The notes under the pieces: generated by a model | Database searches by the model: none | What the model was told of the DNA's origin: nothing | The model's input: the letters and a program-made list of their open reading frames with translations, nothing else | Program-made: the position numbers and the translations under genes | NCBI GenBank assembly: GCA_948567375.1 | Contig: OX419760.1 | Location: 15,004,001 to 15,068,000, forward strand | Direction of reading: 5' to 3' | DNA: 64,000 nucleotides | From: Lunularia cruciata | Taxonomy: Eukaryota; Streptophyta; Marchantiopsida; Lunulariales; Lunulariaceae | Shown: in pieces, positions 1 through 64,000 of the stretch | Numbering within the stretch: the first letter of the stretch is position 1 | Layout: each line of letters opens with the position of its first letter

Positions 1-450
1 GCAGGAACCAAGAATAGATTGAAAATTTTAGGGTCAATTTTAGAGGCCTAAACGGATGAATTAGACCTCAAAAATGTACAAATCACCCTCACCCCCTCTC
101 CTTCAATGAATAAGAGACTGCCCTTCCCTCCTTCTAGGTTTGTCTCATTGAGAAATTTCCAATGGTAACTCACCCATGTGATTTGGAAATTCCTATAGGA
201 AGATTCCCTAAAGATTCCCTCTAGTCAAAGATGGTTTGACCAACTAGATGAGATCAAGACCAACATGGCACCCATGCATGCAACTAATCTAAGAGTAGAG
301 CTTGTTGACATGTCACCAATCCATGTATTTGATCCAAGGGTGGAGCTTCCTTTAGGGGAGTCCACTTTGCTATATAATATAGTCAAGGTGCTCCTTTGGA
401 GCATTGGAAATTGAGTGTGAACCTTTGTCTCTTATCCTTGAAAGATTACA
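1..450 (+). repeat. Element A 5' LTR (3' part)
   Basis: It repeats the sequence at about 6415-6877 and ends in TTACA one base before the primer-binding site. It contains the family's 'GAGGCCTAAACGGATGAATT' block (plus-strand form) and a TATATAATA box near 372. The first part of the LTR lies outside the window. Confidence 0.88.
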
Positions 451-451
451 A

Positions 452-463
452 TGGTATCAGAGC
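452..463 (+). other. Primer-binding site of A (initiator-Met tRNA type)
   Basis: TGGTATCAGAGC is the standard plant site complementary to the 3' end of initiator methionine tRNA. It starts one base after the LTR end, as in C and D. Confidence 0.9.
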
Positions 464-590
464 AAGTGTTTCAATCCAAGTAAGTGGATCATCCTTCTTG
501 GAAGAACATGGGGTACTAAGACTGAGTAATTCTAAGAAGAAAAATTGTAGCACAATCTATAGATCAAGAAAGTGTTAGAGAGAAGATGGG

Positions 591-1014
591 ATGGAGGATC
601 CGAGAGGACAATATCTGGCACCTTGTTTTCCATTCTTGAATCCATTCCATATCAAGATTATGTACATATAACTTGAACAAGTGAGAGTTTATCTTGTTTT
701 TTATTTTGGAGTAGAGTTCATGGATATAATGATGAATCACCAAACTTGGTGATTTTGCCTATGGTGATCTATGATAGGGAGTTGGACTTGATAATCTACA
801 TTTTTTGGTGATGGATTTGAATATACCAAATACTCTTCTTTTTAACACTCAAGTAGAAATCTATTATGTGGTTAGACCAAAAGTAATGTTTAGGGATTTT
901 GTAGTCCACATTTTTGGTGAGGAATATTATCAATAAGTAATAGCATCTAAAGTTCCAATGGTGGTCCCAATAGTCTATGCTCCTTCTCAAGTGATCATAT
1001 TAACCTTCTATTGA
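591..1014 (+). pseudogene. A: gag leader region with two related modules (broken)
   Basis: An ATG at 591 opens a reading frame matching the better preserved copies in C (37656-37435 and 37430-37227). A second related stretch starts at the ATG at 811. Each holds a pattern like 'NP...V....FGVEFMDRV' or 'FGEEYYQRV'. In A both are interrupted by stop codons. I do not know the function; position suggests the N-terminal part of Gag. Confidence 0.6.
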
Positions 1015-1059
1015 AGTAAGAAGTAGTGATTGAGCAATTGTTGTGTAAGAATTATAGAT

Positions 1060-2230
1060 CCGTAGTTGCAAGAGTTGATGCAAGGAATAGAGGGGATGTT
1101 GAATGAGTTTCAAGAGATCAAGATGACCATGGAGGGGCATTGTAGAGTCAAGTATGTACCTTCAAGAATGATCAGGCAATGCATGAAGTGGAGTCATCCC
1201 AAAACCCAATACAATGACTGAAGTTTATGGAGAAGCACTCATGCCAATGACATTGACCCCGGTCCACAATGAGGCTACATTGTTATTGCAGATGAAGAGG
1301 ACATGCAATATCAAGCCTTACAAGGGACAACAATCAATGGGAGTAGTGGACAATTGAATTTCAAGAATGAATCAATCCTTTTGATTGTTCACCATTGAAA
1401 TTACCAATCATTTTGTAGGCTTGTTTGCATATGAGTACTTGATTGAGAAAGCCCTCACATGGTATGATGCTTGGGAACGATCAATATTAGTAGAAGGAAA
1501 AGAGTTCACTTGGACAGTCATGCAAGAAGGGCAATTGAAGAACTTCCAATCCGTGGATTTTGTGTAGATGGCCCACGCCCGACTGTTGGAGTTGAAGCAA
1601 AAGAAGAGTGTACAAGAGTACATGGAGGCATTCCTTGCTCTATAGGACACAATAGCCAACATGAGTCCAAGAAAAGCTCTGGATAATTTCAAACAAGGGT
1701 TAAAGGAGTGAATTCACCAAGAGGTAATGGAACAAAACTCTTGCACGGTCTTTGAAGCCATTGCTTGGTGCTCAAAGAATAATAGGGGCGCTTGGAGGAG
1801 GTGAAGAGGTTGTCCTAGATCAACAATATTGGGTTGAAATACAATACTTTGGTGGATCAATCCCTATGGAATTGGGCAACATTCAGTTTTGAGAACAAGG
1901 AGCATGACCGCTCCAAGGAGAAAAAGGATGGCTTGAAGGAAGAAGAGATGGGGTTCCATAGGGAGAAGAGACTTGAGTATAACAACCTTATTATTACAAT
2001 TGCGGCCAAGTTGTGCACCTAGCCATCAATTGTTGTGCTCAATTTCTTGGAGGTCCTCGGCTTCCATACATGCAATCTTTGAACAACATGGAGAGACAAA
2101 TTAAAGAAGGGGAGGCAAAAATCACATTGGAAAAAAAAGATTACCAGTAAATGTAGCTTGTAGCCTTATTGGCTCAATATAGAAGCAAAAAGATTGGGGA
2201 AGGGAAAGGGCAAAGTGCATAGAGAGTGAG
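1060..2230 (+). pseudogene. A: gag capsid and zinc knuckle (broken)
   Basis: The capsid part includes a well kept stretch at 1385-1567 with 'KALTWYDAWERS', the usual retrotransposon Gag signature around a Trp-Tyr pair. The nucleocapsid knuckle near 1991-2035 reads YYNCGQVVHLAINC, so the first cysteine of CX2CX4HX4C has become tyrosine. Several stops and frameshifts break the frame. Confidence 0.8.
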
Positions 2231-2239
2231 GAAGACAAA

Positions 2240-3509
2240 CTCATAATTGATTATCATAAATGGAGTCCTAGAAGGCAATTAGGTGAGAGCATTGATAGAC
2301 CTTAGAGCAATAGAGAACTTCTTGCCTTACTCTATTGCTATAAGGTAGGAGATGGATCTAGAAAAAGATAATAATGAAGAAGTAGAGTTACCTCATGGAC
2401 AAATAAAGAGGATTGAATCATTTCCTAGAAAGATAGCACTTTGTAGGAGAGTTTCAAGAAGAAATTGAGTGGTGAGTGATGCGGTTAACTTGTTATGATG
2501 CAATCTTAGGTATGCTATGGATAGAGCACTACAACCCCATAGTCAATTGGAGGAAGAAAGTAGTGAGAACTCACCAATGAAAGATCATTAGGGTTAAAGA
2601 TAGAGCATACATGAAAAAATTACCTCTTTATGTCATAGGGAAAACAACTATCTATAAGACAGATAGATGTTTCATGGGCCTAACAAGAGAAATTCAAAGT
2701 GCACAACTCAATGGACAAGGTCTTGAGAAATTGAAAGATGTGGTCAATGAGTTTCAAGATGTCTTCTTGGACGACCTACTCTTAGGATTACCACCAAAAA
2801 GGAGAGTAGATCACAAAATCAAGATAATTCTTGGGAAGACACCTCCTTGTAAGGCCTCATAATTTCCATCACCTCATGAGTTGGAGGAGTGTAAGGCTCA
2901 AATTGAGGATATGCTGCAAAAAGGGTTTATCCAACCCAACATATCACCATATGGAGCTCGGGTCTTGTTTGTGAAGAAAAAGGATGGTATATAATGCGCA
3001 TGTGCATTGACTATTAGGGTCTAAATCAACAAATGGAAAAGAATAAATACCCCTTACCCCGCATAGATGACCTATTCACTCAACTCAATGGGGCAAGACA
3101 CTTCACCAAACTTGATATACGGAGCAATTACAATCAAATCCAGATTGCGGAGGAAGACATTTACAAAATTGCCTTTTGAACAAGGTATGGCCACTTTGAG
3201 TACCTAGTGATGCCATTTGGCCTCACCAATGCTCCAACCACTTTCTTGAGTTTGATGAATGACATATTTTGTTTATACTTGGATAAATTTGTTATCATTT
3301 TTCTAGATGATATCCTTATCTATAGTAGGACAATGATGGAACACAAGCAACATTTGTGATTACAATAAAATTAGTTGTATGCCAAAATCTCAAAGTGTGA
3401 GTTTGGCAAGTCTAAAATAGACTATTTGGAGCATAGGTAAGTGCAAAAGGTATCTAAGTGTTAACAAATAAAATAGAGGTCATTTAGAGATGGAGCTCTC
3501 TAGAGGACT
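2240..3509 (+). pseudogene. A: protease and reverse transcriptase, 5' part (broken)
   Basis: The protease active site, Asp-Pro-Gly-Ala in C, reads LIDLRAIENF near 2290 and has lost the DPGA core. RT motifs follow: the acidic lead-in at 2611-2862, VKKKDG near 2970, [17 protein letters not shown] near 3185-3235 and the catalytic FLDDILIYS near 3300-3325. Stops occur throughout. The coding is cut by the solo LTR that starts at 3510. Confidence 0.88.
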
Positions 3510-4192
3510 TGTGAGCCGGCATGTCTCTCACTCAAGATGAACCTTTGATGGCTATTATGGTAGTGCACCATGGACTAAGAACCCCAACTCCATCATACTC
3601 CTCCAAGCTAACACTCCAAGACTCAAGACATTTCTCACTAGAGAACTCATTGAGAGAGAGATAGTTCAAATGAAAGGATGATGAATACCTCCTCTCCTTA
3701 GTTTATAAACTTGTGAAATAGTTACGTACTAGAGTTACTATTTACCACAATAACTCAAGTTACTAGGCTAAAAGTCAAGTAAAGTCAAAAAGTATAAAGG
3801 AATATCCATCCACATAGGCATATTCCACTAAGCATGTGATCTTATCTTGACCCAACCACTAAGTCAAGGATTCCTTCACATGGGCTATCCTTTGACTATA
3901 GAAGAATCCAAAACAAAAAGGCTTGCAGGACCATGAGTTCTCAACTCTTTCCTCAAAGCCAAACACCTAGGAATAATACCAAGTCCACACACTAGAATCC
4001 AAAATAGTTGTGCTCATCTTTTCCACTTCCTCTAACATAAGGTCCCTTCTATCTTAGCTATGAACATGACAAATCATGACTAATCATGAATAATGTAGAA
4101 CCATCATATATATATATAAATAATATCTCTCAAGTACTTGTAATACCAAGCTAATATCACGATACCACACACATGCACAAATGGGTGTTACA
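3510..4192 (-). repeat. Family-B solo LTR inside A
   Basis: This 683-bp block starts TGTGAGCCGGC and ends GGTGTTACA on the plus strand. It matches the LTRs of B (30737-31429, 41342-41966) and the LTR at 63319-63997. In A's frame the flanks join Glu-Asp before the block to Asp-Gln-Thr-Gln after it, so the target was RT/RNase H coding sequence. The flanking four bases are GACT and GACC, an eroded 4-bp TSD. No internal region is present. Confidence 0.9.
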
Positions 4193-4800
4193 GACCAAAC
4201 TCAACTCAAGAGTTTTCTTAGGATTGATGGGATTCTATCATTGAATTGTCAAGGACTTCTCCAAGGTTGCATAACCTCTGATAGCACTACTTAGCAAGGG
4301 GAAGAAATGGATGTAGGGAACCGTACAAGAATTGGCCTTTCAGGAATTGAAAGATGCATTATTACATATGCACCAATCTTGAAATGGTATGACCCAAAAT
4401 GGCCAATCAAGTTGGCTATGGATGCATCAAGTGTAGCAATAGGAGCAGTCCTGCAACAAGAGTGGCATGATGGATGGCACCCAATTGCATATATCTCCCA
4501 AAATTGTTACCGGCAAAATGCAACTATCACACTACCAAACAAGAAGACTTGGCCATTGTCCTTGCAACCAAGCATTGGAAGCACTATCTTGGTGAGAAGG
4601 TATTTGTAGTGGAAATAGACCATAAACTTTAGTCTATCTTGAGACACAAAAAGATCTATCTTGTTGATAAATTTAGTGGACAGAGTGGAGACAAAGGTTC
4701 AACATGAGGATCATATATATGGAAGGCAAGAAGCAACTTGCAGATGCATTTATTTGAATACTTATGCCAAACAATTTGGTAGTAGAGATCAAGATGAACT
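4193..4800 (+). pseudogene. A: RT thumb and RNase H (broken)
   Basis: It continues A's pol after the solo LTR. The best stretch is 4307-4609, with KWYDPKWPIKLAMDASS carrying the first RNase H aspartate, followed by the family's [16 protein letters not shown]. Frameshifts separate it from its neighbours. Confidence 0.85.
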
Positions 4801-5900
4801 TCAAATTTTGGCCAAGGATTCTTGCTATTATCAATAATGATCCATAGATTGTAGGAGCTCAATCATCAAATGGCATCACTAGTACTCAAGGACTTACTTT
4901 TTGTGATGGTAGGTTATGGATCTTGGATGATCCACACATTAGAACCACCATCCTAGCACAATGTTATGATTCCGCCATTGTAGTAACGTTGGCATGGACA
5001 AGACTTTGGATACAACAAAAAGCTATCATTATCGGCCTAAGATGAGCAACAATGTGATGGATTATATTTGAAGCTACCTACTCTATCAGCAAAATAAAGC
5101 TTCTAATCAAGTCCCACAAGACTTCTTCAACCCCTTCTTACTCCTACACAATGATGGGAACAAGTAAGCATGGATCTAGTTTGTGAATTGCCCAAAACCC
5201 CCTCCGGATTTGACTTCATCATAGTCTTTGTTGATCAACTCAAAAAAATGATTCATAGACAACCTACCACCAAGGACATGACTGCTCCAAAATTAGCTCA
5301 ATTGTACGGAGATGTAGTCTTTTCTCACCATGTGCTGTTTTGAGTCCTCATCACTAATAGAGGCACTCAATTCACCAGTTTGTTTTGGAGAACACTCTTT
5401 GGGTTCTTCAAACCAAGTTGGCTATGTCCATGGCTTACCTACCATCCATAGATTGATGGACAAATAGAGTGGGTTAATTGCACTATTGAAGACATGTTTT
5501 GGGGCTTCACCCTAGAGGAGCAAGAAAGGTGGGATACCTTAGTCCTACTGGTGGAATTTGCATATAATAATTCAATGAATGCATCTACACATGCCACATC
5601 GTTCTTCCTTTCATGCCTTCAAGCTTGATGGAGAGCATCCTTTCAGACCTTCAAGCTTGATGAAGACCTTTCCTATGGATATCAAGGTGGATGTTATCAA
5701 CACTTTTGTTTCCAAAATCCAACAAGGAGTGGAGAATGCCAAAAATAGGTTGCACATTGCACATAATTGATAGAAAAGCATGCAAATGCACATCACCGGC
5801 ACTTGGAGTCAATGTTTGGGATCAAGTCTGACTGTTAATAACCAACCTCATGTTAGTTGGCCTCTGCAAGCTCAGACCTTGTTTTGTTGGGCCTTTTCCC
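4800..5900 (+). pseudogene. A: integrase (broken)
   Basis: The zinc-binding and catalytic-core parts align by eye with integrase in C (34235-33183). The second catalytic block reads ITNRGTQF near 5350, with asparagine where D keeps aspartate (ITDRGTQF). Many stops are present. The tail holds the repeated 'EHPFRPSSLMK' block near 5630. Confidence 0.82.
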
Positions 5901-6268
5901 ATCCTTCATCAAATTGGAGCAGTGGCCTATCACTTAGAGCTACCACCACGCATGACATATCCAATATTCCATGTGTTCTTACTATGTAGATATGCACCCC
6001 AACCACCACACCTTTCTTCTATACAAGAAATTTGACCTAGGCCAACCCTCATTGATGCCACAGAGGAACATGAAGTTGAATATAATAATTGAATCTCCAA
6101 AAATGCATCCGTGGTACTTGCCATTTGCATGTAGAATATCTTGTACATTGGAAAGGGTACCCACTATATGAGGCAACATGGTAGCCACATAATGTAGCCA
6201 ACTTGACCAATGCACCAATATTAGTGAAATCTTTTGAGCAACAACTTTGCAACAAGGACATTTTGTCT
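5900..6268 (+). pseudogene. A: integrase C-terminus with chromodomain (broken)
   Basis: In one frame at about 6128-6180 it reads VEYLVHWKGYPLYEATW, the core of a chromodomain, then a stop. Chromodomains at the integrase C-terminus define chromoviruses and are thought to steer insertion to marked chromatin. Confidence 0.85.
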
Positions 6269-6269
6269 T

Positions 6270-6281
6270 AAAAGGGGAGGT
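6270..6281 (+). other. Polypurine tract of A
   Basis: AAAAGGGGAGG lies directly before the 3' LTR, where plus-strand DNA synthesis starts in LTR elements. Confidence 0.85.
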
Positions 6282-6282
6282 T

Positions 6283-6877
6283 TATAATACCAATAGCAAA
6301 ACATATGATCTAGAGGTAAAAATTGGATTGGTAACATTTGGGAAGATGTTATAGATAATGGACCAAATAGATCAGATAGAGGTATCACCAAGAGATTACT
6401 TCTATTAATAGGGCAAGAGCCAAGAATAGTCTAAAAACTTTATAATCAATTTTGGAGGCCTAAACGGATAAATTAGGCCTTAAAAATGTGCAGATTCTCC
6501 CCTCCCAATTATGTACAGGCTAGCCTGTCCCCCTCCAAATTTTGTCTTATTGAGAGCTTTCCAATGGTACCTCACCCATGCAATTTGGAGATTCCTATAG
6601 GATATTCCATAAACATTCCCTCTAGTCAAAGATGGTTTGACCAACCAGATAAGATCAGAACCAACATGTCACCCATGCATGCAACTAATCTAAGGGTAGA
6701 GCTCGTTGACATGTCACCAATCCATGTATCTAATCCAAGGGTAGAGATTCCTTTAGGGGAGTCCTCTTTGCTATATAATATAGTTAAGGTGCTCCTTTGG
6801 GGCATCGGAGGATTGAATGTGAAGCTTTTGTTTCTTCCCTTGTGTTCTCTTAAGGTCTCTTATCCTTGGGAGATTAA
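6283..6877 (+). repeat. Element A 3' LTR
   Basis: It starts TATAATACCAATAGC (family start TGTAATACC, with G to A in this copy) and repeats positions 1-450 from about 6415 on. It ends near AGATTAAA, where the 5' LTR ends AGATTACA, so the terminal CA is lost. Length is about 595 bp. Confidence 0.85.
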
Positions 6878-6879
6878 AA

Positions 6880-7690
6880 AAGGTCATGATAAGGAAGAAG
6901 GAAGAGAAGCATGTACTTGTTTGCATGGAATTGTTGTAAGTAAACTTGGCAATAGCAAGATAAGTTTCCCAATAAATGTGATGAATGTTGACAAAGGCTT
7001 AGAACATATCCTCCAAAGTGAAATTTGCACATTCTTTTTACGCATAAGTTTGAGGATGATAGATTGTAGACAAGGTAAGCTTGGTGCCAAGGAGTTTGAA
7101 AAGTACTTGCCAAAATTTGCCAATGAATCAAGGAGATCATGATCAAATAGGATAGCACTTGGTATCCCATAGTGTTTGAAGATCATATTAAAGTATATCT
7201 AGGCCAATGTTGGAGTATCCATGGTATCCATGGTATGTGCCAAGTGAATCTTCTTGTTAAGCTTATCAAAAAACACCACAATTCGTATATAGCCTTGATT
7301 CATCTTTTTGCAAGGATGTGATGAGGTCTAGACTTACATGTTCTCATCAAGTAGATGGAATGAGGAGTGGTTGAAGTAGTCCATCCAACTTTTGGTTGTT
7401 GGATTTTTTGCATTGGCAACTCTCACAAGATCAAACAAACTCTTGAACCACTTGTGCCATGTTTGACCACCACCATTGATGTTGTAGGGTACTCAATGTC
7501 TTGTCTACACCTATATGACCAGTATTTGGTAAGTCATATGCCTCTTGAAGTCACAAAAGTCATAGATCTCTCATATATTGGAACATAGATTTGGCCTTCA
7601 TAAAATAAAAGCTCATCTTTGATGGAAAAGGTGTTGTACTCCTTGTCATGTACTACAAGAAAACTTTAAAGAAGATGAAAAAAGAGGTCA
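6880..7690 (-). pseudogene. Fragment M: gypsy integrase remnant
   Basis: On the minus strand the frame reads FKHYGIPSAILFDHDLLD near 7180-7130, which is the second catalytic block of gypsy integrase. Upstream on that strand are VVFFDKLNKKIHLAH and GLLQPL, and then a decayed zinc-binding region toward 7560. Stops and frameshifts are frequent. It starts at the end of A's 3' LTR, so A probably inserted into this older minus-strand element. No LTR of M is recognised. Confidence 0.75.
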
Positions 7691-8990
7691 TATTGTAAAG
7701 CAGTCTTGAACTCTTTGTGTACCTTTGAGTCTGTCAACACTATGGTGATTGCTAGGAGAGTTAGGAGAGTTAAGAAGAATCTTCAAATCAAGTCATCATG
7801 GTAAAGCATAGAGATGTTGTACAGGCAAAGTAGGTGTTGAGGATTGTATTGACTATGGGCAAGTTGATGCTATGGGAATTGGATTGCTGGATTTTTGTTA
7901 CAAGCAAGTTACTATGGGATTTCTACTGCAAGATTTGCTCCATGAGATAAATGAGAGAATGGGCAGGATGCACTTAGGTAGTATAATCTAGTACCTTATT
8001 TATTGTGGCTATAAGTACCTTGTTTATTGTGGCTCTTGACTTTGTGTATAGATGACCACTAGAATTGATAGTTGATTATGAAACTTATATGAATTAATGT
8101 TATGATCCTTGCTAACCAATGACTCCACTACATGATGTCTTGTAGTCTTCCAATAGCATGAGGATTGCAAGTAGAGAATGACAACCAACGAGATCAATGG
8201 GCTCTCAAGGGTAATAGAATTGTGAGCTATCTCCAAGGTTAAGTGTCCTAGGGTAGACCTAGCCTTGTAGTACAACTACATACACTACAAGAATCATGCT
8301 CCTAGTTCCTCTCCAAGCATGGAGAAGGGCCGGCTTTGTAAGGGTTGTCCTGCAACTCCCTTGTCTCATAGCCAAACCAAGTTTAGGTTTCACCCGTCAA
8401 CCCTTTTTGCACCATTACAAGCTAACTGGTATGTCCTCCTCACTCCCTTCTACAACTCACACCAATCATATTTATTCATTACTACCCTACAAGGATGCAG
8501 CTATTTTTTCTTCTAGGGAAGCATTCCTTCTTATGTTAAGAACATACATGCTTTTGGGTTGAGAGAAACATTACCTTTCATATCTACAAGTGCCACCATT
8601 TTTGGTTTTGGGAACACATTACTTCTTAGCCCCACAAGAAATGAAAAAACAATGCAAAGAGAAGTATCACATCTCATGTATCAAAATACTATTACTTTCA
8701 ATCAAGAAGGTACATTAGCTTCCAACTCAACAAAGAAGATACTTCTTAATTAGGAGGAAACATTACCTCTAGCTTTCATCAACAATATTACAAACTCCCA
8801 ACTTCAACCAATATTTCCATTGATAGCAAGTACTTCTACCCAAGGGATTCCTACTACTTCACCATCATAGCTAATAACACCTTCAACTCTAATCCCAATG
8901 CCTATAGTTTTGGTAGCCCCAACTACAATGACTTTGAACTCAAGGAGTGGAAACAATTGCATACCTCTGGGTATAGTATTGTTCATAGGA
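7691..8990. other. Unassigned AT-rich sequence
   Basis: There are only short open frames, for example 8296-8562 (+) and 8024-8275 (-). I recognise no domain, and codon patterns do not persist. It may be the continuation of M or the upstream part of K. No LTR end, TSD or tandem repeat is obvious. Confidence 0.5.
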
Positions 8991-10677
8991 CAAGAAGATT
9001 TTGAGTCATTCTTATGAATGTTCTAGAATGTATGTATGGCATAGAGCATCATGGAAAATTCTGCAATGGCTTGAAAGATTGGTCAATGCTTGATTAGAAT
9101 TGTGCAACATTGTTTCAGCGGCTTTGCTCCTGCCATGAGGACAAGCTTTGTGTTGATACAAGCAAAAGGGTGAAATGAATACATCTTGCACAGACAACAA
9201 GAACAATTAAGGGAAAAAATAAAACTGACTATGCAAAGGACACAACAAAATCATGCAAGCTTTTTTTCAAAGATTCCAATACATAGTGAGGTGCTTCTTT
9301 TTGTTCTAAATTTGCTTTTAATGATCATATTAGGCTTAATTGCCAAGAGAACCATGGAGAATGATAGAATTATTGGGAGAAGGACCTTAGATGGAGAGGT
9401 ACTCAAATGAGTGACCATGGCAAGCTAGGATAGGAAAAGCACTTAGAGTGATGTAGGATCATCTTGAGTACTTGCAACTAGCCTACTTGTAGGATGTTCA
9501 ACACTTGGAGTGATGTAACATAACCCTAAATGCCAACAAGAAGAATGAATGTGGAGATCACATGAGCTATAAGGCCAAGTATAAAGGTGACAAGTGAAGT
9601 TGTGTCACAAAGGACATGAGAAGCACTTAGAGAGGATGGAATGACTCCAAGGGCATAAAGATGTTTAGCACTCAGAGTGCTAAAGGATCATTTAGAGTTC
9701 TTGTAGGAGATACAACTCTTGGAGTGCCAATAGGTGAGGTGTACAGGCCCAAGTGCCAAGTGCCACTATGATTAGAACTTGTTATCAATGGAACTTACCT
9801 CTAATAGTACTCACTACTAAGGGCCATTACCTACAAGATAATCAATGGCACATGAGAAAGTGCTTGGAAAATGGATTTTTTGACACATGAGAGAGTATCT
9901 TTGCCCAAGGACAACACGCAAGGCCTTTGCCTACATAATGGCAAGTGCCTACTTGCTTTGTAACCACCAAAGTGCTGAAGAATGGCCAAGATCTGGGTGT
10001 ATAAATTGAAGTGCTTGGCCTATAATGGCACTTTTTGCAATCCAACCTATCTTCCTAGCTGATTCAGTAATGTCCTACAAATTTTTTGAAGTAATGAGTG
10101 CTCACAATCACTTCTAAGAGTAGCACTTGGTGCAATCTTAGGTACTTGGTGTGAAGTGAGGCACTCGATGTAGTAAACCAATAGCTTGTAGCATCTTGTT
10201 GTGTATAAGAACCATGGTAGTCACTCCCAAGACTTACATGATGGCTTGTGTGGCAATCCTTTGATCCCTTGTTGTGGAAAAATGGGCATTTTATTGCATG
10301 ATAGATGTAATTAGAAGTAAGCACTTCGGATTCCTTCTCTAGAATTGGGAGTTATTAGACTTCCACATGATTCATGAAATGAGAAGTAAGAGAGAAAAAT
10401 TTAAAGGAAATGTGAGGCAATCCACTAAACTGGACTAAAGACCATTGGCAAATAGTACTTGTCCCAATGCTAGGGTTGTATGAGCAATAATAATAGACAC
10501 TAAATTTTCAGACAAGAAGTAACCCCCAAAGTTAAGAGCCACTTCAATAATAAGCACTCTAAGAACAATAGATGGAGTGTAGCTAATTACAAGGACCTTG
10601 CCATAAGAGCCATTGTAGAAGCAATTCTGAAACACTTCAAATAGAGACACACAACCTACTTAATCAATGGCTAGGTA
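8991..10677 (+). other. Upstream part of K, retroelement-derived
   Basis: Short frames such as 9186-9410 (+) resemble decayed coding without a family I can name. From 9430 to 10330 the words CACTTGGAGTG and CACTTAGAGTG recur often. Similar words recur in 18560-19400 on the far side of the inserted elements, which ties the two stretches together as one region split by G and E3. Confidence 0.45.
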
Positions 10678-12077
10678 GTGCTCTTTTATTATATGTATAC
10701 AAGAGAGCTTGTAGATTGGGCCGATATGTTTGACAACCAATGCAAGCACATTGATTTTGAAGACAAAGAAGGAGCTACTTACATTGCTCCCTATGCAATA
10801 CATTACTACATGGAGACAGACTTCCTCACCAGGAGAAGAGGAAGAGGTTCCCTACTCATTTTCATCCTATAGGTTATTTTGAAGTACAACTCAAAGGACT
10901 TACTTAGATTGCCCAATATTGACTGGCAGACATAAATTTTATAGAGACAAGCCACTTTATGCTTGTAGATGAAAATTGGGCTTGCCCAAGGCTCCAAAGA
11001 GGAAGAATACTACTTGGAAGAAGAAACCACTTCCTCCAATCAAGGAGTTGAAGATGATTGCATAGATCGTTGATGTGTCCTCTTCAAAGATGAACTAGAG
11101 GATACTAAGGCTGATGAAGATGAAGACAAAGAGGAGCAAGGTTCCTTCACTCTACAAGGATCAACCTCCACCCTAGGAGATAACAAAGAAGGAGAAGAAA
11201 CTTGGGAGGATGCTCAAGTTTCTCTCAAGTTTCCGTTCAAGTGTAGGACTAGGACACAGACAAAGGCCCTCTAGATGAAGAAGAACATATGGTAGTAGAA
11301 GCAGTAGTGCTTGAGCAAGCACCTTTGAATCCTAAATTTCAAGAAGATGATGCCATAATATAAGTACAAGATCAAGCCGAGTGCTAAAGGGACCAAGAAC
11401 TTTGGCTAAAGGAAGGATAAGAGGCTGATGATTGCACAAAGGAAGAAGATTGCATCACCAATAGTGCCAAATAAGAGGAGGAATTTGACATTGTAAAAAA
11501 TCTTCTTGAGATTGCATCAAAAATTGTAGATCAAAGTGCATAGCACCTACAACATCCAGGTTGGTGTAGGTGTAGTTGGCTTGAATTTCATAATCCACTC
11601 AATGGGCCCTACATTGCAATTAATGGAAGTGTTATTGCCCAAGCCAAGTGCCTTGACGTGTTGGATTACACTATGCTGATCAAGGCCATGTACAAGCAAG
11701 TATACACTTGGAAGGCCAAAAAAGACATGGTGAAGGATGAGGTGGCAAAGGCCAAAGACTTATACAAGTTAGAGGCTTTGAAGGTAAGTGCCTTGGTGCA
11801 TGAGAACCAGGAGTTAAAAAGAGGAGTGTTATTATTGAGAACAAACAAGATCATCAATCATCCAAGACCAAGAGGTTTAAGGAAGATTGGAAGGCACTCC
11901 ACCTTGAGTTTGACATGTTCAAGAAGGAATCCAAAGACCAACTTCACACAAGTGCACAGAATTAGATAGCACTTGACATGCCTTGCAAGAGAAGCATGAC
12001 CAAGTAGTAACAATGGAGATGCAAATGTAGGAGTCTTGGAACAAAGTAGTGATTCAACTAAAATGTCTCAATAAGGA
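10678..12077 (+). pseudogene. K: LTR-type coiled-coil protein, first part (broken)
   Basis: The frame at 10678-10872 contains VDWADMF and then YIAPYAIHYYMETDFL. This matches the E-family protein at 24286-23939 (VNWAKCF ... YFAPFAAHFYFGLNLL). An acidic linker follows at about 11080-11540. From 11658 comes a lysine/glutamate-rich segment with heptad-like spacing (KAKKDMVKDEVAKAKDLYKL). Frameshifts break it, and it is cut by element G at 12077. It continues at 16205-16284 and 18200-18510. Function unknown. Confidence 0.6.
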
Positions 12078-12514
12078 TGTGAACAAGGAGAGAAATAGGT
12101 GAATGGAGGACTAGAGTGAAGGATAATATTGGGACTCTTGAATGAGGTAAACTCCAAATCTCTAGCATGAGCTTGGGCTTTGATATTTATAGAGAACACA
12201 CAATGTTCTTGGGAAGCTCCTTAGGAAGCTTCCTAAAGGCCACCTTTTTAGAATGCAAGCTAAGCTGATTGGGAAGCTTCCCAAGAAGCTTCCTTCTAGA
12301 AGCCACCTACTTAGGTTGCAAGCTAAGCTAGTCAGGAAGCTTCCCAAGAAAATTCTTCCTAGAAGTCACCTACTTGGCATACATGTTATCCAACACTTGG
12401 AAGGTACTAAGAAGTTTCCTAGATGCTTTTGAAAAATTCCTATAATTCTAAGCTAATTTGGCTTATTTTCTTCTTTGTTAATCTAGACTTGTTTGCAAAC
12501 TCTATATTGTTACA
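12078..12514 (-). repeat. Element G 3' LTR
   Basis: It is 437 bp and aligns with 15696-16204. It ends ATTGTTACA on the plus strand, followed by a minus-strand purine-rich tract (AATGGGAGAATA). It holds about two and a half copies of the 63-bp tandem unit seen in the other G LTR. Confidence 0.85.
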
Positions 12515-12529
12515 TATTCTCCCATTGCT

Positions 12530-14100
12530 AGTTGATGATGTTCTCATCACTATGGAAGCTTAAAACTTTTGGATGCTTTTTTGTGCATAATGGAGATGAG
12601 AAAGAGGTTCTTAAGTGGCATCATGAAGGGAATACTATTTTCAAAGGACTTTGTACTTAGTGATTTGTACAATTGTAGTTGTTCCTTCCATCAATGATGT
12701 CTACTCTTCATGTGCTCCAAATGAAATCTCTACAACAAAGGTTTGTGATTGGCTTGCATGATCACTTGTTTCCCTAAGAGATAATGCCTCCATACCTTGG
12801 TGGCATATATCATTGCTAGTTGTTCTCAATCCCAAGCAAAGTAATTCTTTTTTGTGGTGTTTAGTTGGCTAAACACAAAGGCAATGGGATGACTTCATTT
12901 GGAAATTCTTGTTACAACACTTTAATACAAAAGTGGGAAGTATCAAAATCAACCACATAAGGTAGTTTAGGATCACATGGTTGAAGGATGGGTTGTAATT
13001 ACACCATATGCTTCAATTTTTTGAATGCTTCATTTTGCTTGGTGGTCCATTGAAAGAGTGAAGCCTTCCCCAAGAGATTAATCAATTGTGTAGCCACATG
13101 AGCATAGTAATGGATAAAATTTTGGTAAAATCTTGCTAATCCATTAAATACAAGCACTTTTGTACCATCCTTTGGAGTAGGTCAATTTGGAATGGCCTTG
13201 ATTTTCTCCTCTTCCATCTTGATCCCCTCTGATGAGACTTTATGACCCAAGAAGGTAACTTTCTATCACCAAAAGGTACACTTTGTCTTCTTGCAATAAA
13301 CTTCCATTGACAAAGTCATCTTAGGAATTCTTATACATGATTCATGTGTTTTACCTCTATCTTATTATAGATTAAAATATCATCCAAGAACTCCATCACA
13401 TATCAATCCAATAGCCCATCCAATACTTGATGCATCTGATCCATGAAGACCGCTAGAGCATTAGTGAGCCCAAAAGGTATAACTCTCCATTCAAAATGCC
13501 CATACCTTGTGTAGAAGCACATCCTTCCTATCAATGTGAATTAGCCAATAGCCACTTTGAAGATCCAACTTGGAGAAGTATATGCTATGCTCAATTGTTC
13601 TAGCAAGTCATCAATTCAAGGCAAAGGATATGTATTCTTCAAATTTTTTTTTATTAAGGCCATGGTAGTCAATACAAAAGCAAAGTCCTCTATCCTTCTT
13701 TGGGACAAATAATACTGGTGCTCCCAAAAAGATGTTTTATGTGATATGCAATCCTTTTCTCAAAACTAAATCAATTTTGTTTGAAGCTCTTCCAACTCCT
13801 TTGGTGAGAACCAATAGATTGGTCTATTTACTAGAGTACTTCTTGGCAATAACTTGATCTTGAAGACCATACCACAACCAAAGGGTAACTCCCTTGGAAA
13901 ATGATCTAGAAACACATTTTCAAACACTTGAACTATCTAATCAACCATTTTTTGATTAGGTTTTTGGCTCTCATCAAATAATCCATATGCAGTTGGTTTG
14001 ATCCATGCCAGAAAATAAAGAATAGCTTAATCCAAAGCTTACTTTATGGTTGCTTTATAGACAAACTTCACATCTTTGGATTTATTATTCTTAAGTGTCG
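12530..14100 (-). pseudogene. G: RT and partial RNase H (broken)
   Basis: Read on the minus strand, RT motifs include TRYGHFEWRVIPFGLTNA near 13510-13450 and the catalytic [10 protein letters not shown] near 13395-13360. The following segment matches the gypsy RT thumb and the start of RNase H. There are many stops. The copy was probably silenced long ago. Confidence 0.82.
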
Positions 14101-14217
14101 TACTCAACAATACTAGACAATTGGTAATTCTTATCTTGGTGTTGTACTTGAATTTATCATCAGGTCCAATCAAATTGAACCTTATGATATTCAGGCTAAG
14201 GTAGACCTAGAATGACA

Positions 14218-14454
14218 TCATAGTGTAGAGGTGCTACTACAAACCTCATACACTCCAAATATTCTTTCCCAATGTTGAATGTAATAGGATGTGAGATAAA
14301 AAAATACAAAACCCTTTCTACTATCTACCATCATCAATATACTTTTAGATATTGGCTTAATAGGAATATCTAATTTCTTTGCTAATTGCATGGACATGCA
14401 ATTCTTTGAACATCTAAAATTAATCAAAGTCCTAGAACCATGATCAAATATCAT
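14218..14454 (-). pseudogene. G: aspartic protease remnant
   Basis: The frame contains FDHGSRTLINF followed by LAKKLDIP, which fits the family pattern of an active-site Asp-Ser/Thr-Gly block and a helix after it. Here the active-site serine reads histidine. It lies between gag and RT, as expected. Confidence 0.6.
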
Positions 14455-14459
14455 ATCTT

Positions 14460-15680
14460 ACAAGTGAAGCAAACCTTTACATAGGTCAAGCTTTCAATCC
14501 CATTAGAACTAATCAAGTTCCCAATAGGTTGCTTGATATCTCCTATTGAGATTCTTTGCTTCTCTAATCATCACATTCCATGAACTCTATTTAGGCAATT
14601 TGTTGGGATCATCCATTCTTGAGTGGGCATTCAACAATGCAATGTCTAATTTGATGATAACAAAAGCAATCACCATTTTCTTGTAATCTATCTTTATTGT
14701 AGTGCCAAGTGGTCTTTGTTAGACAATATCAATCTCCATCAATGTTTGCTCCACTACACGTGTGTAGTGTATTGGTAGGTTTTATGAAGGTTGGTGTTGG
14801 TAGATTTTATGAAGGTTGAGATTAAGACCAAGTTGTGGCAACCAAGGAATCAAAGCACTCAGCCAAATGCATGGCTTCTTCCAAGTGTTTGGACTCCCAT
14901 ATGGCCACTTCTAATTTGGTGTGTGACTTCAAGCTCCTCAGAAATCAATCAAAAGCTTCACTTTCTAGTATTTAGAATTTACATTATATGATGTTCTGCA
15001 ATTGAATGATATAGCTCCTCACATAACTAATCTACTTCAATTTCTCCAATCTATCTTTCATGGCTTTTGTAGCATTTATAGCTTAAAATCTCTCAATTAT
15101 TGCACTCTTGAATTCTTATAATGTTTAGATTGGCATAGCAAATTACCAGTTAACTTGCTCCACTCAAAATTGCCACCATAGTTTTGCCACTCCATATAAT
15201 TGGTTTGAAGCCAAAAGAATCTATCTTTGTTCATCTTGAAGATTTGTAGCTTCAAAATAACATTTGCAATCAAACACAAAATTCTCCATTGCACCCAAGA
15301 AATTCTTACCTTCAAATACCTTGGGCTTCAAAAATCAGACTCTCTCTTCTCTTTCTCTAAATGGTGCTCACTTTACATGCTCTTGTCATTGATGGTCTCT
15401 TTCTTCCAACAATCAAGTAAGGTGCTCAATTTGTTACTACATAGCTATGATAACTTCAGGCATTACTTCCATGGCTACCACTTTATCAAACCGTCTACAA
15501 GTCAACATATCCACCACTATTTGTAAGTTGCAATTAGAGGTATCAATGGTTCATCCGACAAAGTGATCACATTCAAAAGCATAAGATGATGAATTGCGTA
15601 AAATTATACTTGGATAATATTTAAAAAAAAAATCCTAATGGTTGGGGGGAAATGGATTTGATGATCCATAAATTCCATAT
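14460..15680 (-). pseudogene. G: gag remnant
   Basis: Minus-strand fragments such as 15315-15097 (WLQTNYMEWQNYGG) resemble the capsid segment of gypsy Gag, but no full frame survives. Placement between the primer-binding site and the protease supports the call. Confidence 0.55.
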
Positions 15681-15683
15681 ATC

Positions 15684-15694
15684 CTCTAATACCA
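15684..15694 (-). other. Primer-binding site of G
   Basis: The minus strand reads TGGTATTAGAG one base after the LTR end. It matches the initiator-Met site TGGTATCAGAG with one C-to-T change. Confidence 0.75.
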
Positions 15695-15695
15695 A

Positions 15696-16204
15696 TGTAA
15701 AGGACCAAGGAGAAAATTTAGAGAATAGAAGACCAAAATGAAGAGATCACATTGGGACACTTGAATAAGATAAACTCCAAATGCCTACCATGAGGTTGGG
15801 CTTTGGTATTTATAAGGAACAAAAAAGGTTCTTGGGAAGCTTCTTAGGATGCTATCTAAAAACCACTTTCTTAGAGTGCAAGCTAAGCTAACCGTGAAGC
15901 TTCTCAAGAAGCTTCTTTCTAGAAGTCACCTACTTGGCATTCAAGCTTAGCTAGTTGGAAAGCTTCCCAACAAGCTTCCCTCTAGAAGCTACCTACTTGG
16001 CGTGCAAGCTAAGCTAGTTGGGAAGCTTCCTAAATAACTTCCTCCTAGAATTTTCCTACTTGGCACACATGTTATCCAATACTTGGAAGGTACTAAGAAG
16101 CTTCCTAGATACTTTTAGAATATTCTTATAATTCTTGATTAATTTGGTCTATTTTCTACTTTGTTAGTCTTGACTAACTCATTTGTAAACTCCATATTGT
16201 TACA
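15696..16204 (-). repeat. Element G 5' LTR with 63-bp tandem units
   Basis: It runs from TGTAAAGGACC to ATTGTTACA on the plus strand, 509 bp. Inside are three consecutive 63-bp units (15881-15943, 15944-16006, 16007-16069) preceded by a partial one. Each carries the near-palindrome GGAAGCTTCC. Confidence 0.88.
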
Positions 16205-16284
16205 AAGGACCAAGGAAGAAAAGATCAAGCATGCAAAAAGCCTCCAAGTGCTAGAAGACAAGAAGGCTAATGGAGCAAGTTGTG
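16205..16284 (+). pseudogene. K: coiled-coil segment between G and E3
   Basis: One frame stays open through the segment and reads KEEKIKHAKSLQVLED, a continuation of the charged helical coding seen at 11658-12077. It ends at the TTGTG target of E3. Confidence 0.5.
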
Positions 16285-17063
16285 TGTGATAACTCGACAA
16301 ATATCACTTTTGCGGTAATCAGGTAAGTAAAGTTTGTTCCCATAGAGATACGAGTCAAAATGTCCAAATATGAAGTCAAAGGTCACAATGTAGTTCTTTT
16401 TGGTTGCGTCTTTAATCTCTTAGGTAGAAACCACACCTAGAAGAGAATAACAAGCACTGATTCACAATCTCATCACAAACTACACTCTTTAATCACAACT
16501 CCATCAATTCTTTCCAAACAATCTTGATTGTGATGGTTCAGGCTCTCCCAAAAATGGCACTTCACTACAAAACGACTTTGCCTTAGAATTGTGTTCTACC
16601 CCTCCATTGAAGGCACAACTCCCTCAATTGAAATTGCTTCACATCAACTTTGCGCTGCACTCACAAATGTAGAATACTACCAACACTACAATTCCTCTTA
16701 GATCTGTCAAGGCATTGCTTTGATTGCACTTCACTCAGGATCAAACACATAGAATGGAGATCAAGGCTGTGGAATCCAACATCCAACAAGCACATTGACT
16801 TGCAGTTTGAATTTCTCCACACACTCACAGAGTTGATACTCAAAATCAAGCTCAAGTGACGAGCACTACTTCACAACACTTTGCTTTATCTATTCTCAGA
16901 AATTATGAGCACTGAACAACAATTTCTTACAAATGCCACCTTTAGATAGTGAAGCAATCAACAGTTCTAACAAAAATATCATTTCCTAACAACTCTACAA
17001 ACCTATAGATCCAAAATGACAATGCACCTCTTCATATCTACCTCTTCAATCTCAATTTTGTTT

Positions 17064-17408
17064 CTAATCCAATCCGATGTCTACTTCTTCCTCAGCTTTC
17101 AAACCTGATCTTGAAGTAACTTCACTCCCTACTTCTCTATCCTCGGGTTTCACAACTCCTAATTCCTCTACCAAATCTAATAGTTCTCTTTCTTGATCTG
17201 AAATTCCACTAGTGGGTAATCTATCTAACATTTTATCTCCCGACCCACTCTTCTCTAATGTCTCCAATGGTAACTCCAAAGACATTTGCACTCCTATGTT
17301 ATCTACTTTGGGTCTAACTACTATCAATTCCTTTATTAATTCTATTGTGTACTCATCAAGAATTGTAATTGAAAGCATGGGTACACTATCTAAGCCTTCA
17401 ATTTGCAA
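17064..17408 (-). pseudogene. E3: C-terminal fragment of the LTR-encoded protein
   Basis: It contains VDNIGVQMSLELPLETLEK and ends ...EEEVDIGLD. This aligns with the C-terminus of the E1 protein (TDVGVQVSSDLRIDTLEK ... NDEVDIGSG), which shows that all three E copies share the frame. The upstream part of the protein is missing or scrambled in E3. Confidence 0.75.
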
Positions 17409-17679
17409 CCCACTTTCCGCTAATCACTCATGTAACTGACCCAAAGACACTTACAGTCTGATCTTGCACTTTGGGTTTATTCACTACTATTATTTCTTTT
17501 TTAATTTTATCATATCTTCAATCAAAACTGAAATTGAAGTCATCGGTATTTTAATATCTTCTTTCCTTACTCTAACTTCCTCTCACACCTTTGGCAAGAT
17601 TCACAAAGTCACCTTCACTACACTCCGAGGTCTGTCTACCTCAGATCTAGTCATCTTTGTCTTGAGGCAAAGTCTCATG

Positions 17680-17770
17680 ACCCGAAGTCATGTAAACCCA
17701 AAGTCCAAAGTCTCAAGTCTCAAGTCCAAAGTTGGGTAGACCCAAAGACACCAACCCGAAGACACTAAAC
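17680..17770. repeat. Short AAGTC/AAAGAC-rich tandem stretch in E3
   Basis: The words CCGAAGTC, CCAAAGTC, CTCAAGTC and CCCAAAGAC alternate over about 80 bp, giving a degenerate minisatellite. It lies near the junction between the alignable and non-alignable parts of E3. Confidence 0.6.
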
Positions 17771-18199
17771 TACTATGTAGATCTACTCCCAAAACTTCAA
17801 ATGCTTGTAATGTTTGCTACAGAACTTCAAACTCTGCGATTTTAGTAGCAATAGAAAGCCCTGAACAAGATGCTTCCAACAAGATATAGCACACATGATT
17901 TGAACTTGTGATCAATGAGATATGTCCCCCAAAAGAATCCCAACTTGTAACTTTCATTTCTCCTTTAGGTTTGCACTCCTTCAACGTCTGGTCCAAGTTT
18001 TTTTCCTCCTCTAACACAAAGTAAGCTTCTTTGGGTTTGATCCAGTCCAAGTTGTTCTTCCTCTTACATGAAGTTGACTTCCTAAGGTCTGATCAAAACA
18101 CAAGTTTCCTCTCATTTTTTCTCCATTTGGTTTCAATTTGGTTTCAGCAAGGCACTTCTTCTTCAAAACTAGTCTAAAATGAAAAATGTGGGTACCAAA

Positions 18200-18510
18200 T
18201 TGTGAAAGCAAAGGGAGGAAGATCAATTGAAGGCAATATATCAATTGGAAGAAACCTAGGCCCTTTTCATGGAGATGTTGAAGGAAGATGGAGCAATGCA
18301 GATCTTGAGGATTAAACATCATAAATTGAAGATGCAAGTCCAATGCTTGCAAAATTAGGCCTATGAGGAGGAGTGCATGAACGTTTTATCCATGCACTTG
18401 AAGGAGCATTTGGATAGATAGTTTAATTAAGTATCCCAAACCTTCTTGCTAGAGATAGCTAGGTATCAAGCCTAGACAAACCAACTCATTAGATACCTAA
18501 GAGATTAATG
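18200..18510 (+). pseudogene. K: distal coiled-coil segment
   Basis: After E3 one frame reads LFMEMLKEDGAMQILRIKHHKL and then NVLSMHLKEHLDR, with few stops and regular hydrophobic spacing. It fits the C-terminal coiled coil of the protein begun at 10678. Stops at the end mark decay. Confidence 0.5.
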
Positions 18511-19690
18511 AAGCACTTCACTCCTAGTAGTTCCAATCCAAGGCACTCCCCCATAAGGAAGTCCTTTGGTAAGATAAGCACTCTTTAGTAAGGATTAGGT
18601 TCTCAAAGGTGTATAGTTGTTGCGCACTCTGAGTAGGTCAGTCATGCATGCACCTAGCATTACATGTATTTTACAGGAGTGCTCTTAGAGTTAAGTGGCA
18701 CTCAGAGTTGTATAGAGTTGAGGACAAGTGCCCTTGGAATTGTATTTCAATTGGGATAGTACATACTTGAAGAGGAGTGCCCTTAGGTTTGTACATGTAC
18801 TTGGAATTGTACACTAAAACTAGATTAGGTGGGGTTTGATATCTCCTTTGACATATGTAGGAGTCTAATGATTATGTAGACGATTAGGATAAAATGGATT
18901 AGGATAGTAAAATCAATGTGGACAATTTAGACTCAGATTTTTCAGTATTTACTTGGGATTTTGATCATTTTTGCTTGGAGCCAGACTTTTATATAAGGTT
19001 GAGTGCTACTTGCACTTATGTTTGTTCTTTTTTGTAGTGCAAGCTTTGATTACAAGTAGAGAGTGCTATTACTTCTTTGCAAGTTGTGTGTCCTACATTT
19101 TCCATGTTGTTTCAATGTCTCAGCAAGGGTAGAGATGAGAAATTTCACAAAAGGTCTTCAATGCTTAGTGCCAAGCAGGTACTTGCCACTAATCAAGGTA
19201 TGCACTAAAGGATTTGAAGGAGTGAACTTGTGCAACAAGTGGATTAGGAAGCTCACTATGCAAGCAATACCACAAAATTGAAAAGTGTAGGTAAGAAATA
19301 GCAAGAAGTTTAGTCTTGCAAGTTGCATCTTCTAAGAAAGCTAGAACACATTTGCTTGCACTACATCTTTGGAATAGAATGGCACTTGGAGTTGGATGGA
19401 CCATCACCTTTAAGAGCAATCATGGCTATATTTTAGAGTGAAAGTGATTGATTTTTGTGATTTTATTTTTGCTACAGTTCTCCACAAAAGAGGTTTCTTG
19501 GGTATAAACCTCTTCTAAAGATGGTTTCTACCCAAGAGGTTAAACAAAAGACAATAAAATACTAAGATTTGGTGACAATGCATGTTTCATTTCACTTTCA
19601 GGCATTTCCAATAGTATCCTCATGGGAACAAGCTATTCTTATTGACTATATTATAAGTACATCAACACTAAGTTTTCATACATAGCATCA
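18511..19690 (+). other. K: downstream LTR-like region, noncoding
   Basis: It is rich in GCACTC/GAGTGCC words like those at 9430-10330. Near 19480-19560 comes GGGTATAAACC...GGTTTCTACCCAAGAGG, which resembles the tail of the E LTRs (GGGTGTAGTTTCTACCTGAGAG). This suggests the 3' end of a giant LTR related to E. I cannot fix the exact end. Confidence 0.45.
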
Positions 19691-19860
19691 ATGATAACCC
19701 CAACTCCAAATCCTATAAAAACCTTCAATTGGTTTAAGGATGCTCTACCCAAGGATATTCAAGATTTTTAATCTACAAATCTAACCCAAGCCTTCAAGGA
19801 AGCACCTTGTTGGGCTCAAGCTAACAAGCAAGATGTGGTCCAAACCAGGGACCTTGATAC
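19691..19860 (+). pseudogene. K: start of gag (truncated)
   Basis: An ATG at 19691 opens MITPTPNPIKTFNWFKDALP, then a stop near 19770, then readable FKEAPCWAQANKQDVVQ. Position just after an LTR-like tail suggests the Gag N-terminus. It is cut by the truncated left end of the E1 element, whose exact junction I place only roughly at 19860. Confidence 0.4.
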
Positions 19861-19869
19861 GATGGGCTT

Positions 19870-21480
19870 GATGAAGGCTGTGTGTCTTGGGTTTGGTATA
19901 CCGTATCTTTGTTTTCATCTTGATCCCACCCACGTACCCAATCTATTTGTTGCACTGGAAATGTTGTGCGAGTTAAACACTCCGTATTAGCGTGGCCGGA
20001 TTTACCACACGTAGTGCACCATACATTTTTTCATCCAAATGACGGGGGTTTTCTTCGGTCCTTTTCCCCAATCATCTGAATTTTAAAATCCGCAAACTCT
20101 TTAATCAGAGTTTCTAACTTTTGATCCGCCTTGGATATATTCTTTACTGGCGGTGTTACAGGCTTCTTTCCCCCATGTCTTCATATTTTTCTTGGATTGG
20201 GTTCTTCGTCTGATTCCGAAGAAGAACTAAAAGAAGTGGAGGATTCTTCCGAAGAAGGAGAAGTACTTTGTGAAGCTCTTCGCCTTGGCTTTTTGCCTTT
20301 CTTCTCACAATTTCTTTGATTACTGGATGAGTTAGAATGAGCCACCTCATATTGGGCAACATGTTTGAGGACTTTGTCCAAAGAGGTTACATTTCTCTCC
20401 CTGGCAAAGATTCAAATCTCCGGTGAAAGCCCGCCGAGAAACCAGGTAATGGCTTGGGCATCGGAATAACCCACCACCCCAGATTGCTTCAGGACTCGGT
20501 TCAATAAGGCCATGAACCGCTCAGAGTAATCTCTCAATTTTTCTTCTTTCCTCAATCCAAATCATTAAGTGCCACGAAGACACTTGTATCATAATCCACC
20601 TCCCAAAATCGTTCTAGGAAGCCCTTTCGTAAGTCTGCCTAGTCTGCTGGTGTAAATCCCTTCTGCATTACATGAGTATACCAGCTCCGAGCCTTCTTTC
20701 GGAGCAGACTTGGAAAAATCCGCAATTGATCCGCAGAGTCATGTTCCTTATTGGCAAAGGAAATGCCTTCAAATTCCTCAATGAATTCATCTGGATCTTT
20801 GTCTTGCTTGGTACCTTTATACTTCTGGTAAGCATGCCGGGTTACGGGTTACAAAGACATCGTGTGGTGCGGCGGATTAAAGTGTGGTAAGTTTGAACTT
20901 ACGGGAACTGCAGAACTACTTGGTATGGACGCCATGTTGTTTGCCCATGGGTTCCAATTTGTCAAGTTCAAATCGGGGTCTTCTTTGGCAGTTTCTTCTT
21001 CTCTGGTTGTGTCGACTTCAACCCAATCAGAAGTAAGAGGGTCCACAACTTCAGTCTGTTCTTTGAATCTCCTTCGGGATAACCGAGGAATTTTTTGTAC
21101 CAGATGTTGACACTCTTCTTCCGTAAGTGTTTGTGCTGTCTTTTCTCAAATGAACTTCTTAATGAAATCGACTTCCTTTACAGCTTTAGGGGAAGTTGGT
21201 GTACTAGGTCGTAGCGCGTATGTCTGCCCGCTCAAGTCTTTCTTGTTCTTGGAAGATGAGGATGAAAAGTAGCCTTGCCAGCCTCCTTCGCGTCTCTTTT
21301 GGTCAAGTTTGAGCAGGGCTGCTTGCACTTCGTGAAGAAGTTGAAAGTCCAACTCTTCTTGTTTGATTTTGTCTGAAGTGTATGGGGATTTCAAACATTC
21401 ATCTTCTTCACGTTGCACTGCTCATCTTTGAGCTCTCTCTTCCCGTTGTTCTCTCGATGCAAACATTCATATTGCATGAA
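19870..21480 (-). pseudogene. E1 element: gag
   Basis: The minus-strand frame includes 21418-21146 (N-terminal part), 21046-20849 and a capsid segment near 20820-20560. The capsid has KDPDEFIEEFEGIAFANKE and KARSWYTHVMQKG, typical of a retrotransposon Gag. Next comes a Ser/Glu-rich region at about 20290-20190. A complete zinc knuckle CTTCGKSGHANTEC (CX2CX4HX4C) lies at about 20017-19976. A few stops break the frame. Gag would assemble the particle that packages the RNA. Confidence 0.85.
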
Positions 21481-21533
21481 TACCCAGTTTCAAATTTGGC
21501 TTTGTATTCTTCCACTTCCAAGATTTTTATCCT

Positions 21534-21547
21534 TGGCAGCGGTGCCA
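21534..21547 (-). other. Primer-binding site of E1
   Basis: The minus strand reads TGGCACCGCTGCCA within TTTTTGGCACCGCTGCCAAG, seven bases after the LTR end. It resembles the TGGCGCCGTTGCC-type site of Tat/Athila and related plant elements, and it begins with the TGG that pairs with tRNA CCA. Confidence 0.7.
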
Positions 21548-21554
21548 AAAATCA

Positions 21555-24500
21555 TGTGACAACCCGGCAAATATCACTTTTGCGGTAATCGGGTAAGTAA
21601 AGTTTGTTCCCGTAGAGATACTATCTAGAATTGGTCAAATACAAAGTCAAAAGTCACAATTGCAGTTCTTCTTGATGTCTTCTTTAATCTCTTAGGTAGA
21701 AACTACACCCAGAAGAGAGTAACAAGCTCACCAACTTGACAACTTGTCATAAATACACACACATAATCACAACATAGTCAATTCTGTCCAAACAACTCTT
21801 GATTGTGATGATTCAGATTCTCCCAAAGACGGCACTTCACTGTGAAGACCGATTTCACTTCAGAATTGTGTTCCACCCCTCCACTGAAGGCACAACTTCC
21901 TTGATCAAAATTGCTTCACATCAACTTCATGCTGCAATCACAAATGCAGAATACTACCAACACTACAATGCCTCTCAAACTTGTCAAGGCATTGCTCCGA
22001 TGCACTTCACTCAGGATCAAACACACAGAATGAAGATCAAGGTTGTAGATTCCAACATCCACAGACACATTGACTTGCTCTTCGGAATTCTCCACACACT
22101 CCCAAACACACACACAAAATTGACAATCGGAATTAAGCTTAAGCGACGAGTACTGAGAACATCACTCTGCTTTATCTATCTTCAGAAATATGAATACTGA
22201 ATAACATCATATTGCGATTGCTCCACTTAAATACTGAAGCAAACCGCAGATTTGCCTACCTAGACACCGCTTCCTAACATCTTTTCCTACCTATAGATCC
22301 CAAGTGACAGTCTATCGGTTCATATCTGCCTTTTCCTATCTCAAAATCAACACTTAGCCCGATCCAATGTCTACCTCATCATTGGCTTCCAAACCCGATG
22401 ATCTTCCTACTATTTCACCTTCTTCGGGTATGATTGATTCTACTAATTTCTTCACTAATTCTACAACTTCTTCACTAAAATCTACAATTGAGTTCATGGG
22501 TAATCTATCTACACTCTTATTTTCCCACCTTCTCTTCTCTAATGTGTCAATCCTCAAGTCCGATGACACTTGTACTCCTACGTCTGTGACATCAGGTTTT
22601 TTCTCTACTATCACACTAGTCCAAATTTTCTCTAACTCCAAATTGACTAAATCTAGTCTAAGACTAACATTATTCTCTACCTCTAACATTTTCCTATCTA
22701 CGTGTTCTCTCAACCGGATTAGCAAGGTGTTCATGTCCACGTCTTTGGTTTTTTGTTTTTGAGTCTCCTGCACAAGTAATTTCAACTCATGCAGACGAGC
22801 TTCTTCCAATCTTCCTTCAGCCTCCGTGCTTAAGAGTGCTCGTAATTTCCCTGCAATATCTCCTACTGATTCCAATGCACATCCTCGAGAATGTTCTACC
22901 TTCAACTCTGCTTGATACATCTTCAACTCGTCTTCGTAGTCTGCAGCGAGCATCTTCTTCTCCTCTGAACACTGCATCTTCTACTGTTCCGCACTCTTGA
23001 CAATCTCGCAATTGCTCTTCTTCTTCTTGTCTAGTCGCCAACTCTCTTTGCCATGCTTGATCTTTTGCTGCGGCACTCTTCTTCAAGCTGTCCAACTCAT
23101 GCTCCATCACGATGGTCATCGCCTTCAAATGAACATTTTTGATGTGCACATCACTCACTTCCTCCTTCATCTTGCTCAGCCACATCGCCTGCTCCTTTAA
23201 TTCTCCGGCTTGCTTCTGCAATTCCTTCTCCTTCTCTGCGTAGCTTCCTTGTATCAGGCTCAGCGTTTTCTTCCTTGAGTCTTCCTCCCTCGGATCTTCA
23301 ATTTCTTTATTTCTTCAAACTTGATGCTCCTGCAGCTCCTTCACTTCATTCAACAGGTACTTCACCATCTGCAATTCGTTCATCCCTTTACGTTGATCTT
23401 GGGGAATTACACTACGATTCTCCTGTAGCAGCTCTAGCAATGGGGTGACTATCCTTGTTAAATACAATATTCCAACAAAGTGGTCCGCTTCTTCCTTGCC
23501 ACCTTTGTCTGGAGTCTTCTCCTCTGTCATCGGCTCCTTCATCCAAAGTCGCAATCTTTGTATCTTCATCGCCTCAACACTATCCTCATCTTTGCCTCTT
23601 GAACTGGGCCCCGCGGGATACTACTCCTTCGCTCCGGGTCTTGGCTTGTTCTCTGTCATCGCCTCACCAGCCTCACTTACTACCACCGATTGCTGGACCT
23701 CTGGCTCTCCCTCACTTGCGCTCCCAGACTCCTCACTTTTCAATGTGAGCTCTTCTTCTTCCGAGTCTTCTTGCAACTCAGTTTCTTCATTTGACTCCGA
23801 TCTTGATGATGCCTCTCTTATGACTTTAGCGGTCTTCAACATCAGCCTCCGAGTCTTTCTTTGTATGGGCGACAACTTGGCTTCTTCGGGTTTACTTTGC
23901 TTCTTTGTCTTTGGACTAGTAACATCTTTGATCTTCCACTATCCCGTCCTTGCAAAGTATTTGTCATTTGCTCGCAAATGCAACATATACTGACGCTCCT
24001 CTTCGTCTGCTTCTCGTCTAAAATCAAGGTGCATGTGTGAGACCATACGATGACGCTCGTCTTCGGACAGCAAGTTCAGCCCAAAGTAGAAATGAGCAGC
24101 AAACGGTGCAAAATAATGCGGTGGCGAGCCCGTTCTCCAATTCACCACCATCTGCCTTGTTCGGTGATGGAAGCACTTTGCCCAATTCACTGGTACTCCT
24201 ACAAACATCTGATGGAAGAAGACTGCCTGCTGCATGGTTACATAAGTTGTTCGCTCCGGCTTGAACATGACCATCATCGCTCCCACAATACTTCTTTAGA
24301 TCGGGTCCCGATAGGATTCCACCTTGTAACCATTCGTAGTTCTTGGAGCAAAAAATGAGTTACAAATCTCCGCCGTCTCCTCTGCAACATCACACTTCCG
24401 ATAGAAGGTGACCCCTGTCTGCTCTCTTGCTTCTCTCCCCAATACTAATTTCCAATCCGACTCAGTCCATTGAGCCGGATTGCCTCTCTTCCCCTCCACC

Positions 24501-25248
24501 TCGGGACCCTCCTCACAATTACTGGCAGTGATCTCTGCCATCACTCTCGGGAAACTGAAATTCCAATTCCATGCTAAAAAGGTAATACGAAGTCTTACCA
24601 AGACTTTGATCCTAGCTACTACATCTACTCTTCGGATTGTGAAACCTCTCACTGCCAGCGCGTTGGCCACCTTCTTTGCCATGATTTGTTCTCTTGTTCT
24701 ACGCTGTTGGAAGATCAGACCTTCTCTTGGATGAGACACTCTAACTCCCTCAGGGTTCCGGAAAATTTCACTCTCGACAGGCTTCCGGACACGCATTACT
24801 GCAGGATGACTACTCAAAGGAATCGGAAATTTACTCAGAGTGTTCAAATTCCTCCTGCGCAGTCACAATTTTCTATTGCCCCGAATCGCTGTCATTCTTC
24901 AGTCAATTTCATCGATGATTTTCTCTCTTCTGCGTGCACTCCCAGTCACTGTCAAGATATGATTTTCCTGCCCCCACCGTTTCTTGAAATGTACTTTCTT
25001 GCCACGTATAGAGGTTGTTAAACGGTCTTTGTCTTTCCTACGTTTTCCAACCCAAAGACGGTGATCTTTGGACTATTCTCGGCGTACTCCTCTTCTGAGT
25101 ACCTCCATCCCCGGATCCAATGTCAGCTTCTTTGGCTTTCCTCCGAAGTTACTTCCGTCCAATCTTTGTCCGCAATTTGACTTTTCTGTGCTTACTTTGT
25201 CTCTTAAACACTACCAATCCTAAAAAAAATAAAAATGTGGGTACCACA
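21555..25248 (-). repeat. E1 5' LTR, 3.7 kb, protein-coding
   Basis: Read on the minus strand it starts TGTGGTACCCACA and ends GGGTTGTCACA, with the expected TG...CA ends. The same two ends bound E2 and E3, which have perfect TSDs. Length is 3694 bp. Most of it is one decayed coding region (24847-22354). The remaining 800 bp at 21555-22350 holds no ORF and should contain the 3' part of the LTR. Confidence 0.85.
22354..24847 (-). pseudogene. LTR-encoded coiled-coil protein (E1 copy)
   Basis: About 830 codons, read 24847 to 22354. The pieces at 24847, 24286, 23875, 23569 and 23221 share one frame and are separated only by stop codons. A frameshift near 22980 leads into the last piece (22977-22354). 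Order: an N-terminal domain of about 300 residues (FLAWNWNFSFPRVMAEI; VNWAKCFHHRT; YFAPFAAHFYFGLNLL), a Lys/Glu/Ser-rich linker (SEESGSASEGE), then about 450 residues of coiled coil (EGRLEEARLHELKLLVQET). No signal peptide or membrane segment is evident. I know no named family. E2 has Gln or other sense codons at at least two of the E1 stops, so the ancestor was open. Confidence 0.75.
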
Positions 25249-25507
25249 GTAAGCTAATCTAAGTGGGAAACTGCCCAAGAAGCTCCCTTCTAGAAGCCAC
25301 CTACTTGGCATGCAAGCTAAGCTAACCGGAAAGTTTCCCAAGAAACTTCCCCTTCAAAATTACTTGGCATACACATTACTCAATACTTGGAAGGTACTAA
25401 GAAGCTTCTTAGATGTTTTAGAATATTCCTATAATTCTGGGTTAATTTGACCTATTTGCTACTTTGTTAGTCTTGACTGACTTGTCTATATACTCCATAT
25501 TGTTACA
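25249..25507 (-). repeat. Fragment of a G-type LTR
   Basis: It matches the right half (plus-strand view) of the G LTRs, including two 63-bp units, and ends ATATTGTTACA. The left half is missing and E1 abuts it directly. On its right the L protease coding begins at once, so this LTR once sat in L. Confidence 0.85.
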
Positions 25508-25800
25508 CAAACTATTGCATAGACTCAAAATCTTTAGTTAATATCATAACAAGGGAAGTCATGGAGACAATGGAGCTTAGGGGAATAACAAAGACTATAA
25601 CTCTCCTTTGAATGGTAGATGGGGGACAATATCATCCCTTTGGACTATGACAAAAGGTCCCTACACTCATTTACAAGTAGATATTCGTAGTTAATTACCT
25701 AATCATGGATTGGTACAATTCTATTTGTCATTATGAATCCCATGGGTGGTCAAGGCCAATATCATTACTTCTTAGTGGATAGGAGAACTAACATTAAAAA
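25508..25800 (+). pseudogene. L: aspartic protease (broken)
   Basis: The frame near 25540-25720 reads SLVNIITREVMETMELRG, then MVDGGQYHPFGL and FVVNYLIMD. These follow the order of the plant gypsy protease after its active-site Asp. The active site itself is lost at the junction with the LTR fragment. Confidence 0.6.
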
Positions 25801-26655
25801 AAACCTAAACATTTGATACTTTTGATGCACCCAATAACACCAATTTCAAGGTTGGATTAGGAAGGAGAACCAATTTTTAACATTGATATATGGAGTCCTA
25901 TTCACATTGATTATGACAAAGAACTTGTAGATGCCATTGCTAATTGTTTGTTCATTGTGGAGGTATAGATGAGTTTCCTTACCATACCAAAATGCATGGG
26001 AGCTCCTCTCCCTACTAACCTCCTAATTGAGTTCTCACTTAGATCTCCAAAGCTGCAATAAGTTATTGATATTCTCACTTCCTTGATAGTTCCAAACTCT
26101 TGCTCTGATTGCTCAAAAACCAAATCCACTAATTCTTGCAACTCTACCTACCATTGACCTAAATTCCCCTTGCCTTACACAAAGGAGCATATTTGTGAAA
26201 TCTTGGCTATTTCTTGCTTCTACATTGAGGATGATAGTGGTTGCCAAGATGAGGAAACTAAGCCGGAATGTCTTCATCCTGACAGATCTCTTTCTAATAA
26301 CACCCTTATTCTATGCACAAAAGTCATTCTAACTTTTATGCTTCAAAAAAAATTTCCTACTAAACCAGTGAACAACCCTTCAATGCTCTTGTAGATAGAC
26401 CCAACTTCAATGCATGGATAGCCCTTATGGAAAATAACACCACCAAGTTCACCAAGTGAATGCTTAAGGAATAAGAACCCATCATAAAATTCCCAAAGAC
26501 ATGCTACATTGATTTTTCTTGGAAAAACCTCTCAAACAGCCCTCCAAACCTATTCCTCTTCAAATTAAAGTTGTAGACAAGTTCCAGGACCTAATGAAGG
26601 ACCAAAACATATGAAGATCAGCACCAACATACCATAAGAAGACCAACTTGCTTAT
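25801..26655 (+). other. L: region between protease and RT
   Basis: Interrupted plus-strand coding, including an open stretch at 26170-26394 that I do not recognise. It occupies the normal protease-RT linker position. Confidence 0.4.
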
Positions 26656-27300
26656 CAAACTTATCAAGTTCCAAGACATGTTTGCCTATCACTATACACA
26701 ACTCTTAGGTGTTGATCCTCAAGAGTGTTAGAATTGTATTTTACTCCATCCAAATGCTACCCCAATTAGGTCCAAACCCAATTTACTCTCAAAAGGTGTG
26801 GAGTGACCTTGACAAGCTACTCAAATGCGGATCCATATATCCCATCGGGAAAATAGAGTGGGCTTCTCCACCTCTAGTAATCCCACAGAAGGACATGGGC
26901 AAGGTGCAGATCTATGTGGAATTTTGGAAATTAAATGCCCAAACCATCCTAGATCCCTTTCCAGTACCATTCATAGATATGTTGATGAGACAAGGTTGCT
27001 CATAGCCAATGCTTCTTGTTCATGGATGGATATTTTGGCTACAACTAGATTGTTATTCCCCGGAAGACTAGTACAAGACTACCTTTATAGAATAGAGCAA
27101 CTCATAGAGTAGAGCAACTCATAGAGTGGAGTACCTAGGCTTACCAAGTGATGCCCTTTGGATTACAAAATGCTCCTACAATCTTCCAATGCTACATGAA
27201 CTCTTTCCAACAAGTAAGAATAAAAATGGAACTAGACTTCAACAACATGTGTGTGCATAGTGCCCACACTAACCATGTTTGGGCACTCTAGATGGTCTTA
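26656..27300 (+). pseudogene. L: reverse transcriptase (broken)
   Basis: Visible blocks are FQDMFAYHYTQLLGVDPQ near 26670, then WASPPLVIPQKDMGKVQIYV and LNAQTILDPFPVPFID at 26860-26990. PFGLQNAPTIFQCYMNS follows near 27150-27200. The order and wording fit the Tat/Athila type. The catalytic FxDD block is not intact. Confidence 0.8.
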
Positions 27301-27960
27301 TAAATTTGGAGGCAGGTGAGGATTTTCCTCAAAGATAAAAATGCTTATTTGTAGTCTTTTATGGCACCCTTCTTGGCCACCTTGTTTGTAGATCCCAAAA
27401 AGATCCAAATCATTCAAGCACTACCCACTCCAAAAAAATCCATGAGCTCCTTAATTTTTAGACTATAAAAATTATTGATGATACATCCGCATGCACAAAA
27501 AAATTGCTTCCATGGTATTGGCCTTATTGCACTCTACAATTGACTTGATTTGGTCAAACCAATGCACATAAGTGTTTGAAACCCTAACATGCAAGTTGGG
27601 TGTTGCTCCAATCTTAGGTGCACCAAATTGGGACTTGATCTTTCATGTCTTTGTTGACACCTCAAATATTGCTACAAGTGCAATCTTGCACAATATGATG
27701 AGAATTTTGGGAACATATGGCTATTATGCAAGCCAACAGCTCAAGTTGGCCAAATGAAATTAGTCTTCCATAGAGTGAGAATGCCTCAGGATGATCTTTG
27801 TAGTACAAATGTTCCATCACTACCTTATAGGGAATAGTTTTGTGTCCCATGTAGACCATGAAGCCCTCAAGTATCTTATCAATAAACCATGTTTTGTATG
27901 AAGACTAGCTCACTAGATGTTACTCTTGCGAGAATTCTCCTTTATGATAGAATATTGTCC
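27301..27960 (+). pseudogene. L: RT connection and RNase H (broken)
   Basis: 27572-27757 contains FETLTCKLGVAPILGAPNWD and FHVFVDTSNIATSAIL. That matches the start of RNase H with its first aspartate. Frameshifts occur before and after. Confidence 0.75.
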
Positions 27961-29136
27961 CATGAAATCTTATGATAATGCAGATTTCCTCTTCCATATT
28001 CCAAGGCCTTACATATATTGCTCCTATTGCACAAACCTTGTAGATGTCCAATTGTTCTATGTCCATCATAGTGTGACTACCAATCATCCTAGATGATCCA
28101 AATTCATCATTACCTCTTTATAGGCCACGTGCCTTTTGATTTGCCAAAGGCTTAACACAAATTTTTTCACATGTTAGCCCTTCCTTTCACTATATTGCAA
28201 GAATAATTATGCTAAATGGGCATAGATAGGATCCTCTTGAGGTGCATAAGCCCAAAAGAAGTCCCAATAATACTGAAACCGTGCCACATTGATGACTCTA
28301 GAGTGCATTTCTCTAGTGAGACTACCACATGGAAGGCATACCTTGCTAGCTATTAGTGACCATATGTCTCTCAAGATGCCAATAGGTATGCTTTCATGTG
28401 TGATGCTTGTCAATGTGTGGGAAAGCCCTTATTCAAGTACCACATGCACCCCCAATCGGTCTTAGTCGCTCAACCATTTTAGAAATGAAGGTTCAATTTT
28501 GTAAGACTCGTCAATCCTGCAGCCCATAGAACAAGGCACCATTACATCATTTTTTAAGGTTGATCACATAAAAAAATGGGCTGAAGCTGAGTCCTTCATC
28601 AAACCTTCTGCCGTGGTCACCATTCAATTTCTACATAAGAATATTATCTCCAAAAAGTGTGATCTATTGTCCATGATTATACACAATGGATCACACTTCA
28701 TCAACAAAGATGTGCAAGACTTTACCATTGCTTATGAATTCAACACTATTTCTCTACTCCTTATCATCTACAAGCAAATAGTCAAGTCAAATGAGCAAAC
28801 AGTATTTTGCTAACTATCCTCAAGAAAATTGCAAATTTAAACCCAACTCATGATTATGACAACCAAAAAAGGATGATGAAAATGGCAAAAAACTAATTGG
28901 CACAGTATGGGCTTATCATACCATATTAAAGCTCATAATAGGCCTCATACCATTCTAACTTTTCCATGGGCAAGAGGCAATTTTTCCTGTTGAGTTCTTG
29001 ATCCTATTGCTCCAAATACATATGAGCACTTTGATTGGGACATCTCAATTTGAAGAGGAGGAGACCATGGAAGACCAAGTTTTTGCACTACACAACCTAA
29101 TGAAAAAATGTCTTTGGGAGTTATACACACAATATA
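27961..29136 (+). pseudogene. L: integrase (broken)
   Basis: The stretch 28560-28800 contains DHIKKWAEAESFIKP and IHNGSHFINKDVQDF. These correspond to the first and second catalytic blocks, with asparagine (HNGSHF) where DNGxxF is expected. The solo LTR E2 cuts it at the ATATA target. Confidence 0.75.
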
Positions 29137-29532
29137 TGTGGTGCTACATTTTTTGTTTTGTTTTGTTTTGTTAGCATTTGGAGAAGGAGTAAGCAAGAAA
29201 GCCAAATTACGGAAGGAAGAATGGACGGGAGTGTCTTTGGAGGACATCCGAAGAAGCCAAATTTGGATCCAATGATGGAAGTACTCATAAGAAGAAGTCC
29301 AAAGAGCATCATCTTTTGATTGGGAAGCAAAGGCTGATACAAATACCATCTAACAACCTTTGTACGTGGCAAGAAAGTACACTTCAAGAAACGGCGGAGG
29401 TAGAAGAAGCATGTCTTGATGGTGAGAGGACAGCAACACGTAGAAGAAGGAGGAATCAATTTTGAAATAGACTGAAGGATGACTGCAATTTGGGGTAATA
29501 TAAAATTGTGATTGCAAAGGGGAAAGTTGAAT

Positions 29533-30736
29533 ATGTCAAGTAGATTTCTTGTACCTCTGAGTAGTTGTCTTGCAGTAATGCGTGTCAAGGAGCCAATTGA
29601 GAGTGAAATTTTCTGAAATCCATAAGGGGTTAGAGTGTCTTGTCTAGGAATAGTCTTCCAGTGCCGAAGAACAAGAGAGCAGATCATGGCAAAGAAGGTA
29701 AAAAATGCTCTGTCAATACAAAGTTTTGCAATTTGTAGGTTGGATGTCGTAGCAAGGATTGAAGTCTTGAATAGACTTTGTATGACTTTCTTAGCATGGA
29801 ACTGGAATTTTAGTTTCCCAGGAGTCATGGCAGAAATAGCTACCAATAATTATGAGGAAGGCCCTGAAGTCAAGTGGAAGAGAGGAAATCCGGCTTGATG
29901 GACTAAGTCGGATTGGAGGTTAGTGCTGGGGAAAGAAGCAGGAGAACCGACGGGGATCACCTTCTATCAGAAGTGTGATGCTGCAAAGGAGACGGCGGAC
30001 ATAGAAAATTTGTTCTTTGCTCCATGTACCACGAATGGTTACAAGGTGGAGTCCTATTAGGACCCAATTAAACAAATTATCATGGGGATGATAATGGCCA
30101 TGTTCAAACCGGAACAAACAACTTACGTGAACATGCAACATGCGGTCTTTTTCCACCCGATGTTTGCAAAAGTGAAGGTGAACCGAGCAAAGTGTTTCTA
30201 CCAATGAACGAGGCAGATGGTGGTCAATTGGAGGACAAGTTTGCCTCCACATTATTTTGCACCATTTGCATCACACTTCTATTTCGGGTTGAACTTGCTG
30301 ACAGCGGAGGAGAGGTGTCACATGGTGTTGCATTTCCATCTTGATTTGAGACGAGAAGTGGATAAAGAAGAGCAACAATACATAGCACACCTACAAGCTA
30401 GTGATGATCACCTTTTGAGGATGGGACAATGGAAGATGGAAGAAGTCACAAGCCCAAAGACAAAGAAGCGCAATAAACCCAAAGAAGTAAAGTCACCGCC
30501 AGCACAAAGGAAGACCCAAAGACTGGTTCTGCAGGGTAAGAAGGTGGTGAAAGAAGAACCGTCGGAAACTGAGTCTAAAGGGGAGACATAGTCTATAGGA
30601 GAGGACTCAAAAGAAGCTGAACTCACTTTACAAAATGAGGAATCAGGAAGCAAAAGTGAGGGGGAAGACGAGGTTCAACAATCGGTTGGGGAAGAAGAAG
30701 AGGATGAAGCTTGTCATGCAATGATTGATAGTGTAC
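29533..30736 (+). pseudogene. LTR-encoded coiled-coil protein (E2 copy), N-terminal part
   Basis: The ATG at 29533 matches the E1 start, giving MSSRFLVPLSSCLAVMRV against MNTLSKFPIPLSSHPAVMRV. The N-terminal domain follows with FLAWNWNFSFPGVMAEIA and then FASHFYFGLNLLTAEE at 30217-30300. The Lys/Glu-rich linker ends at the B insertion. A few stops are present early (near 29610-29625) and near 30590. The protein continues at 41971. Confidence 0.78.
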
Positions 30737-31429
30737 TGTGAGACGGCCTGTCTCTCACTCAGGATGAACCTCTGATGGCTATTATGGTAGCGCACCATGG
30801 ACTAAGAAGGCAAGGAACCCCAACTCCATCATACTCCTCCAAGACTAACACTCCAAGACTCAAGACATTGCTCACTAGAGAACTCAATGAGAGAGAGATA
30901 GTTGCAAATGAAAGGATGATGAGTACCTCCTCACCCCTTGCTTATATACTTGTGAAATAGTTACGTACCAAAGTTACTAATTACCATAGTAACTCAAGTT
31001 ACTAGACTAAAAGTCAAGTAAAGTCAAAAAGTAGAAAGGAATATCCATTCACATGGGCATATTCCCCTAAGCATGTGGTCTTATCTTGACCCAACCACTA
31101 AGTCAAGGATTCCTTCACATGGGCTATCCTTGGACTAAAGAAGAATCCAAAACAAAAAGGCTTGCGGGCCCAAGAGTTCTCAACTCTTTCCTCAAAGCCA
31201 AACACCTAGGAATAATACCAAGTCAACACACTAAAATCCAAAATAGTGGTGCTCATCTTTTCTACTTCCTCTAAAGTAAGGTCCACTCTATCTTAGCTAT
31301 GACTAACTTTAGCTAACCATGACTAATATAGAACCATCCTTTATCTCTATATAAATAATATCTCTTAAGTACTTGTAATACCAAGTTAAAATATCACAAT
31401 ACCACACACATGCACATATGGGTGTTACA
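30737..31429 (-). repeat. Element B 3' LTR
   Basis: 693 bp, TGTGAGACGG...GGTGTTACA on the plus strand. It keeps a 60-odd-bp segment that the 5' LTR of the same element has lost. Confidence 0.9.
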
Positions 31430-31442
31430 TTTACCCCCGGAC
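31430..31442 (-). other. Polypurine tract of B
   Basis: The minus strand reads GTCCGGGGGTAAA just before the LTR start TGTAACACCC. The same TTTACCCCCGG follows the LTR at 63997 as far as the window shows. Confidence 0.75.
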
Positions 31443-31477
31443 TAAGTTTTCACTTTGTCCTCAAAGTGAAGGTCTCT

Positions 31478-31947
31478 CTACCTTCTATGGTACATCTTCA
31501 ACTTATCATGGTTGATTCTATCAAAGTGTCTTCCTCCCAACTCCTTGAGATCATAGGTGTAATTGCCCCACACCTTCTCCACTATGAAAGGTCCAAAGTA
31601 CTTAGGCAAAAACTTCTTTTGCACTCTCTTGAATCGAATGTAATCAAACAACATTACCCAATCACCTTCTTTGAAAGGCTCCACCTTCTTCTTGCCTTGC
31701 TTCTTGTCATAGCTCTCCTTTTGTTTCCTTTGGGCTTGCTCCACTCAAACCATAGCAACTGCTCTTGCCTCTTCCAACTCCATGAGTTGATCTTTCCTTG
31801 ACTTCTCTGCATCACCTCCTTGTGCTTTCTTCAATCTCCTATGAATGCTTTGGAAGGTAGGAAGATCAAAGTGAATAGGTAAGGTAGACTCAATACCATA
31901 TACCAATTGAAATGGAGAATATCAAGAAATCAAGAAATCCTCCATCC
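31478..31947 (-). pseudogene. B: integrase C-terminus (fused remnant)
   Basis: Read from 31947 down, the frame gives FQLVYGIESTLPIHFDLPT (typical of the end of the Tat/Athila integrase core). It continues to a stop near 31745 and then, in frame, 31744-31478 with FKEGDWVMLFDY and KYFGPFIVEKVWGNYTYDL. That is the integrase tail domain. The catalytic core is missing; gag joins here after an internal deletion. Confidence 0.85.
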
Positions 31948-32692
31948 TGTAATACTCCGAGGACAAGAGAAGAGAGAAAACACAGATTGCACACTCAAAC
32001 ATTTGATGCCCCAAGGGAGCACCTTCTCTTTATTATATAGACAAAGAGGATCTCCTCCATGGAAGCTCCACCATAGGATTAGGGACACAGATAGGTGACA
32101 TGTCAGCAAGCTCCACCCTTGGATTACTTACTTGGATGGGTGACCTGTCTGGTCTAGGTCCTATCTGGTTGGTCAAACAAGCTTTGACCGGAGGGAATCT
32201 TTTAGGGAATCTTCCTGTAGGAATCTCAGAATCACGTGAGTAAGGTACCGTTGGAAAGCTCTCGACAAGACAAAGCAAAGGGTAGGGAAGGCCAGCCTTT
32301 CCTCTGTTGGGGGGGGGGGGGAAATCTGCACATTTTTGAGGCCTAATTCATCCGTTTAGGCCTCCGAAATTGCCTTCAAAGATTTCAGGCATATTTCGGT
32401 TCCTACTCTATTAGTAGAAGTCCCCTTTTGGTGATACCTCTTTCTGATCTGTTTAGTCCATCATGTGTAACATCCTTCCAGATGTTACCAAACCAATTCT
32501 CACCCTTAAATCATATGTCTAGCTATTGGTTCTAAGGTTCTCAAGTCTATTTCGGTTTCTGCCCTAGTAGTAGAAGTACTCTTTTGGTGATACTTCTATC
32601 TGATCTATTTTGACCATCATGTGTAACATCATTCTAGATGTTACCAAACCAAATTTCACATCTAGATCATAATGCTAACCCTTGTTATTACA
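31948..32692 (-). repeat. Element C 3' LTR
   Basis: 745 bp, TGTAATACTCC...TTATTACA on the plus strand. It includes a run of about 13 G near 32309-32321. Confidence 0.95.
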
Positions 32693-32709
32693 GACCTCCC
32701 TCCTTTTAA
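32693..32709 (-). other. Polypurine tract of C
   Basis: The minus strand reads TTAAAAGGAGGGAGGTC immediately before the 3' LTR. Confidence 0.88.
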
Positions 32710-33149
32710 GACGCAATGTCCTCGTTGTGCAATTGTTGCTCAAATGCTTGCACCAACACCGGTGCATGTGCCAAATTGGCAGCGGGTTCCCAAGTTGCTT
32801 CATAGAGGGGGTAACCTTTCCATTGTACTAGATATTCCACCCACGGATGGTGAGTACCACGCATGCGCTTTTGGAGAATCCGCTCCACTTCATATTCCTT
32901 TGTGCCATCAATGAGTATCGGACAAGGTCGAATGTCTTGTGTGGAAGGACCATGGCCTGATTGGGGAGCATATTTGTGTAGTAGGGAGACATGGAACACT
33001 AGATGGATCTTCATGTGTGGTGGTAGCTCAAGGTGATAGGCCATAGCGCCAATGCGACAAAGAATTGAGAAAGGTCTGAGCTTACGAGATCCAACTAATG
33101 TGAGGTTGGTTGTCGATAGCCACACTTGATCCCCAACATTGAACTCCAT
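32706..33149 (-). CDS. C: integrase C-terminal domain with chromodomain
   Basis: This is the last segment of pol, in frame with the segment upstream after one stop (33183). Residues 1-60 are the integrase tail. Residues about 85-125 form a chromodomain: EYEVERILQKR, then VEYLVQWKGYPLYEATWEP with the usual aromatic positions. Compared with D, C lacks about five residues near position 25 (an in-frame loss). Chromodomains in this position bind histone marks and bias insertion into heterochromatin, which suits the nested landscape. Confidence 0.92.
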   Translation of the reverse strand: MEFNVGDQVWLSTTNLTLVGSRKLRPFSILCRIGAMAYHLELPPHMKIHLVFHVSLLHKYAPQSGHGPSTQDIRPCPILIDGTKEYEVERILQKRMRGTHHPWVEYLVQWKGYPLYEATWEPAANLAHAPVLVQAFEQQLHNEDIAS

Positions 33150-33182
33150 GTGCCTCCGGTGTGCATCAGCATACTGCTTTTG

Positions 33183-34235
33183 TCAATTTTGCGCAATCTG
33201 TAACTTGTGCTTAGCGCTCTCCACACCTTGTTGGATTCTAGAAACAAATGTGTTGACTGCATCAACCTTGGTAGTCACTGGACGGATCTTCATCAAGCTA
33301 GAAGGTGTGAAGGGATGCTCACCATACTTGAGGAAGAACGGAGTGACCTGAGTGGACACATTCACTGAATTGTTGTAAGTGAATTCCACCAACGGTAATA
33401 GGGTGTGCCACCTCTCTTGCTCTTCTAAGGTGAAGCCGCGTAACATGTCTTCAATCATGCGATTCGCCCGCTCTGTTTGGCCATCTATTTGTGGGTGGTA
33501 AGCTGTGGACATGGCCAACTTGGTTTTGAAGAAACCAAAGAGTGTTCGCCAAAACAAACTGGTGAATTGGGTACTTCTATTGGTGATGAATACTCTAGAC
33601 AAGCCATGGTGAGCAAAGACTGCATCTAAGTATAGTTGAGCTAGTTGTGGAGCGGTCACCTCCTTAGTGGTAGGGCGTACATGAATCATTTTGCTGAGCC
33701 GGTCCACAAAGACCACAATGGAGTCAAACCCTGAGGTGGTCTTGGGTAATTCAGAGACGAGATCCATACTCACTTGTTCCCAACATTGGGTAGGAGTGGG
33801 GAGAGGTTGAAGGAGCCCTGCAGGAGCTTGATTAGAAGCTTTGTTCTGTTGACAAAGTAGGCAGCTACGCACATAGTCCATCACGTCGTTGCTCATCTTG
33901 GGCCAATAGTAATGGCACTTGACTGCATCCAAGGTCTTGTCCACTCTGGCATGAGCTGCAATGGCCGAATCATGACATTCCGCTAGGATGGTGGTGCGTA
34001 ATTCAAGGACATTTGGGATCCATAATCTGCTATCCCAAAAGGTGAGTCCTTGGGTGCTGGTGACGCCTTTGGACGATTGTGCTTCAACAATCTGTGGATC
34101 AGTTTTTGTAGCAGCTAGAATCTCTTGCCAGAATTCAGGGTTAATCTTAACCTCTGCCACCAAGTTGTTGGCCATTGGCATGCGGGTGAATGCATCTGCA
34201 AGTTGCTTCTTACCTTCCACGTAGGTGATTGTCAT
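33183..34235 (-). CDS. C: integrase (zinc-binding and catalytic core)
   Basis: Residues about 93-131 hold the HHCC zinc-binding domain (HARVDK ... SCLLCQQNKA). The core follows with VFVDRLSKMIH (first Asp). The second catalytic site reads FITNRSTQF; codon 33581-33579 is AAT (Asn), where D has Asp. The third site (QTERANRMIEDML, Glu) is intact. With Asn at the second site this copy should not integrate DNA itself. The ORF ends at a TGA at 33183; D has CAA at that codon. The next ORF continues in the same frame. Confidence 0.93.
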   Translation of the reverse strand: MTITYVEGKKQLADAFTRMPMANNLVAEVKINPEFWQEILAATKTDPQIVEAQSSKGVTSTQGLTFWDSRLWIPNVLELRTTILAECHDSAIAAHARVDKTLDAVKCHYYWPKMSNDVMDYVRSCLLCQQNKASNQAPAGLLQPLPTPTQCWEQVSMDLVSELPKTTSGFDSIVVFVDRLSKMIHVRPTTKEVTAPQLAQLYLDAVFAHHGLSRVFITNRSTQFTSLFWRTLFGFFKTKLAMSTAYHPQIDGQTERANRMIEDMLRGFTLEEQERWHTLLPLVEFTYNNSVNVSTQVTPFFLKYGEHPFTPSSLMKIRPVTTKVDAVNTFVSRIQQGVESAKHKLQIAQN

Positions 34236-34247
34236 GTTGAAGCGTTG

Positions 34248-34877
34248 TCACCACTCTGCCCACCGAATTTGGCAATGAGATAGATCCTTTTGCGTCTTGA
34301 GGTAGACTAGAGGTTTGTGGTTTGTCTCTACTACAAATGCCTTCTCGCCCAGGTAGTGCTTCCAATGCTTGGTTGCTAGAATGATAGCCAGCTCTTCTCG
34401 TTCTGTGGTGTGGTAGTTGCGTTCTGCTGGTAACAACTTTTGAGAGAAATATGCAATTGGATGCCATCCGTCATGCCACTCTTGTTGTAGGACTGCTCCT
34501 ATGGCTACGCCTGATGCATCTGTAGCCAACTTGATTGGACGTTTTGGGTCATACCACTTCAAGATTGGTGCATGTAGCAAGGCGGCCTTCAATTCTTGAA
34601 AGGCCAACTCTTGTGCAGTTCCCCATGTCCACTTCTTCCCCTTGCCAAGTAGTGCCGTTAAAGGTTGTGCAACCTTGGAGAAGTCCTTGACAAATCTACG
34701 ATAGAATCCCGTCAACCCCAAGAAGCTCTTAAGTTGAGTCTGATCTTCTGGAGCACTCCATTTTTGAATGACCTCTATTTTATCTATCAATACTTGAATG
34801 CCCTTTGCACTTACTCTATGCCCTAAGTAGTCTACTTCAGACTTGCCAAACTCACACTTTGAGATTTTGGCGTACAA
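34248..34877 (-). CDS. C: RT thumb and RNase H
   Basis: It begins [19 protein letters not shown] (RT end), has the conserved [18 protein letters not shown] link, and then RNase H with [15 protein letters not shown] (first catalytic Asp). It is in frame with the RT segment upstream and the integrase segment downstream, separated from each by a single nonsense codon. The stop at 34248 is TGA where A and D have AGA. Confidence 0.92.
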
Positions 34878-34907
34878 TTGATTCTGTCTTAGAATCTGGA
34901 GGACCTC

Positions 34908-36020
34908 TCATAGATGTTGTTTGTGTTTTGTCATCGTGCTACTATATACTAAGATATCATCTAAGAAGATGATAACAGACTTATCCAAGTATGGACGAAA
35001 TATGTCATTCATTAGACTCATGAAAGTGGCAGGCGCATTGGTGAGGCCAAAAGGCATCACAAGATACTCAAAGTGGCCATACTTGGTTCGAAAGGCAGTT
35101 TTGTATACATCCTCCTCTGCAATTCGGATTTGATTGTAACCGCTCCGCAAGTCCAGTTTGGTGAAGTATCTCGCTCCATGGAGTTGATCAAACAAGTCAT
35201 CCATGCGAGGTAAGGGGTATTTGTTCTTCACTGTTTGCTGATTGAGACCCCGATAGTCAATGCACATGCGCATTGTACCATCCTTCTTCTTCACAAACAA
35301 GACAGGGGCCCCATATGATGATACGCTAGGTTGGATAAACCCTTTCTGTAGCATCTCCTCAATTTGAGTCTTACACTCCTCCAACTCATGAGGTGATAGG
35401 CGATATGGGGCCTTACAAGGAGGTGTCTTCCCCGAGAGTGTCTCTATTTTGTGATCTACTCGCCTTTTAGGTGGTAATCCTAAGGGTAGATCATCAAGAA
35501 AGACATCTTGAAACTCATCTACCACATCCTTCAATTTCTCCAAAATTTGTCCAATGAGTTGTGCACTCTGGACTTCTCTTATTAGACCCATAAAACATCT
35601 ATCGGTCTTACAGACAGTTGTTGTCCCTACGACATATAGAGGCAGTTTCTGCCTGTGTGATTTTTCTTTAACCCCAATGATTGACCATTGGTGGGTTCTC
35701 ACTACTTTCTTCCTCCAATCCACCATTGGGTTGTACTGCTCCATCCATGGCATGCCTAAAATTGCATCATAACGGGCTAACTGTATCACTCGCCACTCAA
35801 TTGCTTCCTGATATTCTCCTACAGAGAGGGTTATCCATTTAGGTAATGATTCAATCCCCTCTGTTTGCCCATTTGGTAACTCTACTTCTTCACTTCCATC
35901 TCTCTCTAGATCCATTCCCAATCTTATTGCGACAGAGCGAGACAAGAAATTCTCTGTTGCTCCTGGATCTATTAATACTCTCACTTGATTACCTTCTAGG
36001 ATTCCATTCACAACAATCAA
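34908..36020 (-). CDS. C: aspartic protease and reverse transcriptase
   Basis: Residues about 14-28 carry the protease active site [13 protein letters not shown] (Asp-Pro-Gly). RT blocks: KKRRVDHK lead-in absent as such, but [16 protein letters not shown] near residue 195, [36 protein letters not shown] and the catalytic FLDDILVYS at 34967-34941. The ORF ends at TGA (34908-34910) where D has CGA, so this stop is a C-to-T change at a CpG. All expected RT motifs are intact, making this the best preserved pol segment of the family in the window. Confidence 0.95.
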
Positions 36021-36099
36021 TTGAGAGGTTGCCTTTTGGGCTCTTTGCGCATTATTCTTCTTCCTTCCCTTGCTTCTTTGCTTCCTTATTGAGCCTGTA

Positions 36100-37181
36100 A
36101 GGCCGCGAGGTACATTTACTGGCGATCTTTGTTTTCCGAAGTGGTTTCCACCTCCTCCTCTTCAATGTGCCTCTCCATGTTGTTCAAAGATCGCCTATAC
36201 AAAGGCCGAGGGCCTCTAGGGAAACGAGTGCAACAATTGGTAGATATGTGCCCAATACGGCCACAATTGTAACAACGGTGTTGTTCTCCTCAAGTCCCTT
36301 CTCCTCGTGGAGCTCCATCTCTTCGTTCTTCTACCCGTCCCCGCTCTCCTTGAAGTGGTCGTGCTCCTCGATCCTGGAATCAAAGGTTGCCCAATTCCAT
36401 TGGTACTGGTCCACCCATGTGTGGCATTTTTGCGCGATAATGTTGAGGTGGAACTACTCCTTCACCTCCACCTAATGCTCCTGTTATTCTTTGCGCACAA
36501 GCAATGGCTTCAAATACTATGCGAGGGTTTTGCACCATGACTTCTTGGCAGATCCGCTCTGTCAACCCTCGTTTGAAATTATCGAGAGCCTCTGCTGGAC
36601 TCATGTCGGTAATTGCAACTTGTAGATCCAGAAACAACTCCACATACTCTTGTACGCTATTCTTCTGTCTCAATCCCCATAGTCGGGTTCGAGCCATATG
36701 CACAAAATCCACCGATTGGAAATTCTTCAGCAATCCTTCTTGCATTGCTGTCCATGCAACCTCCCTTCTCTCTGCCAGCATGGATTGTTCCCAAGCATCA
36801 TACCATGTGAGGGCTTTATCCGTCAAGTACCCACATGCAAACACGCATGCAACATGCTTAGTGATCTCTGTTGAGAACAATTGGAAATATCTTCATTCTC
36901 GAGATCCAATTTTCCACTACTCCCATCGTACGCTGCCCCTTGTAAGGCTCGATGTTGCAAGTCTTCTTCATCCGGAGTAGCAATGTGGCTTCACCGTTCA
37001 TAGGGTTCGTAGGCACGGGTGCCTCTCCAAGCACTTTAGTCGTAGGTACATGGTTTTGAGGTGGCTCTTCTTCTTGCATGGCTTGATCGTTCCTCAGGAT
37101 CTGCACTTGACTTTGTAATGTCTCCATGGTCATCTTAATCTCTCGAAATTCATTCAACATCCCTTGCACCAGCTCTTGCAA
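36100..37181 (-). pseudogene. C: gag capsid and nucleocapsid (frameshifted)
   Basis: 37181-36858 is the N-terminal coiled part (EFREIKMTMETLQSQVQIL). A one-base shift near 36890 moves the frame to 36880-36380, which has KALTWYDAWEQS and the capsid C-terminus. The zinc knuckle CYNCGRIGHISTNC (complete CX2CX4HX4C) lies near 36274-36233. A stop after 36380 separates it from the knuckle. Apart from these lesions it is well preserved. Confidence 0.88.
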
Positions 37182-37226
37182 CTACGGATCCATGGTTCCT
37201 ACAACATCCAATTGCTAATGTCTTCT

Positions 37227-37656
37227 TCAATAAAGAGTCAATATAATCACTCTAGAAGGCGCACGAACTATCGGAACTACCATTGGGACCTCAGAAGCTA
37301 TCACTCGTTGATAATACTCCTCACCAAAATTCCTAACCACAAAATCTCTAAACATCACTTTCGGCCTTACTACATAACGGATTTCTACTTGAGTGTTGAA
37401 AGGGAGAGGATTTGGGACATTCATATCCATTTTATCATAATAGAATGTAGATCGTCAAATCCCACTCTTTGTCATATATCACCACAGGTAGAATCACCGG
37501 GTTTGGTGAGTTCATCACTCTGTCCATGAATTCCACACCAAAGTGATAAACTAGCAATACCCTCATCTGCTCACGCTGGATGTACATAACCTTGATGTGG
37601 AATGGGTTTGAAAATGGAAAGCTAGGTGCGGGAAATTGTCCCCCCGGCGTATCCAT
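37227..37656 (-). pseudogene. C: gag leader with duplicated module
   Basis: Two consecutive frames, 37656-37435 and 37430-37227, each hold a related module: NPFHIKVMYI...FGVEFMDRVMNSPNPVI and NPLPFNTQVEI...FGEEYYQRVIASEVPMV. A frameshift separates them, and a stop separates the second from the capsid part. Homologous pairs exist in A and D, so the duplication is ancestral. Function unknown. Confidence 0.65.
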
Positions 37657-37783
37657 CCCATCCGCTCTCTAAAGTCCTTCCTAAGTCTAGCGATTACTCT
37701 ATGTTCTCCACCTCACATTACTCAGTTTCAGTAGTTTGTGCTATTCCAAGAGGGATGATCCACTCTCTTGGACTAGAACACTC

Positions 37784-37795
37784 GCTCTGATACCA
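37784..37795 (-). other. Primer-binding site of C (initiator-Met tRNA type)
   Basis: The minus strand reads TGGTATCAGAGC, perfect, one base after the LTR. Confidence 0.93.
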
Positions 37796-37796
37796 T

Positions 37797-38553
37797 TGTA
37801 ATACTCCAAGGACAAGAGAAGAGAGAAAACATAGATTGCACACTCAAACATTCGATGCCCCAAGGGAGCACCTTCTCTTTATTATATAGACAAAGAGGAT
37901 CTCCTCCATGGAAGCTCCACCATAGGATTAGGGACACAGATAGGTGACATGTCAGCAAGCTCCACCCTTGGATTACTTACTTGGATGGGTGACCTGTCTG
38001 GTCTAGGTCCTATCTGGTTGGTCAAACAAGCTTTGACTGGAGGGAATCTTTTAGGGAATCTTCTTATAGGAATCGCAGAATCACATGAGTAAGGTACCGT
38101 TGGAAAGCTCTTGACGAGAAAAAGTAGGGGCACATTTTGGGGGGGGGGGGGGAATTTGCACATTTGGGGGGGGGGGGGGGGGGAATCTGCACATTTTTGA
38201 GGCCTAATTCATCCGTTTAGGCCTCCAAAATTGCCTTGAAAGATTTCAGGCATATTTCGGTTCCTACTCTATTAGTAGAAGTCCCCTTTTGGTGATATCT
38301 CTTTCTGATCTGTTTAGTCCATCATGTGTAACATCCTTCCAGATGTTACCAAACCAATTCTCACCTTTAAATCATATGTCTAGCTATTGGTTCTAAGGTT
38401 CTCAAGTCTATTTCGGTTTCTGCCCTAGTAGTAGAAGTACTCTTTTGGTGATACTTCTATCTGATCTATTTTGACCATCATGTATAACATCATTCTAGAT
38501 GTTACCAAACCAAATTTCACATCTAGATCATATGGCTAACCCTTGGTACTACA
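37797..38553 (-). repeat. Element C 5' LTR
   Basis: 757 bp. It differs from the 3' LTR mainly by expanded poly-G runs: two runs (38138-38152 and about 38166-38183) separated by a repeated TTTGCACATTT. A TATATAATA-like box faces the element on the minus strand (near 37883). Confidence 0.95.
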
Positions 38554-38558
38554 CATCC

Positions 38559-39771
38559 CCAACTTCTTCCTTGGAGTCTTTGTTGTTGATGGTGTTGAGG
38601 TGCAAGTGCTCCTAGTAGACATAGGAGTATCCTTGCTTGAAGTAAATCCTTGAGAAGAGTGAACATCCTCTGCAAAACGAGCTCTCTTCTTCTCTTGTGC
38701 CAAAAGCTCCAAATTAAGACTCTTGGAGTTTGAGCTTTCTCCCTTCTCATACTTGCTCTCCCCCACATCTATGGATGCTATCCCCTTACCTTTGTTTGGA
38801 TAAGGAGCCACTTGGGTTTCACTATCTCCCTCTTTCTCTCTATTGGCTCCCTCATAACCCCTTCCTCCATGGTAAGTGGAATTTGGGTAGTTCCTTTGGA
38901 TATGGCCTCTTCCTCCACAACCAAAATAATTTCTCTCATTGAAATTGTTGGCTGGTTGACCTCCTCTATATGGATAGTTTCCATAACTCCTAGGCCCTCT
39001 CCCTACATTCTGATCCACCTCTCTCTTCTCCCATAGTTGCACCACATTGATCTTGAGATCCGCAAGTTGTTTTGTGATGGTTTGGAGTGGATCTTTTGGT
39101 GGAGGTGCAAGAATTGGAGCAACTACTACTTGTGGTGCAACCCTTGTCACCAAAGTATCAGAAGTTCCACCATACTTGTAGCCTTGAGGAGGATGCACAA
39201 CCTCCTTCACCACCAAATCACTCTCATCCCCTTCCAAACTCTCCTCCATACGAATTGCGATCTTGATAGCTTCAACCTTGGAAGAAGGTTTCTCATATCT
39301 CACCTTGCTTCTAATTTGTGGTCTCAACCCTCCCACAAAATTCTTGGTGAGCATGGCCCCTATGCCAATCATTGTAGTCTCCACATCATCCCCACCCTTC
39401 CTCAACACTATGCAAAATCTGGACTCTAACTTTTCCACTCTTTCCACATAGACTCTCACTTTCTCTCCTTCTCCTTGCTTGAGAAATGTAACCTCACTCA
39501 TCAATCTCTCAAAACTCTCATCAGGAAGAAAGTTCTCAATGAGTGCTGAAGTCAAAGTCTCCCAAGACTCCTCTTCCCCCGCTCTCTTCTCTCTCTTTTG
39601 GTATTCTGACTCATACCATGTAAGTGTTGCATCCTCAAAGAAATCTGGTAATAATGAGGCCCAGTCATTCTTCCTCTTCTCATTTTTTCCTATGCAAGCT
39701 CTCTTGAAGTCTCTCACAAAGGCCTCCACATCTTCTCCATCCTTGCCAAAGAAAACCGGAAGTTTCCCCAT
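38559..39771 (-). CDS. B: Gag
   Basis: An open frame of about 400 codons starts at the ATG 39771 (MGKLPVFFGKDGEDVEAFV). It contains the capsid pattern FKRACIGKNEKRKNDWASLLP and DATLTWYESEYQKRE, a Gln/Asn-rich middle, and a zinc knuckle NYFGCGGRGHIQRNYPNS in which the first and last Cys positions read Tyr (CX2C and C lost). It ends in the B sequence at the edge of element C and would run into a stop soon after C is removed. Gag coats the RNA in the particle. The long intact frame contrasts with the missing pol. Confidence 0.88.
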
Positions 39772-40008
39772 CTTAACCCCTCACTATCTTTCTTTTCTCT
39801 CAAAATATTTTTTTTCTCTTTTCTTTTCTCTCACTCTATTACTAATAGAGTATATACATGACTAACACCATCTGAGAATAATCCACTCTAGGGAAAACAA
39901 AAGGTTCAGGTTGCTCCAAGATTTCTATAGCAACATCAAATCCTAGAGTGCATATTAATCTAACTCTAATGGATAGTTTATCCATAAGTTGAAAGATTAT
40001 CTCCATCA

Positions 40009-40458
40009 TTAATCTTGATTACTAGCTGATGAAGGTGGTAGTATTTCTGTAGCAGTACTAAGGCTCTCTCCAAGATCCTTTACCAAAGTCTCCAAAAGTG
40101 CTTTTACTCCACTACACTCATGTCCTTTTGGAAGTCCTTCCATTCCACAAACCTCACATAACTCCTTGGTCTTAGATCTTCTCCCTCCTAATCTTGGTGA
40201 AGAAGGTCCAACATGCAAACCCAAGTCAAGTAAGCCTCTCCTTTCCCTCAATCTCTTGCTCTCAAAGGTCAATGAACATGAACTTGCCTTACGTCCCTTC
40301 TCTCCACATAGAAAGCACTTAGACTCACTCTTTCCTCCAAGTAGTGTAGGTTTTTGGATCCTCTCAACACTCTCTTCAAATTCTATTGTAAACTCTCTTT
40401 TCCTCAAATCCACCCCTAAAATCACCTCAAACCCTTGGGGAACCTTGCATAATCTCAA
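40009..40458 (-). CDS. B: upstream Cys-rich ORF of unknown function
   Basis: It lies 5' of gag, 238 bp upstream of the gag start. It holds FEVILGVDLRKREFTIEFEE, two cysteine clusters (CFLCGEKGRKASSC and CEVCGMEGLPKGHEC), a Arg/Lys-rich stretch between them and a Leu-rich end. The clusters look like decayed or atypical zinc knuckles. The sequence before the ATG stays open for some codons (GNIEGHQEWKLRL), so the true start may be upstream. Extra ORFs before gag occur in Ogre-type elements, but I see no direct homology. Confidence 0.6.
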   Translation of the reverse strand: MRLCKVPQGFEVILGVDLRKREFTIEFEESVERIQKPTLLGGKSESKCFLCGEKGRKASSCSLTFESKRLRERRGLLDLGLHVGPSSPRLGGRRSKTKELCEVCGMEGLPKGHECSGVKALLETLVKDLGESLSTATEILPPSSASNQD

Positions 40459-40459
40459 T

Positions 40460-41318
40460 TTCCACTCTTGATGACCCTCTATGTTCCCAAGATGAATCTA
40501 AACACTCAAACATGCTTTTTGTTGATCTCAAACTCCTCATGCATGAGATCTCCACTCTATAGAATTGACCCTTCCTCACAATGTCACTCAAATCTCCCAA
40601 CCACTATGTCATAGTCCTCTATAATTTTTCAAACTTGATCACAACTCTAGTGCGTCCCTCCCTGCAAAATTTCAGATCTTTTTATCAAGCCATTTGGCCT
40701 AGACACCTTTCTATTCAGCACCCATATTTCAGATTTGGTCTGAAAACCACCCCACTCACTTCAAAAACTCATTACTCTTTGGGCAAGAGATATATCTCTC
40801 TAATTTTTGTGGCAGCAAGTAGAATACAATGCATTTAGTTTTCTTGGAAATTTTCAAGACAATTCACTGAAAATTGAAGAAATAGCGGACTCTGTACAAT
40901 TTTCCAGAGAGCATGCAATTGCGGGAGCACTTTACCCTATCAACTTTCAAAAATTCTAGCCCAGTGCGCATAGTAGCTCTCACAATAATTTTAAGAGTGC
41001 TAATTGAAAGATAACCCAAGCTATTATGTGTAGAAATTTCAAGTCTAGATCTCAAACTTGAGATTTTGTCCAAAATCACCTTAATCCCCAAAATCTACAT
41101 TCCACCTCACACAATCTCTTCAATTCCTCTCATGTGTACAAGATGTAAAAAATCACCGCAAAGACATCATAATGAACTACGGGGTATACAAATGGATCTT
41201 GGTTCTCTAACATAAGTTCAGCCCTCTCCTCTCCTAATGTTCTCTCCAAGTGAGCTCACATAGCCTCCTTCTACCTAATGTAGAATTGGACGCGGAACAT
41301 TATCTTGCCTTCTAGAGA
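40460..41318 (-). other. B: 5' untranslated leader
   Basis: About 860 bp between the primer-binding site and the upstream ORF, with no long frame. It would hold the packaging signal; nothing specific is visible. Confidence 0.5.
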
Positions 41319-41320
41319 GG

Positions 41321-41337
41321 TCCCGGCAACGGAACCA
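41321..41337 (-). other. Primer-binding site of B
   Basis: The minus strand reads TGGTTCCGTTGCCGGGA, four bases after the LTR. It differs by two bases from the tRNA-Asp-type site TGGCGCCGTTGCCGGGG of many plant gypsy elements. Confidence 0.8.
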
Positions 41338-41341
41338 AAAA

Positions 41342-41966
41342 TGTGAGCCGGCCTGCCTCTCACTCAAGATGAACCTCTGATGGCTATTATGGTAGCGCAC
41401 TATGGACTAAGAAGGCAAGGAACTCAATGAGAGAGATAGTTGCAAATGAAAGGATGATGAGTACTTCCTCACCCCTTGCTTATATACTTGTGAAATAGTT
41501 ACGTACCAAAGTTACTAATTACCATAGTAACTCAAGTTACTAGACTAAAAGTCAAGTAAAGTCAAAAAGTAGAAAGGAATATCCATTCACATGGGCATAT
41601 TCCCCTAAGCATGTGGTCTTATCTTGACCCAACCACTAAGTCAAGGATTCCTTCACATGGGCTATCCTTGGACTAAAGAAGAATCCAAAACAAAAAGGCT
41701 TGCGGGCCCAAGAGTTCTCAACTCTTTCCTCAAAGCCAAACACCTAGGAATAATACCAAGTCAACACACTGAAATCTAAAATAGTGATGCTCATCTTTTC
41801 TACTTCCTCTAAAGTAAGGTCCACTCTATCTTAGCTATGACTAACTTTAGCTAACCATGACTAATATAGAACCATCCTTTATCTCTATATAAATAATATC
41901 TCTTAAGTACTTGTAATACCAAGTTAAATATCACAATACCACACACATGTACATATGGGTGTTACA
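41342..41966 (-). repeat. Element B 5' LTR
   Basis: 625 bp. It equals the 3' LTR apart from few base changes and a deletion of about 65 bp after GGCAAGGAA. TSD GTAC follows at 41967. Confidence 0.9.
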
Positions 41967-41970
41967 GTAC

Positions 41971-43223
41971 TAGGAAAGAAGAATCATTGTGTAGCCCTAG
42001 TCGTGGAAGAGAAGGGGGCTGAACAACAAAAGGAGTATCTTGCGGGTCCAAGTTTAGTTGGTAAGGAAGAAGGAAGGTCAGAAGCAGTGTCGCTGAAGAT
42101 ACGAAGATTGTGACTTTGGAAGAAGGAGCTGGTAGAAGAGGTGAAGTACAAAGATGGAGCCAAAGACAAAGAGAACTTTGGAGGAATACAGTATCTATCG
42201 AAGGTGGTCACTCCATTGTTGGGGCTATTAAAAGAGCACCAGAAGGAGCACATAACCCAAAGAGACGAGGAAGTTCAAGAACTTTGGGTTGATACAGTCT
42301 TGAAGAAGAAGACTTTCAAGAAGTTGCAAGAGAGTTTTGAGGTAAGAGGGAGAGAAATACAGGGTTTAGGGTTGAATTGAAGGAGCAGACAATGTTGTTG
42401 ACCAAGATGAAAGATGAAGTCAGTAAAGTACGCATCAAGTATTCATGTGAAGGCGATGGCAATAGTAATGGAGCAGGAGTTAGAAAGCTTGAGGAAAAGT
42501 GCAGGTAGGAAGGATTAAGCATTGCAAAAAGAGTTGGCAGTCAGAAATCAAGAAGAAGAAAGATTGCATGGGTTGGTAAGAAGTGCTGAGTTGCAGAGTT
42601 CTTAGTATGCAAAGGAGAAGAAGATGCTTGCTGTTGAGTACAAAGACGAATTGAAGATGTACTGAGAAGAGTTGAAGGTAGAGCAATCTCGAGGATATGA
42701 GTCGGAATCAGTAGGAGACGCTGCGGGAAAATTGAGAGCTATGTTGTGCATTGAGGCTGAAGGAAGATTGGAAGAGGTAAGATTACATGAGTTAAAGTTG
42801 CTTGTGCAAGAAACTCAAAAGAGGAAAGCCAAAGATGTGGATATGAATACTTTGTTGATCCAATTGAGGGAGAGAGTAGATCGGAAGATGTTAGAAGTAG
42901 GAGACAATGTCAGTCTCAAATTAGATTTAGTCAATTCAGAGTTAGAAAGAATTAGGAGTAGTGTGATAGAGGAAAGAAAGTCCGATGTTGCAGAAGTAGG
43001 AATCCAGGTGTCATTGGACTTATTATTAGAGATATTAGAGAAGATTGGGTTAGCAGATGAAGATGCAGATAGATTAGACATGACCTTGATTGTAGTTCCT
43101 AGTGTAGAAGTAGTAGAAGTAGTGAAGGAATTGGTAGAATCAGATATACCCAAAGAAGGAGAAGTGACAAGAAGATCATCAGGTTTGAAAGCCGATGATG
43201 AGGTAGATATCGGATCGGGGTAG
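41971..43223 (+). pseudogene. LTR-encoded coiled-coil protein (E2 copy), C-terminal part
   Basis: It continues the protein begun at 29533. 42141-42380 and 42672-43223 match the E1 coiled coil, for example EGRLEEVRLHELKLLVQET and LLIQLRERVDRKMLEV. It ends DDEVDIGSG at the TAG 43221-43223, the same end as E1. The last 183 codons are open. Stops and a frameshift lie between 42380 and 42672. Confidence 0.8.
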
Positions 43224-44017
43224 AAACAGTTTTGAGATAGGAAGAGGTAGATATGAAGAGGTGGTTTGTCAATTCGGATTTGCAGGTAGGAAGAGATGTT
43301 AGGAAGTGGTATAGTAGGAAGAATTGTCATTTGCTTCACTATTTAAGAGTGGCATTTGCAGTATTATGTTGTTCAGTATTCATATTTCTGAAGATAGATA
43401 AAGTGAAGTGTTGTTTTCAATACTCATCAATTGAGCTTAATTCCGAGTGTCAACTCTATGTGTGTGTTTGTGAGTGTGTGGAGAAATTCAAAGTGCATGT
43501 CAGTGTGCTTGTTGGATGTTAGATTCTGCAGCCTTGATCTTCATTCTGTGTGTGTGACCTTGAGTGAAGTGCAATCGGAGCAATGCCTTGATAGATCTGA
43601 GAGGAATTGTAGTGTTGGTAGTATTTTTCATTTGTGAGTGCAACATGAAGTTGATGTGAAGCAATTTTGATCAAGGAAGTTGTGCTTTTAGTGGAGGGGT
43701 GGAACACAATTTTGAGACAAAATTGTTTTGTAATGAAGTGCCATCTTTGGGAGAATTTGAATCATCACAATCAAGATTTGTTTGGACAGAATTTGCTATG
43801 TTGTGATTATGAGTGTGTATTCATGACAAATGGTCAAGATTGTGAGCTTGTTACTCTCTTTTGGGTGTAGTTTCTACCTGAGAGACTAAAGACACAACCA
43901 AGAAGAACTACATGTTACTATTTGACTTTGTATTTGACCAATTCTAAATTGTATCTCTGTAGGAACAAACTTTACTTACATGATTACCGCAAAAGTGATA
44001 TTTTCTGGGTTGTCACA
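43224..44017 (+). repeat. E2: 3' part of the giant LTR
   Basis: About 800 bp after the stop codon with no maintained frame. It is the reverse complement of 21555-22350 in E1 and related to 16285-17050 in E3. It should hold the LTR transcription signals; I cannot place them. Confidence 0.7.
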
Positions 44018-44680
44018 ATATACCACCCAAGCTAAGCATAAAACGTACTTTGATTCCAAAACTAAAGAGCTCGTGGTCTACCTAAAAGTTATGGTTTTAA
44101 AATTCAATGACAAAGTGGGCCAATTTCTTAACAAATTCATGAAAAAGTGACTATGCACTTACAAAATACATCAAGTCTTCAACAATGGATCAATATAGTT
44201 GGAGATGCAAGATAGAGAAATTCTAGAGTCCCATACTAATGGTGCAAAGTGCAGACCCTACAACCCACACTTCATTCTATTGTGGGGTAAGGAAGAAAAT
44301 ATCCCATGAGAAACCTATTGTTTTCATGTCATAGAAGAGAATAATGTAGGATCCCAATTGCAAGACCACCATTATGGTGTGGGACAACCATTGCAAGAAG
44401 TCCCTCTCTAGGATTTGGAGGAATCTTGACATGGTTATAGGATCAATTGCAAGCTCCCTCAGATTGTAGGATACCCTTGCACAAACTTGTAATTGAAGAA
44501 AAGGAACAGACACTAAACTATGGGAACCTTCAAAGCCTTATAGCAATTAAAGGGCATATTGCTTCACATTCAAGAGCAAAATAGCACCACATGAAGGACA
44601 ATTTGTCTCCAATACCTAGATGGTGTAAAATTCAAAGACTATCACTATACACATGCAAAACAATGCCAAAATCATCAACA
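44018..44680 (+). pseudogene. L: integrase tail and spacer (broken)
   Basis: It continues L after E2. One frame reads PKSKELVVYLKVMVLKFNDK, like the tail of gypsy integrase. After 44170 stops are frequent. The long frame at 44277-44513 on the minus strand is not supported by any motif. Confidence 0.45.
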
Positions 44681-44978
44681 TACCTTGCATCTCGGAGTAG
44701 ACCAGTGTTACACACATAGAAAATTGAATCCCTTGCAAGAAGGTACAAATTTTCTAAGAGGCAATCCTTCTCCTACAAATACCTTACACAGATCTATGGA
44801 CTATTTACATACCAAACCTAAAGCCTTGACACTTGCACCAAAGAGCTTTGAAAAAAGCTATGACACTTCATTATTGGGGAGCAATCACAAGCTTATAGCC
44901 CAAATCATGCCAAGAATTTCAAAAAATTAGCAAGAAATTTAGAATGTTATGCAAGACAAATAGCACTTAATTGTCAAA

Positions 44979-45909
44979 TTGATTGTGGGAGAAATCTTGG
45001 ATAGATTAAATCCAACAAGTCAAGGAGCTAATATCCCAATGATGCATAATTTTCATCAAGAATACCAAGTTGATGTGGTCTTTCCAACACCAGTTTTGCA
45101 TAACGTCTTTGCGGAAGTCTTCAAAGAGTTGGGAAAGTTAGCCAAACACATCAACAAGAAAATCACCACAAGGAACCAAAGAACTCCTACTAGAAGAAGG
45201 AGCTATGGCACCCATCTAAGCATTGCATGTAGGAGAAATATAGAAGCACAGGCTGTGGAACATTATGGCCCACAAATTTTACCTTACAATTGATGGGGAG
45301 CTCATTAGAGTACATAGGATGGTGGAGGAGATCCAAATGGATTTGACAGTGATCCACTTGCCAATTCTTGTAGCTGATCTAGACCAAAAATCCTTTCTAA
45401 TGATAAAGGAAAAAAATTTTCAAGTGTTTTCCTTACCCAAGAAGTCAATCAATGTTCCTCTAGCTTGGAAGCAATTCCAATTTAGCCTCAATCTCCTACT
45501 TGGGCTCTTCTTTTTCAAGCCATCCAAGAATATGTCAAGAACCATGCATAAGAATAGGTTCCCCATGGGGGTAGTAACATACCCACCATTGTATTTTGCA
45601 ATGAAGAACTTCCACTGGCTGAGCAGAAGCCTGGGAGTGACCGCCTTTGCAAATGCTATTATCAATAGCATAGTCCATGGAGAAGAGTCAGATTATGCCC
45701 TTGTAATCTTTATGAAACTACAAGAATGTTATGTGGGGTTCAAGAGAGCATTCCCCACTCCTAAAAAAAGGGGGAAGCCTTTCACAATGGGTCCCATCTT
45801 GATGGCCATAGTAGAATTTTTATCTCCAAGAGCCTTTGAGCTAAAGGAGAATTTGGTTAAAGTGGTAGCACCAACATCACAAATGTTGATCTTCAAGAAG
45901 AGCTACTAA
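44979..45909 (+). pseudogene. L: additional ORF downstream of pol, N-terminal part
   Basis: 44979-45293 and 45265-45909 lie in two overlapping frames. They contain WKQFQFSLNLLLGLFFFKP, GVVTYPPLYFAMKNFHWLS and GKPFTMGPILMAIVEFLSP. I know no family for them. The continuation at 52588 has a Lys-rich linker and a coiled coil, the same layout as the E and K proteins, although I see no clear sequence match to them. Confidence 0.5.
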
Positions 45910-46066
45910 AAAATGACCTAGTGGATTGGCTGGAAATATGTGAGCCCACATGTAATAAAACAATTGGTCTCACACTTCACTAAGTGAACCAAGAAAGAGC
46001 GGGAACACATCTTGAGATAATGAATGAGCGTAATTCCAAGATCCCAAGAAGTTGAGTTATGCAAGC

Positions 46067-46753
46067 TGTAATACTCCGAGGACAAGAGAAGAGAGAAAAC
46101 ACAGATAAAACACTCAACATTTGGTGCCCCAAAGGAGCACCTTCTCTTTATTATATAGACAAAGAGGATCTCCTCCAAGGAAGCTCCATCATAGGATTAG
46201 GCACATAGATAGGTGACATGCCAACAAGCTCCGCCTTTGGATTACTTACTTGGATGGGTGACATGTCGGTCTAGGTCCTATCTGGTTGGTCAAACAAGCT
46301 TTGACCAAAGAGAATCTTTTAGGGAATCTTCCTATAGGAGTCTCAGACTCACGTGAGTAGGGGACCACAAAAATCCCTTGGTGAATCTGCACATTTTTGA
46401 GGCCTAATTCATCCGTTTAGGCCTCCGAAATTGCCTTCAAAGATTTCAGGCATATTTCAGTTCCTACTCTATTAGTAGAAGTCCCTTTTTGGTGATACCT
46501 CTTTTTGATTTGTTTAGTCCATCATGTGTAGCATCCTTCTAGATGTTACCAAACCAATTCTCACCTTTAAATCATACACCTAGGTATTGGTTCTAAGGTT
46601 CTCAAGTCTATTTTGGTTTCTGCTCTATTAGTAGAAGTACTCTTTTGGTGATACTTCTATTTGATCTATTTTGACAATCATGTATAACATCATTCTAGAT
46701 GTTACCAAACCAAATTTCACATCTAGATCAAATGGCTAGCTCTTGGTATTACA
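46067..46753 (-). repeat. Element D 3' LTR
   Basis: 687 bp, TGTAATACTCCGAGG...GGTATTACA, matching 51846-52582. A purine-rich tract (minus strand CTTTAAAGGAGAGAGGTC) follows at 46754-46771. Confidence 0.93.
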
Positions 46754-46771
46754 GACCTCTCTCCTTTAAAG

Positions 46772-47250
46772 ATGCAACGTCCTCGTTGTGCAATTGTTGC
46801 TCAAATGCTTGCACCAACACTGGTGCATGTGTCAAATTGGCAGCAAGCTCCCATGTTGCTTCATAGAAGGGGTAACCTTTCCACTGTACTAGATAGTCCA
46901 CCCGCAGAGGGCAAGTACCATGTATGCATTTTTGGAGAATACACTCTACTTTATATTCCTCTGTGCCATCAATTAGTGTCGGACAAGGTCAAATGTCTTG
47001 TGTGGAATGACCTTGGCCTGATTGGGGAGCATATCTGCGTAGTAGGGAAACATGGAACACCAGATGGATCTTCATGTGTAGTGGTAGCTCAAGGTGATAG
47101 GCCACTGCCCTGATGCAACAAAGAATTGAGAAAGGTCCAATAAAACGAGGTCTGAGCTTATGAGGTCCAACTAATGTGAGGTTGGTTGTCGATAGCCACA
47201 CTTGATCCCCAACATTGAACTCCATATGCCTACATTGTGCATCAACATAT
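46772..47250 (-). pseudogene. D: integrase tail and chromodomain (broken)
   Basis: The tail 47225-46989 is open (DQVWLSTTNLTLVGPHKL, FIGPFSILC). The chromodomain at about 46970-46800 reads VDYLVQWKGYPFYEATWE, after a frameshift. Confidence 0.85.
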
Positions 47251-48200
47251 TACTTTTGTTGATTTTGTGCAATCTGTAATCTGTGCTTGGCGCTCTCCAC
47301 ACCATGTTGGATTCTAGAAACAAATGTGTTGATTGCATCGACCTTGGTAGCCACTAGACGGATCTTCATCAAGCTAGAAGGTGTGAAGGGATGCTCACCA
47401 TACATGAGGAAGAACGGAGTGACCTGGGTGGATGCATTCACTGAATTGTTGTAAGAAAATTCCACCAATGAGAGTAGTGTGTCCCACCTCTCTTGCTCTT
47501 CTAAGGTGAAGCCGCATAACATGTCTTCAATCATCTGATTAGCCCGCTCTGTTTGGCCATCTGTTTGTGGGTGGTAAGATATGGGCATGGCCAACTTGGT
47601 TTGAAGAAACCAAAGAGTGTTTGCCAAAATAAGCTGGTGAATTGAGTGCCTCTATCGGTGATAAGTACTCTAGACAAGCCATGGTGAGAGAAGACTGCAT
47701 CTAAGTATAATTGAGCTAGTTGTAGAGCGATCACATCCTTGGTGGTAGGGCATACATGAATCATTTTGCTGAGCCGGTCCACAAAGACCATGATAGAGTC
47801 AAACCTTGAGGTGGTCTTGGGTAATTCACAAACAAGATCCATACTCACTTGTTCATAATGTTGGGTAGGCATGGGGAGATGTTGAAGGAGCCTTGTAGGA
47901 GATTGATTAGAAGCTTTGTTTTGTTGACAAAGAAGGTAGCTACGCACATAGTCTATCACATCGTTGCTCATCTTGGGCCAATAGTAATGGCGTTGGACTG
48001 CATCCAAGGTCTTGTCCACTTTGACATGACCTACAATGGCCGAATCATGATATTCTGCTAGAATGGTGGTGCATAATTCTGGGACATTTGGGATCCATAA
48101 TCTGTCATCACAAAAGGTGAGTCCTTGGGTGCTGGTGACGCTTCTACAATCTATGGATCAGTTTTTGTAGCAGCTAGAATCTTTGGCCAAAATTCAGGGT
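47250..48200 (-). pseudogene. D: integrase (broken)
   Basis: 48019-47531 holds the zinc-binding CQQNKA region, FVDRLSKMIH and an intact second catalytic block LITDRGTQF. A frameshift near 47600 moves to 47627-47250, which has QTERANQMIEDML. It keeps the aspartate that is asparagine in A and C. Confidence 0.88.
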
Positions 48201-48936
48201 TAATCTTAACCTTTGCCACCAAGTTGTTTGCCATTGGCATACGAGTGAATGCATCTGCAAGTTGCTTCTTACCTTCCACGTAGGTGATTGATATGTTGAA
48301 GTGTTGTCTCCACTTTGCCTACCAAATTTGGCAATGAGATAGATCCTTCTGCATCTTGAGGTAGACTAGAGGATTGTGGTATGTCTCTACTACAAATGCC
48401 TTCTTGCCCAAATAGTGCTTCCAATGCTTGGTTGCCAGAACAATGGCCAGCTCTTCTCATTTTGTGGTGTGGTAGTTGCACTCTACTAGTAACAACTTTT
48501 GAGAGAAATATGCAATTGGATGCCATCCGTCATGCCACTCTTGTTGTAGGACTGCTCCTATTGCTACGCCTAATGCATTTATAGCCAACTTGATTGGTCA
48601 TTTTGGGTCATACCACTTCAAGATTGGTGTATGTAGCAAGGCAAATTTCAATTCTTGAAAGGTCAACTCTTGTGCATTTCTCCATGTACACTTCTTCCCC
48701 TTGCCAAGTAGTTCCATTAAAGGCTGTGCAACCTTAGAGAAGTCCTTGAAAAATCTACAATAGAATCCCGTCAACCCCAAGAAGCTCTTGAGTTGAGTCT
48801 GATCTTCTGAGACATGCCATTTTTGAATGACCTCTATTTTATGTGTCAATACTTGAATGCCCTTTGCACTTACTCTATGCCCCAAGTAGTCTACTTTAGA
48901 CTTGCCAAACTTGCACTTTGAGATTTTGGCATACAA
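48201..48936 (-). pseudogene. D: RT thumb and RNase H (broken)
   Basis: 48936-48598 has SKCKFGKSKVDYLGH and [18 protein letters not shown]; the RNase H start is interrupted after WYDPK. The following [16 protein letters not shown] block is readable in another frame. Confidence 0.82.
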
Positions 48937-48954
48937 TCAATTTTGTCTTAGAAT

Positions 48955-49640
48955 CTAGAGGACCTCTCGTAAATGTTGTTTGTGTTCTGTCATTGTGCTA
49001 CTATATATCAAGATATTGTCCAAGAAGACAATAATAGACTTATCCAAGTATGGACAAAACATGTCATTCATTAGACTCATGAAAGTGGCAGGTGCATTAG
49101 TGAGGCCAAAAGGCATCACAAGATACTCAAAGTGGCCATACTTGGTTCGAAAGGTAGTTTTGTACACATCCTCTTCTCCAATTTGGATTTGATTGTAACC
49201 GCTCTACAAGTCCAATTTGGTGAAGTATCTCGCTCCATGGATTTGATCAAATAGGTCATCCATGCAAGGTAAGGGGTTTTTGTTCTTCACTATTTGTTGA
49301 TTGAGACCTCGATAGTCAATGCACATGCGCATTGTACCATCCTTCTTCTTCATAAACAAGATAGGAGCCCCATATGGTGATATATTAGGTTGGATGAACC
49401 CCTTCTGCAACATCTCCTCAATTTGAGTCTTACACTCCTCGAACTCATGAGGTGATAGGCAATATGGGGCCTTACAAGGAGGTGTCTTTCCCGAAAGTGT
49501 CTCAATTTTATGACCTACTCTCCTTTTTGGTAGTAATCTTGAGGGTAGATCATGGAGAAAGACATCTTGAAATTCATCCACCACAGTCTTCAATTTCTCA
49601 AAAACTTGTCCATCGAGTTGTGCATTCTAGACTTCTCTTA
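48955..49640 (-). pseudogene. D: reverse transcriptase (broken)
   Basis: 49593-49204 ([19 protein letters not shown]) and 49167-48955 ([26 protein letters not shown]). The catalytic FLDD reads FLDN, so the second RT aspartate is lost. HLREVL keeps the Arg codon that is TGA in C. Confidence 0.88.
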
Positions 49641-49688
49641 TTAGACCCATGAAACATCTATCAATCTTATAGACAATTGAGGCAGATC

Positions 49689-50165
49689 CTACCTAGGTGA
49701 TTTTTCTTTAACCCCAATGTTTGACCATTGGTGGGTTCTCATTACTTTCTTCCTCCACTCTACCATAGGGTTGTAATGCTCTATCCATGGCATGCCTAAG
49801 ATTACATCATAACAAGCTAATTGTATCACTTGCCACTCAATTGCTTCTTGATATTCTCCTACAGAGAGTGTTACCCGTCTAGGTAATGATTTAATCCTCT
49901 CTATTTGCCCATTAGGCAACTCTACTTCTTCACTCCTATCTCTCCATAGATCCATTCCCAATTTTATCGCAACAAAGTGAGATAAGAAATTCTTTGTTGC
50001 TCTCAGATTGATTAATATTCTCACTTGATTGCCTTCTAGGACTCCATTCACGACAATCAATTGTGAGGTTGCCTCTCGGGATCTTTGTGCATTAGTCTTC
50101 TTCCTTCCCTCACTTCTCTTCTTCCTTATTGAGCCAAGAAGGCTGCGAGGTACATTTATTGGCAA
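49689..50165 (-). pseudogene. D: aspartic protease (broken active site)
   Basis: An open frame of 158 codons in which the active site reads RILINLRATKNFLS. The catalytic Asp-Pro-Gly of C has become Asn-Leu-Arg. The rest ([29 protein letters not shown]) is well kept. Confidence 0.85.
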
Positions 50166-51240
50166 TCTTTGTTTTTCAAAGTGATTTCTACCTCCTCCTC
50201 TTCAATGCGCCTCTCCATGTTGTTCAAAGATTGCTTGTACAAAGGCCAAGGGCCTCTAGGGAAACAAGTGCAATAGTTGGTAAATATGTGCCCAATAAGG
50301 CCACAATTGTAACAACGGCATTTTTCTCCTTGAGTTCCTTCTCCTTGTAGGACTCTATCTCTTTGTTCTTCTACCCGTCCACGCTCCTCTTGAAGCGGTT
50401 GTGCTCCTCGATCTCAAAATCAAAGGTTGCCTAATTCCATCAGTACTGATCCACCCATGTGTGGCATTTTTGCTTGATAATGTTGAGGTGGAACTACTCC
50501 TTCACCTCCACTCAATGCTCTTGCTATTCTCTACACACAAGCAATGGCTTCAAATACTGTGCAAGGATTTTGCACCATGACTTCTTGGCAAATCCGCTCC
50601 TTTAACCCCATTTGAAATTGTCGAGAGCCACTGCTGGACTCATGTCGGTTATTGCAACTTGTATATCTAAAAATACCTCCACATACTCTTGTACGCTATT
50701 CTTTTGTCTCAATCCCCATAGTCGGGTTTGAGCCATCTGCATAGAATCCACCAATTGGAAATTCTTCAGCAATCCTTCTTGCATTGCTGTCCATAAGACC
50801 TCCCTTCTCTCTGCCAACATGGATTGTTCCCAAGCATCATACCATGTGAGGGCTTTATCGGTCAAGTACCCAGATGCAAATACGCCTGCAGCATGCTTTG
50901 TGATCTCTATTAAGAACAACCGGAAATATCAATTCATTCTTGAGATCCAATTTTCCACTACTCCTATCATACACTGCACCTTCTAAGGCTTGATGTTGCA
51001 GGTCTTCTTCATCTGGAGTAGCAATGTGGCTTCATTGTTGATAGGGTTCGTAGGCACAAGTGCCTCTCCAAGTACTTCAATTGCAGGTATTGGGTTTGAG
51101 ACGGCTCTTCTTCTTGCATGGCTTGATTTTTCCTAAGGATTTGCACTTGACTTTGTAATGTCTCCATGGTCATCTTAATCTCTTAAAATTCATTCAACAT
51201 CCCTTGCATTCCTTGCACCAGCTCTTGCAATAGCGGATCC
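50166..51240 (-). pseudogene. D: gag (broken)
   Basis: 50919-50602 has KALTWYDAWEQS and the capsid end. The zinc-knuckle region lies near 50320-50280 and reads CRYNCGLIGHIFTNY-like residues with the last Cys lost. Frameshifts separate the parts. Confidence 0.82.
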
Positions 51241-51263
51241 ATGGTTTATGCAACACTCAATTG

Positions 51264-51700
51264 CTAATGTCTACTCCAATACAGAGTCAATATGATCACT
51301 CTGGAAGGCGCACAAACTATTAGAACTACCATTGTGACCTCAGGAGCTATCACTAGTTGATAATACTCCTCGCCAAAATTCCTAACCACAAAATCTTTAA
51401 ACATCACTTTTGGTCTCACTACATAATGGATTTCTACTTGAGTGTTGAAAGGGAGAGGATTTGGGACATTCACATCCATATTATCATAATAGAATGTAGT
51501 TTTTCAAATCCCACTCTCTGTCATATATCACCATAGGTAGAATCACCGGGTTTGGTGAGTTCATCACCCTATCCATGAATTCTGCGCCAAAGTGATAAAT
51601 TAGCAATACCTTCATTTGCTCATGCTAGATGTACACAATCTTGATGTGGAATAGATTCGGGAATGGAAAGCTAGGTGCAGGAAACTATCCTCTTGGTGCA
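51264..51700 (-). pseudogene. D: gag leader with duplicated module
   Basis: 51479-51264 is the second module (FGEEYYQLVIAPEVTMV). The first lies at about 51690-51490 in a broken frame. Same arrangement as in A and C. Confidence 0.6.
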
Positions 51701-51832
51701 TCAATCCCGTCCGTTCTCTAAAGTCCTTCCTAAGTCTAGCAATTACTCTATGTTTTCCACCTCAAATTACTCAGTTCTTGTAGTTTGTGCTCTTCCAAGA
51801 GGGGTGATCCACTCTCTTGGACTAAGACACTC

Positions 51833-51844
51833 GCTTTGATACCA
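51833..51844 (-). other. Primer-binding site of D
   Basis: The minus strand reads TGGTATCAAAGC, one base off the initiator-Met site. Confidence 0.88.
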
Positions 51845-51845
51845 T

Positions 51846-52582
51846 TGTAATACTCCGAGGACAAGAGAAGAGAGAAAACACAAATTACACATTCAACATT
51901 TGGTGCCCCAAAGGAACACCTTCTCTTTATTATATAGACAAAGAGGATCTCCTCCAAGGAAGCTCCACCATAGGATTAGGCACGTAGCTAGGTAACATGT
52001 CAGCAAGCTCCACCCTTGGATTACTTACGTGGATGGGTGACATGTTGGTCTAGGTCCTATCTAGTTGGTCAAACAAGCTTTGACTAGAGGGAATCTTTTA
52101 GGGAATCTTTGTGTAGGAGTCTCCAAATCATGTGAGTAGGTACCGTTGGAAAGCTCTCAATGAGAGCTTTCCAAAGGGGAGGGAAGGCCAGCCTCTCCTC
52201 TGATGGGGGGAGAATTTGCACATTTTTTAGGCCTAATTCATCCGTTTAGGCCTCCAAAATTGCCTTCAAAGATTTTAGGCATATTTTGGTTCCTACTCTA
52301 TTAGTAGAATTCCCCTTTTGGTGATACCTCTTTCTGATCTGTTTAGTTCATCATGTGTAACATCCTTCTCGATGTTACCAAACCAATTCTCACCTTTAAA
52401 TCATACGTCTAGCTATTGGTTCTAAGGTTCTCAAGTCTATTTTGGTTTCTACTCTATTTGTAGAAGTACTCTTTTGGTGATACTTCTATCTGATCTATTT
52501 TGACCAGCATGTATAACATCATTCTAGATGTTACCAAACCAAATTTCACATCTAGATCATATGGATAGCTCATGGTATTACT
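51846..52582 (-). repeat. Element D 5' LTR
   Basis: 737 bp, ends TATTACT before the TSD CAAGC. It contains the family's conserved CTAATTCATCCGTTTAGGCC block. Confidence 0.93.
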
Positions 52583-52587
52583 CAAGC

Positions 52588-54450
52588 CCATAGTAACTAA
52601 GGCCATGGGCAATAAGAAGAAGAAGACCACAAGCTTGGAGAAGGGAGTCATCGTCTTGCCAATCCCAATCAAGGAAAAGAAGCTAAAGATCATATATACA
52701 AAATTGACCAACAATGGAGAGCAAGCAGAGTTGGCTCCTTTAAGAATGAAAGGCTCAATATCAAAAGGGAAAGGGGTTATCAAAGAAGAAGCAACCAAAG
52801 ATACTAATTTCATCACCATCAGTGATGACTTCCCAAGATCCCATGATAACCTATTGTTCATATTAGAACTATGCAACACTTTTGTCAAATCTTCTCAAAA
52901 AGAAGGAGATAAGGAGATAAGTCTAATGTGATGGCACAAGACCATCCACACTTGTTGAAACAAGAACCTACCTTGCCCAAAACATCATCAAGGAAAAGGT
53001 TATTTCTTGTATTGGAAAATGCCCCACTGCTCAAGATTCTAGGGCAGATGGCACCCCATGTGTCAACAAAAGCCAATGTATTGGCCATGAGATTGTAGGA
53101 AGCCGATCTTGTAGATCATCACAAATTGAGGATATTTGCTTTATTTGCTTTTGACACCCGGATGGATAACCTAATGTCTAAGAAGGAATTCCTATAGTGG
53201 GTAGATAACCCAAGCAAGCAATGAAATCAAGGTCTAACCTTTGTGTTGATAGAGATTAGAACAAGACATTAGTCAGCACCCAAATCATTGAGCCATGGGA
53301 GGAGCTAGAAGGGCTCACCAAAGAACACAACCACAAGATATAGGAAGTAGAGATTGCTTGGAATGAGAAGGCAATGACTATATAATCACAGTTTGATCTC
53401 CTATAGAATGACTAAGAAGAGGCTCACCAACAACTCCAAACTGCCCGGACAGATAAGACTACTGTTAATTGGCAATTAGTAGACAGCTAAAAGAAAGGAA
53501 GAGAACTAGAAGGAAAACTCCACAAACTCTAGGCTCATATATCCCATGATAAGGAGGAATCCAAAACCAAGATACAAGAACTAGATGTAGCCACTAACAC
53601 TTCCCATAAGGAGACAAAAGAGTTGAAGGGAGTCCGGTTTGCATTAGAAGCAGAGGTCATAACCTTAAAGAAGGAGAAGAGCCTTGCACATGAGGTCCAA
53701 AATGCTCAAAAAGGAAAGTTGGCTTCTCTTTGCTTGATAGTAAATGGTATGGATGTAGAGAAGGCCCGGTACCAAAAGGATCTCCTTCACTACAAGGAGA
53801 AGAGGAAGGAGGAGCAAGCTGAGGTCAAGGTACAGTCAAAATCTCAAAATGACCTCACTATACAAAATTGGAAGTTGGAGCAAAGAGTCAACCAACTACT
53901 CCAATGAAAAGAGCTCAAAGGAAGATGGCCCAAATTGATCAATAAGAGAAGGATCCAAGAAGGATGAGCTTGAAAATGATGAGGCATGTCTCTCAAGGGA
54001 GGCACCTAAGGGCAATCTTGTTGGCAATCATTCCTCCACATTGACTTCTTCTAGACCTATATCCCCATAGATAGTGCAGGAAATCAACATAAGTTTGGTG
54101 AGAATACTGCCAATGGAGCAAGTCCAAAGTCACCCAAAGATAGGGTACTTGAGGAAAGGAAGTCTAAGACCAAAGAGATGGTCATCATTATGGGTGTGGT
54201 CTAGCCCCATTCTTGGAGCACCATGAAGATTGACATGCCAACTTGGAGAGAGTGATCAACAAATCTAGAAAAATGGAAAGTTCAATAAAAGCAACTAGCA
54301 TAGTGGACCTCCTAAATATGATTGGATAGTAAAGGCCTCTAGGGACAAATGGAAAAGATACTATGTTGGCCATCATCAAAGAAGAAATGGACCAACTTAG
54401 CCTATATGTAAATAGGGAATATACTACTGAAGAATAGTGCAACATCATGG
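52588..54450 (+). pseudogene. L: additional ORF, linker and coiled-coil part
   Basis: It continues the ORF cut by D. 52588-52931 is basic (GNKKKKTTSLEKG). 53623-53907 is a coiled coil (LEAEVITLKKEKSLAHEVQ; RKEEQAEVKVQSK). Between and after them the frame is broken. Function unknown. Confidence 0.5.
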
Positions 54451-54931
54451 ATCAAGTGAGGTATTTGGATCTTCTACAAGCAGCCCACTATGAAAAAGTT
54501 GGAGGCTTGCCAAGCAAGACCAATTAACATCAAAGTCATTGGACTTTTTATGCCAATTAGCGGAGAGTATAGCGGTGATCATTGATGAATTTTTGTTCTT
54601 TGTGAGTGTTTCTTGAGCCTTGGAGTTCCTAGGGCCCATAAGACCAATCAGTGTGGCACAAAAGATGCCAGCAATCCCAAGTTTTGAACATTGTGCTTGT
54701 GATGCAATAGCAATACAAGCAACCAAACATGACAACCTTACACCCCTATAGGGTATAAAACAAGTTTTCAAGAATCACGAGAGTTCCAATAATGGTTTAA
54801 ATTGGTGATTCTACAATACCATCGATTGAGCTATTCCCGCATTTTTGTCACCACCTGATCTTAATTCATGACATTTTGAACTTTGGGCATCATCAATGTC
54901 TACCAAGTAGAGGAAGCCGCCCAAACCTTAT
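54451..54931. other. Unassigned sequence before the solo LTR
   Basis: Only short frames. It should contain the boundary between L and the 5' part of P, which I cannot locate. Confidence 0.4.
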
Positions 54932-55538
54932 TGTAATACCAATAGCTAGACATATGATCTAGAGGTGAAATTTGGTTTGGTAACATTTAGAAGGATCTTA
55001 TACATGATGGAATAAATAGATCAGATAGAGGTATCACCAAAAAGAGTACTTCTACTAATAGAGCAGTGACCAAACTGTGCTTGAAACCTTTAGAGGCAAT
55101 TTTGAGGGCCTAAATAGATGAATTAGGCCTCAAAACTATATATATTCTTCCTCAAGAGAGAAAATTTCCATCCACTCCCCACCCCCCCTATTTGTCTCAT
55201 CAAGAGCTTTTCAATGGTACCTCACCCATGTGATTTTTAGATTCCTATAAGAAGATTCCTTAAAGATTCCCTTTGGTCAACACTAGTTTGACCAACCAGA
55301 TAGGACCGGATCTGACATGTCACGCATGCAAGCATCTAATCTGAGGGTGGAGATAAATGACATGTCACCAATCCATATATCTGATCCAAGGGTTATGCTT
55401 CTGTTAAGTATCTCTACTTTGCTATATAATAAAGCCAAGGTGCTCCTTTGGGGCATCAAAGTTTGAGTGTGAACTTGTGTTTTCTTGTGAACTTGTGTTT
55501 TCTCCTTTGTGTTTCTCTACTATCCTCAGAATATTACA
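54932..55538 (+). repeat. Solo LTR of the A/C/D family
   Basis: 607 bp, TGTAATACCAATAGC...AATATTACA. CTTAT precedes it and CCTAT follows, a 5-bp TSD with one change. No primer-binding site follows. Orientation is the same as A. Confidence 0.9.
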
Positions 55539-56930
55539 CCTATGCCAAGATGTCACGCCATTTGTAGTGCCACGTCTAGATGCTCGGACACTGGAGTTCC
55601 AGTGATAGTAGTTAGAGTTATTTCAGCAGTATCTCAGAGACTACTTTTTGACGGTCAGATTTGGTGTTTGGGGTATTGACTTCACATTGGGGCCCACCGT
55701 CACTTTGCACCATTCACACCATCGAGTGTGCCGTCAGCGGGACCGTTAGGGTTTCAGTGCTAGCTCGAGTCCAGGGGGTATAGTTTTGAAGTGAGCTCCA
55801 GAGAGCTCACTTCTTTGATGCTGAGCCTTCGAGTCCCTGGCTATGGTGGACAGAGGCCGGCGAGCATCACCTGGATTCTCTATGCTTGAGTGGGTGTGGC
55901 TTGACTGTAATCAGTGCCAGTTGTTGGCAGTTTATAGAGTGACAGATCAAGTACTGATCTAAGTTGAGTTGAGTTGAGAGTGTTAAGCAATCTGATTACA
56001 TCACAGAAGTGAAGTCAGGGGGAAATCGGGTGCAGAAACTGTGAGTGTTGGTGGTATCTCCAAGCTCGATTGGTAGCTTGATTCAAGTTCAGTGTTTCCC
56101 TAGTGTGCAGAAGCTCGTTCAGTTGATGCAGATTTGGCAGTTAGGCAGACGGTGTGCGGAAGCGCTGGCCAAATGTTGAGCAGAGAAGGAGCAATTTTTG
56201 AGCAGTGTTGTGATTTTGAGCTCAAGAAGTGAAGGCAGGACCAATTTGCTGCGAGTTGGGCTCAGAAAGTCAAAGTGAAGGTGGAGTTGGGAAGCTTTTC
56301 TCATGAAATTGTGATTTGGAAAAACTAGTTTTGTCAATTTGGCTCGAGTGGAAAGTTAGCGGGGGATTTGGCAAACAGCTATCTTTAGGGTTTACATCAG
56401 ATTTTACGTCAGATTTACATCAGATTTTAGCCAGAATTGGAGGAGTTTTTGCTGTTTGGCCAGATTTGGAGGAGTTTTGCTAGTTTGGAGGACTTTTGCA
56501 GATTTGGAGAAGTTTTGCCAATTTTGGAGGAGGTTCGAAGTGGCAACAAGAAAGGCCTCATTTGGCTGAATTTCGGCGTTTTGAGGCATAGGGCTGTGGG
56601 CTATGAGAGGCTACAAAGGCCTAGAAGGGCCAAAAGGGCCAACAAGCTAGCTTGCTGGCATGAGGCTAGCTAGTTTAGAGTAGATCTTGGTCATTGGTTG
56701 GCAAAATCTGCCTTTCTTGCTAGATTGTGCGCAACAAGGTTTGACCCCTAGATCTCTTGTTCCTAGACTGGTACCCAAGCCAACTGGTCCACCCTCACTT
56801 GTTGTCATAGTGACTGTGCCACTGTTATCTATACACATGTAGCTTTGGCTAGGAGAGGCAGTTTGATCCCATTCTTGGTGATCCTGGTAGCTTAGGACTT
56901 AGATACAAACTCCTCTTATGTCAAATGCCA
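55539..56930 (+). repeat. P: 5' LTR (boundary uncertain)
   Basis: GC-richer noncoding sequence that ends ATGCCA before the putative primer-binding site. No second LTR is in the window, so the start cannot be checked. Confidence 0.45.
56432..56545 (+). repeat. P: AGATTTGGAGGAGTTTTGC degenerate tandem repeat
   Basis: Four to five imperfect copies of about 20-30 bp follow one another within the presumed LTR. Confidence 0.65.
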
Positions 56931-56932
56931 AA

Positions 56933-56950
56933 TGGTGGCAGAGTCGGTCC
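56933..56950 (+). other. Putative primer-binding site of P
   Basis: TGGTGGCAGAGTCGGTCC lies two bases after ATGCCA. It begins with TGG and could pair with a tRNA ending ...CTGCCACCA. I cannot name the tRNA. Confidence 0.5.
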
Positions 56951-57290
56951 CGTGTTGTGTTATGAGATGGAGGGTTTTTGTTTAGATTTCTTGTGATTGG
57001 ACCCCCTCCATTCTCTGCTTCCTGTTTGTGCACCACGTTTGTGTGAGGTGCCCTGACTTTTGAGCGTTGGTGCTCTAGTGTGCTCTCGGTGGTGAGGATG
57101 GAGTGATGACCAATCAGACTACCTTTGTTTCTCTCCGGTGAGGCAGGAAGTGATGACCTACAGACCGTGAGAGTGCATGTTATGATGGCAGGTTACAAGT
57201 TGCCCTTTCCCTTAGTGTAGTTATCTCGGTAGAGTTACATTAGTGGGTGGTGTTTAGTTGGTGTTGGCACTTGGTAGGGTACTTGCGGTT
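56951..57290 (+). other. P: leader before gag
   Basis: No supported coding. Repeats of GCGACTTGCGGTTGC occur near the end. Confidence 0.45.
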
Positions 57291-57295
57291 GCGAC

Positions 57296-59040
57296 TTGCG
57301 GTTGCAGTTGGTGGTTCGGGTTTGCTGTTGTGGTTACTTTGTCACGATAGAGTTCTTTGGAGATTCTAGAGGAGTTAGCCCTACAGTACGCAGTGGGTTT
57401 ACTCGGAGTGGTGCTTGGTATCAGCCTGTATCTCAAGTCCTAGTGAGAGAGGAGATTGACTCTGAGTTGGAGTTTGACACAGGAGCTGATTCAGTTGAGA
57501 GTGCACTTGGTGTGTCCGCACCGTTGTTGTGGGACATGGACAAGATTTATGGGGCCTCCAAAGGCCCTTGGCGTTACTCTAGTATAGTGGGTACCATTGA
57601 GTTGGATGACTTCATCTAGGAGTTCAATAGTTGGTGTGATCTGCAGCAGATGCGGAACCCGACTTTGTTCACACCCTTCATGGCATGGAAGGGGTTGTTT
57701 CAGCACTTGGAGGGTCCACCGATGGATGACTACCATGAGTTCAGGAGAGCTCATTTGGAGGAGATTGAGTTATGGAGACAGTATTGGTCTCCACACTATG
57801 TCTCCATCACTTCAGGCTCGGTGGCCAGGAGTAGATCGGCTGTACCTACGAGTTCTAGCTCAAGTAGTGTTGGTGGAGCTAGTGGAGGTGCACTGGCTGG
57901 AGATAGTGCTACTACGAGTGGAGGTACCGCTGCAACAGGTGGTGTAGTACCAGGGTTTAACCCCATGGTGGAGTTCTTTCTATGTTTGAGGCAGAACTAC
58001 CAAGGAGTGCGGACTGACAAGCTAAGGAGCTTGCAGGAGTTCCAGCGGAAGGCTAGAGAGAGCCTACACGAGGCATACACTTGCATGAGGCGGCTGATCA
58101 GTTTCACTCAAGGAGTTACTGAGGCCTAGGCAGTCCAGTTTTGGTATGGGATACTGGACAAGGAGTTACGACGTAGAGTTCATGATGCTACATTGTTGCA
58201 GGCTACCTCGCCCACTTTGGCAATAGTCTTTGGTTTGGCTGAGCGTATTGAGCTCAATATGGTGGAGGAGAGAGTGGTGACATCTGGATTTGATAGGGAG
58301 ACCTCATCCACAGCTGTGATTTCTTTTAGAGTGTAGCAGAGTGCACCACGCCTAGTTGGTTTTCAAGGACAGGGTGGACAGCCCAGATCCTATGGAGCAA
58401 GTGGAGGGCCTAGTAAAGTTAGACCCTTACCCTCATTTTTGAGTCAGCAGCAGCCAGTGAGTGGTGGTGTTGCTTGTTGGACTTGTGGTGGACCTCACCA
58501 TAGGAGAGAGTGTACTCAGGGCAGCGGACCTGATACCTCTGGTGCATCACAACCAGCAAAGAGGCAGTGTGAGCATTGCCACAGATTTGGTCACACTAGT
58601 GACCGGTGTTTTGACCTACACCCGGAGTTATGGAGTGGTAGGGCTGCTATGGTAGGTAGTAGAGGAGCTCCAGTTCATGGAGGACGAGGTGGTAGACGTG
58701 GTGGTAGAGGATCTACACCTAGTAGGGGTGCAGTACGTGCTCCAAAGCCTAGAGGAGCATCAATGGAGTTGGACCCACAAAGAGGAGAGGTTGGGAGACA
58801 TGTCAGACTTCCCCAGTCTTTCACGCTATCTGAGGCATTGCAGACGACATCCATGGTTCCTAGACGTCCCAGTGCAGGTGTGGTAGGTGGTGATGGAGTA
58901 CATGATGGACTACCTGCAAGTCAGCTACCTGCTACTACAAAGACTGAGTCTAGCATGATGTTGGGGGCGGCTCAGCTGATTATGCGGCGTCCTTTGTTTT
59001 CAGCCAGTGACATGTTTACATTGGGAGTTGACCCATCCGG
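57296..59040 (+). pseudogene. P: Gag
   Basis: 57296-57619, 57650-58129 and 58439-59095 share one frame, separated by in-frame TAG codons. Order: an acidic N-terminal part, capsid (ELDDFI*EFNSWCDLQQM across a TAG; HEAYTCMRRLISFTQGV), a Gly/Ser-rich insert, and two zinc knuckles. The knuckles are CWTCGGPHHRREC at 58475-58513 and CEHCHRFGHTSDRC (CX2CX4HX4C) at 58568-58609. A Gly/Arg-rich tail follows (GGRGGRRGGRGS). The doubled knuckle suggests strong RNA binding. Confidence 0.88.
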
Positions 59041-59887
59041 TTGGCTGCCACGTTGTGTGAGAGTAGGGATGGTGCAGTTCCTACTACTAGAGTAGAGGTA
59101 GTTGGTAGTGGAGCTGACTTGGTTGAGGAGCATGAGATCCGTTCAGTGACCAGTGGTTTATTGCAGGCAACAACGGCTAGACTGGAAGAGTTGCCAGCTA
59201 GACCGGCCTTTAAGAGAGCATGGTTTACACCTGGTGTTGTCCTATTGGATAACCAGAGGGGGATTTTTTGTTTGGTGGGACCTTCAGGGAATGTCTATAC
59301 ACCACAGAGAGTCTTTGTTAGACTCTGGTGCGCAGCTCCTTACGTTGGGGAAGGCTACAATTGTCGGTCTGGAGTTACGGAAGACCGATGTGGAGAGGTG
59401 TCCATTTCAGATCCAGACATCTCTTGGTGGTGGTTCGACATAGTACACCACACATAGAGAGCTTGTTGTCCAAGTTCAGCCAGGTCATCCGACTGATAGC
59501 TCGGTGGTGAGAGCTCAGGCTATTGCGATGATAGCTGAGTCATATGATGTGCTAGTTGGGGGAGCAGTGTTATACCCCATGGGTTTCAACATTGACTATT
59601 GGGAGGAGACAGCCTCTTATAGACTTGGTTGGCAGTCTGGTGAAAGACGGGTATGTCACCTACCAATACGCTTCAGTAGTGGCAGTCTTGGCTCACTACA
59701 GTCCGGGACCATGGCAGCATCAGTTTTAGCTTTTAGTGGTGCAGTTACTTGGCCTGGTGACTTGTTGGAGGGGAACGCCCATGTAGAGGATACTCCAATA
59801 CCAGAGGAGATCACTCGGCTTTGAAGTACGAGTGGGATTGTTCCATTAGGAGATGAGTGTGAGGATGAGCCTCCAGAGGCAATTGCT
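59041..59887 (+). pseudogene. P: aspartic protease
   Basis: The active site SLLDSGAQLLTLG (Asp-Ser-Gly-Ala) lies at 59315-59350, followed by KATIVGLELRKTDVERCPF. The segment 59504-59824 continues in the same frame. The upstream 59041-59300 is in a different frame (frameshifts near 59040 and 59300). A TAG at about 59444 and a TGA at 59822 break the frame. It leads directly into the methyltransferase without a change of frame. Confidence 0.85.
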
Positions 59888-59935
59888 TTGACACCTCTGG
59901 ATACCACACTCATTGCTTGGCAGTATCCAGTAGAG

Positions 59936-60890
59936 GGGATATGCCTATTGGAGTTGTTTGGTGGGATCAGCACCGGACTAGCTGCGGTGTTACAGGCGGG
60001 TATACGAGTACAGAGGTACTTGTATGTAGAGAGAGATGAGATTGCTAGGCGAGTCTCTCTACATCATGTGGCCTATTGGTATCCGGAGTTATTACCAATG
60101 TCAGCAGTCAGAGGTTACCAGAAAGCCCTACCAGGAGACATTTCCTTACTGGGAGCGCATGACCTAGAGAGACATGGGCCTATTCACTTGGTGATTTTTG
60201 GATGGCCATGGCAGGGACATACACGTGCGGGCCGCAGTTTGGGTCTTCAGGATCCTCGTTCTGGTGTGTTTTGGGAGATGTTACGGATACTACGACATCT
60301 CCAGGTTCATCAGTCCATTTCTCCAGCTTACCTTTTGGAGAACGTTCCTTTGATGAGTGATTCTTGCACTAGAGTGGTGGCGAGTACATATCAGGTCCAT
60401 TCTTGGATGGGACCTGCTGTATTGTTAGATGCAGCCAAAGTGGGATCACGGGCTCATCGTCTTTGTCTTTGGTGGATGAACCTCTTACCCAGAAAGGTTC
60501 TACAGCGTGCTTATGATGGGATTCAGCAACTAGACCTTCTTGTTGATGATATCTTGGATGTTGGGCGTCAATCTCAGACAGTGGTAGTGGCTGATAGGTC
60601 ATCTATGGCAGTGGTGAACCTAGTTGGACAGCCTAGAGCCGCATTTCCCACACTCATGAGTTTCCTAGGCTCTCATGCTTTTTGAGAGGGAGGACCTGGA
60701 CTTGTTTGGGACTCACTGTTACAACAGTTGGTGGAGCCCAATGCTGATGAGAAGAGAGGGCAATGGGTTTTTGCACCGGTATTACTGCTGTTCCAGCAGT
60801 GTCAGAGGCATCAAGGCGTCAGGTGTTAGGTCAGGCTATAGACCTGAATTGTTTGACCTGGATTGTGAGCCTTGGCTTGGTAGAGTAGCG
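59936..60890 (+). pseudogene. P: DNA (cytosine-5) methyltransferase domain, DNMT3-like
   Basis: Motif I LELFGGISTGLAAVLQAGI (59948-60000; cofactor binding), motif II region RYLYVERDEIARRV (60014-60055), motif IV LVIFGWPWQGHTRAG (60191-60230), motif VI YLLENVP (60329-60349), motif VIII DAAKVGSRAHRLCLWW (60428-60475). After a frameshift near 60750 come motif IX ERAMGFCTG (60754-60780) and motif X RRQVLGQA (60814-60837). The wording of motifs I, VIII and X is closest to DNMT3/DRM-type enzymes. The catalytic Cys of PCQ is Trp (codon 60209-60211). The 59888-60685 part is in frame with the protease; motifs IX and X are in frame with RT. About 315 residues, a normal catalytic-domain size. This copy is probably inactive. 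Confidence 0.92.
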
Positions 60891-61317
60891 TAGGATGCGC
60901 TTGATAGGCATCACCACTCGGACACTTGTGAGCCCTATGCCTATCGAGACGATTCAAACACATGCTGGGGGCGATGGACTGAGTGGACATGGTATTCTTG
61001 GGACACATCCTATAGCTACTAGGGAGAGTGGTCTACTTGGAATCCATCCAGGTGAGCGTGGGCTACTTGGATTACACCCTTGGTCCACATGGGATGCAGC
61101 TAGAGGATGTGTGGAGCTTGTAGCCAGAGTGGAGGGAGTTTTTTGCACAGAGGTTGGGACCTCTAGTGGTCGGGAGCATGACACTATTGCTCCCAAGGGC
61201 CTAGTGTAGCAGTCAGTCAGTACGTCTTCCACTCCTACTACAGTTACAGAGGATACTTGGGAGCCAGATCTTGGACCCAAGCTTACTGGAGAGGAAAGAC
61301 GGAGGGTTTGGAGGTTC
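60891..61317 (+). pseudogene. P: linker between methyltransferase and RT
   Basis: In frame with RT. It contains three repeats of the pattern GxLGxHP (GILGTHP, GLLGIHP, GLLGLHP) at about 60980-61080, then reaches RT after two TAG codons (60890 and 61207). No known domain. Confidence 0.6.
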
Positions 61318-62130
61318 TTGAGGAGTCACACGAGTTGTTTTGCCTTCAGTATGAAGGATTTGGATGCTCTAAAAGGACCTGGTATACGGATTGAGCTGAC
61401 TAGCAACACACCAATTTTCCGACGTCCTTATCGATATAGTGATATAGAGAGGACATTGATTCAGAGCCGAAGTAGTGACCTTTTTGAGGCTGGTTTGGTG
61501 GAGATTTCACATGGAGAGTATGCATCAGCAACAGTAACGCCAGCCAAGAAGGATATGCATGGCAACTATACAGATAGGCGGATGTGTGGAGATTACCATC
61601 CTATCAACCAACAGACTAGGGCTGATCGGTATGCCATGCCTACACCGAAGGAGATTCTTGATGCGATTGGGCATGCAAAGGTCTTCAGTACTTTGCATCT
61701 TCGAGCAAGATATCATCAGTTGCCGATCAGGGAGGAGGATAAGTCCAAGACAGCATTTTGGGCTATTGATCCTCATGGCAAGGATGTATTATATCAGTGG
61801 AGGTTCTTACCATTTGGGTTAAAGAATGCTCTTGCTGAGTTCTAGAGGGTCATGGATAGGATCCTAGCTGGATTGGATTTTTCTCGGTGCTATATTGATG
61901 ACATTTTGGTTTATAGCACTACTATGGAGGAGCATGAGAGACAATTGTTGGAGGTTTTTGAGAGGTTGAGATCTCATGGCCTCAAACTACATCCTGGGAA
62001 GTGTAGGTTCTTCCACGAGCAGGTTGAGTATTTGGATCACAATATCTACCCTGGAGGACTTGGTGTTCAGCAGACCAAGGTGGAGGCTATTGCACATATT
62101 CCTCGGCCTACGGATGTGAGCAGAGTGTGA
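61318..62130 (+). pseudogene. P: reverse transcriptase
   Basis: 61318-61845 and 61852-62130 share one frame, separated by a TAG. Motifs: RRMCGDYHPINQQTRADRYAMP, VFSTLHLRARYHQLP (DLRSGYHQ in relatives), WRFLPFGLKNALAEF, and the catalytic RCYIDDILVYS with an intact YIDD at 61891-61902. The first catalytic Asp region reads HLRA, where DLRS is usual, so this site is changed. Confidence 0.92.
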
Positions 62131-62760
62131 GCATTCCTTGGGTTGGCAAACTTCTATTGCCGCTATGTTAGAGGATTTAGTGCCATTGCCAAGGCCTTGA
62201 CGAAGCTGACCAAGCTTACACAGGAGTGGTGTTGGGGAGATGAGTAGGAGAGAGCTTTTGTAGAGCTCAAGGAGAGGTTGACATTTGTTCTTATTTTGAG
62301 GAGACCGATCAGGGGACGACCATTTCAAGTTCATACTGATTGGAGTATGTTGGGGCTTGGAGCGGTGCTCACCCAACATGATGATGAGGAGAAGGAGTTT
62401 GTGGTGGCCTATGCTAGTCGCTCCAACAATTCAGCAGAGGCAAAGTATAGTTCATATGAGGGAGAGTGCTTGGCAGCAGTTTGGGCAGTAGCACATTTCC
62501 GATGTTACCTATTTGGTAACCCCTTCACTCTCATCACTAATCATCAGCCACTGAAGTGGTTGATGGAGTCTGACAAGCTTTCAAGGAAGCTTGCACGATG
62601 GGCTCTGATTTTACAGGAGTATGATTTCATGGTTGTTCACAGACCTAGAGTGGTGAACCGTGATGCAGATGGGTTGAGTAGAAACCCATGTCCCAGCCAG
62701 CAGGATCAGACCGGAGCACGTTGGCATGGTGAGACAAATGAGGAGATGGTGCCAGGTTGG
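62131..62760 (+). pseudogene. P: RT connection and RNase H
   Basis: AFLGLANFYCRYVRGFS then, after a TAG, FQVHTDWSMLGLGAVLTQ (first catalytic Asp), EGECLAAVWAVAHFRCYLFG (Glu) and ITNHQPLKWLM. The third site reads ITNHQ where ITDHQ is typical. RVVNRDADGLSRNP closes the domain. Part of the ORF 62278-63060. Confidence 0.9.
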
Positions 62761-63318
62761 CATGCATCGGCCTTTCTGTGTATATTTGCAGAGGCTTTGG
62801 TGGTATCTCTCTCAGTGCATAAAGGAGGAGTTATTGAGGTCACAGATCTAGAGAGTGAAGATATCGGTATAGTTCAGCGAGACATTCATGATGATGTCTT
62901 AGTGATGGACTATCTTTGCATTGGTGTTGTGGGTGGCACAGTTGGGGCCAAGGAGAGAGACCGTGTTCTTCAGCAAGCCAGACGGTTCAGATTGGAGGGT
63001 AGACACCTTTTGCGTGTATGGGAGGATGGTAGAGTGCAAGTAGTACCACTTCCAGCATAGAGACCACAGTTGGTCCGTCATGCTCATGAGGAGCTAGGAC
63101 ATTTTGAAGTAAAGCGTACATATAGCTTACTCCAGAGTCATTATTGGTGGCACGGTATGCAGACCAAGGTACAGCAGTTTGTTGCCAGATGTGTGGTTTG
63201 TGACCGAGTTAGAGCATCATTCAATGCTCCTACGCCACAATTACACCCATTACCTATCATGGGATTGGGTTACCATTGGAGTTTGGACTTTGTTGGACCT
63301 TTACTGCTAACTGTGAGA
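62761..63318 (+). pseudogene. P: integrase, N-terminal part (cut)
   Basis: A spacer and then, after a TAG at 63058, the zinc-binding domain HAHEELGHFEVKRTYSLLQ and ARCVVCDRVRA (HHCC) at 63079-63215. The core starts with WSLDFVGPLLL (first catalytic Asp) and is cut at 63318 by the family-B LTR. The rest is beyond or lost. Confidence 0.9.
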
Positions 63319-63997
63319 TGTGAGCCGGCCTGTCTCTCACTCAGGATGAACCTCTGATGGCTATTATGGTAGCGCACCATGGACTAAGAAGGCAAGGAAC
63401 CCCAACTCCATCATACTCCTCCAAGGCTAACACTCCAAGACTCAAGACATTGCTCACTAGAGAACTCAATGAGAGAGAGATAGTTGCAAATGAAAGGATG
63501 ATGAGTACCTCCTCACTCCTTGTTTATATACTTGTGAAATAGTTACGTACCAAAGTTACTAATTACCGTAGTAACTCAAGTTACTAGACTAAAAGTCAAG
63601 TAAAGTCAAAAAGTAGAAAGGAATATCCATTCACATGGGCATATTCCCCTTATCTTGACCCAACCACTAAAGCAAGGATTCCTTCACATGGGCTATCCTT
63701 GGACTAAAGAAGAATCCAAAACAAAAAGGCTTGCGGGCCCAAGAGTTCTCAACTCTTTCCCCAAAGCCAAACACCTAGGAATAATACCAAGTCAACACAC
63801 TAAAATCCAAAATAGTGGTGCTCATCTTTTCTACTTCCTCTAAAGTAAGGTCCCATCTATCTTAGCTATGACTAACTTTAGCTAACCATGACTAATATAG
63901 AACCATCCTTTATCTCTATATAAATAATATCTCTTAAGTACTTGTAATACCAAGCTAAATATCACAATACCACACACATGCACAAATGGGTGTTACA
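63319..63997 (-). repeat. 3' LTR of a second family-B element (F)
   Basis: 679 bp, TGTGAGCCGGCC...GGTGTTACA, followed by TTT, the first bases of B's TTTACCCCCGG tract. So it is probably the 3' LTR of a minus-strand element whose body lies to the right. It inserted into P's integrase core. Confidence 0.85.
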
Positions 63998-64000
63998 TTT

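Follow-up and report, generated by a model that had tools for sequence, protein, structure and literature searches.

A DNMT3-type methyltransferase domain in a Ty3/gypsy-type retroelement of a land plant

Does a DNA methyltransferase (MTase) lying between the protease (PR) and the reverse transcriptase (RT) of a plant retroelement belong to that element, and what might it do there? The question was raised by a first-pass annotation of the window (the whole 64,000-nucleotide stretch of DNA analysed here), which had placed a cytosine-5 MTase domain inside a Ty3/gypsy pol at 59936-60890, coordinates that suit the domain we delimit at 59888-60890.

A degenerate DNMT3-type domain in the window

The open reading frame (ORF) at 59888-60685 matched the Pfam family DNA_methylase (PF00145) at 25.8 bits (E = 8.8e-6), above the curated cut-off of 22 bits, which was also exceeded by the MTase of L022, a full copy from the source genome (32.1 bits). 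Among solved structures, human DNMT3A/B were the top matches of this ORF (DNMT3A best, E = 5.9e-7), and a profile built from 40 relatives was nearest to DNMT3A (2.6e-18), followed by DRM-type enzymes (6.8e-9), HaeIII (4e-5), DNMT2 (3.2e-4) and HhaI (1.1e-3). An AlphaFold model of one relative, P0001 (pLDDT 73.8, pTM 0.78), was matched by Foldseek to DNMT3A/B across the entire domain (best E = 1.1e-14), and motifs I to X therefore follow in linear order, without the DRM rearrangement. Among the non-element candidates in the source genome, L054 and L058 are presumably DRM, L055 and L057 DNMT3, and L056 CMT, going by motif order and wording; the DRM-like exon L054 has a rearranged motif order, unlike the element MTase. 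Pfam, PDB sequence, profile and fold together identify the domain at 59888-60890 as a DNMT3-type cytosine-5 methyltransferase. The original description, DNMT3/DRM-like, thus stands for DNMT3 and falls for DRM, the motif order being linear. A DRM or bacterial source chosen by best match was not favoured by the 40-relative profile; the trees compared element MTases with cellular DNMT3 and DRM sequences.

The domain lies in a Ty3/gypsy-type element at 55551-63318 (+ strand, as are all its parts). At the 5' end, the terminal repeat A1 (55551-55998), which starts TGTCACGCC, shares 92.4% identity with A2 of copy L040 and is followed by a 5' untranslated region (56005-57255; colinear with L022) with a weak primer-binding-site-like stretch after A1. 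The gag region (57536-58792) begins at an ATG that corresponds by homology to the first codon of Marchantia Mp_4g09160, has stops inside, and carries two motifs read from the sequence at 58475-58609 that we take to be CCHC-type and zinc-knuckle-like, with no family match; L022 matched the Pfam family Retrotrans_gag only weakly, under the cut-off (E = 0.01). The protease region and linker (58793-59887) contain LLDSGAQ at 59315-59335, which we take to be the protease active-site motif, and the corresponding pieces of L022 gave no Pfam match. Downstream of the MTase, an in-frame TAG (61207-61209) between the MTase and RT ORFs is followed by CAGTCA, where 20/20 fetched copies read CAGCCA. RT and RNase H then span 61210-62774 (RVT_1, 49.1 bits at 61852-62127; RT_RNaseH, 9.4e-36; 96.2% identity to L022), and the zinc-binding H2C2 part at the start of integrase spans 62775-63318 (Integrase_H2C2, E = 1.1e-15). 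Alignment to full copies stops at 63318, so the window copy lacks the integrase core, the PHD finger and the repeats B1, A2 and B2. Past this break, which a deletion, recombination or a later insertion may have caused, 63319-64000 showed no alignment to the pieces of the element that were compared.

Since A1, 5' untranslated region, gag, PR, MTase, RT and integrase start are colinear with full copies, the MTase is not a separate insertion; insertion into one copy is ruled out, the MTase being at the same place in 20/20 fetched copies. Pfam, the DNMT3A match and colinearity thus bear out the claim of a cytosine-5 MTase within a Ty3/gypsy-type polyprotein in the order PR-MTase-RT. The accompanying claim that motifs I, IV, VI, VIII, IX and X run in order fits the linear DNMT3 type but only partly fits this copy. 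Motif IV reads PWQ (60206-60214) in place of the PCQ of 20/20 fetched copies, so that the catalytic Cys has become Trp, and a stop at 60683-60685 ends the MTase frame, leaving motifs IX-X in other frames. With further stops in gag and RT, the window copy is a dead, inactive relic.

This relic also bears traces of methylation. Counted where four natural copies share the same base, C-to-T/G-to-A changes in this one decayed copy affected 62/377 CG, 76/713 CHG and 58/2432 CHH cytosines, against a comparison rate of 38/3431 for transitions at A/T sites. Counting against L040 alone (5' part displaced) gave the same outcome (CG 44/286, CHG 61/537, CHH 40/1748, A/T 28/2485). The CG and CHG excess points to methylation after insertion, then deamination, and host MET and CMT enzymes would by themselves explain it.

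Elsewhere in the window, a second Ty3/gypsy element (33183-39771, - strand; Gag, PR, RT, RNase H and integrase pieces) provides a local contrast, having PR and RT in one ORF with no MTase between them; in RT, it shares 36% identity with the MTase element. An integrase fragment lies at 47531-48019 (- strand; H2C2, with rve just below cut-off).

Full copies with a leaky-type stop, a PHD finger and split repeats

A search of the 74 contigs of the source genome (565.8 Mb) yielded at least 144 scored matches from 12,176 first-look candidates, and all 144, the window copy included, span residues 1-265 at 91-100% identity. We fetched 20 copies, 10 kb each, selected for long open frames. The MTase occupied the identical position in 20/20, each with PCQ at motif IV, so the PR-MTase-RT copies asked for at first pass do exist. 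Weighing against a working enzyme, 4/20 copies had a stop within the MTase stretch and 4/20 a stop between position 5308 and the TAG. The element family nonetheless looks functional from its sequence, unlike the window copy.

Pooled dN/dS among copies was 0.26 for RT (n = 18), 0.31 for gag (n = 14), 0.33 for PR (n = 18), 0.44 for MTase (n = 20), 0.52 for RNase H (n = 17), 0.72 for integrase (n = 15) and 1.03 for the linker (n = 20). The wrong-frame controls for the MTase gave 0.35 and 1.00, so the control was not clean, which weighs against our preferred explanation below. With one wrong frame at 0.35 against 0.44 for the true frame, dN/dS among copies is too weak to prove selection on the MTase, and the argument for constraint was placed instead on catalytic residues and cross-species identity.

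In full copies, ORF1 comprises Gag (with the zinc-knuckle-like motifs), protease (LLDSGAQ) and MTase. It probably begins at L022:1843 (window 57536), where an ATG lines up with the first residue of Marchantia Mp_4g09160 (P0069); this protein begins at the homologous Met and ends at most 9 residues from the homologous stop. Beyond the in-frame TAG, Pfam places RT, RNase H and integrase in the same frame, followed by a PHD finger. L022 matched RVT_1, RT_RNaseH, Integrase_H2C2 and rve, with the PHD finger at the integrase C-terminus (E = 7.6e-12), and the PHD signature was intact in 16/20 copies. The codons TAG CAG CCA (TAGCAGCCA) separate MTase and RT in 20/20 copies without a change of frame, and these, like the TAG CAG TCA of the window copy, match UAG CAR YYA. 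CAR YYA after UAG is reported to be essential for readthrough in TMV (PMC2754532). The element's TAG therefore has what looks like the context of a programmed leaky stop of the TMV/tobamovirus type, and the MTase, which precedes this conserved stop, belongs to the Gag-side ORF.

Stop context and repeats were read from DNA of the source genome only, and scans of IMG/VR for DNA of relatives found none. At the protein level, 28 bryophyte-type proteins reach the MTase end, where a protein end may be a stop codon or the end of a model or contig: 18 extend 71-127 residues beyond it, another 5 finish no more than 13 residues from it, and the other 5, which are gene models from Marchantia or Sphagnum, continue into RT or integrase. 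MTase and RT are joined in one predicted protein in Klebsormidium (P0166) and Closterium (for example P0121, P0126 and P0150), which argues that Gag-side expression is not lineage-wide, unless these models were spliced over a stop.

Insertion ends were readable on both sides in 16/20 copies (L028, L030, L033 and L038 were dropped). All 16 had the arrangement A1-internal-B1-A2-B2, with A only at the 5' end and B-GC-A-B at the 3' end (A, 440-458 bp; B, ~106 bp); B was not found in any of 13 upstream 500-base pieces. The B1-A2 junction was a perfect palindrome, GACAGCTGTC, in 13/16 copies. A purine-rich stretch precedes B1 and a weak primer site follows A1. Perfect 4-bp target duplications flanked 15/16 copies, L037 being the one without. 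Within a copy, A1 and A2 diverged on average by 2.05% (median 1.56%; L037, 10%), and divergence among copies was 2.6%. L022 has the RT-RNase H then DDE integrase order of Ty3/gypsy elements, yet two like flanking LTRs were absent from 16/16 copies; we therefore call the element Ty3/gypsy-type by its pol and not an ordinary LTR element. DIRS/PAT elements are not known to make target duplications. The present element departs from them in having an rve integrase rather than a tyrosine recombinase, together with the 4-bp duplications in 15/16 copies.

Relatives and known systems

Related proteins were found in Marchantia polymorpha, M. paleacea, Calypogeia fissa, Sphagnum troendelagicum, S. tenellum, S. 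fallax, Closterium and many metagenome contigs. The longer proteins from Marchantia, Sphagnum fallax and Closterium contained recognisable parts of the element other than the MTase; the Calypogeia and M. paleacea matches were MTase stretches only. Going by the nearest relatives, the host is probably a bryophyte and perhaps a liverwort. A search from Closterium added Klebsormidium nitens KFL_013780020 and KFL_009030040, whose sequences make them very likely KnitGypsy-Dnmt3 elements. The K. nitens relatives comprise P0159 (PR-MT) and P0166 (PR-MT-RT-RH-IN; partial, ending before the place of the PHD finger).

Across 61 aligned rows (58 relatives and 3 copies of the source genome), the catalytic Cys was present in 57 and the Glu-Asn of motif VI in all. 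Between the source genome and Marchantia, identity was 66-73% for MTase, 71-77% for RT (81% over one 83-residue piece), 59-62% for Gag and 48-59% for PR, so that by these alignments the MTase appears to be kept about as well as RT. Identity to the K. nitens relatives was 43% for MT and 45% for RT. Among the annotated host proteins of M. polymorpha, P0069, P0070, P0072-P0079, P0082 and P0085 are the Gag-PR-MTase ORFs of retrotransposons, whole or in part; with some of these models running into RT, plant DNMT gene counts may be affected.

A second group of metagenome proteins, P0094-P0120, carries the MTase between RNase H and integrase (RT-RH-MTase-IN) and formed one clade in RT trees (99/99, 100/99, 98/87). 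PHD-like spacing was present in 21/27 of these, whereas a PHD in integrase was not seen in 36 others (34 Closterium/Klebsormidium, 2 metagenome), many of which lack that end; a PHD-bearing integrase common to all relatives was thus not borne out. The very divergent P0125 has the order MTase-RT-IN, no PHD match and ASPCLH at motif IV. In MTase trees, the element MTases formed one clade (99/99 with 21 rows, 97/86 with 30 rows) against the only four cellular sequences included (human DNMT3A and, from the host, one DNMT3 and two DRMs), a topology that fits a single capture and a later change of place within pol. In the 30-row MTase tree, the K. nitens pair did not group. An unrooted RT tree set the Klebsormidium, Closterium and bryophyte rows with P0125 and P0161 against the RT-RH-MT clade (100/99), and when it was rooted on one other Ty3 element, Klebsormidium shifted beside that clade. 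With the branching changing on rooting, we abandoned vertical descent as a reading of the unrooted order.

The closest known system is KnitGypsy-Dnmt3 of K. nitens, and the source-genome element is of the same kind. KnitGypsy-Dnmt3 is described as combining Gypsy domains, a non-rearranged DNMT3 in the polyprotein and A-coding-B-A-B repeats (PMC5890265), all of which we found in source-genome copies. The latter differ in their conserved leaky-type UAG, integrase PHD finger and land-plant host; the words PHD and readthrough are absent from the main text of PMC5890265. Such elements have thus been known since 2018 from an alga, which qualifies the initial statement that none was known from this plant lineage. 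That statement holds for land plants, for which we found no report in the open-access literature, nor any of a leaky stop or PHD finger in such elements. A mention of retrotransposon DNMT3 in streptophytes (PMC12344493) cites the K. nitens work. The source genome extends DNMT3-bearing retrotransposons to land plants, and we have not seen described before the TAG-CAG-CCA between MTase and RT, the C-terminal PHD finger of integrase, the split repeats with 4-bp duplications, or the second clade with its MTase between RNase H and integrase.

Other systems share single features. SymbioDIRS-Dnmt3 and SymbioLINE-Dnmt of Symbiodinium are likewise retrotransposons bearing a cytosine-5 MTase, the former with DNMT3 in Pol and A-coding-B-A-B repeats, but they use tyrosine recombinase or LINE machinery and live in dinoflagellate hosts (PMC5890265). 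PAT and Ngaro have split direct repeats A1-B1-A2-B2, and some DIRS/PAT/Ngaro groups carry an MT (PMC4157794); theirs is of the adenine (Dam-like) type and accompanied by a tyrosine recombinase (PMC5890265), in contrast to the DDE integrase and 4-bp duplications of the source-genome element. In that element, a PHD finger stands in place of a chromodomain, and an MTase is added, when it is set beside plant chromoviruses. Those are Ty3/gypsy elements whose pol has a chromatin-reading module at the integrase C-terminus. Animal DNMT3A, which joins an ADD domain to its MTase, has the same catalytic fold and likewise unites a histone H3 reader with a DNA methylation writer in one system; in the element, these two functions are divided between ORFs, and the putative H3 reader is a classical PHD.

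What the methyltransferase may do for the element

The reading we favour, as reasonably probable on this comparative evidence, is that an abundant element of the KnitGypsy-Dnmt3 kind keeps its captured DNMT3 as a conserved working part, made at the Gag level, packaged, and pre-methylating the element's own cDNA. Most ribosomes would halt at the UAG, making Gag-PR-MTase the abundant product, and the MTase would be packaged into virus-like particles. There we infer that it would act on the element's own DNA, methylating the double-stranded cDNA before integration, probably at CG as other DNMT3 enzymes do. The integrase, its PHD finger reading histone H3 tails, would then place the pre-methylated copy, and the likely gain is that new copies would arrive resembling host heterochromatin.

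The repeats allow a different use, which we regard as unlikely: the MTase may serve a circular DNA intermediate, marking or protecting the circle or guiding which junction is cut. Under an ordinary model of reverse transcription, the product [B-GC-A]-internal-[B-GC-A] would close into a two-repeat circle, and integrase would open the palindrome GACA-GC-TGTC inside one repeat; the integrated form would be that circle opened at one B/GC/A palindrome. The A-internal-B-GC-A-B order in all 16 copies readable at both ends, the absence of B from all 13 upstream pieces, the palindromic junction in 13 of those 16 and the purine-rich stretch before B1 all favour such a circle. MTs also recur in elements with split or inverted repeats, namely some YRE retrotransposons (PMC4157794), SymbioDIRS-Dnmt3 and KnitGypsy-Dnmt3 (PMC5890265), but Ngaro and Viper are described with split repeats and no MT (PMC4157794). 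The circle, moreover, is deduced from the repeats, and the primer-binding site is only weakly tRNA-like (compared with an iMet sequence).

The way the window copy has decayed at CG and CHG sites, a sign of methylation after insertion, would suit a decidedly unlikely alternative in which the MTase exerts self-restraint, acting locally to silence new copies or the host genome, so that the host is less damaged and the element lasts longer. However, CHG methylation points to plant CMT-type enzymes and not DNMT3, so the CHG share in the one copy examined suggests the host's own enzymes, and a trait that lowers its bearer's transposition would be hard to maintain at such copy number. The self-restraint idea was itself raised in PMC5890265. 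Very improbable, to our minds, is a hitch-hiking fold, captured and retained for structure, RNA binding or RNA methylation and not for DNA methylation. The KnitGypsy-Dnmt3 enzyme did give no methylation in a yeast assay, a result its authors judged inconclusive, while the SymbioDIRS DNMT3s performed de novo CG methylation in yeast (PMC5890265); constraint within the genome is also weaker on the MTase than on RT (0.44 against 0.26). Against this stand catalytic residues kept from algae to bryophytes and a profile far nearer DNMT3 than the RNA enzyme DNMT2 (2.6e-18 against 3.2e-4).

Pre-methylation of cDNA can be joined to the circle in a wider and rather doubtful scenario. An ancient streptophyte retroelement would have taken up DNMT3 once, before or around the split of Klebsormidium and land plants or with spread between lineages, and shifted the domain within its polyprotein. 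Bryophyte elements would use it at the Gag level, packaged; with the integrase PHD it would form a two-protein counterpart of DNMT3A that pre-methylates circular cDNA, which the DDE integrase would open at the internal palindromic junction and insert into H3K4-unmethylated chromatin. The K. nitens case was first presented as a gain that this lineage had made independently (PMC5890265); a single capture would recast it as part of an old lineage.

The leaky UAG, PHD finger and split repeats make the role of the MTase directly testable. Plant methylomes are explained by host enzymes, five of which are listed for Marchantia polymorpha (MET, two CMT and two DRM; PMC5784723), and the source genome holds at least 144 well-matching element DNMT3-type domains. 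If these are active, de novo methylation in such plants would have an unlisted, parasite-owned source, and a retroelement would be writing the very mark that is normally used for its silencing.
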